Program-made: the position numbers and the translations under genes | DNA from: Thermococcus sp. EP1 | GTDB taxonomy: Archaea; Methanobacteriota_B; Thermococci; Thermococcales; Thermococcaceae | Length of the DNA: 64,000 nt | Direction of reading: 5' to 3' | Assembly (NCBI RefSeq): GCF_001317345.1 | Contig: NZ_JXCG01000001.1 | Location: 62,001-126,000, forward strand | Part shown: piece after piece, positions 1-64,000 of the stretch | Layout of the letters: each line of letters opens with the position of its first letter | Position numbering within the stretch: the stretch's first letter is position 1 | The notes under the pieces: model-generated | Told to the model about the DNA's origin: nothing | Seen by the model: the letters and a program-made list of their open reading frames with translations, nothing else | Database searches by the model: none

Positions 1-19
1 CTACAGCAACTTGGCGCAT
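1..19 (-). CDS. Possible 5' end of a minus-strand gene leaving the window
   Basis: On the minus strand a GGAGG sequence precedes an ATG at position 19, and the six codons left in the window (MRQVAV) stay open. The spacing between GGAGG and ATG is only two bases, shorter than elsewhere in this window. The start follows the end of the preceding minus-strand gene by about 65 bases, so it could be the next gene of the same operon. Too little is present to name it. Confidence 0.25.
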
Positions 20-83
20 TTCCTCCAAAAGAATAGGGGGAATATCAGGAGGATGTTCTCTTTTTAATTTTTAGATTTTCTAG

Positions 84-1136
84 TCATCCGATTTCTAAAA
101 CCTTTGGCTTCCTTCCTAAAAACTCTGCAGCAGTTAAGACTGCCTTACCACCCTTTTCTGCTGCTTCCCACACTTCTTTTGTGTGTTCCCTAAAGTGGCG
201 CTCTCTTGGTAAGTGATGATCATAGATAATGACTTCCGCATCTATCTCCTTTACAATTTTTACTGCATTTTCAATCGTTCTTCTTAAGTTGATTTTATTA
301 AGGAGATAGCCGAGCATGTATGTCATGGGGCCATCCAAAACAAGAATATCTGGATTTTCCTTGGCTATCCAGTCTGCATAATCCTCTATTATTGGCCCAT
401 TCAAATCACTTGAATGGATAAATTTTTCTTCTTTGCATTCAATCACTACTGAGATCACCCACCCCACTCTTGAAAACTCTATTCCATGAAAGAGAGGCCT
501 TGTAAATCTAATTTTCGTGTCTCCAAATTGGAATGTCCTTCCATCGGCAAATATGACTTTGAAATTCTCGAAGCCCATCTCAGGGATTCTGGGATTCCGA
601 TTCCACTTATTAACCCTATTTTTGAACCATTTGAGACCTTTTTCAAGGAGTTGTTTCCTCCGCGTATTGTAATCACCAAAGTCTTTAGAAAATGCAATTG
701 GTAACTCCTCTAACGGATTTGGATACTCCTTTGATTCTGATTTTCCCCAAATGTCCTCCAATTTTAGATCTCCAAAGTACTTGTAGAGATTAGAGTAGAA
801 ATACTCAGCCCGTTCTCTCTGGGAATCGTTTATATACTCATTTGGATCCTTAACTAGGAGAAGTTTGCCTTCATATACGTCTAAATCATTTGGAAAGTAG
901 TGATCATAGTGATAGTGTGTGATAACAACAATATCTGCCCTTTCACTGGCTCTCTTTATTGCCTTCTCACCCTCAATAAGCCATTCGATTTTCTCTTCTT
1001 CACTCGCTGGAAAACTCGGTTGCATAATAGCAATTCCAGGATCTATTAAGATCGAGACATCAGAAGTCCTAACCAAGACACATGAGCTTTTAGCACCTAA
1101 TGAATCAAACCAAATGGGGTTAAATGAGAGTGCCAT
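84..1136 (-). CDS. UPF0282-type metallo-beta-lactamase fold protein
   Basis: This 350-residue protein has the metallo-beta-lactamase signature THYHYDH at about residues 73-79, followed by later histidine and aspartate motifs (HSSDLNGP, LDGP, YDHHLPRE) that fit the archaeal UPF0282 family. Family members are predicted metal-dependent hydrolases; no substrate is known to me. I place the start at the ATG at 1136, which follows a GGGGATGA ribosome site; an in-frame ATG at 1142 and a GTG at 1148 are alternatives. It begins two bases after the stop of the upstream MFS gene, so the two are probably co-transcribed and translationally coupled. No signal peptide is visible, so it should act in the cytoplasm. 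The fold is certain, the family assignment likely, the function unknown. Confidence 0.8.
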   Translation of the reverse strand: MALSFNPIWFDSLGAKSSCVLVRTSDVSILIDPGIAIMQPSFPASEEEKIEWLIEGEKAIKRASERADIVVITHYHYDHYFPNDLDVYEGKLLLVKDPNEYINDSQRERAEYFYSNLYKYFGDLKLEDIWGKSESKEYPNPLEELPIAFSKDFGDYNTRRKQLLEKGLKWFKNRVNKWNRNPRIPEMGFENFKVIFADGRTFQFGDTKIRFTRPLFHGIEFSRVGWVISVVIECKEEKFIHSSDLNGPIIEDYADWIAKENPDILVLDGPMTYMLGYLLNKINLRRTIENAVKIVKEIDAEVIIYDHHLPRERHFREHTKEVWEAAEKGGKAVLTAAEFLGRKPKVLEIG

Positions 1137-1138
1137 GC

Positions 1139-2242
1139 TCATCCCCACTTCATACCCTTGAAAGCCGTTATAAATACCACTAATGCCACCATTCCAAAAA
1201 TACCAACAAAAGCAAACCCCACTTTAAAACCAAGAAATCCTACTATTATAGGGCCCAATGCCTGTCCTATATCCTTTATACTCTCCAGAAAACCTAAGGC
1301 TGTACCTCTAAGTTTTGAAATCTCCGTTGCCAAGGGTTTTGTAGAGGCTTCACTCACCGAAGCTCCAAGAGAGAATAAAATAGCTCCCCCAATTATTAAT
1401 GGTAAAGAGCCTGAAAAAGCAAATATCAACATTGCAACGCTCACCATCCCCATTCCTACAATTATTGGTTTTATTCTCCCAATTTTATCACTCAAATACC
1501 CCGCATAAGGTTTCACAATGGCCATTATAGAGATTTCAATTGTAAGAATCAACCCAGAGAGCCAAGCTTTGTCTTCCAAGAAGTAAAATAGTGGCAAAAA
1601 GGTTTCAATACTTTGATAAGCCATGTAAACTGCTGCATCCAATAAACCTAGCAATAACAGAGTAGAGCTAAATGAAAACTCAAACTTTCTCATTCTTCCT
1701 TCCGCTTTAGGGAGTCCAAAGGTCAATGCAAATGTTATGAGACCAAAAATGGAGCATGAAATAAAGACAATCCAAAAGCCAGCGAGGTATATCAAAGTTC
1801 CCGCCAGTAGAGGGGCTATAGCTCTTCCCACTAACGTCGCAGAGCTCAAAATTCCCATAAAAGTGCCCTTCCTCTCAGGATAGATATCACTTATTAATGC
1901 AAGAGAAACCGGGACAAAAATTGCAGTTGCTATCCCATAGTATGCCCTTACCAGAGCTAGGGTTACAGCATCATCTGCAAGAAAATACAAAAGCGGGGCT
2001 GAGAAGAAGACAAAACCACTTATTTTAAGTAATCTCTTTCTTCCATAGATGTCACTTAGAAGACCAGAGGCAAAGTTTACAAAAATACCTGTTATCGTAG
2101 ATGCAGCGGCAATAATTCCAATTTCCCCTTTACTCAACCCCAAACTCTGAGCATATAGAGGCAAGGTAGGCGATTTACTCATGGTTGAGCCAAGTATAGC
2201 AAAAAATCCTGCGATTAAGATTACATAAAGTGCCTTCCTCAT
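1139..2242 (-). CDS. MFS transporter
   Basis: A 367-residue, strongly hydrophobic protein with about twelve membrane segments. The loop between segments 2 and 3 carries GLLSDIYGRKRLL (about residue 62), and the second half repeats it as GYLSDKIGRIKP; these are the duplicated major facilitator motif A. The length is short but usual for drug/H+ antiporter-like MFS proteins. The start is the ATG at 2242 preceded by GGGAGGGAAT; a TTG four codons upstream is less likely. It heads a two-gene operon with the UPF0282 protein. The substrate cannot be read from the sequence; sugar, drug or metabolite efflux are all possible. Confidence 0.88.
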   Translation of the reverse strand: MRKALYVILIAGFFAILGSTMSKSPTLPLYAQSLGLSKGEIGIIAAASTITGIFVNFASGLLSDIYGRKRLLKISGFVFFSAPLLYFLADDAVTLALVRAYYGIATAIFVPVSLALISDIYPERKGTFMGILSSATLVGRAIAPLLAGTLIYLAGFWIVFISCSIFGLITFALTFGLPKAEGRMRKFEFSFSSTLLLLGLLDAAVYMAYQSIETFLPLFYFLEDKAWLSGLILTIEISIMAIVKPYAGYLSDKIGRIKPIIVGMGMVSVAMLIFAFSGSLPLIIGGAILFSLGASVSEASTKPLATEISKLRGTALGFLESIKDIGQALGPIIVGFLGFKVGFAFVGIFGMVALVVFITAFKGMKWG

Positions 2243-2361
2243 ATTCCCTCCCAATAAACTTTGCTCTCAAAGTATTAAACCTTATGTTTTAGCACCTTCT
2301 GCTTGAGGAGAATGTTCTCAGGTTATAAACACTTAAATCCTAAGAAGCGTAAGAATGAAAC

Positions 2362-3024
2362 ATGCCAGAAATAAATCTTAATGGAAAGAGAATACAATAT
2401 GAAGTTAACGTGAGAAGGGTACGATACGTGAGAATTTACGTGACTCCAGAAGGAAAACTTTGGATAGTGTCTCCTACGAAAAAAGTTGAGCAATTTTTAA
2501 AAGAAAAAGAAAACTGGATTCTCTCGAAACTTCAAAAGATTGAAGAGGCAAAACAACTTTCAGGTTTTCCTTATCTTGGAAAATTGTATCAAATTAGAAG
2601 GGGAGAAAAATTCGAGATTTTTGATGAGATCATCAGCCTCCCCAAAGGGAAAAACCTAGAGAGCATATTGAGAAAAGAGCTTAAGAGCCTAATAGTCCCA
2701 ATGATTCATGAAAAAGCAGAATATATGAAAGTCAAACCCAAAAAGATCTTCATCCGTAAACAAAAGACAAGATGGGGGAGCTGTTCCCCAAAAGGAAATC
2801 TGAACTTTAATCTAGCCATGCTCGCTTTACCCATGGAACTCATGGATTACCTTGTAACCCACGAAGTCGCTCATTTGATAGAGATGAACCACTCAAAGAG
2901 ATTTTGGGAGTTAGTTGGCCAGTTCCATCCAGATTGGAGAAGAAAAAGAAAAGAACTTAAGAATTGGTGGATAATAATCCACAACAATCCAATCTGGAAA
3001 CAAATTCTGGAGGGAGAAAAATGA
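2362..3024 (+). CDS. YgjP-like (DUF45) zinc metallopeptidase
   Basis: This 220-residue protein ends in the YgjP/DUF45 signature: WGSCS at residues 138-142, then the zinc-binding HEVAH at 167-171 and a third ligand histidine at 177 in NHSKRFW. These are gluzincin-like predicted peptidases with no established substrate. A TATA element (TTATAAAC, about 2323-2330) lies some 35 bases upstream and there is no clear ribosome site, so the leader is short. The stop overlaps the start of the next gene by four bases (ATGA), so the two form an operon. It is divergent from the MFS gene. Family identity is firm, biological role unknown. Confidence 0.88.
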   Translation: MPEINLNGKRIQYEVNVRRVRYVRIYVTPEGKLWIVSPTKKVEQFLKEKENWILSKLQKIEEAKQLSGFPYLGKLYQIRRGEKFEIFDEIISLPKGKNLESILRKELKSLIVPMIHEKAEYMKVKPKKIFIRKQKTRWGSCSPKGNLNFNLAMLALPMELMDYLVTHEVAHLIEMNHSKRFWELVGQFHPDWRRKRKELKNWWIIIHNNPIWKQILEGEK

Positions 3025-3776
3025 GGATCATCCTCCTCGGATCTGGTTCTTATAGTGGCACTCCCAAACTCTTTTGCAGTTGTGAAAACTGCACTAGGGC
3101 GAGGAGGTTTCCCGAGTATAAACGAACAAGATTTTCTATGTATATTCCCAAAATAAATGCTCTTATAGATCCTTCTCCAGATTTGCACTACCACCTTGAA
3201 CACTTGAACGAAAAAATCGAGAGGGTTTTCATAACTCACCCCCATTTTGATCATATAGCTGGTCTCCCAGAACTACAGATTCTTAGAAGAGTAAGCTTTT
3301 ATTCCCATGAAAAAACTCTTAAGATGGCAAAACTCTTGCAAGAGACGTTTTTAGGCAACAGAGAGTGGAGATACATCCACCTCGAATTCAACAGATGGTA
3401 TGACTTTGGAAAGTTTAGAATAAAGCATTTCCCTACTCCTCATCAACCTGGAGAAGTCTCCGGCGGATTTGTCATTGAGATCGGGGAAAAGAAGATCGGG
3501 ATAACTGGAGATACTGGGCCGGAGATTTTAGAGGATAAGGAAATTTTAAACGAGCTTCATAGAGTTGATCTACTTGTCTCTGAAATGACACATAAGCACT
3601 CGATACCAAAAACCCATTTAGGAGTTGAAGACGCCATTAAACTGGCTCACAAAATAGATGCAGGAAAGACAATATTTGCCCACATAAGTCACTCAAACTA
3701 CACTCATGAGGAGCTTGAAGAAAAAGTAGGAGATATTGGGATTGTAGGGAGAGATTTCATGATTCTACGGATTTAG
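3021..3776 (+). CDS. PhnP-like metallo-beta-lactamase hydrolase
   Basis: This 251-residue protein has the metallo-beta-lactamase motif THPHFDH at residues 72-78, a downstream GDTGPE and a final FAHISHSN. An N-terminal cysteine cluster (C19, C21, C24) matches the extra zinc site of PhnP-type phosphodiesterases (COG1235), which hydrolyse cyclic phosphate esters or related nucleotide substrates. The start at 3021 has GGAGGGAG upstream and overlaps the YgjP stop by four bases. The 3' end overlaps the convergent yjbQ-like gene by four bases. Carbon-phosphorus lyase genes are not seen nearby, so a true PhnP role is not supported and the substrate remains open. Confidence 0.82.
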   Translation: MRIILLGSGSYSGTPKLFCSCENCTRARRFPEYKRTRFSMYIPKINALIDPSPDLHYHLEHLNEKIERVFITHPHFDHIAGLPELQILRRVSFYSHEKTLKMAKLLQETFLGNREWRYIHLEFNRWYDFGKFRIKHFPTPHQPGEVSGGFVIEIGEKKIGITGDTGPEILEDKEILNELHRVDLLVSEMTHKHSIPKTHLGVEDAIKLAHKIDAGKTIFAHISHSNYTHEELEEKVGDIGIVGRDFMILRI

Positions 3777-4186
3777 CTTCCTATAACCTGTACTACTACT
3801 TTTCTCCTTCTTGGTCTCACATCAAGTTCGACAAAAAATATCTGTTGCCATGTTCCCCTAATTACCCTGCCCTCAACAACAGGTAACACCAAGGACGGAC
3901 CCAATAAAGTGGCTCGGAGATGTGAGTGGGCATTGTTGTCTATGAGATCATGCCTATAACCAGCCCCCCTTGGAACCAACTCTCTTAAGAGTTTCTTAAA
4001 ATCTTCAAGAAGTCCTCTTTCATGTTCTATTGTCACAATTGCTCCAGTTGCTCCTGGAACAAACACTAAAACTTGGCCGTTTTTAATTCCACTTCTTTCA
4101 ACAATCTCCTCAATGTTGTAGGTTATATCGATAAGGTCAATTTCACCATTGGTCGAGAATTTAAGTTCCTCTATCACTGCTTTCAT
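3773..4186 (-). CDS. YjbQ / UPF0047 family protein
   Basis: A 137-residue protein of the YjbQ/UPF0047 family, recognisable by the central RHDLIDNNAHSHLRATLLG stretch and the following GTWQQIFFVELD near the C terminus. The E. coli member shows weak thiamine-phosphate synthase activity. That is notable because this gene is the third in an operon led by a ThiN-fused thiamine regulator. The start is the ATG at 4186 behind GGAGGTGGTGGA, inside the last 26 bases of the upstream vanZ-like gene. The family is clear; a role in thiamine metabolism is inferred from context and the paralog's activity. Confidence 0.85.
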   Translation of the reverse strand: MKAVIEELKFSTNGEIDLIDITYNIEEIVERSGIKNGQVLVFVPGATGAIVTIEHERGLLEDFKKLLRELVPRGAGYRHDLIDNNAHSHLRATLLGPSLVLPVVEGRVIRGTWQQIFFVELDVRPRRRKVVVQVIGS

Positions 4187-4463
4187 TCCACCACCTCCAA
4201 ACAAGGTATCCAGTGGTGAATCCTATTAGATTTGCGCCCATATCTAGAAAGGAAAAACTTCTTCCCGGTACAAAAAGTTGTAGGAACTCAAATATTACTG
4301 GAAAGACAAGAAAAGCTTTGTTTATGCTTAGGATGCCCAGTACAAAAAACTCCAAAAAGTGAATTATTTTGTCTCCTCCCACTATCCCTGAGGAAGGCAC
4401 TTTAGGAGAAAGATTTGCATAAGTCAAAACAAGAAGATAGAGATAAGCAAATTTTTGTCTCAT
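4161..4463 (-). CDS. Small VanZ-like membrane protein
   Basis: A 100-residue protein with three to four membrane segments and a VanZ-like pattern: DKIIHFLEFFVLGIL in the middle and DMGANLIGFTTGYLVW at the end. VanZ-like proteins are poorly characterised membrane proteins; the founding member gives low-level teicoplanin resistance. The ATG at 4463 overlaps the thiR stop by four bases and has GGAGAG six bases upstream, so translation is probably coupled. Its place between a thiamine regulator and a YjbQ homolog might mean a transport-related task, but nothing in the sequence proves it. Confidence 0.72.
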   Translation of the reverse strand: MRQKFAYLYLLVLTYANLSPKVPSSGIVGGDKIIHFLEFFVLGILSINKAFLVFPVIFEFLQLFVPGRSFSFLDMGANLIGFTTGYLVWRWWNESSDRGT

Positions 4464-5356
4464 AAAAAGCTCTCCAGTCTTTTGACCTTTTCCACAACCT
4501 CTATAGGATCCTCTCCAAAGACATAAACACAAGGCTCTATTCCAAAGCCCCCTTTGTCCACAACAGCATCTAACTTGCCTCTCTTCTTAAATTCCTGAGC
4601 TATTAGTTGGATAGTTTCGTCTTCCTCACGCTCCTCTTTTTCCACAAACCCTATTGCAAACTCTGCATTCTTAAGAGCGTCATAAATGTGTTCGTCATAT
4701 TTTATATTAAGCACAGCTCTCACTTCAGGAAACATCTCTGAAATAGCTATTAAAACCTTCGCCATATGCTCACTCGCCCCAAATTCGGGAGGCAAAGCAT
4801 ACAGCTTATCTTTCACAACAGTTATTCTCCCTGGAATTGCAGCAACATCGTTCTTCTCCTTTGGATTTGAGACAGAATAAGCAAAGTTGCTTCTGATTTC
4901 AGGTATTAGCTTTAAAAACTTCATATCCTGCAAAAGTCCATTAAGGGCCAAATTGAGCTCTTCCAAAACCTGAGTTCTAGAAGGTTCTTCACTAAATATA
5001 TCCTTACATAGAGACTCGTCATCACTCCCAATATATTCCAAATATCCTTTACAGAGAATCCCACTCTTAAACATCTTGAAAAAAGCCCGATTTAAAAATC
5101 GTATCACATCTTCTTTTCGTGCACCATAAATGATTAGGGCAGCGATTTCTTCAGATATTGACTCTACTTCTTTAGCGAGTTCTCCACCAAGCTCTTTGTA
5201 TTTTCCAGCCAGGTATTTACTCACCATTGCTTGAGTTATACCCAGATGTTCAGCTATTCTGGCCTGAGTAAATCCTTTAGAATACAAGATGCCAGCTACT
5301 TTGGCCCTTATATTAGGCATAACCTCTTCGGCCCAGAACTCACATGGAGTCTTCAC
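4460..5356 (-). CDS. thiR: ThiR-type regulator: HTH fused to ThiN domain
   Basis: A 298-residue two-domain protein. Residues 15-55 form an XRE-like helix-turn-helix (FTQARIAEHLGITQAMVSKYL). The last 150 residues look like the ThiN thiamine-phosphate synthase domain (AAIPGRITVVKDKLYAL, LNIKYDEHIYDALKNA, DKGGFGIEPCVYVFGEDP). Archaeal proteins of this build are thiamine-pathway repressors in which ThiN serves as the ligand sensor. The start is the GTG at 5356 preceded by GGTGG; an upstream TTG is less likely. It leads the operon thiR-vanZ-yjbQ and is divergent from the C5-epimerase gene. A TATA box on the minus strand lies near 5390. Domain assignment is strong; the effector is inferred from the family. 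Confidence 0.85.
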   Translation of the reverse strand: MKTPCEFWAEEVMPNIRAKVAGILYSKGFTQARIAEHLGITQAMVSKYLAGKYKELGGELAKEVESISEEIAALIIYGARKEDVIRFLNRAFFKMFKSGILCKGYLEYIGSDDESLCKDIFSEEPSRTQVLEELNLALNGLLQDMKFLKLIPEIRSNFAYSVSNPKEKNDVAAIPGRITVVKDKLYALPPEFGASEHMAKVLIAISEMFPEVRAVLNIKYDEHIYDALKNAEFAIGFVEKEEREEDETIQLIAQEFKKRGKLDAVVDKGGFGIEPCVYVFGEDPIEVVEKVKRLESFL

Positions 5357-5454
5357 AGCTTCCACCAAATATTTACTTTTTAAAACCCCAGTTATAAACT
5401 TTTGCCAGAAAGCTTAATATTCCCCCTCTACGTTTCAATAATAGTGAGGGTACT
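5357..5454. promoter_or_regulatory. Divergent promoter region, thiR / C5-epimerase
   Basis: The 98-base gap between two divergent starts holds an AT-rich TATA-like element for each direction: TTTATAACT on the minus strand near 5390-5398 and CTTAATATTC on the plus strand near 5411-5420. The plus start at 5455 has GTGAGGGT as ribosome site. If ThiR represses itself, its operator should lie here; I see no clear palindrome. Confidence 0.5.
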
Positions 5455-6993
5455 ATGAAAGAAGTTAAAATAATAACTTTTATTGCCATAATGATGCTTT
5501 CACTCGGTTGTATAACCGTAGAAGATAATATTTCCCATTCACCTCCCAATGAGAAGGTGGAAGTTTATATCCAAGTAGAAGAGAAGAGTGCCGTTTTTGA
5601 ATTCTCCAGTTTCCAAGTAGAAATAGGAAACAAAACTATAAGCGAGTTAAATAAGCCAGTTTTTGTAGGATACGTTCAGAAAAAAGATAACGAAACGGAA
5701 ATAATTTTTGTAGCAAACGTGAAAGCAACTGACTGGTATGGCAAAAAAGTCACTTCTAAAAAGCTAATAGCTCTTAAACTGCCCGCAGGAGAGAAGGCAC
5801 TTGTTACATTAGAACTCTACTATGAGGATGAGACACTTATGATTAAAGTCAACCCATACAAATCTGGAATAATTGGCAAAACTGTACCAGAAGAAATTTT
5901 TATGTCTCCCGAAGAAGCCCTGATGAAAAGACTCCAAGAAATCTATGGAGAAATTCCACCTAAGATTTCTGAAGAGATACAGAAAAACAGAGAGATACGA
6001 GAAAAGTTCCTGGAAAAATACACAACCACAGGCAACTTAACTTATCTCCGTACATATAGAGACTCCTTTTATGTAATCAGAGTGTTTGGAGAAATGGCAA
6101 AATGGAAAAAACTCACCGCTCTTGATGTGAAAGCATTTAATGTAACTTTAAAAGCAAACAACGAGTATTACTCTCTATATCCTTCTCCTCAAAGGGACTT
6201 TTCTGTGGTAATATTTTCCAAGGATACTCCCTACTATTCCCCCATAAGAATCGAAGGTTCCCTAAACATATCCCTACCTTTCCTATATTATAAAGGGAGA
6301 GGCTTAAGCTACTATCCAGTAAGCGCCCTTCACTGGGCCGAGATATATTTCCAAAGAGGGAGTTATGAAAAGGCATTAAGAATTCTAAACGACCTACACG
6401 ACCTTATATACTATGGAGAGTACAACGGAGAGGAGTATGCTCTTTTCCTTAATTATTTTCATTTTGAGAATTCTTCCATCCCATGGGTTTCAGGTTACGC
6501 TCAAGGAATGGGAGCAGGCCTCTACGCTAAAGCATACCAACTCACAGGCAAAAAAGAATACTTAAACATCGCAAAACTCCTCCTAAACTCATTTGACCTG
6601 CCTTTAGATATGAACGGGTTTGTAGCAAACACAAAGTACGGACCGTGGTACCTTGAGTATAATTACAACTCAAACGAGCTCGTATTAAATGGCCATGTAA
6701 TAGCACTTCAAGGTATTTATTATTACTGGGAAGTTACTAAAGATGAAAAAGCATGGAAACTCTTTCAAGAGGGCGTTGAAAGTACCAAGAAAGGACTTCA
6801 ACTTTTTGACACAGGCTCTTGGAGCAAGTATTCAAACATCCATGGAGATGCAAGCGAGTTTTATCACCGGTTACATATAAGACTGTTAAAGTGGCTCTAT
6901 GATGTAACCAACGACGAATACTTCCTTCACTATGCTGAAAAGTGGAATGATTATTTAATTTACAGAGGTTTGCCTCCAGAAAAGCTTAGGTGA
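5455..6993 (+). CDS. Lipoprotein with D-glucuronyl C5-epimerase-like domain
   Basis: A 512-residue protein with a lipobox (LSLGC, C19), so it is probably lipid-anchored outside the cell. Residues 30-140 look beta-rich, and about 285-505 resemble the C-terminal domain of D-glucuronyl C5-epimerases: WVSGYAQGMGAGLYAKAY, LEYNYNSNELVLNGHVIAL, DTGSWSKYS and YHRLHIRLLKW. Those enzymes flip glucuronate to iduronate in heparan-type polymers or act on related polysaccharides. The (alpha/alpha) barrel pattern is well kept. The start has GTGAGGGT seven bases before ATG. The natural substrate in an archaeon is unknown; a cell-surface or extracellular polysaccharide is a reasonable guess. Confidence 0.8.
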   Translation: MKEVKIITFIAIMMLSLGCITVEDNISHSPPNEKVEVYIQVEEKSAVFEFSSFQVEIGNKTISELNKPVFVGYVQKKDNETEIIFVANVKATDWYGKKVTSKKLIALKLPAGEKALVTLELYYEDETLMIKVNPYKSGIIGKTVPEEIFMSPEEALMKRLQEIYGEIPPKISEEIQKNREIREKFLEKYTTTGNLTYLRTYRDSFYVIRVFGEMAKWKKLTALDVKAFNVTLKANNEYYSLYPSPQRDFSVVIFSKDTPYYSPIRIEGSLNISLPFLYYKGRGLSYYPVSALHWAEIYFQRGSYEKALRILNDLHDLIYYGEYNGEEYALFLNYFHFENSSIPWVSGYAQGMGAGLYAKAYQLTGKKEYLNIAKLLLNSFDLPLDMNGFVANTKYGPWYLEYNYNSNELVLNGHVIALQGIYYYWEVTKDEKAWKLFQEGVESTKKGLQLFDTGSWSKYSNIHGDASEFYHRLHIRLLKWLYDVTNDEYFLHYAEKWNDYLIYRGLPPEKLR

Positions 6994-6998
6994 ATTTA

Positions 6999-7067
6999 AT
7001 GAAAGAAAAAAGGTTTAGCTCTCTTCTTATATTGTTCCTTTTTGCTATTCTTTATTTGGAAAAATAG
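6999..7067 (+). CDS. Possible 22-residue membrane peptide or gene remnant
   Basis: An ATG six bases after AGGTGA, which itself spans the stop of the C5-epimerase gene, opens a 22-codon frame. It encodes a basic start (MKEKRF) followed by a run of hydrophobic residues (SSLLILFLFAILYL) and ends in TAG. The good ribosome site and the signal-anchor-like content argue for translation; the very small size equally fits the surviving start of a lost secreted-protein gene. I have no homology support. Confidence 0.3.
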   Translation: MKEKRFSSLLILFLFAILYLEK

Positions 7068-7100
7068 AACTCTCAAAAAGAACGATACCTGAGAGTTCTA
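7065..7100. repeat. 10-bp inverted repeat after C5-epimerase
   Basis: TAGAACTCTC at 7065-7074 is repeated in exact inverted form at 7091-7100 (GAGAGTTCTA), with a 16-base loop. It lies just downstream of the C5-epimerase gene and its 22-codon follower, so a 3'-end RNA hairpin is possible. The rest of the gap to 7254 shows no gene or clear signal. Confidence 0.45.
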
Positions 7101-7254
7101 AATGGAACGGCAGAGTTGAAGAGAGCCCAAATGAGAATAAGAGAGCCATTTAGATAATTTCTTCAGATTCTTAAGCACAACAAACATCTTTTTCATGCTC
7201 TCCAGTATTGAAGCTTTTTATCCTCTCCAAGTTTTTGTAGAAAAATGGAAAGAA

Positions 7255-7839
7255 TCACTCAAGAATGTGAGGTAATGCCCTAATAACAGGTAACGAAACA
7301 AGGATTCCAATTCCAACGTCAACTGCACTCTGGATGGCATTAGGAATGCCTATGACAAGCCAGAAGGGCATGTGAAACCACTCTTCAATAGCTGGAATAA
7401 CCTGCTCCCTCGGTATGCCCAACCACAAGGGCAAAGCATAGTAGTAGTTCATTGCAACCATGGCAGGTATTCTTATTGCAATCCCTACCAAGTAAGCAAA
7501 TATCACGAATATTAGAAGCTTTTTCTCGGTGTAATTTCTAATGTCAAAGCCAGTGAGTTTCCTGGCAATCTCAAACCCTAAAATCACACTTAGCGTTGCA
7601 AAAAACTTCATGCTTGCCCCGAGCCAAGATGCCGAGGAAATCAAGCTCAAACCAAAGAAGAGCAACACTAAGGCCGTTAAGCTACTCCAAAATCCTGTGA
7701 GAATATACAAAACCACTATTGGAACTGCCACCAAGTCTATACTCATTCCCCATTGAGTCGGAACTTTTAAGGGGGAGATCTGTAACACGAGTGACAAGCT
7801 TAAGAGCAATCCTATGATTCCTATTTCCCTAGCCTTCAC
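7255..7839 (-). CDS. ECF transporter S component-like membrane protein
   Basis: A 194-residue membrane protein with about six helices. The first segments (LLLSLSLVLQISPLKVPTQ, SIDLVAVPIVVLYILTG) resemble S components of energy-coupling factor vitamin transporters, and a conserved-looking amphipathic region (PREQVIPAIEEWFHM) precedes the last helices. S components bind the vitamin and dock onto a shared ECF ATPase/EcfT module, which is not encoded in this window. The start is GTG at 7839 after GGTGATGTAA. The promoter carries two exact 11-base repeats flanking the TATA box, suggesting repression by a vitamin-sensing factor. The transported vitamin cannot be told from the sequence. Confidence 0.7.
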   Translation of the reverse strand: MKAREIGIIGLLLSLSLVLQISPLKVPTQWGMSIDLVAVPIVVLYILTGFWSSLTALVLLFFGLSLISSASWLGASMKFFATLSVILGFEIARKLTGFDIRNYTEKKLLIFVIFAYLVGIAIRIPAMVAMNYYYALPLWLGIPREQVIPAIEEWFHMPFWLVIGIPNAIQSAVDVGIGILVSLPVIRALPHILE

Positions 7840-7855
7840 TTACATCACCATTACC

Positions 7856-7897
7856 ATTTTGTTCCAATATTTATAAAATTTTGTTCCATAATTGGAA
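7856..7897. promoter_or_regulatory. Operator-like repeats around the ECF S-component promoter
   Basis: ATTTTGTTCCA occurs twice exactly, at 7856-7866 and 7878-7888, with starts 22 bases apart, about two helical turns. The minus-strand TATA box (TTTATAAAT, about 7869-7877) sits between them. The second copy is also half of a palindrome, TTCCA-TAAT-TGGAA (7884-7897). A further TTCCA follows the likely sufS TATA box at 7939-7943. This arrangement fits a repressor site controlling the ECF gene and perhaps sufS. Confidence 0.6.
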
Positions 7898-7968
7898 TAT
7901 TTGCCTGGACAAAATTGAGAAGCAAAGCCTTTATATGTTCCATGAAAATAAATTCTACGGTGGTTGCA

Positions 7969-9165
7969 ATGAAAATACCGGACGATATTAGAAAAGACAT
8001 TCCTTTAACTCAAGAGGTCATATATTTTGACAATACTGCCACCTCACTAACCCCAAAACCTGTAGTTGAGGCTATGGATGAGTATTATCTAAAGTATAGA
8101 GCCAACGTTCATCGCGGTGTTCACAGACTCTCACAAAAGGCAACCCATGAGTATGAGAAATCAAGAGAAGTTGTAGCTAAATTCATTGGAGCGAAATTTG
8201 AAGAAATAGTCTTCACAAAAAACACTAGTGAGAGTCTTAATCTGGTGGCTTTGGGACTTGAAGGAATATTCAAAAAGGGCGATAAAATCGTGACCACTCC
8301 TTACGAGCATCACTCTGATTTACTCCCATGGCAACGCTTAGCTAAAAAGTTTGATCTAAAATTGGAAATAATTGAAGGAGATAACGAAGGGAACCTAGAT
8401 CTCACAGATGCAGAAAAGAAAATTAAAGGGGCAAAACTTGTGGCAATCCAGCATGTTTCCAATGCCTTGGGTGTGATCCATGAAGTAGAAGAACTTGGAA
8501 AGATGGCCAAAGAGCAAGGAGCCATATTTGTTGTAGATGCCGCTCAGAGTATTGGACACATGGAAGTTAATGTAAGTAAACTTCATGCAGACTTCTTAGC
8601 CTTCTCAGGACACAAAGGACCCATGGGGCCTACTGGTATAGGTGTACTTTACATTAGGGAAGAGTTCTTTGATGTCTTCGAGCCTCCTCTCATTGGTGGA
8701 GGGACAATTGAAGATGTTAATCTACACGACTATACACTCACAGCTCCACCAGAACGATATGAAGCTGGCACTCCCAATATAGGAGGGGCAATAGGGCTTG
8801 CAGCTGGAATAAAATACATAGAAAAGATCGGCTTAGATAAAATCGAAAAACAAGAGCACAAGCTGGTAAAAAGAACAACTGAAGGTTTAACAGAGCTTGA
8901 AATTCCATGGTATGGTCCAAGAAACCTAAAGAAACATGCAGGAGTAGTAAGCTTCAATGTTCCACCCTTGCATCCCCACGACGTAGCAGCGATTTTAGAT
9001 GAGCACAACATAATGGTTCGCTCTGGACACCATTGTGCCTTGCCAGTAATGAAAAAGCTCGGAATAAATGGAACTGTTAGAGCATCATTCCATGTATACA
9101 ATAGTCTTGAAGAAGTAGAAGCGTTTCTTGGAGTTATGGAAGAGCTTGTCAGGAGCCTACGTTAA
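7969..9165 (+). CDS. sufS: Cysteine desulfurase, SufS/CsdA type
   Basis: A 398-residue class V aminotransferase-fold enzyme. The PLP-binding lysine is K216 in SGHKGPMGPTG and the catalytic cysteine is C356 in RSGHHCALPV, the group II (SufS) pattern. It removes sulfur from cysteine to give alanine and a persulfide for Fe-S cluster assembly or tRNA thiolation. The length matches SufS proteins. I start it at the ATG at 7969, preceded by GGTGGTTG; more upstream in-frame starts would overlap the promoter (TTATATG, 7931-7937). SufBC genes are not adjacent here. Function is confident at the reaction level; the sulfur acceptor is not shown. Confidence 0.93.
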   Translation: MKIPDDIRKDIPLTQEVIYFDNTATSLTPKPVVEAMDEYYLKYRANVHRGVHRLSQKATHEYEKSREVVAKFIGAKFEEIVFTKNTSESLNLVALGLEGIFKKGDKIVTTPYEHHSDLLPWQRLAKKFDLKLEIIEGDNEGNLDLTDAEKKIKGAKLVAIQHVSNALGVIHEVEELGKMAKEQGAIFVVDAAQSIGHMEVNVSKLHADFLAFSGHKGPMGPTGIGVLYIREEFFDVFEPPLIGGGTIEDVNLHDYTLTAPPERYEAGTPNIGGAIGLAAGIKYIEKIGLDKIEKQEHKLVKRTTEGLTELEIPWYGPRNLKKHAGVVSFNVPPLHPHDVAAILDEHNIMVRSGHHCALPVMKKLGINGTVRASFHVYNSLEEVEAFLGVMEELVRSLR

Positions 9166-9258
9166 CTTTTTCTTTGTTTCTTTCTCTAATTTTGTGGCTC
9201 ATTAGTATGCACCAACCTTTTATACATTAAGTCTTTTAGAATTTTTAGGGAGATATTA

Positions 9259-9897
9259 ATGATAGAGGGAATCCCAACACCTGGAGCCTATATTTACAAC
9301 CTTATGGCAAGGAGGAGAAAAAGTTTTGATAGAGTGATAGTCAAGGAAGTTCTTTCAAAAGCTAGAGGGGGAGAAAAGATCCTTGATGTGGGGACTGGAC
9401 CTGGATACATACCAATTGAGATGGCAAAGAAAAATCCTAATTTGGAAGTTTGGGGCGTTGATATTTCAAGAGCAATGATAAAACTTGCAAGAAAAAATGC
9501 AGAAAAGGCTGGCGTTAATAATGTAACATTCGAAGTTATGAGCGTCTATGAGCTAAAGCTTCCTGAGAACTACTTTGATCTTGTTATAAGCATTGGAGCC
9601 CTACATCATTTTAGCAACCCATTGAAAGCATTTGATGAGATGTATAGAGTTTTAAAATCCTGCGGAGAAGTGTGGATTTATGATTTCATAACAGACGTTC
9701 CAAAAAAAGATATGAGGGCATTTTTAGAGGAGGTTGAGTTACCAAAATTCCCTTGGGCAATAGCATTTAGACTTCATGGACTTAAATACAAAGAGTGGAC
9801 AAGAAATATTTCAAAAGTTGCAGAACGAAGCAACTTTGATGAGTACAAACTGGAGAGGAATAAGGCCCTTATGAAGCTTATTTTAAGAAAGTTTTAA
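9259..9897 (+). CDS. Class I SAM-dependent methyltransferase
   Basis: A 212-residue protein with the Rossmann methyltransferase motifs in order: motif I ILDVGTGPGYIP near residue 41, acidic VWGVDIS near 68, and LVISIGALHHFSNP near 112 followed by the post-II YRVLKSCGEVWIYD. This is the UbiE/arsenite methyltransferase-like Methyltransf_11 type. The start has GGGAG nine bases upstream. It is monocistronic, with a TATA-like CTTTTATAC near 9218-9226. The substrate is unknown. Confidence 0.85.
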   Translation: MIEGIPTPGAYIYNLMARRRKSFDRVIVKEVLSKARGGEKILDVGTGPGYIPIEMAKKNPNLEVWGVDISRAMIKLARKNAEKAGVNNVTFEVMSVYELKLPENYFDLVISIGALHHFSNPLKAFDEMYRVLKSCGEVWIYDFITDVPKKDMRAFLEEVELPKFPWAIAFRLHGLKYKEWTRNISKVAERSNFDEYKLERNKALMKLILRKF

Positions 9898-10004
9898 TCA
9901 ATGTTTTAACTCAAATATGTTCCTGATCGTTCAAGAAGACACATAATCAATTCTCTTTCGCCTAATTTAAGATTTCAACTATTTTTAAGCCCAAATTTAA
10001 TTTT

Positions 10005-10024
10005 GGAACGTTCCGGAACGTTCT
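10005..10024. promoter_or_regulatory. Tandem palindrome, likely operator
   Basis: Two 10-base elements stand back to back: GGAACGTTCC (10005-10014, a perfect palindrome) and GGAACGTTCT (10015-10024). They follow TATA-like sequences (TTTTTAAG at 9982-9989 and AAATTTAATT at about 9993-10002), so they lie at or just before the expected transcription start of the secreted helical protein operon. They stand out against the AT-rich surroundings and look like a dimer-of-dimers repressor site. Confidence 0.6.
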
Positions 10025-10077
10025 TTTCACCGAGTCCCTAAAATATGTAGAACGCCAAGTTAAGAATGGTGATGAAC

Positions 10078-11280
10078 ATGAAAGGGTTGAAGATCTGGTT
10101 GTTAATAGCCCTCTTGGTGGGGAGCATAATCCCAGCAGGTTTGAGCCTAGCAGATGAAAATGCCACTATAGAAAATGAAACAGAACCCCTACCTCCTGAA
10201 ATCCAAAATATAACTCAAGAAGAAAGGATAGCTAATCACATTGTCGTTGCCCTTGAAAGATTGAGCAACATAACAACAAAGTTAATTAATAATGTAAATC
10301 TTCCTGAGAACTCAAGTATCATGAGACACTACCAGTTAGCGGAACAATATAAAGAAGTTGCCATGAATGCATATGAAAGCGGCGACTATTACAACACAAT
10401 AATAAACGGCCTCACTGCAATGCACCACTACAGAGAAGTGTTAAAAGGATTTAAAGAAGGAAAGGAGGAGCTCAGAGAACGACTTCCGGAAGAGATAAAG
10501 AGAATGGAAGGCTACTTCAGAATGGCCGAAAAGACAATAGAAATTGCCCAGAGACAGGGGATTGACGTAGGAAATGCCCCAGAGCTCTTAATGGAGACCA
10601 AAGAAGCTTACAAGACTGTACTTGAGGACATAAAAGCTAAAGATTTTGAAAAAGCTAGGGAAGATCTCGAAATCGCTAGAGAAAAGAAAGCTGCCTTAGA
10701 TGAAGAACTTAGAAGAATCAGAAAAGAGCTTGTAGAAGCAAATGCAGACAAAATAGTAAATGAATTCCTAGAGAAAGGTGCAAGAGGGATAGAAATAGCA
10801 GAGAAAGTCGTTGAAATGGCAGAAGAAAAGGGTTACGACGCTCATGAGCTCCAAGAGAGACTCGAAGCATTTAAAGAGGTTTATAATGAAGTTAAGGCCC
10901 TTGCAGATGAAGGGAAATACGATGAGGCTCTTCAAGTTATGAGAGAGAATACAGAAACAATAAAAGAATTCCATCGGGCAATGGCCTTCCTTCAGAAGAA
11001 GTTCCATGAAAGAGAAGTCCAAGAGAGATTGGGAGACTTAAAGGCATTCCTTAGGGAGATGACAATAAGAATCCAGAAAGATTCAAAGGCCTTAAGAGAA
11101 CTTAGAAGAAGGGGAATAGATACCAGAAGAGCAGAGCTTCAGCTCAAAACATCCATACAAGAGATAAGACTTGGAATTGAACTTCTTAAGCACAAAAAAC
11201 CTGCAGAAGCTAAGATGCATTTCGCAATAGCTCTAGACATGCTCCACAAGGTCGATGAGTTTATCCTAAGGCACGCTTGA
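10078..11280 (+). CDS. Secreted alpha-helical repeat protein
   Basis: A 400-residue protein with an N-terminal signal peptide (KIWLLIALLVGSIIPAGLS) and an otherwise charged, helical sequence. The helices look like serial hairpins of about 55-60 residues, for example LPEEIKRMEGYFRMAEK and later LQERLEAFKEVYNEVKAL, with recurring leucine, alanine and glutamate heptads; there are no obvious membrane segments after the signal. I choose the ATG at 10078, placed after GGTGAT; two ATGs lie a few codons upstream. The next gene follows within 31 bases, so the two likely work together at the cell surface. I do not recognise a named family; a scaffold or adhesin-like role is a guess. Confidence 0.75.
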   Translation: MKGLKIWLLIALLVGSIIPAGLSLADENATIENETEPLPPEIQNITQEERIANHIVVALERLSNITTKLINNVNLPENSSIMRHYQLAEQYKEVAMNAYESGDYYNTIINGLTAMHHYREVLKGFKEGKEELRERLPEEIKRMEGYFRMAEKTIEIAQRQGIDVGNAPELLMETKEAYKTVLEDIKAKDFEKAREDLEIAREKKAALDEELRRIRKELVEANADKIVNEFLEKGARGIEIAEKVVEMAEEKGYDAHELQERLEAFKEVYNEVKALADEGKYDEALQVMRENTETIKEFHRAMAFLQKKFHEREVQERLGDLKAFLREMTIRIQKDSKALRELRRRGIDTRRAELQLKTSIQEIRLGIELLKHKKPAEAKMHFAIALDMLHKVDEFILRHA

Positions 11281-11310
11281 TTTCTTTAAATTTTTGTGGA
11301 GGTGAAATGA

Positions 11311-11895
11311 ATGAAGAGAGCCCTACTTGCCCTTTTACTTTTCATCCCTCTTGTGAATGCCCAGAGCATAAGCATTGCGCCCTATGGAGATGGCTATGCA
11401 ACTGTGGAAATCGAAGTACCCGTGGACGACTATGCAACTCAAGTTACAGTTCCTTTATTAGGTTCTCACTATGAGGATGTATTTGTTACTGATGTAAATG
11501 GAAACCCCCTCGAGTATTCCATAGAAGGAAACGAGATCACAATAACCGTTCAAAACTCTCAAATAGTAAAAATAGCATACTCCACTCCAGATCTAATGAG
11601 CAAGGAAGGCCTTGTTTGGACTCTTTCATTAAAATTAGAAGCTCCAGTAGATGTAATTTTACCAGAAGAAGCAAGTTTGGTAGATATGAGTGAGTCACCC
11701 CTTGAAGTAGAAGGAAACAAGATAACAATGCCCGCAGGTGAAGTGCAAATAAGTTTCATCCTCCAGAACCTCGAAGACCAAAAACCAGTTCAAGATATTA
11801 ACACAAACGAAGGTAAAGATTTAACAAAAATTATTCCTCTTTTAGGAGCTCTTTTGGTGCTCTTAGTTTTAGGAGTCACACTATGGAAAAGATGA
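11311..11895 (+). CDS. Membrane-anchored extracellular protein
   Basis: A 194-residue protein with a short signal peptide (RALLALLLFIPLVNAQ), a beta-rich extracellular part of about 140 residues, a short linker rich in Asn/Asp/Lys, and a C-terminal membrane anchor (IIPLLGALLVLLVLGVTLW) followed by KR. The start at 11311 has GGAGGTGA five bases upstream. It is downstream of the helical-repeat protein in the same transcript and may anchor or partner it. The same topology is common for archaeal surface proteins; I do not recognise the domain. Confidence 0.75.
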   Translation: MKRALLALLLFIPLVNAQSISIAPYGDGYATVEIEVPVDDYATQVTVPLLGSHYEDVFVTDVNGNPLEYSIEGNEITITVQNSQIVKIAYSTPDLMSKEGLVWTLSLKLEAPVDVILPEEASLVDMSESPLEVEGNKITMPAGEVQISFILQNLEDQKPVQDINTNEGKDLTKIIPLLGALLVLLVLGVTLWKR

Positions 11896-11896
11896 A

Positions 11897-11920
11897 TTTT
11901 TCTGGATTTTTCTTTTCTTC
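11897..11920 (+). terminator. T-rich 3' end after the surface-protein operon
   Basis: Runs of T (AATTTTT, ATTTTTCTTTTC) follow the stop at 11895. Archaeal RNA polymerase commonly terminates at such oligo-T tracts in the coding strand, without a hairpin. Confidence 0.5.
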
Positions 11921-11967
11921 AATTAAATTTATGAACCCACACTCATAAATTTCCTACTGGTGGTTCT

Positions 11968-12243
11968 ATGTTAGTTGCAAAACCATGCACAAGCATGAAG
12001 GCCATAAACATCACCCCTCAAGAGAAATTTGATCTTGATCTAGAAGAAGTGTGTGAATGCCTAGCTGAGAGAGGGTATCAAATAAAAAGAGTAACAAGGT
12101 TTCTAGCTCTTGTGAGAAAAGCATATGATATCAGCATATTCCCAAGTGGGAAGATAATAGTGAAAGAAACAGACAACAAAGAAGAAGCCTTAAAAATCGC
12201 TCAAGAAATTTACGAGTGTACAAAAGCCTATCGGGTGAGTTAA
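11968..12243 (+). CDS. Small conserved-type protein of unknown function
   Basis: A 91-residue protein preceded by GGTGGTTCT. Its second half (YDISIFPSGKIIVKETDN followed by an EEALKIAQEIYECT helix) has the look of a single beta-alpha repeat of the TATA-binding-protein-like fold, where a strand pair is followed by a long helix. Three cysteines (C7, C29, C88) are spread out. Its stop overlaps the start of the next gene by one base (TAATG), so the two are co-translated. I cannot assign a function. Confidence 0.7.
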   Translation: MLVAKPCTSMKAINITPQEKFDLDLEEVCECLAERGYQIKRVTRFLALVRKAYDISIFPSGKIIVKETDNKEEALKIAQEIYECTKAYRVS

Positions 12244-13043
12244 TGTTTACCAAAGAAGAAATAGCAGAGAGGATCAATAGAATAAGGGAAGATAACGGTT
12301 TTCCCATAGTACCCTTTGTGATAGACGAAGTAAGATATGATGAAGAAGGGGATAAATTATTTATAATCGCTAAAGATAGAAGTGATAAAAGTGCAATCAT
12401 TGGAAACAGCTTCGTAATTGGGAAACTCAGAGAAGAACTCGGAATAAAACAAGTTACTGTTTACTCAAAACTTGACCTCATCATAAAGAGAAAAAAACTA
12501 GAAGAGAACTTGAGGAGAATCAAAGGTAATTTTCTCGAGTTTCTGAGTCCTATAATAGAAACAGAGTTTAATTTCCCTCCTCGGAAATGGCCCACTCTTA
12601 GCAATAATGGGAGAGCCCTCGTGTTCCTCAGCTTCAATGCAAAAGCCATGGTAGGTTTTGCTGAAAAAGTTGGCCTAGAAGCCGAGAGAGTCGGAATCAA
12701 ATACACCTTTCCAAAAATGGAATACACACCAATAGAAGGGTCTCTTAGGGAGCTCTTCTTTCCAGATGAGAAAAAGTTGAAGAAGATTGCCCAAGAAAGG
12801 AATATCAGAATAATTATTGCTGATTTTCCTTTTGATCTCAAGTTCCTTGATAATATAGCTCTCCTTAATCCCCTCAGGTTCCTCCATATTGGATTCTTTG
12901 AGGCAAAATATTTCTTTGGATTTGAAAGACCTGTCAGGGTGGATAAGAATGCAATGATAGATTTTGTCGTTGAAATGGTTGCTGAAGGCTTAATGGAATC
13001 AACAGATGGGGCAAACCTTATATGGTGGGCATGGAAAAGATAG
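12243..13043 (+). CDS. Unknown protein; possible KH-like plus degenerate PP-loop
   Basis: A 266-residue cytosolic protein whose start overlaps the upstream stop, with GGGTGA as ribosome site. The N-terminal part (DRSDKSAIIGNSFVIGKLREELG) vaguely resembles the KH-like region of archaeal PP-loop ATPases. The next part starts with a hydrophobic strand (RALVFLSFNAKAM) where PP-loop enzymes have SGGxDS, but here the ATP-binding serines and glycines are missing. The C-terminal half (NIRIIIADFPFDLKFL, NPLRFLHIGFFEA) is not familiar. If the resemblance is real it is an inactive relative. It is followed within 12 bases by a P-loop kinase. Confidence 0.65.
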   Translation: MFTKEEIAERINRIREDNGFPIVPFVIDEVRYDEEGDKLFIIAKDRSDKSAIIGNSFVIGKLREELGIKQVTVYSKLDLIIKRKKLEENLRRIKGNFLEFLSPIIETEFNFPPRKWPTLSNNGRALVFLSFNAKAMVGFAEKVGLEAERVGIKYTFPKMEYTPIEGSLRELFFPDEKKLKKIAQERNIRIIIADFPFDLKFLDNIALLNPLRFLHIGFFEAKYFFGFERPVRVDKNAMIDFVVEMVAEGLMESTDGANLIWWAWKR

Positions 13044-13054
13044 AAGGTGGTAAA

Positions 13055-13636
13055 ATGATAGTCGGCGTTGTGGGTAAAATTGCAGCAGGAAAAACCACGG
13101 TTGCAAAGTTTTTTGAAGAGAAAGGATTTTGCAGAGTTTCGTGTAGTGATCCACTAATTGACCTTCTAACCCATAATTTAAACGATTATTCTTGGCTTCC
13201 TGAGATCCCAGAAAGGGGTGAGCCCACAAGAGACAGACTCATCGAATATGGAAAACATTTGAAAGAAACCTATGGAGAAGATATTCTTATAAGACTCGCC
13301 ATAGACAAGAGAAGACATTGTGAAAACATAGTGATAGATGGAGTAAGGTCAAAGGGAGAAATAGAGGCTATAAAGAAACGAGGCGGAGTCATAATATACA
13401 TAGAAGCGAGACCTGAGATAAGGTATGAACGATTGAAAAAAAGAAATGCCGGAAAAGACAAGGTGATAAAGAGTTTTGAAGATTTTTTGGATGCAGATAA
13501 AGCGGAAGAGGAACTATATCACACAAGCATGCTTAAAGATCTGGCTGATTTCTTGATTGTGAATGAAAGCAGTCTTGAAGATCTAAAAAAGAGAGTTAAT
13601 ATCATTATAAACTCCTTAACGTCTGGAAAAATTTAA
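13055..13636 (+). CDS. UPF0200/dephospho-CoA kinase-like P-loop kinase
   Basis: A 193-residue nucleotide-kinase-fold protein with Walker A GKIAAGKTT near residues 7-15, an acidic VIDGVRSKGEIE near 91-101 and a lid-like RPEIRYERLKKRN around 118-130. This matches the UPF0200 family of archaeal proteins related to dephospho-CoA kinase and adenylate kinase. The start at 13055 follows GGTGG, twelve bases after the preceding stop, so it is in the same operon. The phosphate acceptor is not known; dephospho-CoA or a nucleoside monophosphate are the natural candidates. Confidence 0.78.
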   Translation: MIVGVVGKIAAGKTTVAKFFEEKGFCRVSCSDPLIDLLTHNLNDYSWLPEIPERGEPTRDRLIEYGKHLKETYGEDILIRLAIDKRRHCENIVIDGVRSKGEIEAIKKRGGVIIYIEARPEIRYERLKKRNAGKDKVIKSFEDFLDADKAEEELYHTSMLKDLADFLIVNESSLEDLKKRVNIIINSLTSGKI

Positions 13637-13672
13637 AGGCTCTTCAAGATTTCCTTTTATTGGTGAACTTCA

Positions 13673-14248
13673 ATGAAAATAATTGTCCTTGCTCCCTGTC
13701 TTTTAAGCCCTTTCTACGTCTACCGAGGCCCAAAAGATAAGGAGTACAAAACTAGTAAAGAACTATTAAATCTTCTTGCAAAACATGCAGAAGAAATAAG
13801 AGTCTTAACTTACCCCTGTCCCGAATACAAACTTATAGGATGGCCAAGACCTCCAATGAGCAAAGAAGTTTTCGAAAAACTTGGAATGTCCGAAACTGCT
13901 AAAACCATTGTGGATTTTATTGAAAGAGTTCTAACGGAAGAAAAACCTGAGAAGGTAATTTTTGTTGGTGTCAAAGGTTCACCAACGTGTGGGGTATTCT
14001 ATACGACTTCAAGCGATCCAGAAAAGTTCCCATATAGAATAATCGAAGAATTCTCTTATCTAAACAAAAAAGAACGGATAAAACTGTCAAAAGAACTCAT
14101 GGAAGAGCAAAACTTCAAAGTAATACTAGGAGAAGGCGTGCTTTTCCAAATTCTTAAGAAGAGGTTTCCAGAGGCTATTTACCTAGAGTTTGATAAAGAT
14201 AACATTGAAGAAAGCTTAAAACAACTTGACAAACACTTTAAACACTAA
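13673..14248 (+). CDS. TudS-like (DUF523) predicted Fe-S protein
   Basis: A 191-residue protein with three separated cysteines that match the spacing style of the TudS/DUF523 family: C9 in APCLLSP, C49 in YPCPE and C106 in KGSPTCG. In the characterised bacterial member these three cysteines hold a [4Fe-4S] cluster used in thiouracil desulfuration. The intervening sequence is divergent and longer at the C terminus. The start follows GGTGAACTTCA by one base. A family link is likely from the motif trio; the substrate may differ. Confidence 0.65.
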   Translation: MKIIVLAPCLLSPFYVYRGPKDKEYKTSKELLNLLAKHAEEIRVLTYPCPEYKLIGWPRPPMSKEVFEKLGMSETAKTIVDFIERVLTEEKPEKVIFVGVKGSPTCGVFYTTSSDPEKFPYRIIEEFSYLNKKERIKLSKELMEEQNFKVILGEGVLFQILKKRFPEAIYLEFDKDNIEESLKQLDKHFKH

Positions 14249-14256
14249 AGAGAGGA

Positions 14257-14994
14257 CTATTCTCGAGGTTTCTCGGCCACCACCATTATTTCAATGTCGT
14301 CCATATCTACCTTTCGCTTCCCCCATCTCCCAGCAGTTCCTCCCCAAATGGCTTTCACTTCAAATCCAACCATTTTAAACATCAAATAAAGCTCTGTTGG
14401 GACATAAACTCGTTCTCGTATTGGAATTTTCGTACCATCTGGTGCCTCGAGTTCTTCAAAGAATGTCATGGTGTTCGGGTCAAATACTCCACTAGCAATA
14501 TCCTCATTTGTGGCTTTTTTAATTCTTGAAAGCGCGCTTAGAGCTGTTAGGATGAACTTACCTCCCGGTTTCAGTGATTTATATATATTCCTTAAGATGG
14601 CTAAGTCATGCTCTATTGGGTCGTCAGACAAACCAAGTAATGAAAAGGCGCCCTCACATAGACATATCGCAGCGTCAAACTCTTCATTACACTCAAACCT
14701 AGCTGCATCTGCTTTTATCAATTCAACTTCAACACCCTCTTTTTGGGCCCATTCTTTTGCTTTTTCAAGCATTTTCTGGGAAATATCGATCCCTGTGACA
14801 CGATATCCTCTCTTTGCAAGCTCTATAGAATGTCTTCCAACACCACAGCCCACATCTAATATTTTTGCACCTTCTGGAAGTTTAAATTCTTCCAGTAAAA
14901 AATCAATTTCTTTTTTCGTGTGTTTGGTAAAGGGTTCTTGTAAATAATAGTCAGCTTCCCTATCAAAAAACTCTTCCCATTCGTGCTTTTTCAT
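14257..14994 (-). CDS. SAM-dependent methyltransferase
   Basis: A 245-residue class I methyltransferase: motif I ILDVGCGVGRHSIELA near residues 46-61, YRVTGIDIS near 66, FDAAICLCEGAFSLLG near 110 and LKPGGKFILTALS near 144. The C-terminal part is longer than in the minimal fold and includes a beta-rich segment (RERVYVPTELYLMFKMVGF). The ATG at 14994 follows GTGGTT; an upstream TTG is a weak alternative. The gene converges on the TudS-like gene with only eight bases between the stops. The substrate is unknown. Confidence 0.85.
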   Translation of the reverse strand: MKKHEWEEFFDREADYYLQEPFTKHTKKEIDFLLEEFKLPEGAKILDVGCGVGRHSIELAKRGYRVTGIDISQKMLEKAKEWAQKEGVEVELIKADAARFECNEEFDAAICLCEGAFSLLGLSDDPIEHDLAILRNIYKSLKPGGKFILTALSALSRIKKATNEDIASGVFDPNTMTFFEELEAPDGTKIPIRERVYVPTELYLMFKMVGFEVKAIWGGTAGRWGKRKVDMDDIEIMVVAEKPRE

Positions 14995-15141
14995 AGTAAC
15001 CACATACAAAACTCGTTTTTTCAGTTAAAAACTTTTGGATTATCTAAAGGGGTAAAAACGAACTATACAAAATACCTACAAATACACCTTCAAGAATAAA
15101 CTATAAGAAAATTCATAAAGAGGTATAAATAGGTGTGGAAT

Positions 15142-15603
15142 ATGAATACTTTAATTATTTACGTTTCAATCCACCACAGAAATACTGAAAAAGTCGCAAA
15201 AGTCATGGCAAAAACTCTTGAAGCAGAACTCACAAAACCATGGGGAATAACGCCAAAAGAACTTTTAAATTACGATCTTATAGGATTTGGTTCTGGAATA
15301 TACTGGTGGAGACATCACTGGGCTCTTCTAAAGCTTGTGGACAATCTTACAAGAATGGAAGGAAAGAAGGCTTTTATCTTCTCAACAGCTGGAATGAACA
15401 TCCCTTGGTACAACCACAGACAACTGAGAAGAAAGCTGAAAGAGAAAGGCTTTCAAATTGTTGGAGAGTTCTCGTGTAGGGGCTGGGACACCAATGGATG
15501 GCTTGCCAAAATAGGTGGAATAAATAAAGGGCATCCAAATGAGAGGGATTTAGAGAGAGCGAGGAGGTTTGCTGAGGAGGTAAAAGTAGGTTTAAAAGAT
15601 TAA
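15142..15603 (+). CDS. Flavodoxin-like protein
   Basis: A 153-residue flavodoxin-fold protein. The N-terminal IIYVSIHHRNTEKVAK is the FMN phosphate-binding loop, in which the usual T/S-x-T-G-N-T is changed to SIHHRNT; LIGFGSGIYWWRHH and FSTAGMN are the expected isoalloxazine-contacting loops. It probably moves electrons as a small cytosolic FMN protein. The ATG at 15142 follows AGGTGTGG; a GTG three codons upstream is less likely. It stands alone with a TATA-like CTATAAGAAA near 15100-15109. Its redox partners are not indicated by the neighbours. Confidence 0.82.
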   Translation: MNTLIIYVSIHHRNTEKVAKVMAKTLEAELTKPWGITPKELLNYDLIGFGSGIYWWRHHWALLKLVDNLTRMEGKKAFIFSTAGMNIPWYNHRQLRRKLKEKGFQIVGEFSCRGWDTNGWLAKIGGINKGHPNERDLERARRFAEEVKVGLKD

Positions 15604-15607
15604 GAAC

Positions 15608-16429
15608 CTATTTTTGCCTGCATCCACCAACAATCTTTACTATCAGGATCTCTGACCAAGGGATTATAATATCTTTAATTCCATCTCGAAGGATAAGGTA
15701 TCTGTTGTCGAAGATATCTCTAGGTTTCCCATAAAACTGAGTTCCTTTTCTCAATGTTACTTCCAAATAAGGCAATCTCGCTAAGAGTCCTTTCTTTTTT
15801 GGTAAGAATTCAGAATCTCTATACCAGATCTCCAACATAGCGCGCTCTTTGAACCAAGGAAACCATATAGCCAAGATGAACAAAAACACAGCCCAAGGAA
15901 AAGATAACAACCTCATCGCAGTTAAGAAATCTTCTCTCATAAAGTATCCAATCGTTGCTACAAGATATGTTGCAATTAAACTCCCAAGATTCCATTCAAA
16001 AAAAGAGCCCAAGTTTCTTATTTTAACAGGAGAAAATTGTGTAAATGCCAGATATATGCTAAATACCGCTCCGAACCACCAAATAAGAAGAATAATATTT
16101 GAAATTTCAATTAGCTTCAACTCTGTTGTCCACCACATGAGACCAATTAATATAGTCGATACAATGGTTGGCTTCCAGAAAGATAGAGAACGGTATGGTG
16201 ATTTTTGAAAACCTGCTCGTTTTCTAAATTCATTAGCAAGAGACTCATAAATTAAAGCAAATTCCCCATACTCCTTAAAAAGGGACTGAAATTCTCCATG
16301 TTTTACTCGTCTAGAAAATCGTTCTTTTAACATCTCAGTTATTTGGGTTTGTTCCAAGATGAAGGCAATGATGAGAAATAACAAACTCAACTTATCCCCA
16401 TAAGCACTCAATAAGTCCAGTACACTCAT
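15608..16429 (-). CDS. Integral membrane protein of unknown function
   Basis: A 273-residue protein with about five membrane segments (LSLLFLIIAFILEQ at the start; STILIGLMWWTTE; IILLIWWFGAVFSIYLAF; LGSLIATYLVATIGYF; WAVFLFILAIWFPWF) and a cytosolic-looking C-terminal part of about 80 residues that seems beta-rich (YLEVTLRKGTQFYG, NRYLILRDGIKDIIIPW). The start has GGGGGATATT before ATG. The stop is four bases from that of the convergent flavodoxin gene. I do not recognise the family. Confidence 0.72.
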   Translation of the reverse strand: MSVLDLLSAYGDKLSLLFLIIAFILEQTQITEMLKERFSRRVKHGEFQSLFKEYGEFALIYESLANEFRKRAGFQKSPYRSLSFWKPTIVSTILIGLMWWTTELKLIEISNIILLIWWFGAVFSIYLAFTQFSPVKIRNLGSFFEWNLGSLIATYLVATIGYFMREDFLTAMRLLSFPWAVFLFILAIWFPWFKERAMLEIWYRDSEFLPKKKGLLARLPYLEVTLRKGTQFYGKPRDIFDNRYLILRDGIKDIIIPWSEILIVKIVGGCRQK

Positions 16430-16470
16430 AATATCCCCCTAATAAAGAAAATACAATAGAACTTAAAAAT

Positions 16471-16735
16471 TTATTTTAACAACACTAAAATCGCGCCTAC
16501 CACTACCAACACCGTCCCAATGAAGGGCCTAGGAGCCATTTGCTCTCCCAATAAAAGCCACACTGTCTATAGCAACAATCACTTTAACACTCCCTGTTTT
16601 TAGTGCAGGAAAATAGAAAAACTATGAACGGAGCTCTCGCAACTCTAGAGAGAATTATAAAGGGTATCTTTCTAAATATCGTAACTAGAGTGGCAAAAAT
16701 TGCTGAAAGGAGAGCATAAAAATGTAGATAGGCAT
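16471..16735 (-). pseudogene. Decayed EamA/DMT-family transporter
   Basis: Read on the minus strand, an ATG at 16733-16735 opens MPIYIF, and after a one-base shift the sequence goes on as YALLSAIFATLVTIFRKI, the typical first helix of EamA drug/metabolite transporters. About 28 codons at the other end (to the stop at 16471) read LLGEQMAPRPFIGTVLVV then VGAILVLLK, the typical last helix. The middle is largely missing and carries further stops and shifts. About 85 codons remain of an expected 140 or more. It begins eight bases after the glmM stop and was probably once co-transcribed with it. Confidence 0.75.
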
Positions 16736-16742
16736 TTCAAGC

Positions 16743-18092
16743 TCAAGCTTCCCTTATCGCTCTCTCCACAACTTCTTTGGCCTTCTTCATGAGCCCCTCC
16801 GCTTTTTCCTTTGTATGAGCTTCTAGAGTTATGCGCATTATTGGCTCTGTTCCACTCGGCCTGAAGAGAATCCACCACTCGTCGTTCTCAATCCTTACTC
16901 CATCAATATCAATGAGTCTTTTGTATGAGAATCTCTTGAGCGCTTCTTTTTCTATGAGCTCCATAGCTTTTTTCTTCTTCTCGTTAGGGCAGGGTATCTT
17001 TGCCCTAAGCGTCACATATCTTGGAACTTCCTTCGCGAGCTCGCTCAAAGGCCCCCGCTTGTCAATCATCTCCAAAACCAACGCCCCAGCGAAGATTCCA
17101 TCGGGGGTTAGGTTCCATTGAGGCATTATCCAAGTGCCGCTTGGCTCTCCTCCAAAGATGGCATTCTCTCTCATGATTCCCTCAGCAACAGCAACATCAC
17201 CAACCTTAACTCTAACAACCTCTCCACCTAAAGGCTTAACATAGTCATCAAGAGCAAAGCCAGCATCTACAGTTGTTATTATTCTGCCCTTTCCGAACTT
17301 CCTAAGCATGTATGCACTTATAAGAGAGAGCATCACCTCGTACTCCACAAAGTTACCTTCGTCATCTACGACCCCAATTCTATCCGCATCCCCATCATGG
17401 GCTATACCGACGTCTGCCTTGAAAACTTTAACAGCCTTGGAAAGTCCCTCAAGACTTTTAGCATTCGGCTCAAGTTCCCTTATGAAATATCCACTTGGGT
17501 GAGAGTTAAGGGAGATAACCTTATTCCCAAGTTCTCTTTGGAGATAGGGAGAAATCAACGCCCCTGCCCCATTACCTGCATCAACAACAACCGTATACCC
17601 CTTTGAAAGGCTAACCATCTCAAGGGCTTTTTTTATGTATTCTCTTCCAGGGTTGGCTGTTGTTAAGTTCCCAATCTCATTCCAAGGGGCTTTCTTAAAG
17701 CTCTTCTCTTCAAGGATCTTCTCAAGCTCATTTTCCATATCTCTTGTATAGGCCATCCCATTTGGCTGCCATACTTTAATACCATTATATTGTGGAGGAT
17801 TATGTGAAGCTGTAATCGTAACCCCAGCATCTGCTCCATAAAGCCGAATAGCAAAACCAGTCAATGGAGTGGGAGAGACCCCAATATCAATCACATCAAT
17901 ACCAGTACTCAACAACCCTGAAATCATAGCGTTTTTTAGCATTTCGCCGCTCGTCCTAGTATCCATTCCCACAACAACTTTCCCTTCCCCTAAATAAGTT
18001 CCTAAGGCCTTTCCAACATTTAAAGCAAGTTCTGGAGTTAGCTTTTCATTAACGACTTCCCTTATTCCACTTGTGCCAAAATATTTCCCCAT
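16743..18092 (-). CDS. glmM: Phosphoglucosamine mutase / phosphomannomutase
   Basis: A 449-residue alpha-D-phosphohexomutase with all active motifs: the phosphoserine loop [10 protein letters not shown] (S96), the metal-binding DGDADR (233-238), the sugar loop GGEPSG and the phosphate-binding RPSGTEP near the C terminus. It interconverts hexose 1- and 6-phosphates; archaeal relatives of this length act on glucosamine, mannose or glucose phosphates and feed UDP-GlcNAc or GDP-mannose synthesis. The ATG at 18092 follows GGTGAGTATC; an ATG four codons upstream is possible. Exact sugar preference is not decided by sequence. Confidence 0.9.
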
Positions 18093-18163
18093 GATACTCA
18101 CCATGTGATTGCTAACACTAAAAAATACGAAGCAAAGTTAAAAGATTTTTCATTCCATCTTTT

Positions 18164-18619
18164 CTAGAATCTCCTAACATAGCTTTTCTTTTCAATGACC
18201 CTCCCCTTCTCAAGTCGATAAACATCAACTCTATCCATGCCCATAGTTTCCCGCTTATATGAGACAAGATAGTCTACGAGATCCTTAATATCATATTTGA
18301 AAAGGGAATCTTTGTAGTACCTCGGTTCATAGATAAGGATAAGCCTATCCCTACGAGCAGTTATGAAAGAGTAGTACTTTTTTCGCTCCATTTTTGATCT
18401 AGAAAGAAGGGAATAAATAAGATATCCATCAAACTCTACTCCCTCCTCTATATTCCCAATAAAAACATTTTCTGGGTAATTAACTTCAAAAGGTAGGTAC
18501 TCCACAAGAAAAGTATACCCTCTAGAAAGCCAAGCATTAAGAAAAATTCTCGCAAGCTTCTTTGCGTCCCCAGTAACTAAAACTACACCACTCTCAAGAT
18601 TTGCTATCTTTTTAAGCAT
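18164..18619 (-). CDS. Unknown small cytosolic protein
   Basis: A 151-residue protein starting at an ATG with GGGGGAAGGGTC upstream. The beginning (ESGVVLVTGDAKKLARIFLNAWLSRGYTFLVEYLPF) has the strand-loop-helix feel of a RecA/P-loop fold but lacks GxxxxGKT, and the rest has several alternating hydrophobic strands (GYLIYSLL, RLILIYEPRYY). The tail is basic. It lies between glmM and the divergent nucleoside transporter operon and is probably a separate unit. I do not recognise a family. Confidence 0.65.
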   Translation of the reverse strand: MLKKIANLESGVVLVTGDAKKLARIFLNAWLSRGYTFLVEYLPFEVNYPENVFIGNIEEGVEFDGYLIYSLLSRSKMERKKYYSFITARRDRLILIYEPRYYKDSLFKYDIKDLVDYLVSYKRETMGMDRVDVYRLEKGRVIEKKSYVRRF

Positions 18620-18687
18620 GACCCTTCCCCCTTGTTATTAGAAGTAGTCTTTTTAAAAACATACAGAATTGCACACCCAAACCATAA

Positions 18688-18740
18688 AATATATATTCTA
18701 TTGTTCTCACTCCCATACGATAACCCCCCATTATGGAGGT
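18688..18740 (+). promoter_or_regulatory. Promoter and ribosome site of nucleoside ABC operon
   Basis: A strong TATA element (AAATATATA, about 18688-18696) lies some 50 bases before the ATG at 18748, and a full GGAGGT ribosome site stands at 18735-18740. The strength of both suggests high expression of the substrate-binding protein. Confidence 0.6.
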
Positions 18741-18747
18741 CGACCTA

Positions 18748-20016
18748 ATGAAGAATAGAGGATTAGCAGTATTTTTGATAGGAGTTTTGCTGTTTAGCGT
18801 TGCCGTAAGTGGGTGTATTGGTGGAGGAGAGAAGACAGAGACAGAAACAACCACTCCCCAATACGCAGGGAAGATTGCAGTAGTTTATGATGTTGGTGGA
18901 AGAGGTGACTTAAGCTTCAACGATATGGCCTACCTAGGTGCATCCAAAGCAGCAAAAGAATTTAACCTCGAGCTTAAGGAAGTACAAAGCAATACAGAAT
19001 CAGACTATTTACCAAACCTCAGAAGCCTCGCCCAAACAGGAGAGTACAATCTCATAATAGCTGTTGGTTTTATGATGACCGATGCAGTAACACAGGTTGC
19101 AGATGAATTCCCAGACCAGAAGTTCGCTATCGTTGACGGATTCATTCCAGACAAACCAAATGTCGTAAGCATTCTATTTAAGGAAAATGAGGGGTCAGCC
19201 TTAATAGGGGCCCTTGCTGCTTTAATAGCTGCAAACGATGGAAAAGATAAAGTCGGCGCCGTTCTTGGTATCGAAATCCCAGTACTTTACAAATTCGAGG
19301 GTGGTTATAGATTCGGAATTAAGTGGGCCGAGGATTACTACAAACAAAAGACTGGAAACGATGTAAAGATAGACCTTCTTTACACTTACACAGGTTCATT
19401 CACAGACCCTGCAAAGGGTAAGACCGCAGCTCAAGCCCAACTCGGACAAGGAGCTTGGGTAATTTACCAAATAGCCGGGGCTGTTGGACTTGGTGTCTTC
19501 GATGCTGTTGATGAATATCTCAAGAGCCAAGGAAAAGAAATGGGGCCACCATTCGCTGTTGGTGTTGATTCAGCACAAGACTGGATTAAACCAGGCGTTA
19601 TAATCGCCTCAATGATGAAAAGAGTGGACGTCGGTGTCTACAAGGCTGTTGAAATGGCCATTAAAGGCAACTGGCAAGGTGGAATAATGGAGCTTGGGCT
19701 TAATGAGCAAGGTGTTGGAGTAAGCACCATCGATGCAGTCAAAGAGATGTTTAACTCACTACCAGAAGACACCAAGCAGCAAAAACTCAAAGAACTAGGA
19801 CTCGCTAGTGAAGACGAGCTCTTTGCTAAACTTGAAGAGACAAGAAAACAAGTTCCAGACTGGATATGGCAAGCCGTTGCAGAGCTTGAAGAGAAGATTA
19901 AAAGTGGAGAAATAAAGGTTCCCATGGCAACCACCAAAGATCAAATCGAAGCCATAAGAAATGCCCAAACATGGCAAGAAATGGAAGACTTAGCAAAACA
20001 ATGGGAAAGCAGCTGA
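18748..20016 (+). CDS. BMP-family nucleoside-binding lipoprotein
   Basis: A 422-residue substrate-binding protein of the BMP (basic membrane protein, PnrA-like) family. A lipobox ends at C23 (AVSGC), followed by a Gly/Thr-rich linker and the BMP core: VYDVGGRGDLSFNDMAYLG, QSNTESDYLPNL, VGFMMTDAV and GVDSAQDWIKPG. Characterised members bind purine nucleosides. The C-terminal 80 residues are a helical extension (LEETRKQVPDWIWQAVAELEEK) not usual in bacterial PnrA. The start is the ATG at 18748, seven bases after GGAGGT. It is the first gene of a complete four-gene importer operon. Confidence 0.9.
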   Translation: MKNRGLAVFLIGVLLFSVAVSGCIGGGEKTETETTTPQYAGKIAVVYDVGGRGDLSFNDMAYLGASKAAKEFNLELKEVQSNTESDYLPNLRSLAQTGEYNLIIAVGFMMTDAVTQVADEFPDQKFAIVDGFIPDKPNVVSILFKENEGSALIGALAALIAANDGKDKVGAVLGIEIPVLYKFEGGYRFGIKWAEDYYKQKTGNDVKIDLLYTYTGSFTDPAKGKTAAQAQLGQGAWVIYQIAGAVGLGVFDAVDEYLKSQGKEMGPPFAVGVDSAQDWIKPGVIIASMMKRVDVGVYKAVEMAIKGNWQGGIMELGLNEQGVGVSTIDAVKEMFNSLPEDTKQQKLKELGLASEDELFAKLEETRKQVPDWIWQAVAELEEKIKSGEIKVPMATTKDQIEAIRNAQTWQEMEDLAKQWESS

Positions 20017-20065
20017 TCTTTCCTTTCCTATTTTTAACTTTTATAACCTTTTAGGAGGTGCATCT

Positions 20066-21595
20066 ATGGAAGAAGTACCAATTATTGAAATGAAAGGGAT
20101 TGTCAAGATATATCCAGACGGTACAAAAGCCCTTAAAGGTGTTGATTTTTCCGTAAGAAAAGGTGAGATTCACGGGTTATTAGGTGAGAATGGAGCTGGA
20201 AAAACGACTTTAATGAAGATACTCTCTGGAATGCTTCATCCAACAGAGGGTAAAATACTTGTGAACGGGAAAGAAGTGAGATTTAAAAGTCCTGCTGATG
20301 CTCTTGCAAATGGAATTGGTATGGTTCACCAGCATTTCACGCTGGTAGATGTTTTTGATGGACTCCACAATATTATCTTGGGAATGGAGGGTCACGGTCT
20401 CTTCTCTAAAATAGATGTTGAAAAAGCAAGGAAAAAACTGCAAAAGCTTATGGATGATTTAAACTTTCAAGTTTCCCTTGATGTTCCTGTAGAAACCCTC
20501 CCTGTTGGTGTCCAACAAAGAATTGAAATTTTAAAAACCCTCTATAGAGACGTAGATGTACTTATTTTAGATGAACCAACTGCAGTGCTTACTCCAATAG
20601 AAGTGAAAGAGCTTTTCGAAGTACTCAAAAAGCTAAAATCCCAAGGTAAAACGATCATCTTTATCAGCCACAAACTCAAAGAGGTCATGGAGATAACAGA
20701 TAGAGTAACCGTTCTCAGAAAAGGAGAACTAATAGGAACTGTAAATACAAGTGAAACCTCTCCCAAAGAATTAGCCAAAATGATGGTAGGAAGAGAAGTG
20801 GTTCTTAAGATAGAGAAACCTCCAAAAGAAGCCGGTAAGCCAGTGCTACAAGTGCAAGATCTGTGGGTAAGAGGGGATAGAGGCCAAGATGCTGTAAAGG
20901 GTTTGACATTTGAAGTGAGAGCTGGGGAGATCTTTGGAATAGCAGGAGTCGAAGGGAACGGACAAACCGAACTCATAGAAGCCATAAGTGGATTAAGAAA
21001 AATTGTAAAAGGTAAGGTCATTCTTAATGGAAAAGACATCACCGGAAGACCACCAAAAGAGCTCTACGACCTTGGAGTGGCTCACATTCCAGAGGATAGG
21101 ATCCACATGGGACTGGTAACCGAGATGAGTGTTGCTGAAAACTCGATCCTTGGACTTCACTGGAGAGACACATTTAGAGGCCCCGTGGGAATGCTAAGGT
21201 GGGATAAAGCTAAAGAACATGCAGCAAAACTTGTAGAGAACTTTGAGGTCTTGGTTCCAAGTATAGAGTCCCCAGCAAAGAGCTTGAGTGGAGGAAATCA
21301 ACAAAAGCTTATCGTGGCAAGAGAAGTGAGCAAACAACCAGAGTTCATTATAGCCTCTCAGCCCACAAGGGGTGTTGATGTTGCTTCGACAGAGTACATA
21401 AGAAATTACTTGATAAAACTTAGGAATGAGAATAAGGCTGTTCTTTTGGTGTCTGCAGATTTGGATGAAGTTCTCCAGCTTAGTGATAGAATGGCAATAA
21501 TGTATGAAGGAAAGTTCGTTGGGATCGTAAAGCCTGAAGAGGTTACTGAAGAACAAATAGGACTAATGATGGGAGGTATAAAACATGAAAGCTAA
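20066..21595 (+). CDS. Nucleoside ABC importer, double ATPase subunit
   Basis: A 509-residue protein with two fused ABC ATPase domains, as in NupO/YufO and sugar RbsA proteins. The first has Walker A GENGAGKTT near residue 39 and Walker B VLILDEPTAVL; its signature motif LPVGVQQRIEIL is the degenerate form usual in this family. The second has GVEGNGQTE in place of a standard Walker A and a full signature LSGGNQQKLIVARE. So the two sites are not equal. GGAGGTGCATCT precedes ATG. It energises the two permeases that follow. Substrate is inferred to be nucleosides from the BMP partner. Confidence 0.92.
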   Translation: MEEVPIIEMKGIVKIYPDGTKALKGVDFSVRKGEIHGLLGENGAGKTTLMKILSGMLHPTEGKILVNGKEVRFKSPADALANGIGMVHQHFTLVDVFDGLHNIILGMEGHGLFSKIDVEKARKKLQKLMDDLNFQVSLDVPVETLPVGVQQRIEILKTLYRDVDVLILDEPTAVLTPIEVKELFEVLKKLKSQGKTIIFISHKLKEVMEITDRVTVLRKGELIGTVNTSETSPKELAKMMVGREVVLKIEKPPKEAGKPVLQVQDLWVRGDRGQDAVKGLTFEVRAGEIFGIAGVEGNGQTELIEAISGLRKIVKGKVILNGKDITGRPPKELYDLGVAHIPEDRIHMGLVTEMSVAENSILGLHWRDTFRGPVGMLRWDKAKEHAAKLVENFEVLVPSIESPAKSLSGGNQQKLIVAREVSKQPEFIIASQPTRGVDVASTEYIRNYLIKLRNENKAVLLVSADLDEVLQLSDRMAIMYEGKFVGIVKPEEVTEEQIGLMMGGIKHES

Positions 21596-22616
21596 CATTA
21601 AAGGGTTCTTTAAGCCTCTTGTAGAAAGTCTAATAGCTATCATAATAGGAATGTTAATAGGTGCCATTATACTAGCATTCTCTGGATACAGTCCGACTGA
21701 AGCATATGTAGCCCTCTTTGATGGTGCATTAGGCTCCAAATATGGATGGGCCATGACCCTGAGTGCTGCAACACCAATAATTTTAACCGCACTAACCTTT
21801 GGACTTGGCGCAAGGACAGGTCTATTCAACATAGGTGCCGAAGGAACAGTGTATTTTGGAGCTATAGCTGCAATTATCTTCACTAATATTCTGGGAAATG
21901 TTTTAATAGGTCTTCTTGGTGGAATAATTGCGGGACTTGTGTGGATGTCCATTCCTGCCTTTTTAAAGGTCTTTAGAGGAGTTAACGAGGTTGTTTCTAC
22001 AATCATGTTAAATTGGATGGCGTATTTCATTGCCTTATATATAGTCCTTCAGAAGATACCCAATCCAGATGACCCAAACAAAACCATAGCCGTCCCTGTA
22101 AGTGCGAGATTTCCAATAGTAATAAGAGGAACAGAGTTATCATGGGCCTTTGTCATTTCTGTGGCAGCAGCTCTCATAGCATATTACATTCTCTGGCATA
22201 CCACATTAGGCTATGAACTAAGAGTTAGCGGATATAACGAAAGAGCAGCACGTTATGGGGGTATAAACCCCAAAAAAGCGGTGATATGGTCATTCTTACT
22301 AGGCGGAATTATGAGCGGTCTAGCTGGAGCTACTGAAGTCATGGGAAGACCACCAAGCTATGCAATAAGTCAGGGAATGGCAAACATTTATGGATATGGA
22401 TTCGATGGAATTGGAGTTTCATTAGTGGGCAGAAACCATCCCATTGGAATAATATTCAGTGGAATATTCTTTGGTATGCTTAAAGCTGGAGCTACAGCTA
22501 TGCAAATTGAAGCAGGAGTTCCCTTGGAGATGGTTAGAATGGTTCAGGGAATTATAGTCGTTACAGTTGCCATACCAGGACTTTTGGATCTATTGAAAAG
22601 GGTGGTGAGAAGATGA
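21585..22616 (+). CDS. Nucleoside ABC importer permease 1
   Basis: A 343-residue permease of the BPD_transp_2 type with about nine to ten membrane helices. GIMSGLAGATEVMG-like and GYGFDGIGVSLVGRNHP motifs near residues 250-290 are typical of NupP/YufP. Its start overlaps the end of the ATPase gene by eleven bases, with GGGAGGT eight bases upstream of ATG. It pairs with the next permease as a heterodimeric channel. Confidence 0.9.
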   Translation: MKANIKGFFKPLVESLIAIIIGMLIGAIILAFSGYSPTEAYVALFDGALGSKYGWAMTLSAATPIILTALTFGLGARTGLFNIGAEGTVYFGAIAAIIFTNILGNVLIGLLGGIIAGLVWMSIPAFLKVFRGVNEVVSTIMLNWMAYFIALYIVLQKIPNPDDPNKTIAVPVSARFPIVIRGTELSWAFVISVAAALIAYYILWHTTLGYELRVSGYNERAARYGGINPKKAVIWSFLLGGIMSGLAGATEVMGRPPSYAISQGMANIYGYGFDGIGVSLVGRNHPIGIIFSGIFFGMLKAGATAMQIEAGVPLEMVRMVQGIIVVTVAIPGLLDLLKRVVRR

Positions 22617-23518
22617 TGGATGCAGTAATTTCAACCCTCATAGGAGCATTAACAGCAATGGTCCCCTTAGTGCTTACAAGTGTAGGAGCAGTGGTAAGCG
22701 AAAGAGCTGGTGTAGTAAATATCGGATATGAGGGAATACTGCTCATGAGCGCATTTTTTGGAGCTATTTTTGCCGAAATTACTGGGAATCCATGGATAGG
22801 ACTCTTAGGAGGTGCATTTGTAGGTACACTCCTGGGAATGCTTCATGGATTTATAACAGTATATCTAAAAGGAGATCACGTTATACCAGGGATAGGTGTC
22901 AATCTGCTCGCATTAGGTATAGTAGCCTTTGGAATTCCTGCATATTGGGGAACAGCAGGTCAGCACCAAGTGCCTTCAAACTTTAGAATAGAACCCCTAA
23001 TAAAAACTGCCTACGGAAGTTTAAGTCCAATGGTCATCATAACAATAGTAATTACTGTGCTGACCCATTGGGTGCTCTTTAGAACCCCATTAGGACTTAG
23101 AATACGATCTGTAGGTGAGAATCCAGAAGCAGCTGATGCGCTAGGTATTAACGTCGAACGTTATAGGTTTTTAGCCACAGTTTACGGAGCAACTCTTGCA
23201 GGCCTTGGAGGAGCTTTTATGAGTGTTGATTGGCTTGGTACAGTTACAAAACAGCTTTCCGCCGGAAGAGGTTTTATAGCATTAGCAAACATGGTATTCA
23301 GTGGATGGAATCCATTAAGGGCCCTTCTAGGAGGATTCATCTTTGGATTCTTTGACAACCTCTCAGTATGGGTCAGGACCACTCCAGCAGTCCAGAAAGT
23401 TATTCCGTGGCAATTCGTGGCAACACTCCCCTATCTGGTAACTCTGATCATAGTTGCAGGAATAATAGGAAAAGTAAGAGTTCCCAAGTGGGATGGAAAG
23501 CCTTACAAGAGAGAGTGA
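22613..23518 (+). CDS. Nucleoside ABC importer permease 2
   Basis: A 301-residue permease of the NupQ/YufQ type with about eight membrane helices; AGVVNIGYEGILLMSAFFGA near the N terminus and AGLGGAFMSVDWLG near residue 200 are the family hallmarks. Its ATG overlaps the stop of permease 1 by four bases. The operon ends here, followed by a T-rich tract. With the BMP protein, the double ATPase and permease 1 it completes an importer without other components. Confidence 0.9.
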   Translation: MMDAVISTLIGALTAMVPLVLTSVGAVVSERAGVVNIGYEGILLMSAFFGAIFAEITGNPWIGLLGGAFVGTLLGMLHGFITVYLKGDHVIPGIGVNLLALGIVAFGIPAYWGTAGQHQVPSNFRIEPLIKTAYGSLSPMVIITIVITVLTHWVLFRTPLGLRIRSVGENPEAADALGINVERYRFLATVYGATLAGLGGAFMSVDWLGTVTKQLSAGRGFIALANMVFSGWNPLRALLGGFIFGFFDNLSVWVRTTPAVQKVIPWQFVATLPYLVTLIIVAGIIGKVRVPKWDGKPYKRE

Positions 23519-23542
23519 TCTCTTTTTATTTCTTTATTATTA
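23519..23542 (+). terminator. T-rich 3' end of nucleoside ABC operon
   Basis: TCTCTTTTTATTTCTTTATTATTA follows the last stop by one base. The tract overlaps the 3' end of the convergent metal-binding protein gene (stop at 23526). Confidence 0.45.
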
Positions 23543-24494
23543 CGCCTATAGCTGTCCCCAATGTTATACCCACTATAAGCGAAAGAAGGATATAAGTGGT
23601 GTTCAAGCTTACAGACTGAGGAACTTCTTTATATGGAGGCTCCTTAAAGGCTAGGAGAATGTTAGCAGAATTTTGGGCAAGTACTTCCGAATATTTCTTA
23701 CCTACCCATGTCGTAGACACTTCAACTACTGGCACTCCGCTTCTTCGTGAAAGCTCAAAAGCAGCATCTTTTAAAGAGTTAGGAGAATCCTCAGAGTATA
23801 TTATCACATCAATAGTTTTTGCTATTTCTAAAAGCTCATCCACACTCCTAGCCGGAACTTCCTCTTCAGGTTTTATTGAACTTACAACTTCCATCCCCAT
23901 CCATTCCACTGCATACTGTTGAGAAGGAAGTTCAACTATTGCTCTTTTTCCCGTTATGTTGTGAGCTTGATAAGAAAGAATTATGCCCTCTATCTTAGCT
24001 CTAAATAGAGAGTACTGGGTCTCAAAATAACTCTCATGAGGATAAAAAGCAGACAAAACATCTTTAACCGCATCAGCAATTGCAAGAGCATTGTATGGGT
24101 CAAGCCACACTCCATGAGGGTTATTTTTGTTATAGTACCACCTCTCAGGAAGATAATGAAAACCATGCTTTTGATAATCTTCTATGCCCAAAACTTCTCC
24201 CTTCAAGATTCCTTCTTTCTCAATCTCCTCTATTTTTTCTTCAGCTGGCAAGTGGCCAATCGTGAGTATAACATCAGCCCTCTGAATTTTTTCAATTTGT
24301 TCCGGGGTAAGTTGGTACTGGTGTGGATCAACCCCTGGAGGGACAAGATATTCTACTTGGACACTTTCTCCAAAGGCTTCTTTAATTATTTCTGCTATCG
24401 GAGCTATGCTTGTGATTACTAGTGGTTTTTCTTGGGCTATGACAGGGGAAGAGAGTGAAAGCATGAATATCAAAAGTATTATTATCTTTCTCAT
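23526..24494 (-). CDS. Zinc/manganese-type ABC substrate-binding protein
   Basis: A 322-residue ZnuA/cluster A-1 binding protein. A signal peptide (KIIILLIFMLSLSSPVIAQ) leads into VITSIAPIAEIIKEAFG; metal ligands are expected at the histidine in PGVDPHQYQ, the second in TIGHLPAEE, and the third in NPHGVWLDP. Unusually the protein ends in a membrane helix (ILLSLIVGITLGTAIGVII), so it is anchored at its C terminus instead of as a lipoprotein. No metal permease or ATPase is adjacent. The substrate is a divalent metal, probably zinc or manganese. Confidence 0.85.
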   Translation of the reverse strand: MRKIIILLIFMLSLSSPVIAQEKPLVITSIAPIAEIIKEAFGESVQVEYLVPPGVDPHQYQLTPEQIEKIQRADVILTIGHLPAEEKIEEIEKEGILKGEVLGIEDYQKHGFHYLPERWYYNKNNPHGVWLDPYNALAIADAVKDVLSAFYPHESYFETQYSLFRAKIEGIILSYQAHNITGKRAIVELPSQQYAVEWMGMEVVSSIKPEEEVPARSVDELLEIAKTIDVIIYSEDSPNSLKDAAFELSRRSGVPVVEVSTTWVGKKYSEVLAQNSANILLAFKEPPYKEVPQSVSLNTTYILLSLIVGITLGTAIGVIIKK

Positions 24495-24550
24495 TTTAGG
24501 CCACCCTAATAATGTTGGGTTCAGATGTTTTAAAGTTTTGCAGGATTTAA

Positions 24551-24560
24551 GGTTAAATAT
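24551..24560 (+). promoter_or_regulatory. TATA box of leaderless transcript
   Basis: GGTTAAATAT ends about 20 bases before the cluster of ATG codons at 24580-24591, and no GGTG-like ribosome site lies between. In archaea this spacing places the transcription start at the start codon. Confidence 0.55.
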
Positions 24561-24579
24561 TCCAAAGTACAGAATATTT

Positions 24580-26364
24580 ATGATGCCTATGAAACGGGAA
24601 TTAATGGCAATTTTACTACTCCTAATACTCCTTCCAAGTGCTAATGCATACCAGTTTGAGCAAAATAATGTTCTAATAAAGATAAATCCAAATGAAGAGT
24701 TGCTCTCTATAACTTATTATCTCGCATTTGGTCATGACGAATTTGTGATCAATAGAAGAGCGTACATTAATGATGTGGAAATGTGGTTTGGAAAATACAA
24801 AGACCACGAAGCTGTGAAGATGCTCAAAGATTATTTCAAAGATGCAACGACTATTCCAGAAAGAGACTATAAACTATTCGTTCTCGATGCTTATCTTTTG
24901 CAGTTTTCAGAACCTCCTGAAATGAGAAGGATTTATACCGATTGGCAAGACCTAGAGCTCGATAAGATAGTCAATGTTTTAAGGAACTTCTCCCGAGACA
25001 CAAACTTCATGGAGTTTTTTAAAGCACATGAGAACTATTACAGCAAGGATTTACAACTTTATAGCTCTGCTATAATGTTTCTCCCCCCAGATAAGTTCAT
25101 GAAGCCCTACATGAATCTAGCAAACATACGTTTTGAATTCCACTTTCCATATCTAGTCTGCATTCACGGACACAGCTTTAGAGAGGAGGTTAATGAAACA
25201 AAGATATATGGTTCTGGTGGGATACCTCCGTTGGTTAGAAGAAATCCGCCAAAGACTTACTGGGGATTTCTTAGAGCAAAAGACACAATATTTGGCCTTC
25301 CATTGAACAGTGTTTATCTAAACAATAGTGAATTCGATAAATTGTGGGTTTTAGAGTTTATTTATCATGAACTTGGGCACGATATTACTACAGAAAAACT
25401 TGATGAATACTATGGCTACAAAGTTAAGCCTCTTCAGTATTTAGAGAGCATAATAGAAGAAGATATGCCATACCTAGCCATCTACGACATTCATTTTTGG
25501 GGAAATACAGGAATGATATACGAAAGCTTCGCCGACGCATGGGCATACTTTGCTTTAAGCAAAATAAATAAAGATTATGCAGAGCTTTCTCTCCAAATGG
25601 AAAAAGCGTGGGGTGAGTTCTGGATCGAAGAAATAATATCCCTCTATGAAAAGTATTCAAAGATTGCCATTGAGGAAAATAAGCCTCTTGATGAGTACAT
25701 TTTAAACATACTAACTGAACTGAGTGAAAAAGTTCCGAAAGAGAGAGTTAAGGAGATCTATGAGAAAGAAGTTCCAGTAACACCTCTAAGAGCACTAGAT
25801 GATGTAGTTAGAGAAGGAGAAGTTTTGATAGTCTACGGTACCCAAAATCCAGATAAAAATGGAGTGGAGTACGACAAGGAGACTGCAGAGATAATAAGAA
25901 ACTACCTCCAGACTTTCTATTCTCAATGGCCTGGAGAAATAAAAATTGAAATAAAGGCCGATATAAACCTTACCCAAGAAGACCTTAAGAAAGATATAAT
26001 TCTGGTAGGAGGCCCTTTAAGCAATAAAATTGTAGATCAGCTTGATGAAGAATTTCCCCTAAGATTTGTATTCTCAAACGGAAGTTGGATTTTGGTGAAA
26101 AATTCAGAATTTGAAAATGTAAGGACATTTTTGATAACAAATCAGAGTATAAAAGAAGTCAAATTCATCCAGAAGCGTTATTATTCGCCAGTTTCCCTTA
26201 TCATGAGCATAAGGAATCCCTATAGAGAGGACAACTATATAGTGTGGATTGCAGGAGTAGATAGGTATAGAACAAGGAAATATAAAAATCCAACATACTA
26301 TCTAGTAAGCTATCAAATATACGATGGAGCGAATATAGAGGAAGGATTCTATGTTCATTCATGA
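24580..26364 (+). CDS. Secreted DUF4932-like zinc protease
   Basis: A secreted protein of about 594 residues. After a signal peptide (RELMAILLLLILLPSANA) comes a region with a zinc-protease motif YHELGHD (HELGH at about 263-267) and a downstream glutamate-rich YESFADAWAYF that could give the third ligand, as in DUF4932 and other gluzincins. The C-terminal third (REGEVLIVYGTQNP, IILVGGPLSNKIV) looks like an S-layer or cell-wall-binding type module. Three ATGs (24580, 24583, 24589) compete; a TATA box at 24552-24560 about 25 bases upstream and no ribosome site indicate a leaderless mRNA, favouring the first. It converges on the next gene with a ten-base overlap. Confidence 0.75.
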   Translation: MMPMKRELMAILLLLILLPSANAYQFEQNNVLIKINPNEELLSITYYLAFGHDEFVINRRAYINDVEMWFGKYKDHEAVKMLKDYFKDATTIPERDYKLFVLDAYLLQFSEPPEMRRIYTDWQDLELDKIVNVLRNFSRDTNFMEFFKAHENYYSKDLQLYSSAIMFLPPDKFMKPYMNLANIRFEFHFPYLVCIHGHSFREEVNETKIYGSGGIPPLVRRNPPKTYWGFLRAKDTIFGLPLNSVYLNNSEFDKLWVLEFIYHELGHDITTEKLDEYYGYKVKPLQYLESIIEEDMPYLAIYDIHFWGNTGMIYESFADAWAYFALSKINKDYAELSLQMEKAWGEFWIEEIISLYEKYSKIAIEENKPLDEYILNILTELSEKVPKERVKEIYEKEVPVTPLRALDDVVREGEVLIVYGTQNPDKNGVEYDKETAEIIRNYLQTFYSQWPGEIKIEIKADINLTQEDLKKDIILVGGPLSNKIVDQLDEEFPLRFVFSNGSWILVKNSEFENVRTFLITNQSIKEVKFIQKRYYSPVSLIMSIRNPYREDNYIVWIAGVDRYRTRKYKNPTYYLVSYQIYDGANIEEGFYVHS

Positions 26365-26684
26365 CCGTTGCTTTTTCCATTCTTTATGTAGGGCTTTCCA
26401 ATTGCTATGCTGAACCCTTTAAATGAGTCATCTTTGCGATGGAATTCTATGGCCAAGGGTAGATTGTTATCCTCGTTTATCACTATCCTCACGATTCTAG
26501 CCCTAGAGTGTCCATTTAAGTACTCCTCTTTTAGCTGCTCATAGTTTTCCAATGCCTCGTTGATGACTTCTTCGTGCATGTCATAAATCTCTCTGGAATA
26601 GTTGCTGTGCTCCTTTATTGATTTTATCATATCCTCTTTATCCAAAGGTATCACAACCTTAGGCTTTGCGCCAAGATTGCCCAT
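26355..26684 (-). CDS. Unknown 109-residue protein
   Basis: A small charged protein with a helical N-terminal half (EDMIKSIKEHSNYSREI, EEVINEALENYEQLKEEYL) and a beta-type second half (ARIVRIVINEDNNLPLAIEF). It has no membrane segment. The first ATG at 26684 lies 26 bases inside the upstream phosphoribosyltransferase gene and has no good ribosome site, so a start a little further in (GTG or TTG around 26654-26645) is possible. It is probably co-transcribed with the phosphoribosyltransferase. I do not recognise it. Confidence 0.6.
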   Translation of the reverse strand: MGNLGAKPKVVIPLDKEDMIKSIKEHSNYSREIYDMHEEVINEALENYEQLKEEYLNGHSRARIVRIVINEDNNLPLAIEFHRKDDSFKGFSIAIGKPYIKNGKSNGHE

Positions 26685-27306
26685 CTGATTTAAATATCTT
26701 TCTCATCTGGGCAAATCTTAAGGCTTCCTCAAGCTTTTCTTTCGGAACCTCCATACCGTGTAATTCTTTAAACAACTCAACTATTTCATCCAGAGTGAGA
26801 GTTTCCTTCTCCTCAAAGAGGTTATTTACAAGGTTTATCATATCCTCAACAAAATTCCATGGGAACACTATCCACGCCCAATCAATTTCTTCTCCAAAAT
26901 AATCTGGCTGAAACTTCGAGGTTTTGATTGTCAAGAGCGTTGCAACTTTGATTTCAGCTGGGTTTTTGCTCTCAACATAGTTCTTTGCAAGAGTCAGGCT
27001 TTCTCCTGTGTCAGCTATATCATCAACTATCAAAACTTTTTTACCTTCAAAGTCATACTGGGTCCCATATTTCAGTCTCGCTTTTCCATCTGGAGTTGCC
27101 GTGACTCCCCAATGCTCTACCTTAATACTTACAAGGTCTTTAACCCCAATATAATCACAGTAGAGCCTTGCGGCAATCCAACCTCCCCTTGCAAGACCTA
27201 CAACAACATCTGGTCTCCACTCTTTCTCGAGAATCTTTGTTGCACCTTCTTTAGCCCATCTTTCTATATCGTCCCAAGAAGCTAAGTATGCTGGAAACTT
27301 TTTCAT
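26659..27306 (-). CDS. gpt: Purine phosphoribosyltransferase
   Basis: A 215-residue type I phosphoribosyltransferase. The PRPP-binding motif VLIVDDIADTGES is at residues 91-103 and a hydrophobic PDVVVGLARGGWIAA near residue 32 forms the pyrophosphate loop. The sequence style fits archaeal xanthine/hypoxanthine-guanine phosphoribosyltransferases, which salvage purine bases to nucleotides. AGGGAAATC precedes ATG. A TATA element (CTTAAATAT on the minus strand, near 27340-27348) gives a short leader. Together with the nucleoside importer 3 kb away it suggests a purine salvage route, although they are separate transcripts. Confidence 0.85.
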   Translation of the reverse strand: MKKFPAYLASWDDIERWAKEGATKILEKEWRPDVVVGLARGGWIAARLYCDYIGVKDLVSIKVEHWGVTATPDGKARLKYGTQYDFEGKKVLIVDDIADTGESLTLAKNYVESKNPAEIKVATLLTIKTSKFQPDYFGEEIDWAWIVFPWNFVEDMINLVNNLFEEKETLTLDEIVELFKELHGMEVPKEKLEEALRFAQMRKIFKSDGQSWRKA

Positions 27307-27364
27307 GATTTCCCTTACTGACGTTAATAAGAAGGAGATATTTAAGCTTTTCCCACCGACCTCT

Positions 27365-27384
27365 TCTCGTCGTTCACGACGAGA
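27365..27384. promoter_or_regulatory. 20-base GC-rich perfect hairpin/palindrome
   Basis: TCTCGTCG and CGACGAGA are exact inverted arms with TTCA between them. The element lies in the gap between the divergent purine phosphoribosyltransferase and tautomerase genes, some 20 bases behind the TATA box of the former and over 80 bases before that of the latter. The GC content is much above the local background. It may be a protein-binding site or part of a small RNA; the rest of the gap shows only TATA-like elements. Confidence 0.5.
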
Positions 27385-27513
27385 CTTTCAGCCACAAAGG
27401 AAGTTAAAATGCCCGATCTTTTTAAAAACTTGGCAACCATTGCCACTTAAACAACTAGGAAAAGAGTAGAATTTTAATATACTCTAAACTTTAATTTAAA
27501 AGTGGTGAATGGA

Positions 27514-27702
27514 ATGCCAACCATAATTGTAGAAGGGCCCCCAATTAGTGTTGAGAAAAAGAGAGAGCTCGTGAAAAGGTTTACAGAAGTTGCGTCAGAG
27601 ATTTATGGGATAAACCATATAACAGTGCTTATAAAGGAAAATCCTTCCGAGAATGTCGGAATTAATGGAGAATTATTGTTGGATTTCAAAAAGAAGAGGT
27701 GA
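27514..27702 (+). CDS. 4-oxalocrotonate tautomerase-like protein
   Basis: A 62-residue protein starting Met-Pro, so that methionine removal exposes the catalytic amino-terminal proline of the tautomerase superfamily (PTIIVEGPPISVEKKRELVK). Length and the strand-helix-strand layout (ITVLIKENPSENVGINGELL) match 4-oxalocrotonate tautomerases, which act as hexamers. The ATG at 27514 is chosen because Pro-1 must follow; two GTG codons upstream include the ribosome-site sequence GGTGAAT. Substrate is unknown, as for most small archaeal members. Confidence 0.85.
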   Translation: MPTIIVEGPPISVEKKRELVKRFTEVASEIYGINHITVLIKENPSENVGINGELLLDFKKKR

Positions 27703-27752
27703 AAAAAGAATAAACCCATCAGACCTTGTGTATGATATATTTTTAGATTCCA

Positions 27753-29066
27753 TTAGAGTAGCTTAAGTGCAACTTTCTTGTACACATCAGGCAATATTTT
27801 GAGCGATTCTATATTTACGTATTCATTTGGCCCATGGATGTTTCCACCTTTGGGACCAAAGTCTATTGCTTTAACTCCGTAAGGCGTGAAGAACCTAGAA
27901 TCAGCTGCCCCTGGTCCTTCAACGGGTTCCACGCTTTCACCAAATTCTCTGAGCGTTTCAAGCATTGATCTTACTATTCTCTCTTCTGGATGAGTAAAGA
28001 GGTAACCAGCCTTTTCATTGCTTTTTACTATAAGTTCCGCCTCTGGAATATTGAAATTCAGTATTTCCCTCAGCACTTTTTCAATTTCTACCTGTGAATG
28101 CCCCATCATTCGTATATCGAGTTTGAGAGTGTGTTTTCCATTTTGAGAGGAATAGAGGTTTGGAGTTATTGAAACCCCATAATCACTGTATTTTTCTGAT
28201 TTTATTGAGGCTCTAACTAATGGAACAATAGCCCTCAAGAGTTTAGTTAAACCCAAATCAACCTCTACATTTTCTCCCTCTCCTGGTTCAAGATATTTGA
28301 GAGTCACCTCACTTGGAACCACATTGGACTTTAGGAATCTACCTTCGAGACTTACTGCAATAAAGTTTGTATTCCTCAAGAAATGAGAAAGAGATATCAT
28401 TGGATGACTATCAACTCCTGGAAGGAAATACGCAGCGTCTCGTGTTTCAATTACTGGAGTATTTATTTTAAAGGTTGTCTCCTTTAGAATTCCTTTAATT
28501 ATGGCTTTTTCTGCAGGAACAGTTATAGAAACACCAAAACCTTTTCTCCTTCGGATTATTGGCCTCATTCCAATTCCATCGGCATTTATCATGTATTCTG
28601 GGAGATTTTCCCTCTCTTTGAGTCTCTCAGCAATATGCATAGCTAGAGCTCCACCTATTTCTTCATCACCAGTAAATGCAAACAAAACTTTTCCATTAAG
28701 ATCCATTTTTGAGAGCTCCCTAACAGCAAGCATCACTGCAGCAACATTTGATTTATCGTCAGCACTTCCTCTACCATAAGCCTTATCCCCCTTGATCGTT
28801 AGTTCGAAGGGTTCTGTCTCCCATTCTTCCCTATTCACTGGAACAACATCAAAGTGGGCCATGAAAAGCAATTTTGGTTTTCCTTTTCCAATTTCTCCGT
28901 AGACACCATAGTAGCCATTTCTCTCTATTAGTTCGGTTTCAATTCCCCATGAAGCTAAAGTATCCCTTATGAAGTGAGGGCATTCTTTTGGTGGTTTTAT
29001 CTTCCTTCCCGGATCATTTGTTGTGTCAAATTTTACAAGCTCAGAAAGAAGATCAATTACCTCCAT
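27753..29066 (-). CDS. M20 family metallopeptidase (ArgE/DapE-like)
   Basis: A 437-residue M20 di-zinc amidohydrolase. Metal ligands appear in order: H71 in MAHFDVVP, D103 in GSADDKS, E135/E136 in GDEEIGG, an aspartate in NADGIG and the last histidine in GGNIHGPNEY. A dimerisation (lid) domain is inserted at about 180-310. Members remove acyl or amino acid groups from peptides or acylated amino acids. Monocistronic, no signal peptide. Whether it acts as an acetylornithine/succinyl-diaminopimelate deacylase or a dipeptidase cannot be told; no biosynthetic neighbours are present. Confidence 0.88.
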   Translation of the reverse strand: MEVIDLLSELVKFDTTNDPGRKIKPPKECPHFIRDTLASWGIETELIERNGYYGVYGEIGKGKPKLLFMAHFDVVPVNREEWETEPFELTIKGDKAYGRGSADDKSNVAAVMLAVRELSKMDLNGKVLFAFTGDEEIGGALAMHIAERLKERENLPEYMINADGIGMRPIIRRRKGFGVSITVPAEKAIIKGILKETTFKINTPVIETRDAAYFLPGVDSHPMISLSHFLRNTNFIAVSLEGRFLKSNVVPSEVTLKYLEPGEGENVEVDLGLTKLLRAIVPLVRASIKSEKYSDYGVSITPNLYSSQNGKHTLKLDIRMMGHSQVEIEKVLREILNFNIPEAELIVKSNEKAGYLFTHPEERIVRSMLETLREFGESVEPVEGPGAADSRFFTPYGVKAIDFGPKGGNIHGPNEYVNIESLKILPDVYKKVALKLL

Positions 29067-29139
29067 AGGATTACACCATTAAGATTCTCATCGAAAGGAT
29101 ATTTAAAAATTGCTAAAGCCAAAATCAAAAAGAAGAGAG

Positions 29140-30564
29140 CTAAACATTTATCCTCTTCCAAATTGTCCCTTCAGGAGTATCTTCAAGCTGAATTCCTAGT
29201 TCTCTGAGTTCTGCCCTTATCTTATCTGCTAATTCAAAGCTTCTCTGCTTCCTAAGTGTACTTCTCACCTCAATGAGCAACTCTATGAGTTCTTCTTCTT
29301 TGCTCTCTTTAGCTTCCTTAAAGTATTCTTCAAAGATCCCGAAAACTTCACTTATTATTCTGAAGAACTCAATGGCCTTTCTCAGTACACTTTCTTTTGG
29401 TTTCTCAACTTTTGTGAGATAGACGTTTACAGCATTTGCAACTTCAAATATAGGCTTCATGGCCTCAGCAGTATTGAAGTCATCATCCATGGCCTCATAG
29501 AACTTCTTCTTAGCTTCTCTTATAACTTCATAGAGCTCAAATTCCTCTTTCTCCCATTTGAACGGTATCTCGGCTTTTTCCATTGCTATTCTTATGTTCT
29601 CGATGGTGTTATACAAACGCTCAAGGTTGTTCTTTGCATGTTGAATTCCTTCTTCTGTATAGTCAAGAGGAGAGCGATAGTGCTTTTGAAGGACAAAGAA
29701 CCTTATAACTTCAGGTGAGTATCTTTCAAGGAGTTCTCTTATCGTGACAAAGTTTCCAAGGCTTTTACTCATTTTTTCTCCTTTTACCATAACAAAGCCT
29801 GTGTGAAGCCAGTAGCGAACCCATTCTACTCCTGTGCATGCCTCTGTCTGTGCTATTTCGTTTTCATGATGGGGGAAGATCAAGTCATTTCCACCACCAT
29901 GAATGTCAAAGCTCTCTCCAAGGTATTTTGTGCTCATAGTAGAACATTCTATATGCCACCCAGGCCTACCTTCTCCCCATGGGCTGTCCCATTTTGGTTC
30001 TCCAGGTTTAGCCTTCTTCCAGAGAGCAAAATCCTCAGGATTTCTCTTTCCTTCTCCTGGCTCGACTCTTGCTCCTTTTCTGAGGTCTTCAAGATTTATT
30101 TTACTTAACTTTCCATATTCTCTATATTTTCTAACTTCAAAATAAACACCATCAGTACCTTCGTATGCGTATCCTCTTTCCTCAAGTTTTCTGACAAACT
30201 CAATTATATCTTGAATGTGCTCTGTAACTCTCGGATAAATATCAGCGGGTTTAACCTTCAACGACTTCATGTCCTCCAAAAAGAATTTTAAAAATCTCTC
30301 TGCAAGCTCATTTGGGTCCTCCCCTGTTTCCTGCGCCCTTCTTATGATCTTATCATCTATATCAGTGAAATTCATCACCATTAAGACACTATATCCTTTA
30401 TGCTCCAGGTACCGTCTTATCACATCAAAAGCTATGTAGGTCCTTGCGTGTCCAAGATGAGTGTAATCATAAACGGTGGGCCCACAAACGTACATCCTGA
30501 CCTCGCCTTCTCTCAAAGGTCTGAATTCCTCTTTTTGCTTTGTCATCGTGTTGTAAACTTTCAT
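29140..30564 (-). CDS. cysS: Cysteinyl-tRNA synthetase
   Basis: A 474-residue class I aminoacyl-tRNA synthetase. The HIGH motif is HLGH at residues 36-39 in DYTHLGHART; the zinc site starts with C27 and continues with ECST; the KMSKS loop is GEKMSKSLGNF. The C-terminal DALR-type helical domain and a short anticodon-binding end are complete. It charges tRNA-Cys with cysteine. The ATG at 30564 is supported by GTGGTAG upstream and by homologous starts at MKVYNT; a long in-frame extension upstream has no ribosome site and would run into the promoter. It is divergent from the FKBP gene. Confidence 0.95.
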   Translation of the reverse strand: MKVYNTMTKQKEEFRPLREGEVRMYVCGPTVYDYTHLGHARTYIAFDVIRRYLEHKGYSVLMVMNFTDIDDKIIRRAQETGEDPNELAERFLKFFLEDMKSLKVKPADIYPRVTEHIQDIIEFVRKLEERGYAYEGTDGVYFEVRKYREYGKLSKINLEDLRKGARVEPGEGKRNPEDFALWKKAKPGEPKWDSPWGEGRPGWHIECSTMSTKYLGESFDIHGGGNDLIFPHHENEIAQTEACTGVEWVRYWLHTGFVMVKGEKMSKSLGNFVTIRELLERYSPEVIRFFVLQKHYRSPLDYTEEGIQHAKNNLERLYNTIENIRIAMEKAEIPFKWEKEEFELYEVIREAKKKFYEAMDDDFNTAEAMKPIFEVANAVNVYLTKVEKPKESVLRKAIEFFRIISEVFGIFEEYFKEAKESKEEELIELLIEVRSTLRKQRSFELADKIRAELRELGIQLEDTPEGTIWKRINV

Positions 30565-30695
30565 TTTTTCTACCACCCAGAAAAAGTTCTCTAAGGTTTT
30601 TATTAGATTATCGCTTTCGGCAAGTGCAAAGCTTAAAAACCCCATTCCATAATCTAAACCAGCTTTTGAAAAAAGGAAATCAGGAGGTTATGATT

Positions 30696-31562
30696 ATGAA
30701 AGTGGCAAAGAAGGATGTAATAAAGCTCCACTACATTGGAAAGATCAAAGAGACTGGAGAGATATTTGATACAACTTATGAAGACGTTGCAAAAGAAGCT
30801 GGCATTTACAATGAAAAAGGCATTTACGGACCAGTGCCAATAGCAGTGGGTGCTGGACATGTTATAAAAGGCCTTGACGAAGCTTTAGAAGGCCTGGAAG
30901 TTGGGAAGAAGTACACTCTTGAGATCCCCCCAGAAAAGGCCTTTGGGAAGAGAGATCCCAAACTCATAAAAACGTTTACAATAGGCCAGTTCAGAAGACA
31001 AGGCATTTATCCATTCCCTGGACTTGATGTAGAAATAGAAACAGAAAGTGGGAAGAAACTCAAAGGAAGAGTTATGAGCGTTTCAAGTGGTAGAGTTAGA
31101 GTTGACTTTAACCACCCATTTGCTGGGAAAACTGCGGTGTATGAAGTCGAGATTCTTGAAAAAATCGAAGACCCAATAGAGAAAGTAAAAGCTCTCATAG
31201 ACCTTAGAATCCCAAGAATCGACTTTGAAAAAGTGCAGATTGAAGTTGGCGAGAAGGATGTAAAGATAGACTTCGGAGAACAAACATTAGATCCAAGAAC
31301 CCTTGTATTGGGCGAAATACTTTTAGAAAGTGACCTCAAGTTCTTGGGTTACGAAACAGTGGAATTCAAACCTACAGTTGAAGATCTTCTAAAACCTCCA
31401 GAAGCTAAGATTGAAGAAGAGGAACCTGAAAAAGTTGAACCTGAAATAGAAGAGAAGAGTGAAGAACCACCAGAAGAAATCGCTAAGGAAGTTGAAAAAG
31501 CCGAAGAAATCGAAGAAGCCAATGAAGAAAACACCGTAGAGAATGAAACCAAAGAGGAGTGA
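30696..31562 (+). CDS. Long FKBP-type peptidyl-prolyl isomerase
   Basis: A 288-residue FKBP of the archaeal/SlyD long type. The PPIase core (VIKLHYIGKIKETGEIFDTT, VGAGHVIKGLDEAL, LEIPPEKAFGKRDP) is split by an insert-in-flap domain (about 80-145, GLDVEIETESGKKLKGRV), which serves as chaperone module. A long acidic tail (about residues 235-288, very rich in Glu and Lys) follows, unlike short archaeal FKBPs. GGAGGT lies eight bases before the ATG at 30696; an ATG at 30690 is too close to it. The protein helps folding in the cytoplasm. Confidence 0.92.
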   Translation: MKVAKKDVIKLHYIGKIKETGEIFDTTYEDVAKEAGIYNEKGIYGPVPIAVGAGHVIKGLDEALEGLEVGKKYTLEIPPEKAFGKRDPKLIKTFTIGQFRRQGIYPFPGLDVEIETESGKKLKGRVMSVSSGRVRVDFNHPFAGKTAVYEVEILEKIEDPIEKVKALIDLRIPRIDFEKVQIEVGEKDVKIDFGEQTLDPRTLVLGEILLESDLKFLGYETVEFKPTVEDLLKPPEAKIEEEEPEKVEPEIEEKSEEPPEEIAKEVEKAEEIEEANEENTVENETKEE

Positions 31563-31595
31563 TCTTCCCCACCCTCTTTTATTTGGTGGTCACCT

Positions 31596-32192
31596 TTGAA
31601 AAGTTCATTCATCCTATATCTCGTCGGAATTCTTCTCGTGATTCTTAGTCGTTCTTTAGGGACTAACATATATGAATGGGCTTTTTATAATATCCTCTTT
31701 TATGTGATAATCCCCCTTATAGTAGCGTACTCCCTTGGGTTTAAGCTAAATGAAATGGGGTTTAAATTTGGCAAAAAAGAAGGATATAAATGGGCGTTTA
31801 TGGTTTTTTTCATGGCACTTCCTATAAGCATGTATGCCTCCCAATTAGACGCCTTCAGAGATTATTACCCTATTTTCACCTACACGTCCTGGTCAGAGTT
31901 TCTCTTCAAAGAACTCCTCATAGGAGTTATAATGTTCGCTCATGAGGCATTTTACAGAGGGATATTACTCTTCCCCTTGGCTAAAGAAAATGAATGGGTC
32001 GGCATACTCGCACAGAATATTCCATATACTCTTGTCCATATAGGAAAGCCAGCGCTGGAGGTCCCTTATTCATTCTTTGCTGGAATAGCATTTGCAAAAA
32101 TAGATCTAAAAAGCGAGAGCTTTCTACCAAGCTTTTTTCTTCACTGGATGGGTGCAATAGTGTTTGATATCCTTTGCATCATCTCAGCTTAA
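31596..32192 (+). CDS. CPBP-family membrane metalloprotease-like protein
   Basis: A 198-residue protein with about six membrane helices and the CPBP (CAAX protease and bacteriocin-processing) motif pattern: HEAFYRGILLFPLAK near residue 115, NIPYTLVHIGKP near 140 and FLHWMG near 180. The first motif lacks the usual double glutamate (EExxxR is here HEAFYRG), so the active site may be altered. TTG at 31596 is the start, with GGTGGTC upstream. It follows the FKBP gene by 33 bases. The substrate is unknown. Confidence 0.78.
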   Translation: MKSSFILYLVGILLVILSRSLGTNIYEWAFYNILFYVIIPLIVAYSLGFKLNEMGFKFGKKEGYKWAFMVFFMALPISMYASQLDAFRDYYPIFTYTSWSEFLFKELLIGVIMFAHEAFYRGILLFPLAKENEWVGILAQNIPYTLVHIGKPALEVPYSFFAGIAFAKIDLKSESFLPSFFLHWMGAIVFDILCIISA

Positions 32193-32847
32193 TTGTGATA
32201 CTTCCATTCACTGCAGATACCTTCAGTTTGTGTCTTCCCTCTCCAAGAACTCCCATGAATGATTTTGGTCCGTAAATAGGTGTCTTTGAGATCTCCCCTG
32301 GTATGTCAGTATTTATCTTTCCATTTACAGTACTTGCTTTAACTTCCACATTGGCGTTCTTTGGAACATAGACTTCAATACTACCATTTACTGTGGATAT
32401 ACCAGCATCATTGCTAATTCTTGTCATTAATGCCTTTATCGTCCCATTTACTGTCGAAATTTTTCTAGCTTCAACATTTTCAACATCTATTCTCCCGTTT
32501 ACTGTGGCTATTTTGCCCGCTTTTGAAATGTTTTTAACAGTTATCGAGCCGTTAACACTTGCCACCTCAACTTCAACTTCCTTCGGAATAAGTAGTTCAA
32601 AATTAACCGCACTTTCGCCAATACTTACTCCAAAGCTTCTCTTCTGTTTCACTTTTATTATGAGTGTATCTCCTTCTTTTTTGATTTTTATTTTAGGTTC
32701 AGCACCTAAAAGGCCCCACTTTTTCTCAGCTCTGAGTTTTAATGTATCTCCCTCATAACCCTCCATTTTTACATAGCCGTTTATATTGCCAAGCTTTAAC
32801 TTCATTCCGGGCCCCATTTTGTATTCTCTCTCAACTACTTCAATCAT
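32179..32847 (-). CDS. DUF4097-type beta-helix protein
   Basis: A 222-residue protein made of short repeats in which VNGSI or VNGxI recurs about every 20 residues (SVNGSITVKN, TVNGRIDVEN, TVNGTIKAL, TVNGSIEVY, TVNGKINTD). This is the right-handed beta-helix pattern of DUF4097/adhesin-like proteins. No signal peptide is present, so it may be cytosolic. The ATG at 32847 has AGGTGATAGGT upstream. The 3' end overlaps the CPBP gene by 14 bases. Function is not known; members often sit with membrane-stress regulators. Confidence 0.8.
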   Translation of the reverse strand: MIEVVEREYKMGPGMKLKLGNINGYVKMEGYEGDTLKLRAEKKWGLLGAEPKIKIKKEGDTLIIKVKQKRSFGVSIGESAVNFELLIPKEVEVEVASVNGSITVKNISKAGKIATVNGRIDVENVEARKISTVNGTIKALMTRISNDAGISTVNGSIEVYVPKNANVEVKASTVNGKINTDIPGEISKTPIYGPKSFMGVLGEGRHKLKVSAVNGSITIKLR

Positions 32848-33140
32848 ACCTATCACCTAATATATAATAGAGTGGTCAAGAGAAAATAAAAATGTGGTCA
32901 AAACTGATCAGTAATCCGGCACTTCCAACACTCATAAAGCTCACTTCTACTAAAAGCTAGAACGAAAGTTTAAAGATCTCTAGGGACTCTTTTTAGTATT
33001 CTCTTTAGTCTTATTCCTGTTTCACGTCCAAAACTTACACTAACCTAAAAGTTTAGAGCAGGATATGACCTCACAAGAAGGTTTTTAGAGTTGTTAAACA
33101 ATGGTTTATATGAGGAATCTACTGAAAAGGAGGTACTTTA
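32848..33140. other. Intergenic gap, nothing clear
   Basis: The 293 bases between divergent genes hold a minus-strand TATA (TATATATTAGG near 32853-32863) and a plus-strand TATA-like TTTATATGA near 33104-33112. No repeat, RNA gene or further reading frame with a ribosome site was seen. Confidence 0.5.
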
Positions 33141-33614
33141 ATGAATGAAGAAAAGAATAGTGTTCAAAAGATGGCCGAAATTATGGCTCTCCTCTTCTAC
33201 CACATTTCAAAAGAAGTAATAGACACCTTTGGAGAAGAGGGGGAAAAGGCCTTGGAACGAGCTATAGAGAAATTTGGATCGGAAAGAGGTGAAAATATTA
33301 GAAAGGATGTTTTAAGCAGGGGATTGCCTTTAACATTGGAAAACCTGTCAAAATATTATGATATGCCATTGAAAGAAGCTTGGAAAAGTAAAGGGCAAGT
33401 GGATGATAGAACCTACTATAGTGAGGTAACCTTTTGTCCTTTTGCAAAAGTCTGGAAAGAGAAAAATGCAGAGGAAATTGGTCTCATATACTGTGAGCAA
33501 GATGTCGCATTGATGAAGGCATATAACCCCAATGTAGAGTTTAAAAGGCCCAAAAACGTGTTAAAAGGCGACGAAGTATGTTTATTTGATGTGAGGTTAA
33601 AAACTAAAAACTAA
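33141..33614 (+). CDS. L-2-amino-thiazoline-4-carboxylate hydrolase-like protein
   Basis: A 157-residue protein. The second half (TYYSEVTFCPFAKVWKEK, IGLIYCEQDVALMKAYNP, LKGDEVCLFDVRL) fits the ATC hydrolase family (PF14196), whose bacterial member opens the thiazoline ring in an L-cysteine synthesis route; three conserved cysteines are present. AAGGAGGT stands six bases before ATG. It stands alone. Many archaeal members of this family probably have other substrates. Confidence 0.75.
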   Translation: MNEEKNSVQKMAEIMALLFYHISKEVIDTFGEEGEKALERAIEKFGSERGENIRKDVLSRGLPLTLENLSKYYDMPLKEAWKSKGQVDDRTYYSEVTFCPFAKVWKEKNAEEIGLIYCEQDVALMKAYNPNVEFKRPKNVLKGDEVCLFDVRLKTKN

Positions 33615-33774
33615 CCTACTTTCTCTTGTTTATCTATTTCAAACCAAAACATGATCGAGAGTATATTATCTAACGACTTTTTACTTAAATTAGATTATTC
33701 ATGAATATTAAACGATTAAAGGAGTTAGCGATATTCTTATTAACGTTAAATTTAATATCTTAATGGTGACTTCG

Positions 33775-35637
33775 ATGGAAGATCCATACCTCTGGATGGA
33801 AAACCTAAGTGATGAGAGAGTGTTGAAGTTCATAGAGGAAGAAAACGCACACTTTAGAGAGTTCATTGGAGATATTCCAGACAAACTTATAGACGAGGTT
33901 AAGGAGTACTATTACTTACCCAACATCTGGAGAGCTCAGCTTACAGAAAAGGGAATCTTTGTGCAGATAAACGAAAAGGGCAGACAACTCATAAAACTCT
34001 TCGACACAGGAGAGATAATAGTGGACTCAAAGGAGCTTGAAAAAGAACTTAACGACGAGGTCCTTCTACAAGGATTTACTGTAGATAAAGAAGGGAAAAG
34101 ATTAGCTTACAATTTCTCCATTGGTGGAGCCGATGAAGGAATAACAAGAATAATCGACTTAAAAAGTAGAGAGATCTTAGAGGAGATAAAGCCATCTCTA
34201 TGGGACATTGTCTTCCTTGAGGATGGCTATTATTTTGCTCGCTTCTATAGAAAAGAGAAAACACCCGATGGAATGGAGCCTCCAGCAGAAAGAGTTTTCC
34301 TTAAGAAAGGAGACAAAGAAAGGATGATATTTGGTGAAGGCCTAGCTTCAGGGTATTTTATGAACCTGCAGAAAAGCACAAATGGAAAATGGGCAATGTT
34401 AACAGTTACCTTTGGATGGAACAAAGCCGATATATACTTTGGGCCCATAAATAAACCGGAAGAATGGAAAAAAGTGTATTCAAGCAAAGTCCCCGCTTAT
34501 CCAATAGACTACAAAGATGGAAAGCTCTACATATATACTAGAGAAGGAAAAGGGCTTGGAAAAATAGTCGTGCTCGAGGGAGAAGAAATAAAAGAAATTA
34601 TCCCAGAAAATGAATTTCCCCTTGAATGGGCCGTTATAGTAGAAGACAAGATACTTACCGGCTACATGGTTCATGCATCCTCACTCTTGAGAGTCTTCAC
34701 ATTAGATGGAATCCTTATAGAAGAGATAAAATTTGAGATGCCTGGCCAAGTTCATCCACTTGACAACGATGGGAAAAATGTTCTCCTTAGATATGAAAGC
34801 TTTACAGTGCCATACAGGATTTACAGGTTTAGTGAGAGACTCGAGCTTGTAGATGAAATCAAATTGGGAGACAATTTCAAAGTAGAAGAAAGCTTCGCAA
34901 CTTCAAGAGATGGAACTAAAATCCATTATTTCACTGTTAAGGGAGAAAAGGATGAGAAAAAAGCTTGGGTCTTTGGGTATGGTGGCTTCAACATACCGCT
35001 CTTGCCAAGGTTCTTTCCCCATGCGATTCCCTTCATTAAGAGGGGTGGAACATTTGTTATGGCAAATCTAAGAGGAGGAAGTGAGTACGGCGAAGAGTGG
35101 CACAGAGCTGGCATGCGAGAAAACAAACAGAATGTATTTGACGATTTTATAGGAGTTCTAGAGAAGCTTAAGAGTGAGGGATATAGAGTTGCTGCATGGG
35201 GAAGAAGCAATGGAGGTCTTTTAGTCTCAGCAACACTTGTCCAAAGGCCAGATGTTATGGATGCAGCATTAATTGGATATCCCGTTATAGACATGCTCCG
35301 CTTCCACAAGCTTTACATTGGAAGTGTGTGGATTCCAGAATATGGAAACCCAGATGACCCAAAGGACAGAGAGTTCCTTCTCAAGTATTCCCCATACCAT
35401 AACATCGATCCAACCAAAAAATACCCACCAACACTAATTTACACTGGACTATACGATGATAGAGTTCATCCAGCTCATGCATTAAAGTTTGCAAAGAAGC
35501 TCAAAGACGTTGGTGCATCCGTTTACTTAAGAGTGGAAACAAAGAGCGGACACATGGGGGCCTCAGCGGAAACAAGAGTTAAAGAATTAACAGATGTGCT
35601 GGCGTTTGTGATTAAGACTCTGGGAGTTGAAGTTTAG
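33775..35637 (+). CDS. Prolyl oligopeptidase (S9 family)
   Basis: A 620-residue cytosolic serine peptidase. The N-terminal beta-propeller spans about residues 70-370 and the alpha/beta-hydrolase domain follows. The catalytic triad is visible: S478 in GRSNGG, D561/D562 in YDDRVHP and H593 in SGHMGA. Length and start (DPYLWMENL) match Pyrococcus prolyl endopeptidase. It cleaves short peptides after proline. The ATG at 33775 follows GGTGACTTCG; a start four codons upstream is possible. A TATA-like GTTAAATTTAATAT precedes it. Confidence 0.92.
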   Translation: MEDPYLWMENLSDERVLKFIEEENAHFREFIGDIPDKLIDEVKEYYYLPNIWRAQLTEKGIFVQINEKGRQLIKLFDTGEIIVDSKELEKELNDEVLLQGFTVDKEGKRLAYNFSIGGADEGITRIIDLKSREILEEIKPSLWDIVFLEDGYYFARFYRKEKTPDGMEPPAERVFLKKGDKERMIFGEGLASGYFMNLQKSTNGKWAMLTVTFGWNKADIYFGPINKPEEWKKVYSSKVPAYPIDYKDGKLYIYTREGKGLGKIVVLEGEEIKEIIPENEFPLEWAVIVEDKILTGYMVHASSLLRVFTLDGILIEEIKFEMPGQVHPLDNDGKNVLLRYESFTVPYRIYRFSERLELVDEIKLGDNFKVEESFATSRDGTKIHYFTVKGEKDEKKAWVFGYGGFNIPLLPRFFPHAIPFIKRGGTFVMANLRGGSEYGEEWHRAGMRENKQNVFDDFIGVLEKLKSEGYRVAAWGRSNGGLLVSATLVQRPDVMDAALIGYPVIDMLRFHKLYIGSVWIPEYGNPDDPKDREFLLKYSPYHNIDPTKKYPPTLIYTGLYDDRVHPAHALKFAKKLKDVGASVYLRVETKSGHMGASAETRVKELTDVLAFVIKTLGVEV

Positions 35638-36821
35638 CTTCTATCTTCAAAGGTAGTCTTTATCTCATCATATCTTTTTCTCGCTTTTTCGCGCTCCTTT
35701 TTCCGTTCCCATAAGTTTATCCAAACCACTAACCAACCTACAACAGGAAGCATCACAATCCTCCAAAACAGCCCGTTGTTTATTGGAATAGTATCGTTTT
35801 CATCCAAAATCCCGTCTTCATCCTTATCAAAAAGGGGGTTTATAATAAAACCTACTCCAGCATCTCCATAAGCTATAAATCTTTCATCCGGAGAGAGGGC
35901 AATTCTTCCTAAAGCAATGCCTATTTCTGGGTATAAGAGATAATACATCGTATCATTCCAGACTTCTCTTCCAGACCAGTCAAATATATGCAATGCCGCA
36001 TCGCATACAATGAGATAGTTCTGTGAGATTGCAAAATCTTCTACATGCAAGAAAGTTTTGCCCCAAAGAAAGTTGCCATTCTTGTCATAAACTCCTAAAA
36101 ACTGCCCTTCACGGGAGTAGAAAACCACAACAAGCTTTCCATCATCTGTAAGCCTCATACTATCGACTATCCCTTTCCAAGGTTCAACAATTTTTATAAG
36201 CTCGCCATCTCTGGAAAAGAAATAAATTTTACCCTTCTCAGAGACTGCAACAACTTTTCCATTTGTTGCGACTTTTTCACCAAAATTCAAACTCCAGAGC
36301 TCATTTCCATTTATGTCAAAGACTTTCACTATACTACTATTTTTTATATAGCCTCTCACTACAATTAAATCATTGGCAGTACTCACTGATGTCGCGTTAA
36401 ATTCTCTTCTCCAGAGCTCAGAACCGTTTGGAGAATAAACTACAAGGTAAAAGGGAGAAAATGTGAAGGTGGATTCATTGAACCATTTTAGATCTGCAGT
36501 CCCCAGTGCAATAATTCTCTGGGAGGCATCGAAAGAAGCAACAAAGCGCAGAAGAGTGACATTTCTTAGCACATTGCCTTTTTCATCGATGATAATGAGG
36601 TGAGCATTTTTAGCATCCTTTTCGATATCATTATGTGAGGTCGCAATTACTATTCGACTATCTATAAATTTAATACCTGCAATATTTTCCTCGAAATTTC
36701 CAAAATCTAACCCCCACAACGTGTTCAACACAGGATCTTTTTCTGAGATTAGTTCAGCATAATTAGCAGTATAAAGAGCTAACAAAAGCAGCACAAAATT
36801 GGCAATCCACCTTTTTTTCAC
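35634..36821 (-). CDS. Membrane-anchored beta-propeller protein
   Basis: A 395-residue protein with an N-terminal signal-anchor (WIANFVLLLLALYTANYA), a long stretch of WD/PQQ-like beta-propeller repeats (IIDEKGNVLRNVTL, VYSPNGSELWRREF, VFDINGNELWSLNFG, VYDKNGNFLWGKTF) and then DKDEDGILDEND, an EF-hand/thrombospondin type 3-like calcium loop. A second membrane helix (IVMLPVVGWLVVWINLW) and a basic tail end it, so both ends are in the cytoplasm and the propeller is outside. The GTG at 36821 follows GGTGGGATCT. Its stop overlaps that of prolyl oligopeptidase. Function unknown; perhaps binding of surface ligands. Confidence 0.75.
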   Translation of the reverse strand: MKKRWIANFVLLLLALYTANYAELISEKDPVLNTLWGLDFGNFEENIAGIKFIDSRIVIATSHNDIEKDAKNAHLIIIDEKGNVLRNVTLLRFVASFDASQRIIALGTADLKWFNESTFTFSPFYLVVYSPNGSELWRREFNATSVSTANDLIVVRGYIKNSSIVKVFDINGNELWSLNFGEKVATNGKVVAVSEKGKIYFFSRDGELIKIVEPWKGIVDSMRLTDDGKLVVVFYSREGQFLGVYDKNGNFLWGKTFLHVEDFAISQNYLIVCDAALHIFDWSGREVWNDTMYYLLYPEIGIALGRIALSPDERFIAYGDAGVGFIINPLFDKDEDGILDENDTIPINNGLFWRIVMLPVVGWLVVWINLWERKKEREKARKRYDEIKTTFEDRS

Positions 36822-36855
36822 AGATCCCACCACTATCTTTGGCTCGTTGACATAT

Positions 36856-39447
36856 TTAAGCTTTTTCTTCTATTAGTTTCATTATTTTACTATGCAGCTG
36901 CTTAATCAACTCTCTCCTATCTTCCATCAGCACAACATCACTAGCTCCAATCACTTCAAGGTTAAAGGCAAAAGGTGATGGCAGTTCATTATGCTCTACT
37001 ACCACTTTTATCTTACCTTCCCTTACCCAGCTCAAGAAAATTTCCGCATTCTCTATATCCATTTTATCCTCCATTATCTCACGATAAACCTCTTTGAGAA
37101 GTGGGAACTCTGGATAATTTTTCTTTAAAAGTCTCAATAAAGTCTGTGCATTGAGTTGTTGTCTACTTAGGCTCTTCTTCCGTCCCATGTAACGCCTTAA
37201 TATTAGTAATCCTCTGTTGGCTACGTGTCTAAAACGCCTCTTCAAAAGCTCTGTATTATCCAAGGCCCTTTTCAGAGTTTCCCTCAAATCTTCTACTTGG
37301 AAAAGTTCTTTGACTTCATTTTCACTTAGAACTTTTTCTTTCGGCAAGATGAGCATAAATCCATTATCACTTATAGCTATCCCCACATTGCATCTCTTTT
37401 TCTTACTAATCAAATAAGCAAAGGCCCTGCTTAAGGCTTCATTGGCCCTCCTACCTATCAAGGTATGGAAGAAGTATTTTGCCCTTCTTTCGTCAAAGAC
37501 CTCTTCAACAAGAATTATCTCATCCTCAGGAACGGTTGAATACCTTGCTTGTTCTCTAAAATATCCCATAATGGCCTTTGCCGCTTTCTCGTCTATCTGG
37601 TATTTCTTCATCAGAAAACTCTTGGCTCTTTTGTTATCTAGGAGATCTTTAACCTCCCTCCTAAATCTTTGAACATCTAATGCAAGGTCAAAACTCAAGG
37701 GGAGCATTTCGGAAAACCAAGCTGGAATTGTAGGCTTTGCCCCCTCTTTGGGTTGAACATAAATTCTATTGGCCCTAGATTTCCTAAACTCATACGTCCT
37801 TCCAGATAAAACAAAAATATCTCCTGGCATTAGTCTTTCAGCAAATTCTTCTTCAACAGTGCCTATAAAATGTTTATCAAGAGTAAAGACCTCGATCTTA
37901 GCCTCATCAGGAATTGTACCTGTATTCATGTAATAAATAGCCCTCGTCATTTTGCCTCGTCTACCGAATTTACCCTCTTCTTCATCTAACCATACTTTCG
38001 CATAGACCCTTTTCTCTTCTAACCCTGCGTATTCTCCTGCCAAGTAGCGCAAAACAGACATAAAATCTTCAAAACTCAAGTTACGATAGGGATAGGACCT
38101 TCTCACGAGATTATACGCTTCCTCTATATCCCAGACCCTTTCCAGGGCCATTCCAAGAACATGTTGCACAAGAACATCCAGCGGGTTCTGAGGAATTTTA
38201 ATTCTATCAAGCCGTCTATTCCTTGCGTTGTGGGCTAAGACTGTACATTCTACCAGATCATCCCTATCCAAAACAAGAATTACTCCCTTACTGATCTCAT
38301 GCAATCTATGACCTGCTCTTCCAATTCTTTGCAAAGCTCTATTCACACTTTTTGGTGATCCTATTAAAATAACTAAGTCAATACTTCCAATGTCAATCCC
38401 AAGTTCTAGGGAGGTACTAGAGACTACCGCTTTGAGTTCTCCCCTCTTTAGTTTCTCCTCTACCTCAAGCCTAACATCTCTAGAAAGACTTGAATGATGG
38501 GTTTCAATTAATTCAGCATATTTTGGATATTTTTTCTTGAGGTGGTAAGCAACTCTTTCGGCACCACTTCTAGTATTCGTGAATATTAGAGTTGTTCTGT
38601 GCTGTTCTATGAGTTCGTCCAAACGTTTGTATAGAGCTTCACTAAGCTCACTCGCAGGAGAATATATGAGATCCTCAACAACACTCTCTACGACAATTTC
38701 AGTTTGCTTTGCAAAACTCACATCCACAATTAGTCCTGAACGAGGTGTACCATCCTCATTAAAGCCAAAAACGAACTTGGCAACTTCTTCAAGAGGGTGA
38801 ATCGTTGCACTAAGACCAATCCTCACAAAATCACCGGCCAAATTTTGAAGTCTCTCAAGACTGAGGGCTAAGTGAGTACCTCTCTTATTTTCAGCCAGAG
38901 CATGAACTTCGTCTACAATTACGTATTTAACTGTTTTTAACCTTTGACTGAATTTAGGAGCATTTAGAGCTATTGCTAAGCTTTCTGGAGTTGTGATCAA
39001 AATATGAGGTGGTTTTTTCACCATCTTTTGCTTTTCATAGCTCGAGGTATCACTTGTCCTTACTGCAACTCTTATCTCCGGCAACTCATAACCTAAAGTC
39101 TTTGCAACCTCCCGTATTTCCCTAAGAGGTTCCTCCAAGTTCCTCCGTATATCATTATTTAAAGCTCTGAGTGGGGAAACATAAAGGACGTAAATTTTAT
39201 CCTCGAGTTCCTCCTTTTTTCCTAGGAGAACAAGCTCATTTATAGCTGCTAAGAAAGCGGATAGGGTTTTCCCACTACCTGTTGGTGAAGAAATCAAAAC
39301 ATTTTCTCCTTTATGAATCTCTACCACGGCATAACGCTGAGGGGGTGTGAACGTCCCAAATTTCTCTCTAAACCACTTTCTAATCGGCTCATCAAGTATG
39401 GCATATATTTCATCATCCGAGTATTCTCTATCGGCAAAACTTATCAT
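36856..39447 (-). CDS. Lhr-type ATP-dependent helicase
   Basis: An 863-residue superfamily 2 helicase of the Lhr class. RecA domain 1 has Walker A SPTGSGKT (54-61) and the DEVH box (179-182) in VIVDEVHALAENKRGTH; domain 2 has FTNTRSGAERVAYHL and the arginine-rich QRIGRAGHR. A winged-helix and the Lhr-specific beta-barrel domain follow, ending near residue 860; the length corresponds to the Lhr core without the bacterial C-terminal extension. It moves 3' to 5' on single-stranded nucleic acid and is linked to DNA or RNA repair in archaea. AGAGG stands before ATG. Confidence 0.93.
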   Translation of the reverse strand: MISFADREYSDDEIYAILDEPIRKWFREKFGTFTPPQRYAVVEIHKGENVLISSPTGSGKTLSAFLAAINELVLLGKKEELEDKIYVLYVSPLRALNNDIRRNLEEPLREIREVAKTLGYELPEIRVAVRTSDTSSYEKQKMVKKPPHILITTPESLAIALNAPKFSQRLKTVKYVIVDEVHALAENKRGTHLALSLERLQNLAGDFVRIGLSATIHPLEEVAKFVFGFNEDGTPRSGLIVDVSFAKQTEIVVESVVEDLIYSPASELSEALYKRLDELIEQHRTTLIFTNTRSGAERVAYHLKKKYPKYAELIETHHSSLSRDVRLEVEEKLKRGELKAVVSSTSLELGIDIGSIDLVILIGSPKSVNRALQRIGRAGHRLHEISKGVILVLDRDDLVECTVLAHNARNRRLDRIKIPQNPLDVLVQHVLGMALERVWDIEEAYNLVRRSYPYRNLSFEDFMSVLRYLAGEYAGLEEKRVYAKVWLDEEEGKFGRRGKMTRAIYYMNTGTIPDEAKIEVFTLDKHFIGTVEEEFAERLMPGDIFVLSGRTYEFRKSRANRIYVQPKEGAKPTIPAWFSEMLPLSFDLALDVQRFRREVKDLLDNKRAKSFLMKKYQIDEKAAKAIMGYFREQARYSTVPEDEIILVEEVFDERRAKYFFHTLIGRRANEALSRAFAYLISKKKRCNVGIAISDNGFMLILPKEKVLSENEVKELFQVEDLRETLKRALDNTELLKRRFRHVANRGLLILRRYMGRKKSLSRQQLNAQTLLRLLKKNYPEFPLLKEVYREIMEDKMDIENAEIFLSWVREGKIKVVVEHNELPSPFAFNLEVIGASDVVLMEDRRELIKQLHSKIMKLIEEKA

Positions 39448-39507
39448 GCCTCTTCACTCATCCTATATAACGAGGCCTTAAAAATTTTCATCCGATTTTC
39501 GAACAAA

Positions 39508-39518
39508 AGCATTTAAAT
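39508..39518 (+). promoter_or_regulatory. TATA box of a leaderless gene
   Basis: CATTTAAATAT ends about 20 bases before the ATG at 39540, and no ribosome site lies between, so the transcript of the 96-residue protein probably begins at its start codon. Confidence 0.5.
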
Positions 39519-39539
39519 ATTCATAACGAAATTGAAAAA

Positions 39540-39830
39540 ATGAGAACCATGGAGAAGATTTCAAAAGTAATTGAAGAATTTAACAGATTACATGGAAACG
39601 AGGCACATGCAAAGCTAAAAGAGATTAAAGGTGAAGAAGTTATAATCGAGTTTGAAGGCTCATTCTGCAAGACTTGTGGGCTTTTTGACTACTTTGAGGA
39701 TATAAAATGGGAAGCGATGGAATTTGGGATAATTGTAGAACCAATTGAAATTTTAGAACTTGAAGAAAAATTTGAAACAGGAAAATATTCCGTAAAATAC
39801 AAAGTTCAAACAAGAGACACCAAAGAATAA
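39540..39830 (+). CDS. Small protein with NifU-like CxxC region
   Basis: A 96-residue cytosolic protein. The middle (EVIIEFEGSFCKTCGLFDYFED) has a strand followed by CKTC, which resembles the Fe-S binding GxCxxC loop of NifU C-terminal domains, but the family match is weak. No ribosome site precedes the ATG at 39540, in keeping with a leaderless message; an ATG three codons in is the alternative. Its last 25 bases overlap the convergent permease gene. I would call it unknown with a possible metal or cluster site. Confidence 0.65.
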   Translation: MRTMEKISKVIEEFNRLHGNEAHAKLKEIKGEEVIIEFEGSFCKTCGLFDYFEDIKWEAMEFGIIVEPIEILELEEKFETGKYSVKYKVQTRDTKE

Positions 39831-40918
39831 ACAAAAACCATGAGAAATATCAGGCCAGACAAATACACTACCCCATGAGGGATGTGCAAATGGAAATTCA
39901 CTTCTTTTTTCTTCACTTTAAGGTACATGAGGGTTGGAAGTATCCCAGCATAAATTACTCCTCCAAAGGTTCCTGCAAGCCATAGAGCATTTACAAAGCT
40001 TTTAAGACCAGCAAAATATATTGCCAAAGGCGGTGCGACTGCTAAGAGCCATGAACTTATCTTACTGCACCCAAGCATTTCCCTAATGTTATCCATCTGA
40101 GAAAGTGCTATTCCTATATAACTTGTACATATGGCTGCTAAGGGCAATAATAGGCCAAGCCACCTACCTAAAGAACCATAAAGACCTTCAAGTACTTTTG
40201 TTGCTAGCTCAGGAGTCTCAGGCCCAAATGCACCAATAAAAGCCAAGATGAAAAGAGCATAGAGTATCATTGGAGTGAGATACCCTACAAAAACTGCTTT
40301 TGTTGTAATTCTGACATCTTTAAGCCCCTTCAGAAGCTCAGGGATTACCATATGGCTAACGTAGGCAAATAGTGCTACTCCTACTCCACGTAGAGCAGCG
40401 GAGGAGTTTGCATACTTTATATTTTCTGGAGAAATGTTCCCAAAGACAAGCACTATTGAAATGACAATGGCAGAAAGAAGAACTCCATTGAGAATTAATT
40501 CGGCCTCTCCAGAAGTCTTAAGGCCCATAAATACAATTAAACTCATTACTATCCAGAATATCACCGCAACAATTTCTGCCCTAATTCCAAGTAACGAAGA
40601 GAGTATATCCGCACTCCCTGCTATGTATGCTATAAGAGCCCCATAAGCTAAGATTGAGATGCTCATGAACATTAGAATCCCACCAAATTTTCCGAGATGC
40701 TCTTCGGTAAGCTTTGAAAGACTTTTTCCTTCACTCTTAGAGGCAACTTCCAAAACAAATAATGCAGTTAGAAGTGTTAAAAGGCCCGTAAGAATTATCA
40801 CAATAACTCCCAATATCGGTCCAGCCTCTCTTAGAGCATATGGCAAACCCAAAACACCAGCTCCAATTTGAGTCCCTATTAGTATTGCGCTTGCTTCAGC
40901 AAGTGTCAGCCTCTTCAT
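39806..40918 (-). CDS. Aromatic amino acid permease (HAAAP-like)
   Basis: A 370-residue carrier with about eleven membrane helices. The start LTLAEASAILIGTQIGAGVLGLPYAL is the amino acid/auxin permease-like signature found in tyrosine and tryptophan permeases, in which GAGVLGLP breaks helix 1 for substrate binding. GGTGGGAGC precedes ATG. An operator-like palindrome lies between its TATA box and start. In a peptide-fermenting organism it would import aromatic amino acids, the substrates of the ior pathway encoded 14 kb away. Preference among Tyr, Trp and Phe is not decided. Confidence 0.82.
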   Translation of the reverse strand: MKRLTLAEASAILIGTQIGAGVLGLPYALREAGPILGVIVIILTGLLTLLTALFVLEVASKSEGKSLSKLTEEHLGKFGGILMFMSISILAYGALIAYIAGSADILSSLLGIRAEIVAVIFWIVMSLIVFMGLKTSGEAELILNGVLLSAIVISIVLVFGNISPENIKYANSSAALRGVGVALFAYVSHMVIPELLKGLKDVRITTKAVFVGYLTPMILYALFILAFIGAFGPETPELATKVLEGLYGSLGRWLGLLLPLAAICTSYIGIALSQMDNIREMLGCSKISSWLLAVAPPLAIYFAGLKSFVNALWLAGTFGGVIYAGILPTLMYLKVKKKEVNFHLHIPHGVVYLSGLIFLMVFVYSLVSLV

Positions 40919-40931
40919 GCTCCCACCACTG

Positions 40932-40956
40932 GTGAAAAAAGTTTCACAAATATAAA
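40932..40956 (-). promoter_or_regulatory. Operator-like palindrome and TATA of amino acid permease
   Basis: GTGAAA (40932-40937) and TTTCAC (40942-40947) form an inverted repeat with four bases between. It directly follows the minus-strand TATA element (TTTATATTTG, about 40947-40956), so a bound protein would cover the transcription start. Confidence 0.5.
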
Positions 40957-41107
40957 AGTCTTGCTATATGTAAAAAAGAGTCCTCTAAAAGACAAGTAAA
41001 TGCACCAAAGGACACTTAAATACATTTAACAATAAAAGCAGAATAAAGGTGATTTAAGCATATATCATCGAAATTCTCTTAGTTCTAAAGACTTTCAAAA
41101 GGTTAAG

Positions 41108-41150
41108 GGAGGAAGATACATGTAGGGTCCTCCAGAAGAATTTTATACTT
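41108..41150 (+). promoter_or_regulatory. Inverted repeat and TATA box of the cDPG operon
   Basis: GGAGGA (41108-41113) and TCCTCC (41128-41133) are exact inverted arms separated by 14 bases, directly before the TATA element TTTTATACTT (41141-41150). The operon start codon is at 41179 with GGTGGAAAA upstream. The rest of the gap from 40957 shows only AT-rich sequence. Confidence 0.5.
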
Positions 41151-41178
41151 AAACTAACTAAATCTCTATGGTGGAAAA

Positions 41179-42483
41179 ATGAGAATGGTGCTGATAGATG
41201 GGGAGCACTATCCCGATGTAACTGCATGGGCCATTAAAAAGCTTGGAAATGTTTCCTGTGCAGTGTTCTTAGGGGGTACTGAGAAGATAGGAGATATTAA
41301 ATCCCTAGAAAAAGAGATAGGGGTTAAACTTTATCATGAGGATAATTACCTATCAGCAATTAAGAAAGCGATTAGAGAGAATATAATCGAAGAAGTCATA
41401 GACCTGAGCGATGAACCTGTTGTAAATTATGAAGACAGATTTAGGATAGCTGCCCTTTTATTGAAACTTGGCATTAAATATAAGGGTGCAGACTTTGAGT
41501 TCTTCCCCAAGAAATTAAAGAGGATGAACAAACCTACGCTCACAATCCTTGGAACTGGAAAAAGAGTAGGAAAAACCGCTGTAAGCGGATTTGTTGCAAG
41601 AACCCTTAAGGAGATTGCAAAACCTATAATCGTAACAATGGGACGAGGAGGGCCAGAAGAACCAGAGATAATAGAAGGAGACAAGCTTGAGATAACTCCT
41701 GAGTTTCTCATTAAAATAACTGAATCAGGAAGACACGCAGCATCAGACCACTTTGAAGATGCTTTAACAGCAAGAGTGTTAACAATAGGATGCAGAAGAT
41801 GTGGTGGAGGAATGGCAGGTTTTAGCTTCTTTGACATAGTTGACAAAGGTATAAAGCTAGCCGAAGAACTCGAAGGGGACATAGTCATACTTGAAGGTAG
41901 TGGAGCAACTTTTCCAGCAGTGAAAGCCGATAAATACATCACTGTTGTCGGAGCACCACAAAAACTTGAGTTCATTAAGAGCTATTTTGGCCCATTTAGA
42001 GTGGCACTGGCAGATTTGATTATAGTGACTCTTGCAGACATGATAAATGAAGAAAAACTTAGAGTCCTCAAGAAACTCCTAAGTGAAATAAACCCAGAAG
42101 CCGATATCCATTTAACCGCATTCAAACCAAGGCCGTTGGGAGAAGTAGCAGGAAAAAAGGCAATTCTCATTATGACAGCACCTTCAGAAGGTCTAGAAAA
42201 AGCAGCTAAACACTTGGAAGAATCCTATAATGTAGAGATCATTGGTAAAAGCCATAATTTAGCCAACAGACCAAAGTTAAAGGAAGATTTGAAACGTTTT
42301 AGTAATTATGATACAGTTCTTGTAGAACTAAAAGCTGCTGCCGTGGACGTTGTCACAAGAGAAGCCCTCAAACAGGGGAAAGAGGTTATATATCTCGATA
42401 ACGAACCAATTAATATAGATGGAAAAGATTTGAGGGACTCTGTGTTGAAGATAGGGCGAGACCTCAAGGGGGTTCAAAGATGA
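41179..42483 (+). CDS. cpgS: Cyclic 2,3-diphosphoglycerate synthetase
   Basis: A 434-residue protein. It starts RMVLIDGEHYPDVTAWAI, has a P-loop GTGKRVGKTA at about 125-134, then TMGRGGPEEPE and DIVILEGSGATFPAVKAD. This is the pattern of cyclic 2,3-diphosphoglycerate synthetase, which uses ATP to close an intramolecular phosphoanhydride in 2,3-diphosphoglycerate. The product is a thermoprotectant and phosphate store in hyperthermophilic methanogens. The next gene, overlapping by four bases, encodes the kinase that makes the substrate, which confirms the pathway. GGTGGAAAA precedes the ATG. Confidence 0.9.
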   Translation: MRMVLIDGEHYPDVTAWAIKKLGNVSCAVFLGGTEKIGDIKSLEKEIGVKLYHEDNYLSAIKKAIRENIIEEVIDLSDEPVVNYEDRFRIAALLLKLGIKYKGADFEFFPKKLKRMNKPTLTILGTGKRVGKTAVSGFVARTLKEIAKPIIVTMGRGGPEEPEIIEGDKLEITPEFLIKITESGRHAASDHFEDALTARVLTIGCRRCGGGMAGFSFFDIVDKGIKLAEELEGDIVILEGSGATFPAVKADKYITVVGAPQKLEFIKSYFGPFRVALADLIIVTLADMINEEKLRVLKKLLSEINPEADIHLTAFKPRPLGEVAGKKAILIMTAPSEGLEKAAKHLEESYNVEIIGKSHNLANRPKLKEDLKRFSNYDTVLVELKAAAVDVVTREALKQGKEVIYLDNEPINIDGKDLRDSVLKIGRDLKGVQR

Positions 42484-43379
42484 TAATCGTAATCGATCCT
42501 GAAAAAAAGACAAAAATCCCTTTTTCCAGAGGAATCCTCACTAGATCTATAACTTCCACCGGTGTTGATGTTGGTATAGCTTATTCTATAGCTGCTGAGA
42601 TAGTAAAGGATCTGGAGAGAAGAAAGGTAAAACTGATAACAAAAGATGAAATCAGAGAGATAGCGTATAAAAAGCTTCTAGAGCACGGTCTAAAGGATGC
42701 CGCAAGAAAATACCTCTTTTGGCACGAACTTAGAAAGCTAAAGTACCCAATGATAATACTTCTTGGCGGAGCAACGGGAGTTGGAAAATCCACACTTGCA
42801 ACCGAGCTAGCATTTAGACTAGGAATAAGAACCGTGATAGGCACGGATACCGTTAGAGAAGTTATGAGAAAAATGATTAGCAGAGACCTCCTTCCTGCAA
42901 TCCATACTTCCTCATTTTTAGCTTGGAGAGAACTTAGAAATGTACCAAGAGATGTAAATCCCCTTATTTATGGATTTGAAAGCCAGGTAAGATACATAAG
43001 CGTTGGAATTAACGCAGTCATAGAACGTTCATATAACGAAGGATTCAACACGATAATAGAGGGAATTCACCTCGTCCCGGGGTATCTAACACTTAACGAA
43101 AGAAGTTTTATGTACATGATAACTGTAAGAAGTCTTGAAGCTCTTGAAGCAAGATTTTACGAAAGAGCACGTTACAGCCTTCGACCTGCCGAATACTATG
43201 TGAAAAATATCGAAGATATTATCCACATTCAAGACTACTTAGTCAAAAAAGCGAAAGAACATGGAGTCCCCATAATAGAGAATATTGAGCTCGAAGAATC
43301 CATAAACACTATAATGACCCATCTAATGAAAGAGATACCCAAACGACTTAAGGAAAGAGGGATTAAATTAGAAATCTAA
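42480..43379 (+). CDS. pgk2: 2-phosphoglycerate kinase
   Basis: A 299-residue protein with an N-terminal ATP-cone-like domain (1-85; SRGILTRSITSTGVDVGIAY) and a P-loop kinase domain with GGATGVGKST at 96-105, followed by IGTDTVREVMRKMI and IIEGIHLVPGY. It phosphorylates 2-phosphoglycerate to 2,3-diphosphoglycerate, the substrate of the upstream synthetase. Start and stop overlap by four bases, so the two enzymes are coupled. The first domain may allow control by nucleotides. Identification is strong from domain order and operon. Confidence 0.92.
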   Translation: MIIVIDPEKKTKIPFSRGILTRSITSTGVDVGIAYSIAAEIVKDLERRKVKLITKDEIREIAYKKLLEHGLKDAARKYLFWHELRKLKYPMIILLGGATGVGKSTLATELAFRLGIRTVIGTDTVREVMRKMISRDLLPAIHTSSFLAWRELRNVPRDVNPLIYGFESQVRYISVGINAVIERSYNEGFNTIIEGIHLVPGYLTLNERSFMYMITVRSLEALEARFYERARYSLRPAEYYVKNIEDIIHIQDYLVKKAKEHGVPIIENIELEESINTIMTHLMKEIPKRLKERGIKLEI

Positions 43380-43442
43380 CAACAAAAATCCTTTTATCTT
43401 TAAACAAATATTATTTTCATAGATCCCATTATGGTGATTCAG

Positions 43443-43853
43443 ATGGATGAAAATGCCCCAATAAAGGTTTACATGACTAAAAAGTTGATAGGGGTAAGGC
43501 CAGATAATACCATCCAAGAGGCCTGTAAGATAATGGTAGAATTTGATATTGGCTCTCTAGTTGTCATAGACCAACATGAAAAGGTTATAGGATTTTTTAC
43601 AAAGAGTGACATTATAAGAAGAGTTATCGTTCCAGGTTTGGCTTATACGACCCCCGTAACGGAGATCATGACAAAGGATTTAATTACGGTAGATGCAAAC
43701 ACTCCACTAAAAGAAGTATTGAAAATAATGGCAGCAAAGAGAATAAAACACATGCTCATTAAAGAAGAAGGGAAAGTTGTTGGTATTTTTACCCTCAGCG
43801 ATCTTCTTGAAGCCAGTAGAAGAAAACTCGAAACAGCGATCTCGGTAGAGTGA
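43443..43853 (+). CDS. Two-CBS-domain protein
   Basis: A 136-residue stand-alone pair of CBS domains: VYMTKKLIGVRPDNTIQEA then GFFTKSDIIRRVI, and ITVDANTPLKEVLKIM then GIFTLSDLLEA. Such Bateman modules bind adenosine nucleotides or SAM and regulate other proteins. ATG at 43443 follows GGTGATTCAG. It begins 63 bases after the 2-phosphoglycerate kinase, and is followed at six bases by the phosphoesterase gene, so it might sense energy state for either. Confidence 0.88.
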   Translation: MDENAPIKVYMTKKLIGVRPDNTIQEACKIMVEFDIGSLVVIDQHEKVIGFFTKSDIIRRVIVPGLAYTTPVTEIMTKDLITVDANTPLKEVLKIMAAKRIKHMLIKEEGKVVGIFTLSDLLEASRRKLETAISVE

Positions 43854-43858
43854 TAAAC

Positions 43859-45373
43859 ATGATCAAGATAGCCCACATAAGCGACACTCACATAACAAGC
43901 GGGGAAGCTTACAAAGGATACGCCTATGATTTAATAGTTAATGAAGTAAATGCACTAGATTACGACCTGGTTGTTCACACGGGCGATGTTACGAACGAGG
44001 GATTAAGAGAAGAATACGAACGAGCGAGTTATGAGTTAAAAAAGATACAAAAACGCCTTATAGTGCTACCTGGCAATCATGATGCTAGAAATGTTGGATA
44101 TGAGCTCTTCCAAAAGTATATTGGTGCATTGAATGGTGTATATGAGTGGAAAGATTTAGTCATAATATGGGTAGATTCAACAATTCCGGATTTGAATAAT
44201 GGGAGAGTAGGAGGATACAAATTCCAATGGCTTAAGGAAAAGCTCGAGGAATACTCACACAAGAAGTTTAAAATAGTCGCTTCCCATCATCATCTTATCC
44301 CACTTCCCGATACTGGGAGAGAACGAAACGTTCTTTTTAATGCGGGTGATGTCTTAGATCTGCTCCTTAAACACGAGATTAACCTCTACATTTGTGGACA
44401 CAAACATGTCCCTAACATCTATAGGGTAGAGGGTCTTGTAGTGGCAAACTCCGGATGTACCTCCTGTAGAAAAACTAGAAAAGGGGATGTAAACAGTTAT
44501 AATATAATTAAAATAAGAGAAGATGGCAAAATTTCTGTAGCGATAAAAAGAGTGACTGGAGATATTCATAAGAGAGAGTTTAAGATAAAGAAACAACGAA
44601 TTTTCATACCAAAGAGAAAAAGATTATTTAGGATTATTCAAATGAGTGAAAGCAATGTCTCAGATAGAGTCTACTTTAGAGAGAGAGTCTTCAAAAATGC
44701 TATACGGGCCATTAATGAGAGATATAAGCCAGATCTGGTAATCCACTGTGGAGATATGGTGGATGTTGGTATCGAAAGATATTATTCAAAAGCTCACGAA
44801 CTCTGGGAGAAGATAAAGCCCGAGAAACTTCTAGTCCCCGGACATAATGACATAACCCATTTAGGTTACGAGTTATTTAGGGAGTACTTTGAAGAACCAA
44901 AAATCCTGGAAAAGGACAATTTTGTCTTTATTCCTATTATATCAGCCCAATACGAGACGCCTATAGGGGTCGTTGGAAGAATAGGGCAAAAAATCCTTAG
45001 AGAACACCTGAGAGAATACGAAGAAAAGTTCAGAGTTGTTATCATGCACCACAACATAACACCGATACCAAAAAGCAGAGAAATAGGGTTTTTAGAAGAT
45101 GGCGGAAATGTCCTGAAGATCCTTACTGAGGAAAATACAAACTTGGTCCTTACAGGCCACGGAGGAAATAGTCTAGGAATAAAAGTCGAAGAAACACCAA
45201 TAATAAACGCCGGTTCAATAAGCTGGGAGTTACATAGAAACCCCTTTGGTAACTCTTTCAATATAATAGACATCTACGAGGACATGGTAGCGGCCTTTGA
45301 GATCCAAGCTACCTGGGGATCCAGAAAACTCTTAGGTCTATGGAAAATAAAAACAAAAGTACCATGGGATTAA
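43859..45373 (+). CDS. Double-domain metallophosphoesterase, second half degenerate
   Basis: A 504-residue protein of two calcineurin-like phosphoesterase domains. The first has all metal motifs: D9 and H11 in ISDTHI, TGDVTNEG near 42, GNHD at 72-75, ASHHH and CGHKH. The second, from about residue 254, keeps the frame but with IIQMSESN in place of SDTH, HCGDMVDVG, PGHND in place of GNHD, MHHN and LTGHGGN. It lacks the first aspartate/histidine pair, so it is probably not active and may be structural. Start ATG at 43859 just after the CBS gene stop. Substrate may be a phosphodiester or nucleotide; unknown. Confidence 0.85.
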   Translation: MIKIAHISDTHITSGEAYKGYAYDLIVNEVNALDYDLVVHTGDVTNEGLREEYERASYELKKIQKRLIVLPGNHDARNVGYELFQKYIGALNGVYEWKDLVIIWVDSTIPDLNNGRVGGYKFQWLKEKLEEYSHKKFKIVASHHHLIPLPDTGRERNVLFNAGDVLDLLLKHEINLYICGHKHVPNIYRVEGLVVANSGCTSCRKTRKGDVNSYNIIKIREDGKISVAIKRVTGDIHKREFKIKKQRIFIPKRKRLFRIIQMSESNVSDRVYFRERVFKNAIRAINERYKPDLVIHCGDMVDVGIERYYSKAHELWEKIKPEKLLVPGHNDITHLGYELFREYFEEPKILEKDNFVFIPIISAQYETPIGVVGRIGQKILREHLREYEEKFRVVIMHHNITPIPKSREIGFLEDGGNVLKILTEENTNLVLTGHGGNSLGIKVEETPIINAGSISWELHRNPFGNSFNIIDIYEDMVAAFEIQATWGSRKLLGLWKIKTKVPWD

Positions 45374-45840
45374 CCGAAGAAGGCACCCATCATATCCATC
45401 TGCTCTTCACTGAACCCCTTGACCTTAAATTCTGGCATCTTATCAATGAGCTCTTCATATTTTTCTTCATCAATTTTCTCTGCTTTTCCATCTTTTACAT
45501 AGAATACTCGCATATTGGTCTCTGACTTGTAAACAACTAGGAACTCACTTGTTTCGATGTTCTCAAAACTTACAAATATTGCATTTCCACCAGTATAGGG
45601 CTTCTTGCACTTGAACGGAAAGCTTGCTGAATTGAGCATGGCATCCCCAAGAGCAAAATTTGCCTTTTTGCCATTTATCTCAGTCCAAAAAGGCGTGCCC
45701 TCAAAGTCTCCCTCCACAACTACGAGGGTTTTTTGTCCATCGAATTCTATAACCGGAGCACCTTTTTTCTCAAGTATATCAAAAAGCCCTTCAATCGTCT
45801 CAGCATTTTTCAAACTTGCAACAAATCCTTCAACTTTCAT
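45370..45840 (-). CDS. Unknown 156-residue protein
   Basis: A cytosolic protein with mixed strands and helices (KTLVVVEGDFEGTPFWTEI, NAIFVSFENIETSEFLVVYKSE, NMRVFYVKDGKAEKI) and one cysteine. The ATG at 45840 has GGAGGC six bases upstream; an upstream start is weaker. The stop overlaps that of the convergent phosphoesterase by four bases. It is 52 bases downstream of the PhoU-RCK_C gene and could be its operon partner. I do not recognise the family. Confidence 0.65.
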   Translation of the reverse strand: MKVEGFVASLKNAETIEGLFDILEKKGAPVIEFDGQKTLVVVEGDFEGTPFWTEINGKKANFALGDAMLNSASFPFKCKKPYTGGNAIFVSFENIETSEFLVVYKSETNMRVFYVKDGKAEKIDEEKYEELIDKMPEFKVKGFSEEQMDMMGAFFG

Positions 45841-45891
45841 CTCAAAGCCTCCATTTTTCTTTACAAGCGAAATAAACAAAAGGCTTTATAA

Positions 45892-46488
45892 TTATTCCTC
45901 TTCTTCTATAAACTCGCCTTCCTCACCCTTTTCATTGGAAAGTTCTCTCAAACGGTCAATACCAGAACCAACTGCTATGAGTATATCTCCTTCTTCAATA
46001 ACTTCATCCTTGGAAGGGTTGTAAATATAGCGGCTACCTCTTTTTATGGCAATCAACTTGACTCCGACCTTTGTAGGAAGTTTAAGCTGTTTTAAGGCTT
46101 TTCCAATCAATATTGATCCTCTGTTAACCTTTACCCTGCCTATCTCTTCGTCAACATCATGCATTATTTTTCTTATTACTGGATGTGGTTCAACATCCCT
46201 AAGTACTAGGTCTGATATTTCATAAGCAGAGTCTGATATCTGTTCATTTATATTTGCCATTTCTATTATACTCAAAAGTTTTTCAGGGTCTTCTTCATAC
46301 TTGGCAGCCTTTAAAGCCAACTTCTTAACCTTCAATGTAAGCTCATCCATTCTCTCCTCAAGAATATAAACCTCATCAGCAATGTCCTCGCTATTATACA
46401 TAACTGATGAAAATGCAAGATCGACCATAAGAGAGGAAAGATTTTTCATCTCTATAAGACAGTCTCTAATCTCTTCAAGTTCTTTCAT
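45892..46488 (-). CDS. PhoU-RCK_C regulatory protein (second of pair)
   Basis: A 198-residue protein with a PhoU-like helical domain (1-105; RDCLIEMKNLSSLMVDLAFS, EDIADEVYILEERMDELTL) and a C-terminal RCK_C/TrkA-C domain (115-185; SILIGKALKQLKLPTKVGVKL, GDILIAVGSGIDRL). RCK_C domains bind nucleotides and gate cation channels; PhoU domains act on channels or transporters. It overlaps the upstream paralog by 14 bases. With the SLC41-like channel gene just before, it is likely a cytosolic gate or sensor for that channel. The acidic tail (EEGEFIEEEE) is notable. Confidence 0.87.
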   Translation of the reverse strand: MKELEEIRDCLIEMKNLSSLMVDLAFSSVMYNSEDIADEVYILEERMDELTLKVKKLALKAAKYEEDPEKLLSIIEMANINEQISDSAYEISDLVLRDVEPHPVIRKIMHDVDEEIGRVKVNRGSILIGKALKQLKLPTKVGVKLIAIKRGSRYIYNPSKDEVIEEGDILIAVGSGIDRLRELSNEKGEEGEFIEEEE

Positions 46489-47092
46489 CACCAATCACCC
46501 TAATAATTCCTCTCGCAATCTCCTTAAGATGTTCTACCGATGTGTGAGTTCCCCTTCCAATAAGCACGTCATTTGGTTTTATCTTAAACTCTTTATCAGG
46601 AGCAAATATCCACCTCTTCCCTCTTTTAACAGCTATTACCCAAACTCCAGTGTTAGTTGCAAGATCAAGTTCTCCTAGAGTTTTTCCTACAAGAATCGAG
46701 TCAGGAGAAACTACTATCTTAGTTATAACCTCCTCACTCTCCATAATCGCTTCTGTAATAACGGGATGAAGAGCAACGCCTTCCAAGACCATTTTGGCTA
46801 AATCCCCAGCGGCATTGGAAATATCTTCTATTGAATTAGCCATTTGTAAAACAGAGGTTATCTGTTCTGCTTCCTTTGGATTTCTTGCAGCTAAAACTGC
46901 ATGAGTCATCAAGTGATAATTTAGGAGATCCATTCTTTCCTCGAGGTCCAGCACTTCTTCGGCTATCTCTTTATCTCCAAAGAGAATTGCTGTATAAGCA
47001 AGGTCAACCATGAGTTCAACAATGTTTTTCATCTCTATGAAGATTTCTTTAACACTTTTGGGTTGATATTCAAATTCCTCGAATTCTTCCAT
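46475..47092 (-). CDS. PhoU-RCK_C regulatory protein (first of pair)
   Basis: A 205-residue paralog of the protein encoded just downstream, with the same order: a PhoU-like helical domain (KEIFIEMKNIVELMVDLAYT, KEIAEEVLDLEERMDLL) and an RCK_C domain (PDSILVGKTLGELDLATNTG, NDVLIGRGTHTSVEHL). An N-terminal acidic tip (MEEFEEFEY) is extra. The RCK_C half has a WVIAVKRGKRWIFAPDKEF core of the TrkA-C family. It starts 58 bases downstream of the channel gene. The pair probably forms a heteromeric regulator. Confidence 0.87.
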   Translation of the reverse strand: MEEFEEFEYQPKSVKEIFIEMKNIVELMVDLAYTAILFGDKEIAEEVLDLEERMDLLNYHLMTHAVLAARNPKEAEQITSVLQMANSIEDISNAAGDLAKMVLEGVALHPVITEAIMESEEVITKIVVSPDSILVGKTLGELDLATNTGVWVIAVKRGKRWIFAPDKEFKIKPNDVLIGRGTHTSVEHLKEIARGIIRVIGDERT

Positions 47093-47150
47093 CTACCAAT
47101 CCCACCTGTTCTTATCTCATATTCCATTTTCTTTTAAGGTTTTCCTCCCT

Positions 47151-48338
47151 CTAGACAATTAAATGAGCAACTCCTACAGTAAAAAGGGTTGAAAAGATAT
47201 CCGCCAGAGTAGTGATAGTAGGAACAGTGGCATTATCGGGATCCAAGCCCAATTTATCAAAACTTATTGCAAGGAAGTATCCTATAAACATATTAATCAA
47301 AACTAACAACGGATAGAAAGCTATAAATGGAAATACGAGTCCTACATCCTTTCCTAAACTGAGCCTTACTACCAAAATTCCTACAAGATTCATTAGAAAG
47401 GCTATGAAAAAGCTTGTAATGAAATACACAAAGATATCTAATAATGAATCTTTGTTAAAAAGCCCTTCTATCTCGCCAAGATGAAGTTTTGTAGACGTTT
47501 TTGCCCCAATAATCGATCCATAGTTTCCTGCAGTCCCAAGTATTGCCGGATACATAACGCTAAATATAACTGATGCATATATAACTTCACTATAAGCTTC
47601 AAGTAAACCACCAGAAACACTTGACAGTAATGCCAAGCCTCCTATTACCCCCAGAATTTCTCTAACCATCCTCTTTTCTTCCTTCTTAAGTTTAAGGACA
47701 AATAACATGAAAATCAGAAATACAATTCCCACTATCACTAAACTATCGAAAATTAATGGAAATTCTTCATAAAGTAAGATAAACAGTACTAAAAATGGCA
47801 TTGTAACAAGATCTCCTGCTGAGGTTACCAGAGGAGCTGCAACTGTATCAGGGTCAATGCCTTTTTTAAATGGTATGACCGTGGCAGCTGCTGTAGCATA
47901 TCCCATTATCAGGCTCACGAAGATAGTAGAAGTTACCACTATTAAAAGCACCACAATCCCAGATGTAGTTTCTTGGACTTTGAGAACGCCTACAAACCAC
48001 AGAATAAGTACTGGAAGGAGGGATAGTAATATACTTAAGAAAATATTTTTTACAACATTCCTATCCTTCAAATGAGGTTCCATTTCACCAAGGTGCAACA
48101 TTGTAGTAAATCGAGAGGCCATTGCACCAAAAATGTTTCCTCTTAATCCCATAAGACCAGGGAGAATCACAAAAATTATTGGATAACTCAACATGATTTT
48201 TTCAAAGAACCTACCCAGAAAAGCCCCTGCAAAGAAGTCCATAAATAAACATGTTACCAAAGCTGGAATAGCCCCCATCCAAGCATCTCTGAACCTCTCT
48301 GAGAGATTTCTCCCAAGGACTACTTGGAGGTTTCTCAT
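47151..48338 (-). CDS. SLC41/MgtE-like divalent cation channel
   Basis: A 395-residue membrane protein made of two MgtE-type repeats: MGAIPALVTCLFMDFFAG and then GLRGNIFGAMASRFTTMLHLGE in the first half, YPAILGTAGNYGSIIGAKTSTKLHLGEIE in the second. The repeated LGE motif and PDNATVPTITTLADIFS near the end are those of SLC41 proteins. It lacks the CBS and N domains of bacterial MgtE, so gating must come from elsewhere; the two PhoU-RCK_C genes downstream fit that role. ATG at 48338 follows AGGTGACGAGT. Magnesium is the likely ion. Confidence 0.88.
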   Translation of the reverse strand: MRNLQVVLGRNLSERFRDAWMGAIPALVTCLFMDFFAGAFLGRFFEKIMLSYPIIFVILPGLMGLRGNIFGAMASRFTTMLHLGEMEPHLKDRNVVKNIFLSILLSLLPVLILWFVGVLKVQETTSGIVVLLIVVTSTIFVSLIMGYATAAATVIPFKKGIDPDTVAAPLVTSAGDLVTMPFLVLFILLYEEFPLIFDSLVIVGIVFLIFMLFVLKLKKEEKRMVREILGVIGGLALLSSVSGGLLEAYSEVIYASVIFSVMYPAILGTAGNYGSIIGAKTSTKLHLGEIEGLFNKDSLLDIFVYFITSFFIAFLMNLVGILVVRLSLGKDVGLVFPFIAFYPLLVLINMFIGYFLAISFDKLGLDPDNATVPTITTLADIFSTLFTVGVAHLIV

Positions 48339-48481
48339 ACTCGTCACCTCTCATCTTTGCTCCCTCCCTGCTATTCACGTCTACTCTGCCAAGTAAATCT
48401 CCAAAAAATCCTATAAAAAGGTTTTGGTAACTCTAACTCATGAAAAGGCCCATGAAAAGAAAGGAATAAAAGACAAAAGGC

Positions 48482-50350
48482 TTATTCAAACTGGAACGGT
48501 GATATATAATCACCATATTTTTCTTTCGCCTCAAGTAGTCTCTGTCTTTCCTCCTCAAGGATTTTAAAGAGGTCTTCTGGTATATTACCTATCTCTTTGT
48601 AAATCTTTTCAATTCTCTCGATTTTTGCTAAAAACTCTGGCACTCTTATAGTAAACTGACGTTCATAATCTTCTCTCCGATATTCCTTGTTAAGAACTTC
48701 TTTAAAGAGCTTCTTCAAGTCTTCATACTTAGGAATGTATCCAACGGGAGTCTTTATTGCATCTACATCCCCATGAACTCTAAGCTCCATCCACTTAAGC
48801 CATACTGCCTTGTCAAGTTTGTGATTAAGCCAGTTGCCATTTTCATCCCTTAAGAAATAATTCACAGCAAATATCTTGGGTTTAATCCTCAATTTTTTCT
48901 CGAACTCAAGGTAGTTCTTTAGGTAGTCTCCGATATGAACACTCAAGAAGTCAAGGATTGCCATTGGATTAAATGCCCTAACCCCTTCCTTACCAAGTGT
49001 TGCTGCTGTTGTTTCACTTTCCAAAGCAGCACCCATTGTTATGACACCATGAGCCCAGTCAAAGGACTCCCTTACAGGAGGCCATGTATCTGCATCCCTT
49101 CCTCCAAAGATCATGCCACCAACTCTAACACCACACGGAGCTTCCAAAGCCTCTAAATCAGCGTTTGGAAAAGCTTCCAAGCTTACAGTAAAGCGAGCGT
49201 TCTTGTGACTTGGTGGGATCTCATTACCCTCTGGGTCTTTCTTTCCTCTCCACCATTTACCACTATGATTTTCTCCTTCATCGGGTATTGGTATACCCAT
49301 CTCATTCCAGTAAGGTTTTCCATCTTTAACGAGTACATTAGAGAAAATTATCTCGTTCGATGAGTGAAGAACTTCCCAAATTATTGGGTCATCTTCCTGA
49401 TTAACTCCTTGAATTATTCCAAAAACACCCTTCTCGACGTTTGCACCTCTTGCTTCTCCTTTCATGTCCACTATGAATGCTAAATCATCCCCCACTATGT
49501 TCTCCCATGAGATCATAGCAGTTGAAGTTTTACCACACATTGATGGATATGCTCCAGTAAAGTAAGTCCTTCTCCCATTAGGACCATTTACACGCATTAA
49601 GAACATGTGTTCACTTAACCAGCCCTCTTCAACAGCCCTCTTTATTGTTAAACGAAAAGCAAGCTTCTTTAAGCCTATAGTATTTCCACCATACTGTGTG
49701 TTTGCAGAATAAACAGTCTCACCCTCAAGATCTATGTAAACCCTTCTTTTATCTATGTTCTTACTGGTCTTCCTCTCATCGAGTTCTCCTGCCGAGTGTA
49801 CAAACTTTAGGAATTTAGCTTCCCTTCCCAAGCGCCTAAACTCTTCATAACCCTTTCTGTAAAGTATAAACTCACTATGGGCAACGTAAGCAGAATCTGT
49901 AAGTTGAACCGCCGGAATGGTAAAAACTGAATTTCTAGGCCCAAGAACAAAGAAACACACAAAGAGCTCTTTACCCTTTGCGATATCTTTCATTATCTCA
50001 TGTATTTCTCTAAGGCCCTCTTCTCTATCCATGGTATTTATAAAAGGTATCTCCACACCCTTAGGGACCAAGATTTTAGTTCTAGCTTTGTCCCTTGCCT
50101 GATCATAATAACCATCGTAGTGAACGGTATGACCTTCCATAACAAGGGAATTTTCTTCCCCATATTCAAGGGCCTTTCTCCTTATGTACGCTTCATCTTC
50201 TTTTGAATCAGTGCAAACAAAGACTTTTGCAGGATTTAAGAGCTCAATGTATTTTGCCAAAAATTCATGAAGCTCAGGATTGTCAATCACTCTAATTTTT
50301 TCAAACTGTTCTGGTTCGAGCCTTTCCTTTAGATAATCCATGGGGTCCAT
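48482..50350 (-). CDS. pckG: Phosphoenolpyruvate carboxykinase (GTP)
   Basis: A 622-residue PEP carboxykinase of the GTP type. The substrate loop includes RRTYFTGAYPSMCGKTSTAMI (kinase 1a P-loop with the active cysteine, about residue 273) and later motifs include FGGRDADTWPPV and PFQFE at the C terminus. The length fits the Thermococcus enzyme. It links oxaloacetate and PEP in gluconeogenesis or anaplerosis. GGTGGTGTAA precedes ATG. A palindrome (GTAAAA-G-TTTTAC) at 50361-50373 lies at its expected transcription start. Confident. Confidence 0.95.
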   Translation of the reverse strand: MDPMDYLKERLEPEQFEKIRVIDNPELHEFLAKYIELLNPAKVFVCTDSKEDEAYIRRKALEYGEENSLVMEGHTVHYDGYYDQARDKARTKILVPKGVEIPFINTMDREEGLREIHEIMKDIAKGKELFVCFFVLGPRNSVFTIPAVQLTDSAYVAHSEFILYRKGYEEFRRLGREAKFLKFVHSAGELDERKTSKNIDKRRVYIDLEGETVYSANTQYGGNTIGLKKLAFRLTIKRAVEEGWLSEHMFLMRVNGPNGRRTYFTGAYPSMCGKTSTAMISWENIVGDDLAFIVDMKGEARGANVEKGVFGIIQGVNQEDDPIIWEVLHSSNEIIFSNVLVKDGKPYWNEMGIPIPDEGENHSGKWWRGKKDPEGNEIPPSHKNARFTVSLEAFPNADLEALEAPCGVRVGGMIFGGRDADTWPPVRESFDWAHGVITMGAALESETTAATLGKEGVRAFNPMAILDFLSVHIGDYLKNYLEFEKKLRIKPKIFAVNYFLRDENGNWLNHKLDKAVWLKWMELRVHGDVDAIKTPVGYIPKYEDLKKLFKEVLNKEYRREDYERQFTIRVPEFLAKIERIEKIYKEIGNIPEDLFKILEEERQRLLEAKEKYGDYISPFQFE

Positions 50351-50466
50351 TTACACCACCGTAAAAGTTTTACATTCGAAAATTAAAAAGGTTTCTCAAA
50401 AATCGCGGTATAACGTACCAAAAATTATATTAACTGGGACTCCTCAATTCTTATGGTGCAAAAAGT
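50351..50466. promoter_or_regulatory. Divergent promoter region, pckG / nucleotidyltransferase
   Basis: The 116-base gap has, on the minus strand, a TATA-like TTTTTAATTTTC (about 50379-50390) followed by the palindrome GTAAAAGTTTTAC (50361-50373), 11 bases before the pckG start. On the plus strand AAATTATATT (50423-50432) serves the nucleotidyltransferase gene, with GGTG eleven bases before its ATG. The Thermococcales glycolytic motif TATCAC-N5-GTGATA is not present. Confidence 0.5.
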
Positions 50467-51552
50467 ATGCAAGCAGTGATTTTAGCGGGCGGAAAAGGCA
50501 CAAGACTGCTTCCTTTGACAGTTTACCGCCCCAAACCCATGATCCCATTTTTCAATAAACCTATGATGGAATACGTAGTAAAGGCGCTAACAAATGCTGG
50601 AGTGGAAGAGATCTTCGTACTCGTAGGTTACCTCAAAAAACGGATCACAAATTATTTCGGAGATGGTAGCGATTTCGGAGTTGAAATGCATTATTCAAAT
50701 GGAGAAAATATAAAACTCGGAACTGCAGGTGCCACAAAAAAAGTTGTAAACAAAATAGAGGATACTTTCATCATTGCCTCGAGTGACGTGCTAACCAACA
50801 TTAACATAAATGCCCTTTATGAGTATCATAAAAGAAAAAAGGCCCTAGCTACCATTGCTTTATCTCGTGTTGAAGATCCCAGCCAATATGGGATTGCTAT
50901 CGTAGATTCCGAGAACAGAATACTGAGATTCAAAGAAAAACCCAAACCCGAAGAGGCTTTTAGTAATTTGGTAAATGCAGGTATCTACGTTTTTGAACCA
51001 GAAGCTTTTGATTTAGTTCCCAAAGGAGAAAACTTCGATTTTTCTCTGAATCTATTTCCAAAGATGCTGGAAGAAAACCTCCCTCTTTACGGGTTTCCCT
51101 TTGAGGAATACTGGAACGACGTAGGAAGGCCATCAAGCTACCTCCAAGCAACAGCAGACGTTTTTCTAGGAAGACTTAAGCTCTCCCAAGTAAGAACAGA
51201 ATCACTTAAAGGAAATCTAGAATATGGTGGGCCGCTCTACAGCGGAATAAGATGTCAAATAAGACGACCAGAGGTAAGAGGATTTGCAGTTTTAGGAGAC
51301 AATGTTAAAATAGGGAGAAACGTTAAAATAGAACGTTCAGTTATATTCTCAAATGTGACTATAGAAGAGGGAGCAGAGATTTATGAAGCAATCATAGGAG
51401 AAAACGTTCATATTGGAAAAGGTGTAATTATTGAAAGTGGGAGTGTCGTTGGCGATAACTCTGTGATTGAAGAATTCACAAAGATTGGAGCCAATGTAAA
51501 AATTTGGGCCGAATCAAGAATTGGAAAAGAAAGTATAGTACTCCCTGATTGA
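50467..51552 (+). CDS. Sugar-1-phosphate nucleotidyltransferase with left-handed helix
   Basis: A 361-residue protein. The N-terminal nucleotidyltransferase domain has LAGGKGTRLLPLT near residues 6-18, RPKPMIPF, the DVLTN metal site and GIAIVD; a left-handed beta-helix of hexapeptide repeats follows from about 250 (IGRNVKIERSVIFSNV, IGENVHIGKGVIIESG). It makes a nucleotide sugar from a sugar-1-phosphate and NTP, with mannose-1-phosphate/GTP or glucose-1-phosphate/UTP/dTTP as candidates. It pairs with the next gene, a truncated phosphohexomutase relative. In many bacteria the two parts are one protein. Confidence 0.88.
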   Translation: MQAVILAGGKGTRLLPLTVYRPKPMIPFFNKPMMEYVVKALTNAGVEEIFVLVGYLKKRITNYFGDGSDFGVEMHYSNGENIKLGTAGATKKVVNKIEDTFIIASSDVLTNININALYEYHKRKKALATIALSRVEDPSQYGIAIVDSENRILRFKEKPKPEEAFSNLVNAGIYVFEPEAFDLVPKGENFDFSLNLFPKMLEENLPLYGFPFEEYWNDVGRPSSYLQATADVFLGRLKLSQVRTESLKGNLEYGGPLYSGIRCQIRRPEVRGFAVLGDNVKIGRNVKIERSVIFSNVTIEEGAEIYEAIIGENVHIGKGVIIESGSVVGDNSVIEEFTKIGANVKIWAESRIGKESIVLPD

Positions 51553-51562
51553 GGTGGTTGTG

Positions 51563-52270
51563 ATGGAAATTTATAGGTCTGAGGAATTCAACCCAGAAGA
51601 ACTTGCCCTGCTCGGAAGGGCCATTGGAACAGTCGCCCAAGGGACTATAATAGTGGGAAGAGACGGAAGAGCAATTTCAAGATATGGAAAAAGGGCCTTA
51701 GTGGTCGGAATAGTAAGTACAGGTTCAGCTACAATGGATGTAAGGCTAATTCCCCTCATAGTTCTCAAAGACTTTGCTCATAAACGTGGCCTACCCCTTG
51801 TATATATTTATTACTACAATGGAGTGAGAGTTGAGATTAGTGGATTCGACCCCGACGAGATAAATGCTTTATTGAAGACAAAGAAGTTTATAGAGGCGCA
51901 CCCCAATGATATCGGAGCTACCGTTTATTACCCAAATGCCTTGGACGATTTTCTCCAAGACATCTTCAAGCACTACAACTTCACTGTAGAAGGAAAAGCC
52001 TTAATCGATTGTATGAATACTCCTGCAGTACTTTTATTTCCCCAGCTAAGTGAACACTTAAGATTTGAAACAGAACTCCTTAATGATATGATGACCAGCT
52101 ACTTACCACCTAAACCAAAAGAAGTTTATTTACAAAAACTTAAAAAAGGAGATTACGCTTTTGGACTTCGTTTCCGTCCCGATGGATATGTAGAGTTTCA
52201 TAAGGATGGGGAAGAAAAAGAATTCGGAAGTATGTGGAGACTACTAGATCACATGAAGAAAGTCCTTTAA
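51563..52270 (+). CDS. Degenerate phosphohexomutase-like protein
   Basis: A 235-residue protein that resembles the first two domains of phosphomannomutases: [20 protein letters not shown] corresponds to [14 protein letters not shown] in glmM of this window, and [22 protein letters not shown] to [18 protein letters not shown]. But the phosphoserine loop ASHNPP is replaced by [10 protein letters not shown], the DGDADR metal loop is missing, and domains 3-4 are absent. So it cannot be a normal mutase. The ATG at 51563 follows GGTGGTTGTG, ten bases after the nucleotidyltransferase stop. It is probably a structural or regulatory partner of that enzyme. Confidence 0.75.
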
Positions 52271-52296
52271 TATGGAAATCAGTCGGAGGTGCACTC

Positions 52297-52929
52297 ATGG
52301 GGATATTTATAGTCCTAGAAGGCATAGATGGCGCTGGAAAATCAACACAAGCCAAAATGCTTGCAAAATGGTTTGAAGAGAGAGGATATGATGTTGTACT
52401 TACAAAAGAGCCAACTGACACAGCCTTTGGTAAGTTAATCCGACGTTTGGTATTAACAGGAGGGAAAGAGGGTATAATTGATGGTGCTAGAATAAGTAAA
52501 GAAGCTGAGGCTCTGCTTTTTGCTGCTGATAGAGCAGAGCATGTTAAAAAACTCATAGAACCTGCATTAAATGCCGGGAAAGTTGTTATTTCGGATAGAT
52601 ATTTCTACTCATCCCTTGCTTATCAATGGGCAAGAGGTCTGGACCTAAATTGGCTTATCAACTTGAATGGGTTTGCTCCACGTGCTGACCTCGTTATACT
52701 ACTAGACTTACCCGTTAAGGAGAGCATAAAGAGAATAAATGGAAGAAGCATAAGGTCTGAATTCGATAAAATCGTAGAACTACAAAAGAAAGTCAGAGAG
52801 AACTATTTGAAACTTGCAGAGAAGTTTAATGAGATAAGGATAATCAATGCCCTTGCTCCTGTAGAGGACATCCACAATGACATCACCGCCCTTGTAGAGC
52901 ACGAACTCTTTGAAAACTCAAAAGGATAA
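52297..52929 (+). CDS. tmk: Thymidylate kinase
   Basis: A 210-residue P-loop kinase: [10 protein letters not shown] (Walker A, residues 8-17), [21 protein letters not shown], and [13 protein letters not shown] with the conserved DR-x-x-x-S. It phosphorylates dTMP to dTDP for DNA synthesis. The ATG at 52297 lies behind GGAGGTGCACTC; an upstream start within the preceding gene is unlikely. It follows the degenerate mutase by 26 bases. Confidence 0.93.
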
Positions 52930-52974
52930 ACCCAAAATCCCAAACCTTTTAACTCCCTTTTCTTTAAAATAATT

Positions 52975-53033
52975 GGCCGATGACGAACGTTAGCCACTCT
53001 GATGAGATGAAGAAAAGAGGGTTAGCTGAGGCC
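52975..53033 (+). ncRNA. C/D box sRNA (2'-O-methylation guide)
   Basis: Between tmk and acdA a 59-base unit shows all parts of an archaeal C/D box sRNA. Outer GGCC (52975-52978) and GGCC (53030-53033) can pair as the terminal stem. Box C is ATGACGA (52980-52986), box D' is CTGA (52999-53002), box C' is ATGAAGA (53007-53013) and box D is CTGA (53026-53029). C and C' each differ at one base from RUGAUGA. Two 12-base guides result: 52987-52998 before D' and 53014-53025 before D. It would direct ribose methylation of rRNA or tRNA at the base paired five positions upstream of each D box. Target not identified here. Confidence 0.8.
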
Positions 53034-53230
53034 TTTCTAGATTGTGTTACTCCAACATCCCGATTCTTGTGAATTACAAGATTTCAGAAAGAAGAAGGTA
53101 ATCTGCATTCATGTCTCTTTATGCTCATCAAAGATGTATTTGTGCTTTCTTGTGCCCAAACTTGCTTAACTGCACTTTCTCGGAAAGCTTATATAGACTT
53201 TTACCGATAGGAAAGTCGGTGATTGTAAAA
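53034..53230. other. Intergenic region with acdA promoter
   Basis: About 200 bases between the C/D sRNA and acdA. A strong TATA box, GCTTATATAG at 53187-53196, lies 35 bases before the start at 53231, with GGTGATTG as ribosome site. An in-frame upstream extension to 53111 exists but crosses this promoter. No other feature seen. Confidence 0.6.
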
Positions 53231-54592
53231 ATGCTTGATTATTTCTTCACTCCAAAAAGCATAGCAGTGCTTGGAGCATCAAATGACCCACTCAAGCTCG
53301 GTTATGAGATCTTCAAGAACCTTAAGGACTATGGAGGGAAAGTATATCCCATCAATATAAAAGAAGAAACTGTTCAGGGAGTCAAAGCTTACAAGAATGT
53401 CAAAGACATTCCAGAAGACGTTGATTTAGCAGTTATAGTTGTTCCAAGGAGATTCGTCAAGCAAGCACTCATTGATTGCGGCGAGAAAGGTGTTAAAGGA
53501 GCCATCATAATTACGGCCGGTTTTGGAGAAATGGGTGAAGAGGGTAAAAGAGAAGAAAGAGAACTTGTAGAGATAGCACACAAATATGGAATGAGAATAA
53601 TTGGGCCCAACTGTGTCGGTGTAATGGACACTCACAGCAACATGAACGCCACATTTATCATGAAGGCAAAAAAAGGAAGTGTGGCCTTTGTTTCCCAGAG
53701 TGGTGCTTTAGGAGCTGGAATAGTCTACAAGACTATTAAAGAAGATATTGGGTTCTCAAAGTTTATAAGCGTTGGAAATATGGCTGACGTTGATTTCGCA
53801 GATTTGATGGAATATTTAGCCGAAGATAATAATAGTAAGGCAATAGCCCTTTATATCGAAGGAATAAAGAATGGAAAACGGTTTATGGAGATAGCAAAGA
53901 AGGTAAGTAAAAAGAAACCAATAATAGCCTTAAAAGCTGGAAAAAGTGAAAGTGGAGCAAGAGCAGCGTCTTCCCACACTGGTTCACTTGCAGGAAGTTA
54001 TGCTATCTACGAGGCTGCCTTTACCCAGAGCGGAGTTCTCGTAGCTGAAACCATAGATGACCTACTTAGTATGGCAAGGGCCTTTACTCAGCCTCTACCA
54101 AAGGGTAAGAAAGTAGCAATAATGACCAACGCTGGTGGTCCTGGAGTCCTAACTGCTGATCAGCTCGATAAACGTGGACTTAAGCTGGCCAATTTGAAAG
54201 AAGAAACAATGGAAAAGCTTAGGGAATTTTTACCCCCAATGGCAGCTGTTAAAAATCCCGTTGACATGATAGCAAGTGCAAGAGGAGAAGATTATTATAA
54301 AACAGCCAAACTTCTTTTAGAAGATGAGAATGTCGATATGCTCGTGGCAATTTGTGTTGTTCCAACTTTTGCTGGAATGACCCCCACAGAACATGCAGAA
54401 GGCATAGTAAGAGCTGTAAAAGAAGTCAACAATGGAAAACCTGTTTTAGCACTCTTTATGGCTGGATACGTTAGTGAGAAAGCCAAAGAACTCCTAGAAA
54501 AGGAGGGTATTCCAGCATATGAAAGACCAGAAGATGTTGGTTCCGCAGCATATGCTTTAGCTGCCTTTGCAGAGAGAAATTTGGAGGTGTAA
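53231..54592 (+). CDS. acdA: Acyl-CoA synthetase (ADP-forming) alpha subunit
   Basis: A 453-residue alpha subunit of ADP-forming acetyl/acyl-CoA synthetase. It has the CoA-binding domain (SIAVLGASNDPLKLGYE), the two succinyl-CoA-ligase-like domains (GPNCVGVMD; VSQSGALGAGI) and the phosphorylated histidine, about H249, in ASSHTGSLAG. It turns acyl-CoA, ADP and phosphate into acid, CoA and ATP together with a beta subunit, which is not in this window. Being first in the operon with iorA and iorB, it matches the isoenzyme II alpha gene of Pyrococcus, which handles aryl-acetyl-CoA. The start at 53231 fits the TATA box. Confidence 0.92.
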   Translation: MLDYFFTPKSIAVLGASNDPLKLGYEIFKNLKDYGGKVYPINIKEETVQGVKAYKNVKDIPEDVDLAVIVVPRRFVKQALIDCGEKGVKGAIIITAGFGEMGEEGKREERELVEIAHKYGMRIIGPNCVGVMDTHSNMNATFIMKAKKGSVAFVSQSGALGAGIVYKTIKEDIGFSKFISVGNMADVDFADLMEYLAEDNNSKAIALYIEGIKNGKRFMEIAKKVSKKKPIIALKAGKSESGARAASSHTGSLAGSYAIYEAAFTQSGVLVAETIDDLLSMARAFTQPLPKGKKVAIMTNAGGPGVLTADQLDKRGLKLANLKEETMEKLREFLPPMAAVKNPVDMIASARGEDYYKTAKLLLEDENVDMLVAICVVPTFAGMTPTEHAEGIVRAVKEVNNGKPVLALFMAGYVSEKAKELLEKEGIPAYERPEDVGSAAYALAAFAERNLEV

Positions 54593-54595
54593 TTA

Positions 54596-56536
54596 ATGGC
54601 TAAGGTTAGTGATATAGTCTTATGGGATAAACCTGGAGAAAGAGTTCTCCTTTTAGGAAACCAAGCAATAGCCAGGGGTGCCTTGGAAGCTAACATAGCA
54701 GTCTATGCTGCTTATCCTGGAACTCCAAGTTCCGAACTTACAGACACCATGGCAATTGTAAGCAAAAAGGCAGGCGTTTACATGGAATATTCCACAAACG
54801 AAAAAGTGGCCTTCGAAACGGCCCTAGCTGCAGCATGGAGCGGCCTTAGAGCCATGACAGCAATGAAGCACGTTGGATTAAACGTAGCTGCCGATACTTT
54901 CATGAGTGCCGTTGGAATGGGTGTTGAAGGTGGATTCGTTATAATGGTTGCTGATGATCCAAGTATGTGGTCCTCTCAGAACGAGCAAGACACTAGGGTT
55001 TATGCCAAATTCGCAAATGTTCCTGTTCTTGAGCCAATAAGTCCCCATGAGGCTAAAGAAATGACAAAGTACGCCTTTGAACTCAGTGAAAAGTTCAAAC
55101 ACTTTGTGATTTTAAGAACAACTACAAGAACCTCCCACGCGAGGGGAGATGTAGTTTTAGGAGAGCTTCCAGAGGAGATAAAACAAGGAAAGAGAAAGTT
55201 CGGCAAGTTTAAGAAAGATTCAAGTAGGTTTGTTGATGTCCCTTCAAATGCAAGGAAGTTTCACCCACAAATCCTCGAAAAAATTGAAAAGATCAGAGAA
55301 GAATTAAACAACTGCCCATTCAACTGGATAGAGGGTAAAGAAGACGCTAAGATCGGTATAATAGCCCCAGGATTGAGCTATGCGTATGTAAAAGAGGCCT
55401 TAGCATGGTTAGGAATCGAAGATGTAAAGATTCTCAAACTAGGAACACCATTCCCCGTCCCTTACGGTCTTCTTGAGAAGTTCTTTGAAGGATTAGAGAG
55501 AGTATTAATAGTCGAAGAACTCGAACCAGTTGTAGAAGAACAAGTGAAAACATGGGCCTTTGATAAAAAGCTCAACATAGAAATAAAGGGCAAAGAGCTT
55601 GTCCCGAGAATTTATGAAATGACCACTAGAAGAGCTGTAACAGCTATAGCAAAATTCCTTGGCCTTGAAACACCAATAAACTTTGAGGAACTCGATGAAA
55701 AATATGAAAAGGTCAAGCCATTGCTCCCACCAAGGCCACCCTCACTCTGTCCAGCGTGTCCACACAGAAACAGCTTCTACGCAATAAAGAAAGCAACAGG
55801 AGGAAAAGCAATATATCCAAGTGATATTGGATGTTATACCCTTGGTCTCCTGCCTCCTCTTAAGACTGTTGATACCACAGTTGCAATGGGTGCTTCAATT
55901 GGAATAGCTCACGGATTAAGCATAGCACAAAATGGAAGCTTAAGCGAAGAACAACAAGGTCCAGAAAAGCAGGTAGTAGTGGCCACTATTGGAGACTCAA
56001 CGTTCTATCACACAGGACTACCAGCGTTAGCAAATGCCATATACAACCGCTCTAATGTGCTTATTGTAGTCCTTGACAACCTTGTCACGGCAATGACTGG
56101 TGACCAGCCAAACCCAAGTACGGGAGAAACTCCACATGGTATGGGTAAAAGGATACCAATTGAAGATGTCGCAAAGGCTATGGGTGCTGACTTTGTTGCT
56201 GTCGTTGACCCATACGACATCAAAGCAACTTATGAGACTGTGAAGAAGGCCATTGAAGTTGAAGGAGTTAGCGTTATAGTTTCAAGACAAGTTTGTGCCT
56301 TACATAGGATCGGCCAAATGAGAAGAAGAGGCGAGAAATGGCCAATTTACTACGTAAACGAGGACAAGTGTACTGGTTGTAGGATATGTATCAATGCTTA
56401 TGGATGTCCAGCAATTTACTGGGACGAAGAGAAGAGACAAGCAAGAGTTGAACCAACAATGTGCTGGGGATGTGGAGGTTGTGCCCAAGTGTGCCCGTTT
56501 GGGGCTTTTGAGCCTATGAAGGAGGGAGAACAATGA
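54596..56536 (+). CDS. iorA: Indolepyruvate:ferredoxin oxidoreductase alpha subunit
   Basis: A 646-residue alpha subunit. The N-terminal pyrimidine-binding and transketolase-like region ([16 protein letters not shown]), a thiamine-diphosphate-binding domain ([28 protein letters not shown]) and at the C terminus two [4Fe-4S] sites: [13 protein letters not shown] (Cx2Cx2Cx5C, atypical) and [11 protein letters not shown] (Cx2Cx2Cx3C). It oxidises aryl-pyruvates, made from aromatic amino acids, to aryl-acetyl-CoA with ferredoxin reduction. GGAGGT lies eleven bases before ATG. Product feeds AcdA. Confidence 0.95.
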
Positions 56537-57141
56537 AGGAGTACAACATTGTCATCACAGGAGTTGGTGGCCAAGGAGTATTAACGGCGGCCAACATTCT
56601 TGGATGGGCTGCACTCCATGCAGGCTATAAAGTGAGACTTGGTGAAGTTCACGGAATGAGCCAAAGATTCGGAAGTGTCATAAGCTATGTGCGCTTTGGT
56701 GAAGACGTTTATGGTTCCATGGTTCCCGAAGGAAAAGCCGATGTTATGCTATCTTTTGAGCCTGTAGAAGCACTTAGATACGTGAATTATCTTAAAGAAG
56801 GCGGAATGATAGTTGTAAACACAAAACCCATAGTCCCCGTGCAAGTTTCAATGGGAATGGCAAGCTATCCAAGCCTTGAAGAGATAAGAAAAGTCTTCGA
56901 GAAAGACTTCAAAGCAAAATGGATTGGATTTAACGCGGAAGAGCTTGCAGAACAAGCAGGACATGTTGTCACAACAAATACGGTATTAATAGGAGCCTTA
57001 ACTCAGATACCTGAGTTCCCACTTGATGCAGAACATGTTAGAGAAGTCATAAAGATCAGCGTCCCCCCTAAAGCCGTAGACATAAACATGAAGGCCTTTG
57101 ACCTTGGAATAAAAGCTGCAAAAGAGATATTAGAGCTTTAG
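56533..57141 (+). CDS. iorB: Indolepyruvate:ferredoxin oxidoreductase beta subunit
   Basis: A 202-residue gamma-type subunit of 2-oxoacid oxidoreductases: [21 protein letters not shown] near the start, [20 protein letters not shown] and [16 protein letters not shown]. The start overlaps the iorA stop by four bases. The two form the IorAB heterotetramer. The operon ends here with a T-rich tract. Confidence 0.94.
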
Positions 57142-57176
57142 GTTCTTTCTTTATACTTTGTATTTTTCACCTTTTC
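57142..57176 (+). terminator. T-rich 3' end of acdA-iorAB
   Basis: GTTCTTTCTTTATACTTTG and following TTTTTC and CTTTTC runs directly after the stop suit oligo-T termination in archaea. Confidence 0.45.
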
Positions 57177-57206
57177 TAAAAAAGTGGAAGAATATCCCCA
57201 GCAATC

Positions 57207-58445
57207 TTAGACCTCCAATCTTTTAACCGCCCAATTATAAAGCACTACCGCAATTATGAGGGTGCCGAGTGTTGCCAGACTCAACCACAGGACATCGGGC
57301 ATTATCTCACTTGCAGGCCTGTGATAAATCTCCAAAAGACGGAAGTCCTTTAAAGCTCTGCCAAGTGGAAAGTAATTTGCTATAGGTCTCGCCCATTTTG
57401 GAAGAACACTTTCTGGAACAACTATACCAGCTAAAAATAGTAACGGCATTGATATAAAATTCACCACAGCTGTTGTAGATTTTATGCTCCTAGTCCCCAT
57501 TGCTATCGCTAAACCAAGGCTCATAGAGAAAAGGGACGCGATGAATATTATGATCCAGCCAAGAGCACTCGGCACTATAGTTTCGCCAAACACAAATTTA
57601 GCATAGGCCAGTCCCACAATTATGCTGATCATTATAACTAAAAATGTGGAGAGCATCTTTCCCATCAGAAAGTCCCATGCGGTAGCAGGTGAAGCGGCTA
57701 TTCTTCTGAGTGTGCCCTTCTCAATTTCTTCCAATGTGCCGGCTCCTACGGTAAGCATTGTAGCAAATAGGAATTGAATCCCTATAAAACTCGTTACATA
57801 GAATTGTATCGGCGTCGCTGTTTTGCCTTCTACCTCTTTCTCTTCTATCACAATAGGCTCAGCACTCGCGAGCATGTACTCCCTAATCATCTCTGTGGTG
57901 AGATTATACTCTGCGATAAGCCCTTTTGGAAGATAGGACTCCATATATTCGAGTTGCATCTCAAGGTTTCTGCGCTTCATCTCTTTTTCCATCTCTCCAA
58001 AAAAGCCTTTAACAACACCGCTTACTATTTGATAGTCTTGGGGATCACTCTTATCAAAGTAGAGGTAAACTCTCGCCTGCCTTCCACTCGTGAGGTTTGT
58101 CCCAAACCCTTTGGGAAAAATTACAACGGCATCTATTTTTCCGCTTTTGAGGGCTTCAACAGCACTGTTTTCGTCTTCAAACTCGAGTACGTTGAAGAGG
58201 TTTGTCTCCTCAAGTGTTACGTTTCTCATTATCTCAATTATATCATAAGCTGTAAATGGAGCACTTTCGTTTGTGTAAACAACTCCAACATCCACAGTAA
58301 TCGGTGGGCTTTCACCGCCCCACATTGTTCCAAATAGGGTAATCCACATGAGCGGAAATATGAATATCCAAAAGAGGGCCATCTTTTCTCTGCGGAGCTC
58401 TTTTAAATCCTTTAGGATTATGCCCTTAATGACCCTAAACTTCAT
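57207..58445 (-). CDS. ABC-2 type exporter permease
   Basis: A 412-residue ABC-2 permease. One N-terminal membrane helix (MALFWIFIFPLMWITLFG) is followed by a large extracellular domain of about 190 residues with helical coil (EMEKEMKRRNLEMQLEYME), then five helices ending in WLSLATLGTLIIAVVLYNWAV. The layout matches YhfR/DrrB-like and NatB-type exporters. It overlaps the ATPase gene by eleven bases, with GGGAGGG upstream. Its cargo is unknown, possibly a lipid, drug or ion. Confidence 0.87.
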   Translation of the reverse strand: MKFRVIKGIILKDLKELRREKMALFWIFIFPLMWITLFGTMWGGESPPITVDVGVVYTNESAPFTAYDIIEIMRNVTLEETNLFNVLEFEDENSAVEALKSGKIDAVVIFPKGFGTNLTSGRQARVYLYFDKSDPQDYQIVSGVVKGFFGEMEKEMKRRNLEMQLEYMESYLPKGLIAEYNLTTEMIREYMLASAEPIVIEEKEVEGKTATPIQFYVTSFIGIQFLFATMLTVGAGTLEEIEKGTLRRIAASPATAWDFLMGKMLSTFLVIMISIIVGLAYAKFVFGETIVPSALGWIIIFIASLFSMSLGLAIAMGTRSIKSTTAVVNFISMPLLFLAGIVVPESVLPKWARPIANYFPLGRALKDFRLLEIYHRPASEIMPDVLWLSLATLGTLIIAVVLYNWAVKRLEV

Positions 58446-59331
58446 CCAACGCCCTCCCTGTTAGTTTTAAAAAGACATCTTCCAGAGTCGGCTCCTCCAC
58501 CTTAATGGCCTTTATCTCACTTCCAGCAGAGATTAAAAGCTCAACAATCTTCGGTAAAGCTTCCTTTGAATTCCTCACATGAATTCGAAGAGTCCCACTT
58601 TTCTCAATAAGCCTTGGGAATACCTCTCTAATCCCTTCGACTCCTTTTAGAATACCCTCTACCTGAATAATGCTTTCCTCTCCTATTAGGGCTTTCAGTT
58701 CATCCGCTGTACCGACAGCCACGACTCTTCCTTCGTTCATTATCGCTATCCTATCAGCTAGTGCCTCGGCCTCCTCCATATAATGTGTGGCAAGGAGTAT
58801 TGTTTTGCCCTCGGCCTTAAAGCCTTTTATAAGATCCCAGAGCTGTCTTCTTGACGGAACATCTAGACCTGTTGAAGGCTCATCCAAAATCAGGATTTTG
58901 GGCTCATATAAAAGTGAGATAGCTAAGTTTAAGCGCCGCTTAAATCCTCCACTCAACTCCTTAGCTTTCTTTTTGGCTGGTAGATCAAAACGTTCAATGA
59001 GTTCTTTGATCCTTTCTTTAGGTGCATCATAGAGATCTGCATAGAAAGCAAGGTTTTCCTCAACGGTCAGCAGATCATAAGAAATACTTTCCTGAGGAAC
59101 ATAACCTATTAAACGCGCTGTTTTCTTACTTAACTTCTCTCCAAATACCCCAATCTCCCCACTGTCAAACTTCAGCCCTTCTGTCAAAATCCTTATGAGT
59201 GTTGTTTTACCAGCACCATTGGGCCCAAGAAGGGCAAATATTTCACCTTCCTCAATTTCTAAGTTTATCCCTTTCAACGCTAAAAAATTTCCGTAACTTT
59301 TCATTAGATTTTTGATTTTAATAGCCGACAT
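58435..59331 (-). CDS. ABC exporter ATPase
   Basis: A 298-residue single ABC ATPase: Walker A GPNGAGKTT (36-44), Q-loop VPQESISYDLL, signature LSGGFKRRLNLA, Walker B ILILDEPSTGLD and H-switch ATHYMEEAE. The last 80 residues form the usual exporter C-terminal domain (LRIHVRNSKEALPKIVELL). ATG at 59331 follows GGGTG; a TTG start four codons earlier is less likely. It drives the ABC-2 permease of the same operon. Confidence 0.92.
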   Translation of the reverse strand: MSAIKIKNLMKSYGNFLALKGINLEIEEGEIFALLGPNGAGKTTLIRILTEGLKFDSGEIGVFGEKLSKKTARLIGYVPQESISYDLLTVEENLAFYADLYDAPKERIKELIERFDLPAKKKAKELSGGFKRRLNLAISLLYEPKILILDEPSTGLDVPSRRQLWDLIKGFKAEGKTILLATHYMEEAEALADRIAIMNEGRVVAVGTADELKALIGEESIIQVEGILKGVEGIREVFPRLIEKSGTLRIHVRNSKEALPKIVELLISAGSEIKAIKVEEPTLEDVFLKLTGRALDEV

Positions 59332-59531
59332 CAATGCACCCAATACTCCAACAACTAATAGATATTTAAAGATTATCTTTTATCTTTTAAGAAATAGAAA
59401 GTACTTGTTATTGACGTTTTGACTCATATTCCTTAATATTCTGCAAAAGCCCACAAGGGGATTCTACTGGTGTGAAATAAACGAAAATATTATTACTACC
59501 GATCGTTAAATTATATGTTAGGTGCGCTTCC

Positions 59532-61117
59532 ATGAAGATAGTTATTTATGATGGTGCTAATACTATTGGGGGTTCCAAGATCCATGTTGAAGAAGGCGAT
59601 AACGGCCTCTTTCTTGATTTCGGGATGAATTTTGCAAAGTATTCCCTATACTACGAAGAATTCATAAGTGAACGAACTGCAAGAGGAATTTACGACCTCT
59701 GGCATCTCAACCTAATACCAAAACTTAACATTTATCGAAGGGATTTAATTCCCAGAGACCTTATAAATGAAGTTCCCCGATATCCAAAAGTCCCAACCAG
59801 TGCAGTCCTCATAAGCCATGCTCATCTGGATCACGTGGGGAATGTTGCTCTTCTTGACGAGAGCATTCCCATAGTTGGCTCCCCAACAACAATCGCAATT
59901 CTCAAAGCATTAAATGACACTTCCAGTGGAGGCAGTCACTTTGGAATGGAGATTCCCTATTACAAAGTAAAAAAGAACAAGGATTCGGAGGGATATATCC
60001 TCGAAGCAGATAGAAATTCCCATTACCCCTCAAGAAAAGTTATCCTCTCTGAGGATATATCTTCTTTTCATGACTTCCTCTTTTACAGACCCGGGCAAGA
60101 GTCATCCAGAGCCAAGAAAATCATTCCAAATGACGTGAAAACTCTTGATGAGGAAGATTTGGGCTTTGAGATTAAAGCTTTCACTGTGGATCACTCAATT
60201 TATGGTGCCACAGCATACATAATTGAAGGAGACATCAGTTTAGCCTACACTGGTGATTTTAGACTTCACGGAAAAAATGGCAACAAAACAAGGAAATTCA
60301 TCAAGGAGGCAAAAAATGCAAGCGTCTTAATTACTGAAGGAACAAGGGTTGGGAGAGAAGAGCATGAGAACGTTTCCGAGCAAGAAGTTTATAAAAACGC
60401 CCTGAAAATTGTTGAAGAGGCCAAAGGTTTTGTAATAGCAGACTTTTCGGCGAGGAATTTTGAGAGACTTGAAAGCTTTAAAGAAATTGCAGAGAAAACG
60501 GGGAGAGAGTTAATAGTCACAGCGAAAGATGCTTACTTTTTACACGCTCTAATAGTCACAGCGAAAGATGCTTAGAGTTCTTTTTACACGCTCTGAAAAT
60601 GGTTGACGGTGTTGATCGACTTAAAGGCTTGAGGATCTATGGGAACTTCAAAGCCAGTCAGCAAAAATGGGAAGAGCTTGTAGTCTGGAGCAACTATGCC
60701 GAGTATTACGTTTCTCCCTTTGAGATTAGGGAGAATCAAGAAAACTACATCCTCTGCTTCTCGTTCTATGACATGCCCCATCTGCTTGACATAATGCCCG
60801 ATGGCGGGACTTACATCTACTCTTCAAGTGAGGCCTTTGGAGAGGAGCAGGAGTTCAGCTTTTTAAGACTCTGGAACTGGCTGCAATATTTTGGCTTTGA
60901 AGTCCATGGATTCAGAATAGATGGATATGGAAAACCAATCTTTGAGAAAGGTTTGCATGCCTCGGGACATGTTTCAAAAGAAGAATTGAGAAAAGTCATT
61001 GATGATATTGATCCAGATTATATTATTCCAGTCCATACTGAGAATCCAATGTGGTTTAAGAATAAGTGGGATGAAAAGACTGTTGTTTTGAGAAATGGAA
61101 AAAGCTGGGAGGTTTAA
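59532..61117 (+). pseudogene. RNase J-like beta-CASP nuclease gene, disrupted
   Basis: The gene would encode a 513-residue metallo-beta-lactamase/beta-CASP nuclease. The first part (59532-60575, 347 codons) has SHAHLDHVG at 95-103, AYTGDFRLHG and the beta-CASP motif ITEGTRVGREEHENVSEQE; the second part (from about 60595) has ASGHVSKEELRKVIDD and IIPVHTE, motif C. They are separated by an imperfect tandem duplication: TAATAGTCAC... at 60512-60550 is copied at 60551-60594 with an extra GAGTT (60576-60580). Total insertion 44 bases gives a stop at 60573-60575 and a frameshift. Removing it restores one frame of exactly 514 codons. The second part has an ATG at 60599 but no ribosome site. It heads the locus of putative defence genes. 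Confidence 0.85.
60512..60594. repeat. 39/44-base imperfect tandem duplication
   Basis: Unit 1 is 60512-60550 (39 bases) and unit 2 is 60551-60594 (44 bases). They share the first 25 and last 14 bases exactly; unit 2 has GAGTT inserted at 60576-60580. The duplication lies inside the beta-CASP coding frame and ends it early. Confidence 0.92.
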
Positions 61118-61120
61118 AGG

Positions 61121-61555
61121 ATGGGGAAACCTCCAGAACGGGATGTATCTCGGATTATTGAATACATCCGTGATTGTGTAGAACATCCAGAAAACCATCC
61201 AGAGCATTGGGAAGATTGGCTTAGGGCCGGACGAAGAAGGTTTCTCCTTTTGAATATCATCTACTACATCCAGCACGTTCAGGGGAAAGAGGAAGGAGTT
61301 ACCAAAGAAGACCTTGAGAGATTCATGAGAGAGCTATACTATGTTAACAGAGAGATGTTTTCAAACATAATAAAGCCCTGGAAGTCTTTGGATGATACTC
61401 TAAAGGAGCTTTTGGAGCAGAGATTGATTGTTCAGGTTTCAGAAGGAGCGTATCTAGTGAATAAAGAGAGGATACGGGATGAGAAGGATTTGATTTATTG
61501 GGGAGGGATAAAAGGAACATTAGATAAGGTTAGTATGGAAATTTCGAAACTTTAA
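61121..61555 (+). CDS. Unknown 144-residue protein of the defence-like locus
   Basis: The gene starts four bases after the beta-CASP stop, behind GAGGTTTAAAGG. The N-terminal part is histidine- and proline-rich (HPENHPEHWEDWL) and the second half has a winged-helix look (TKEDLERFMREL, LKELLEQRLIVQVSEGAYLV), which could bind nucleic acid. It has one cysteine in RDCVEHPE and no membrane segments. It is between the nuclease pseudogene and the McrC-like gene and probably part of one transcript with the former. I do not recognise a family. Confidence 0.7.
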   Translation: MGKPPERDVSRIIEYIRDCVEHPENHPEHWEDWLRAGRRRFLLLNIIYYIQHVQGKEEGVTKEDLERFMRELYYVNREMFSNIIKPWKSLDDTLKELLEQRLIVQVSEGAYLVNKERIRDEKDLIYWGGIKGTLDKVSMEISKL

Positions 61556-61618
61556 TGTTTTTTAATTTTCCAAAATACTTATTAATTTTAGAACTTAGTA
61601 ACTCTTTGGTGTGGTTTA

Positions 61619-63319
61619 GTGAGTATTATGTGCATTGAGAAGGGGAGTGAAGATGAGAGAAAACTAGACCTTCCCTTCCGAATAGGGAGTATTGGAAGTA
61701 ATTATTGGGCTTTTCTACGGACTAATGAAAATCAAGAACATGAAATAATACTCTTCGAATGGAAGAAGTACGAGATAGAAGCCAGTGAGGCTAAAGTCAC
61801 TATCCCAGACCTAGAAGATATTAAAGAGAGCAAAATTCATGAAAACACTTTTACATTCACGTTCAAAAACTACATTGGAAGGTCAAAGCTCATTATTGAA
61901 GACTCTAATAGAAAGAAACAAGAATTTCCAATTATTGTGCTCTCCGAGAAATTTGGAAAGATCACCATTGAAACCCGGGAAGTTATAGATCTCAAGAAAA
62001 TAACAGACATCAAAGGGAGGAAAGAAGCCATAGGAAAACTAATTGAAAGGTTTAACAAACTAACTCAGAAGCTTACTGACGACATAACAAGAATTTCCTC
62101 TTCACTTAACTTCTCAATAAGATCCCCTACAGCATTTACTGTTTACGAAAGTGATCAACCAATGAACGAGCTTTTCGCTTACCATTACCTCCGCTCAAAT
62201 AAAGAACGCATTATAGAAGCATTTGAGACTGTAATAAGACGAATTAAGAGAAACCTAATTATTAATGAGGAACTACTCGAATTCTATGAAGTAGACGATA
62301 TAAGTCCCGAAACCCTTGTGTCACTCACCCAACATCCCGAATATATTATACCTACTGGAGAAGATATTCCCGTGGCGAAATATTTAGATGGTTATGTTCC
62401 TACCAAAGTTTTTGGCTTTAGAAAGTACGAGAGTTTCGACACTCCCGAAAATCGTTTTGTTAAGCACTTCTTGAAACTCCTTATTGAATGGGCCGAAAAA
62501 GTAATCAATACATTTAAAGGAAAAGTGACTGTTGAACCTATTAGTGAAGTCCTTGGTGAGCTTGAGTTCATAATGAGCGATGGAATATGGGATGAAATCG
62601 GTGAGATGACACTTTTCCCATACACTTCACAGACTCTTCTCAAAGGAGATGGCTATAAGGAGCTTTTGGAACTATATCGCGAATTTACTTCGTACGTGCC
62701 GTTCTTTGATGACCTTCAGAGGGTAATAGACAACAAGGACATTGCTAAGCTCTATGAGTACTGGACCTTCTTTAGGCTCGTGGAGGAGCTTGGGAAAATA
62801 TTCGGTAAAAAAGAACTCAAGATAACTATTGAACCCACAGGAGAACTATTGGAAAAGGAAGGAAAAGTTTATGCCAAGTTCGACAATGGTTGGCGTCTGT
62901 ACTACAACAAAAGGCTCACATTAAGAAAATGGAGCTACTCTGTAACGCTGAGGCCAGATTTCTCACTCTTTAACGATGATCCATCAAAGAAAAGTACAAA
63001 ACTAATCGGAGTTTTTGATGCAAAGTTCAAGCTTGATATTGTAGATACAGAACAAGAGAGAAAAGATTTTGATATTGAGAGTGAAGAAGCAGAAAAAAGC
63101 GAAAACCACACAGCTCGGGCAAAGACGGGGGATATTTACAAAATGCACACCTACAGAGACGCTTTGGGATGCAGGTTTGCAGTGGTAGTTTATCCGGGGG
63201 AAGGGAGTATATTTTTTGATGTGAAGAATGGTAAAATCACAAAGCCTTCATTGGATGAAATATTGATAGGATATGTTGAAGGAGTTGGATATCTGAGTTT
63301 CAAGCCTGAACGAAGGTGA
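61619..63319 (+). CDS. McrC-like DUF2357 / PD-(D/E)XK nuclease
   Basis: A 566-residue protein. The N-terminal and middle regions resemble DUF2357 (AYHYLRSNKERII, GFRKYESFDTPENRFVKHFLKLL, YEYWTFFRLVEEL), and the C-terminal region carries a PD-(D/E)XK nuclease motif: D447 in LRPDFSL and D467-A-K469 in GVFDAKFK, followed by GDIYKMHTYRDAL. This is the build of McrC-type nuclease subunits of type IV, modification-dependent restriction. The start is GTG at 61619 with GTGGTT upstream or ATG at 61628. A TATA-like ACTTATTAA near 61577-61585 suggests its own promoter. The following gene is only six bases away. Confidence 0.83.
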   Translation: MSIMCIEKGSEDERKLDLPFRIGSIGSNYWAFLRTNENQEHEIILFEWKKYEIEASEAKVTIPDLEDIKESKIHENTFTFTFKNYIGRSKLIIEDSNRKKQEFPIIVLSEKFGKITIETREVIDLKKITDIKGRKEAIGKLIERFNKLTQKLTDDITRISSSLNFSIRSPTAFTVYESDQPMNELFAYHYLRSNKERIIEAFETVIRRIKRNLIINEELLEFYEVDDISPETLVSLTQHPEYIIPTGEDIPVAKYLDGYVPTKVFGFRKYESFDTPENRFVKHFLKLLIEWAEKVINTFKGKVTVEPISEVLGELEFIMSDGIWDEIGEMTLFPYTSQTLLKGDGYKELLELYREFTSYVPFFDDLQRVIDNKDIAKLYEYWTFFRLVEELGKIFGKKELKITIEPTGELLEKEGKVYAKFDNGWRLYYNKRLTLRKWSYSVTLRPDFSLFNDDPSKKSTKLIGVFDAKFKLDIVDTEQERKDFDIESEEAEKSENHTARAKTGDIYKMHTYRDALGCRFAVVVYPGEGSIFFDVKNGKITKPSLDEILIGYVEGVGYLSFKPERR

Positions 63320-63325
63320 TGGGTG

Positions 63326-64000
63326 ATGTCTAGGAGGATTGATGAAATATTATCTGTGCTTGAGGAAATTAAGAACATATACTCTCCAGAAAGAGACTTG
63401 AAAGAGATAAGATTAGAAGCTACTAAGAACGTCGCAAGGAGAGAGGGAGTAGAAATAGAAACTGTGGTTGATAAGTATACTAGACAACTTAATTTAGACA
63501 CTTCTGGGTTTGACAAACTATTAACAGAATGGATAGTCAACAATAACCCCATACCTTTAATGCAAAGGTTACTAAAATATGCTGTTGATGAAGAAGATAG
63601 AAAAGGAATTCGTGAATTCTTTGGAAACTCTGAAAAGCAGGTAAAAAGAAGAGATGTAATTGGGATAGTTGCAAATATTGCTTGGGCCCATAATAGATGG
63701 AGAGAGTTTGATGGGCTGGATGATAAGATAAGAGAGAAGTATGGATTTGAGTATGTTAAGCAGACAGGATTTGCTCATGAATGGTGGAATTTCTATGAAG
63801 ACTTTGACTCAGAATACTACTATGGTCATATTGAAAGCAGAGGAAAGCTCAGCAAGTTTAATAGTGGGGGTTTGATCCTTTTTATTTCTCGGAATGTAGA
63901 TGATAACAACTTTTATTTTGTGGGCTTTTATGGAGATGCGGAATACTCAGAAAGTGGTTTTAGAACCGGTAAGACACTTAGAGATCTTCTACCAGGTGAC
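63326..64000 (+). CDS. McrB-like protein, N-terminal part (truncated by window end)
   Basis: The frame is open for 225 codons to the window end. GGTGAT lies five bases before the ATG. Residues 1-110 are helical (SRRIDEILSVLEEIK, RLLKYAVDEEDRKGIREFF). Residues from about 120 look like a PUA/EVE/YTH-type reader domain: FAHEWWNFYEDF, then YYGHIESRGKLSKFNSGGL and ILFISRNVDDNNFYFVGFYGD. Such domains precede the AAA+ GTPase of archaeal McrB proteins and read modified bases. The motor domain would lie outside the window. Position directly after the McrC-like gene supports the name; the order McrC before McrB is reversed from E. coli. Confidence 0.6.
   Translation, partial: MSRRIDEILSVLEEIKNIYSPERDLKEIRLEATKNVARREGVEIETVVDKYTRQLNLDTSGFDKLLTEWIVNNNPIPLMQRLLKYAVDEEDRKGIREFFGNSEKQVKRRDVIGIVANIAWAHNRWREFDGLDDKIREKYGFEYVKQTGFAHEWWNFYEDFDSEYYYGHIESRGKLSKFNSGGLILFISRNVDDNNFYFVGFYGDAEYSESGFRTGKTLRDLLPGD

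Follow-up and report, generated by a model that had tools for sequence, protein, structure and literature searches.

An sR34 C/D box guide RNA gene between tmk and acdA of Thermococcus sp. EP1 and its predicted target in 23S rRNA

Does the gap between tmk and acdA in Thermococcus sp. EP1 hold an RNA gene, and if so, which nucleotide would its product mark? A sequence-only reading of the window (the whole 64-kb stretch of DNA analyzed here) had proposed a hidden C/D box sRNA at this place, and the flanking genes are the ones it named. tmk encodes a dTMP kinase (TIGR00041, 191.1 bits against a cut-off of 83.25) and acdA the alpha subunit of acetate--CoA ligase (TIGR02717, 570.2 bits against a cut-off of 567.15). 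The intergenic gap is bounded by the tmk stop at 52929 and by position 53231, the likely start of acdA and the point at which the acdA family profile sets in. In the mechanical list of open reading frames, a minus-strand frame of 64 aa (52803-52997) extends into the sRNA and the acdA frame opens at 53111, 40 codons ahead of the likely start; we do not take either as evidence for a gene within the gap.

Searching the whole window with cmscan and Rfam 15 revealed a single match above a gathering score, to RF01273 (sR34), which spans positions 1-54 of the 54-position model (69.7 bits, E 5e-11, gathering score 40). A regular expression for the box and guide layout likewise found one site across both strands of the window, whereas 200 mononucleotide shuffles averaged 0.0. 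Because that expression was composed with the site already known, the Rfam match is the independent test. A permissive Rfam scan of 52900-53300 gave 12 matches, and the 11 to families other than RF01273 all fell below the gathering score (10 C/D families annotated in archaea and one Caenorhabditis C/D family). The Pyrococcus C/D families snoPyro_CD (RF00095), sR1 (RF01152) and sR18 (RF01141) share the box layout but have other guides, and score 33.5, 30.2 and 23.8 of 45 bits, respectively, below the gathering score.

In full, 52975-53033 reads GGCCG-AUGACGA-ACGUUAGCCACU-CUGA-UGAG-AUGAAGA-AAAGAGGGUUAG-CUGA-GGCC. As expected of archaeal C/D sRNAs, the C, D', C' and D boxes come in that sequence, each guide is about 12 nt long (here both are 12 nt), and a GGCC/GGCC terminal stem closes the C/D kink-turn. 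These elements lie exactly where the sequence-only reading had placed them (Table 1); C and C' each carry one substitution relative to RUGAUGA, as it had claimed, and its choice of C' box is upheld by the RF01273 family alignment. In that alignment, this sRNA also shows the two guide cores of the consensus, CGUUAGCCAC and AAGAGGGUUAG. The locus shares with sR34 a full-length match and the same boxes and guide cores, while differing in a D'-C' spacing that is two bases longer and in a D box of CUGA where the Rfam consensus has CCGA.

Table 1 Features of the sR34 locus in window coordinates
Feature	Position	Strand	Evidence or remark
sR34 C/D box guide RNA gene	52975-53033	+	Rfam RF01273, 69.7 bits, matched at 52976-53031
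Promoter-like block AAACCTTTTAACTCCCTTTTCTTTAAAAT	52942-52970	+	Kept in all 13 aligned g1 loci, EP1 among them
Terminal stem, 5' arm GGCC	52975-52978	+	Pairing preserved despite changes in relatives
C box AUGACGA	52980-52986	+	
D' guide ACGUUAGCCACU, core CGUUAGCCAC	52987-52998	+	Core identical in 63/63 loci
D' box CUGA	52999-53002	+	
Spacer UGAG	53003-53006	+	
C' box AUGAAGA	53007-53013	+	
D guide AAAGAGGGUUAG	53014-53025	+	10 bp with 23S 2022-2031; C2025 predicted to be methylated
D box CUGA	53026-53029	+	
Terminal stem, 3' arm GGCC	53030-53033	+	Pairing preserved in relatives

The locus is an ordinary member of the known sR34 family, and the gene is already catalogued. The RNA gene that had been proposed is therefore real, but it is not hidden to RNA annotation, since Rfam detects it directly. 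Judged from its sequence, it very probably encodes an archaeal C/D box methylation guide, with 23S C2025 as its predicted mark. In Pyrococcus, 46 sRNAs were found, with Northern verification in P. abyssi (Gaspin et al. 2000, as cited by PMC7994747). An archaeal sR34 did not appear by name in the literature searched, where the sole match was an unrelated fungal paper, and the plasmid collection gave no match.

Conservation and gene neighborhood

Of 115 genomes of the phylum, 92 carry RF01273 above cut-off, and all 92 belong to one family (f1); none of 14 control genomes carries it. Two listed genomes of this family are without a match, G031 (77% complete) and G074 (73%), as are 18 listed genomes from other families; three further match-less genomes of the 115 are absent from the listing. 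To the 62 primary loci from the 91 other positive genomes, which came with 8 secondary matches, we added the EP1 locus to give a set of 63. The D' core CGTTAGCCAC is identical in all 63 primary loci, across six genera, and the D core AAGAGGGTTA in 61, with L093 and L094 deviating. The box expression parsed 67 of 70 loci, and L079, L086 and L094 were judged by eye. Among 62 parsed loci the C box is ATGACGA in 40 and ATGATGA in 18, while the D box is CCGA in 32, CTGA in 29 and CGGA in one. A lack of box conservation in related genomes had been named as part of what would refute the gene; boxes and guides are instead kept in six genera.

The end stem was examined in 62 of the 63 loci (L093 was not parsed), which contain 30 distinct pairs of five-base ends. 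Counted outward from the boxes, positions 1-5 are paired in 30, 29, 29, 23 and 14 of the 30, and shuffling the partners equals this pairing in 0, 1, 32, 22 and 264 of 2000 trials. The total was reached by 0 of 2000 shuffles, a count that is not a probability because the sequences are related. Both C-G and G-C occur among relatives at positions 1 and 2, and G-C, G-U, U-A and A-U all occur at position 3. The stem is weak in L081 and L083-L085.

Across 13 aligned loci of genus g1, which include the EP1 locus, the upstream segment AAACCTTTTAAC...TTCTTTAAAA is nearly constant, whereas the tmk end and the gap after the gene drift. The T/A core of AAACCTTTTAAC lies ~26 bases ahead of 52975, in agreement with the archaeal TATA spacing in T. 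kodakarensis as quoted by PMC4247193. By that quoted spacing, AAACCTTTTAAC may be a BRE/TATA-like element, and sR34 appears to have its own promoter. The gene would then yield a short transcript, probably initiated just past tmk.

In genus g1, all 12 fetched loci have tmk upstream on the same strand, and 11 of them have acdA downstream; the twelfth (L017) is truncated by the contig end. L018, at a contig start, was counted as having tmk upstream; the script rule for centered loci had labeled it downstream. Elsewhere, tmk is upstream in 7 of 7 g5 loci, 1 of 3 g2 loci and 14 of 31 g4 loci, but it is convergent on the opposite strand in 2 of 3 g2 loci and the single g6 locus, and no tmk lies within ~1.5 kb in 8 of 8 g3 and 17 of 31 g4 loci. 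Because some members of the family have no tmk nearby or have it on the opposite strand, sR34 is not tied to it. The position of the EP1 locus directly between two same-strand genes could invite another reading, in which the boxes are a chance arrangement in the gap or serve only to bind L7Ae in the leader or tail of an mRNA, and PMC4247193 does caution that some predicted sRNAs could be cis elements. This reading is contradicted by the family match and the guide conservation, by those g3 and g4 loci that stand away from tmk, and by the three g2 and g6 loci with tmk on the other strand; we consider it scarcely credible. Across g2 and g6 (L079-L082), sR34 follows an opposite-strand tmk in 3 of 4 loci, as if inverted in place.

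A second, related C/D-like RNA was seen in L073-L078, L102 and L103 (~1501-1555), with AACGUCAGCACG as its D' guide and about GAAGGGACUUGG as its D guide. It matches sR34 more weakly and occurs in 25 genomes (6 of 13 in g1, and 19 in g4), but not in the EP1 genome. When four of its loci were scanned, two passed RF01273 and two matched no Rfam family, and the rRNA search revealed no clear target for it; it may deserve a family of its own. Separately, L180 (1188-1223, minus strand) carries an sR34 pattern match on a contig labeled Thermoplasmata. Sample 356-284 is the source of both L180 and the Thermococcus match L166, and the L180 contig is probably mis-sorted.

The D guide and helix 69

We located the 16S and 23S rRNAs of the EP1 genome, taken from one stretch, and searched them for partners of both guides. 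Such a search had been proposed for 52987-52998 and 53014-53025; it gave a clear 23S target for the latter and none that convinces for the former. The D guide forms 10 contiguous Watson-Crick pairs with 23S 2022-2031 (UAACCCUCUU), including the +5 base: its fifth base before the D box pairs with C2025. Archaeal C/D sRNAs characteristically have a D guide that is complementary to a stable RNA and whose +5 base is in a Watson-Crick pair; 7 of 2000 shuffled D guides gave 10 consecutive pairs that include the +5 base in either 16S or 23S rRNA. All 10 genomes compared preserve guide and site, and in G025 and G027 the pairing extends to 11 pairs. Against this reading, D guide base 1 is unpaired at the 23S site, as is base 12 in most genomes, which limits the duplex to 10 bp rather than 12.

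SRP RNA offers a competing partner. The D guide pairs with the genome's own SRP RNA at 168-180 (L135 1668-1680) over 12 of 13 bases, with a mismatch, a figure that includes one G-U pair and the first D-box base. This raises the question of whether the guide acts on SRP RNA (at about base 173) in place of, or besides, 23S rRNA. However, the SRP site varies while the guide stays constant: there is at least one mismatch in each of 12 genomes, and the +5 base is other than C in 3 of the 12. The predicted duplex is also less stable than that with 23S rRNA (-12.5 vs -15.2 kcal/mol). We rejected SRP RNA as the main D-guide target because its +5 base and the middle of its site vary, and consider any action on it improbable. 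In several relatives the D guide pairs with SRP RNA over at least 9 bases, and the mismatch is constant.

Returning to the 23S site, C2025 aligns to base 1921 of the E. coli MG1655 rrlA copy (2905 nt). The U residues known as pseudouridines 1911, 1915 and 1917 likewise sit one position higher in that copy. Because of this shared shift, we read C2025 as E. coli C1920 in conventional numbering, an equivalence we make only tentatively.

By analogy with its class, sR34 would fold to join C and D in a kink-turn and C' and D' in a kink-loop, and the folded RNA would bind L7Ae, Nop5 and fibrillarin. By the D+5 rule, the D guide would then position fibrillarin on 23S C2025, which is predicted to lie in the 3' strand of helix 69 at the subunit interface. 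Both this assembly and the D+5 rule are described as established for C/D RNAs in PMC7994747 and PMC4644070. According to PMC4644070, helix 69 is a predicted 2'-O-methylation hotspot in hyperthermophilic archaea; the same source counts helices 68, 69 and 71 as archaeal methylation hotspots, with many predicted sites near A1912.

The constant D' guide

The best rRNA partner of the D' guide is 23S 2297-2304 (8 bp, predicted mark G2299), and 417 of 2000 shuffled guides do equally well. Its run length is 10 in G025 and G027, 9 in G026, 8 in EP1, G095, G099 and G038, 7 in G034 and G107, and 6 in G023. This fall from 10 to 6 across 10 genomes indicates that the rRNA changed and the D' guide did not. 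Given its 8 bp, the shuffles and the spread of 6-10 bp, 23S 2297-2304 is not a convincing D' target; the guide may still add a second contact there, with G2299 as the predicted mark. Two other rRNA candidates are a 16S site at base 676, with 8 of 10 bases paired and inner mismatches, and a site in the rRNA leader at base 417 of the 800 upstream of 16S, where 9 pairs (including one G-U) are followed by one mismatch and two further pairs.

Under a relaxed rule based on PMC4644070, which asks for 9 or more pairs with a Watson-Crick pair at +5 and allows one mismatch and two G-U, the genome's own 43 tRNA genes, 5S, SRP and RNase P RNA yielded one D' match only, to L126. This tRNA has an intron and carries CAT in the anticodon position, and ARAGORN does not call it. 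It was rejected as a D' target since 3 of 12 genomes retain the pairing and the other 9 disrupt it.

Could the sRNA be a true C/D guide whose D' guide recognizes a conserved target of its own other than rRNA or tRNA, or keeps the free RNA closed by pairing with the D guide? The D' core is constant throughout although its best 23S partner drops from 10 bp (G025, G027) to 6 bp (G023). The minimum-free-energy fold of free sR34 joins the D' guide to the D guide, at -16.7 kcal/mol and z -2.84; folds this stable arise in 3 of 200 shuffles. The same guide-guide pairing is drawn in the Rfam structure line of RF01273. That the two guides close on each other in the free RNA counts against the methylation-guide reading. 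On the other hand, covariation cannot test guide-guide pairing because both guides are nearly constant. The search for a separate target also speaks against this alternative. The D' target 10-mer GTGGCTAACG has 3 exact copies in the EP1 genome, one of them sR34 itself. With G-U disallowed, 10 genomes gave 23 exact matches, of which 10 are sR34, compared with 14 for a reversed-pattern control in the same genomes. Among the 13 others, only L151 and L155, from two genomes of one genus, share a coding context, and across genera no conserved context besides sR34 was found in these genomes. We regard this alternative as unlikely, if worth keeping in view. Doubtful, too, is the suggestion that the D' guide is kept for a job other than rRNA methylation, for example another RNA target or pairing with the D guide until helix 69 displaces it. 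Since PMC4644070 describes other archaeal sRNAs with an empty D' guide, the D' result is compatible with membership in the C/D class, and a C/D guide directed at 23S C2025 remains our preferred reading.

The predicted mark in context

The equivalent nucleotide is also methylated elsewhere. TlyA, the bacterial 23S C1920 2'-O-methyltransferase, makes the same mark as that predicted here (PMC12805891); it differs in being a stand-alone protein enzyme, whereas the sR34 site would be chosen by a guide RNA. According to the same paper, some TlyA enzymes modify C1920 only, and the mark lies on helix 69. In Arabidopsis chloroplasts the equivalent Cm1935 was found methylated by RiboMeth-seq, and it had not been found modified in the other rRNAs listed in that source (PMC8053127).

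For this locus, the question of a hidden gene is settled: the RNA gene was already catalogued, and what has been gained is a concrete predicted mark. The constant D' guide, with no settled target, is a small, testable puzzle. Of modest interest is the predicted helix 69 mark itself, which would mean that a nucleotide methylated in bacteria and in Arabidopsis chloroplasts is reached by a guide RNA in Thermococcales.

Follow-up and report, generated by a model that had tools for sequence, protein, structure and literature searches.

A 44-nt imperfect tandem duplication interrupts an RNase J-like nuclease gene beside McrBC-type genes in Thermococcus sp. EP1

Results

The interrupted gene and its neighbours

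The analysed window is a stretch of 64,000 nucleotides from the genome of Thermococcus sp. EP1. At positions 59532-61117 it carries a beta-CASP/RNase J-like gene, which encodes 513 aa when whole. In this genome the gene is interrupted at 60511-60594 by a repeat structure consisting of a 25-nt pair, a 15-nt pair and an additional GAGTT, which together account for a 44-nt insert. The features are as follows:

59532..60575, + strand: front fragment of the nuclease gene; 339 native codons, 8 foreign residues and TAG; HAHLDH (residues 96-101), H221, D242, D304
60511..60535, + strand: 25-nt repeat TAATAGTCACAGCGAAAGATGCTTA, copy 1; native sequence, common to relatives
60536..60550, + strand: 15-nt repeat CTTTTTACACGCTCT, copy 1
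60550..60574, + strand: 25-nt repeat, copy 2; within the 44-nt insert, puts TAG 60573-60575 in frame
60575..60579, + strand: GAGTT filler, part of the second unit; also present at 60507-60511, on the 5' border of 25-nt repeat copy 1
60580..60594, + strand: 15-nt repeat, copy 2, followed by the native rear half
60599..61117, + strand: rear fragment, 172 aa when counted from its first ATG in frame; HASGH (461-465), PVHTE (H487), RMMBL domain
61121..61555, + strand: 144-aa gene, family not assigned; several relatives likewise have it after the nuclease gene
61619..63319, + strand: DUF2357 and PD-(D/E)XK nuclease, McrC-like, intact
63323..64000, + strand: McrB-like AAA protein of 978 aa, intact, running past the window end; match to the PADLOC candidate PDC-M26A

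The front part of the gene matches the profiles PF12706/PF00753 and the rear part matches PF07521. By sequence, its best solved relatives are 2az4 and RNase J. We built an AlphaFold2 model of an intact relative (23 sequences; pLDDT 89, pTM 0.90), and Foldseek with this model returned 2az4 and RNase J structures with E from 1e-22 to 1e-27; the nearest fold, 2az4, is E. faecalis EF2904. Residues H96, H98, D100, H101, H221, D242, H461, H465 and H487 are invariant in 23 homologues, and the motifs of both fragments, including D304, are invariant or nearly so. Intact homologues share with the beta-CASP/RNase J family (PF12706 + PF07521; PDB 3bk1, 5ws2) the HxHxDH motif, the H (H221) and the D (D242) of the MBL domain and the C-terminal HxSGH (HASGH) and PxH. 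The differences from that family are the identity, which is only 15-22%, and scores far under the NCBIfam RNase J cut-offs; the window copy is, besides, broken. For RNase J proper (TIGR00649), the front fragment, scanned alone, scored 48.7 bits against a cut-off of 400. Therefore, we call the protein RNase J-like rather than RNase J proper.

Structure of the duplication and the reading frame

The 25-nt copies lie 39 nt apart and the 15-nt copies 44 nt apart, both with 100% identity. It turned out that 39 of the 44 inserted nucleotides copy the adjoining 60511-60549. The preliminary description had given the 25-base repeat, both spacings and the extra GAGTT correctly; its 14-base copy is actually 15 nt long. 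The native order A-B-C-D has become A-B-C-B-g-C-D, where B is 60511-60535, C is the next 14 nt and g is GAGTT, identical to 60507-60511 at the A/B border.

Since 44 is not a multiple of 3, the insert breaks the reading frame. After the native codons the front frame reads LIVTAKDA and ends at the TAG, and the remaining protein lies in the -1 frame, open up to 61117. Removing the 44 nt restores a 513-aa frame (514 codons with the stop), as in relatives. A 39-nt deletion between the 25-nt copies would keep GAGTT and the TAG and would leave the allele broken. The earlier frame arithmetic for both deletions is therefore right.

The structure is not a chance occurrence. For CTTTTTACACGCTC with up to 2 mismatches, 0.34 occurrences are expected in the window by chance. 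A search of 476 kb of the genome (400 kb sampled in stretches, the window and its downstream flank) gave no further direct repeats that are 20 nt or longer and spaced by 10-120. The assembly as a whole contains the inserted junction a single time, and the exact junction was absent from the viral contigs searched. Tandem Repeats Finder at score 40 did not list the duplication, probably because of the 5-nt offset.

Comparison with relatives

DNA matches to the gene were found in 27 of 94 genomes of the family, and a protein search showed an uninterrupted full-length frame in at least 19 of the 27. The window's genome has no second copy. The alignment included six homologues, taken from five genomes within the genus. 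The 44-nt insert is present in the window alone, and none of the six has even a partial repeat at the site; five are full-length (513-515 aa, no stop), and the sixth (G010) begins at a contig edge. Thus, the insert is derived in this lineage. The preliminary description would have been refuted by many relatives with this duplication and functional split proteins; the six aligned homologues do not share the insert, and relatives show no conserved split.

The two units are identical at all 39 shared positions, which indicates that the insert is young. About 7% of bases differ between the window gene and its nearest full-length relative (G009). For a duplication dating from this split, about 2.7 differences between the units would be expected at the overall rate, and more still at the synonymous rate; the probability of seeing none is about 0.07. 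Gene conversion could also keep the copies alike. The window branch has 15 synonymous and 10 non-synonymous codon changes, compared with 27:15 and 57:28 for the sister branches, so that no decay or relaxation is visible so far, although these counts are small and have little power. With that reservation, the identical copies and the branch counts fit a recent event, as had been proposed.

The gene family is patchy and prone to ordinary recurrent loss. One genome (G047) has lost about codons 31-111 from within the gene, and the HxHxDH motif with them, and two others (G007 and G021) retain short relics. At these loci (L104, L105 and L107) the nuclease gene has decayed independently. In Geoglobus UBA235 (L052), a frameshift close to the codon of the break was considered as a second duplication and rejected, because the change lies in an A-run of a MAG. 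A separate peculiarity was seen between two relatives: G010 (L045, 1-249) and G009 (L023) are identical over codons 252-334 and differ by 6% in the rear half, which may reflect recombination or a chimeric MAG.

Predicted consequence for the nuclease

The break separates catalytic motifs 2-4, left on the front fragment, from HASGH and H487 on the rear one, which we take to be beta-CASP motifs B and C as known in RNase J. In the AlphaFold2 model it falls after residue 339, inside the beta-CASP helix 331-344. An SD-like GGTG precedes the ATG of the front fragment. No Shine-Dalgarno sequence was found before the ATG of the rear fragment, in contrast to the gene start and the neighbouring genes. 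Since the helix is broken, the motifs are on separate fragments and the rear ATG has no Shine-Dalgarno sequence, loss of nuclease function is the likely outcome, and neither fragment should be an active nuclease. The earlier claim of an inactivating insertion in a nuclease gene is thus supported.

Association with McrBC-type genes

Using neighbour clustering, we found a McrC-type gene (DUF2357 or PF10117 cluster) within 7 kb of the nuclease gene in 11 of 27 distinct loci. This adjacency of McrB/McrC-type genes recurs in several genera, and the pairing of the nuclease with a McrC-type gene spans Thermococcaceae to Archaeoglobales. PADLOC gave no match for the nuclease itself. The name "defence nuclease" is thus plausible by association with McrBC-type genes, which supports the defence link suggested earlier.

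Across the window (59532-64000) and the loci L094-L106, L026, L029, L052 and L134, RNase J-like beta-CASP genes recurrently adjoin McrB/McrC-type genes. Genes for gamma-glutamylcyclotransferase, ADP-ribosylglycohydrolase, class II glutamine amidotransferase or TPR proteins are frequent further neighbours. As in McrBC type IV restriction, including the DUF2357/PDC-M26 type, DUF2357-PDDEXK and McrB-like AAA genes adjoin the nuclease, and elsewhere canonical McrC (PF10117) adjoins its homologues. An RNase J-like partner, in contrast, is no part of the classical McrBC system. In the literature searched we found no description of such a partner and no paper naming both "McrB" and "beta-CASP"; the CoCoNuT paper has an MBL-fold gene only in a single superoperon figure, where it serves to label a domain.

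Discussion

Origin of the insert and alternative explanations

The explanation that we favour, with a probability of about 0.8, is that a recent, single, lineage-specific mutation knocked out a dispensable, defence-linked accessory RNase J-like nuclease. The insert copies adjoining sequence, relatives do not have it, and the frame is broken, as expected of a knockout by tandem duplication. We infer the slippage route, the lack of activity and the dispensability from these comparisons. During replication or repair, the new strand would slip back and 60511-60535 would be copied a second time. GAGTT would then be gained, most simply from 60507-60511 via a further short template switch, and synthesis would resume at 60536, giving the 44-nt insert, the frameshift and the stop. 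The match to 60507-60511 is only suggestive of this source: within 86 nt, a chance GAGTT has a probability of 12% and a chance AGAGTT one of 4%. An inverted-repeat source of the filler (CTCTAA / TTAGAG) accounts for GAG of GAGTT only and is a weaker candidate than the direct GAGTT. The knockout may have been tolerated because the gene, a partner of McrBC-type loci, is dispensable and has been lost repeatedly.

In Sulfolobus acidocaldarius, tandem duplications belong to the ordinary spontaneous mutations, and large indels (deletions and duplications) make up about 10% of recovered pyrE mutants (PMC7785828; PMC3139894). As in those mutants, a tandem duplication of more than 3 bp inactivates a gene. 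The difference is that the pyrE genes were reporters, and here the duplication lies in a natural genome, is 44 nt long and imperfect, and has a 5-nt filler; its origin is one that we infer rather than observed.

Among the alternatives, an assembly or sequencing artefact survives best, but we consider it unlikely. The living strain would then have an uninterrupted gene. The genome is a draft of 43 contigs, and short-read assembly can mishandle inserts of such size. However, simple expansion of the true sequence would not make the novel junctions GCTC/TAATAG, GCTTA/GAGTT and GAGTT/CTTTTT, short-spaced repeats of 20 nt and above are otherwise absent from the 476 kb of assembly, and the site lies within a 483-kb contig.

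The preliminary description called the duplication reversible by design and offered a phase-variable switch as one option, in which the repeat expands and contracts in the population and some cells make the 513-aa nuclease. We find this very improbable. Recombination between the 15-nt copies would indeed return the native frame, and defence genes in general are plausible on/off targets. As at contingency loci, a change in repeat number could in principle restore the frame. Yet here there are two imperfect copies in one lineage only, the repeat number does not vary among the six aligned relatives, and the longer, closer 25-nt pair, the predominant route of contraction, would yield a null allele, so that most contractions would be dead ends and the gene would stay off. 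We saw neither a multi-copy simple repeat nor an inverted repeat accompanied by a recombinase. Before the insertion the site was repeat-free, and re-insertion would need the rare event again. A literature search on reversible duplications and phase variation found no matching archaeal precedent. Reversal via the 15-nt copies is physically possible, and it is incidental to any small tandem duplication. Because relatives have no repeat, the 25-nt contraction is null, the native site has no repeat and the family is prone to loss, we favour an ordinary knockout, the other option that had been offered. There is a similarly slight chance of a metastable on/off allele, with -44 cells in the natural population, or of slippage at a T5 run giving a low level of enzyme extended by 15 residues.

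Least probable of all is a functional split or recoded gene, whose fragments would assemble or which would yield a full-length protein with about 15 additional residues by -1 frameshifting or transcriptional slippage. In its favour, the motifs survive in both halves, and the rear frame, open from 60482, shares about 94 nt with the front frame; this overlap includes the T5 run (60537-60541), and a -1 frameshift or an extra U in that run could in principle produce such a 15-residue insertion. Against it, the break lies within a helix, the rear ATG, unlike neighbouring genes, has no Shine-Dalgarno sequence, relatives show no conserved split, and a strong slippery site was not seen.

Significance and the accessory gene set

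Our preferred reading, a spontaneous knockout, gives a clean, relatively datable case in which a natural gene of an archaeon has been inactivated by a small, complex tandem duplication. It also cautions against taking repeat-mediated reversibility for design. Of greater use is a by-product, the recurrent pairing of RNase J-like and McrBC-type genes (in Thermococcaceae, in Archaeoglobales and on one plasmid) as a testable type IV restriction accessory. It is possible that the RNase J-like gene set is an undescribed accessory module of type IV restriction.

On the Thermococcus barophilus plasmid pTBMP1 (L134, NC_015471.1, 17879-37411), the nuclease (WP_013747435) is intact and annotated "ribonuclease J". 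Its gene is the first of a series that also comprises genes for class II glutamine amidotransferase, gamma-glutamylcyclotransferase, ADP-ribosylglycohydrolase and DUF2357. Thus, the module can sit on plasmids. In G009 (L023, compared with L045 and L094), the nuclease gene is intact and the 144-aa gene is retained, and the McrC/McrB pair is gone before the same downstream flanking gene, which points to island turnover. In the single-contig genome G006 (L095), each of the ABC-transporter genes that adjoin the nuclease falls into two open frames, of 261+126 and 173+159 aa, compared with 412 and 302 aa in the window.
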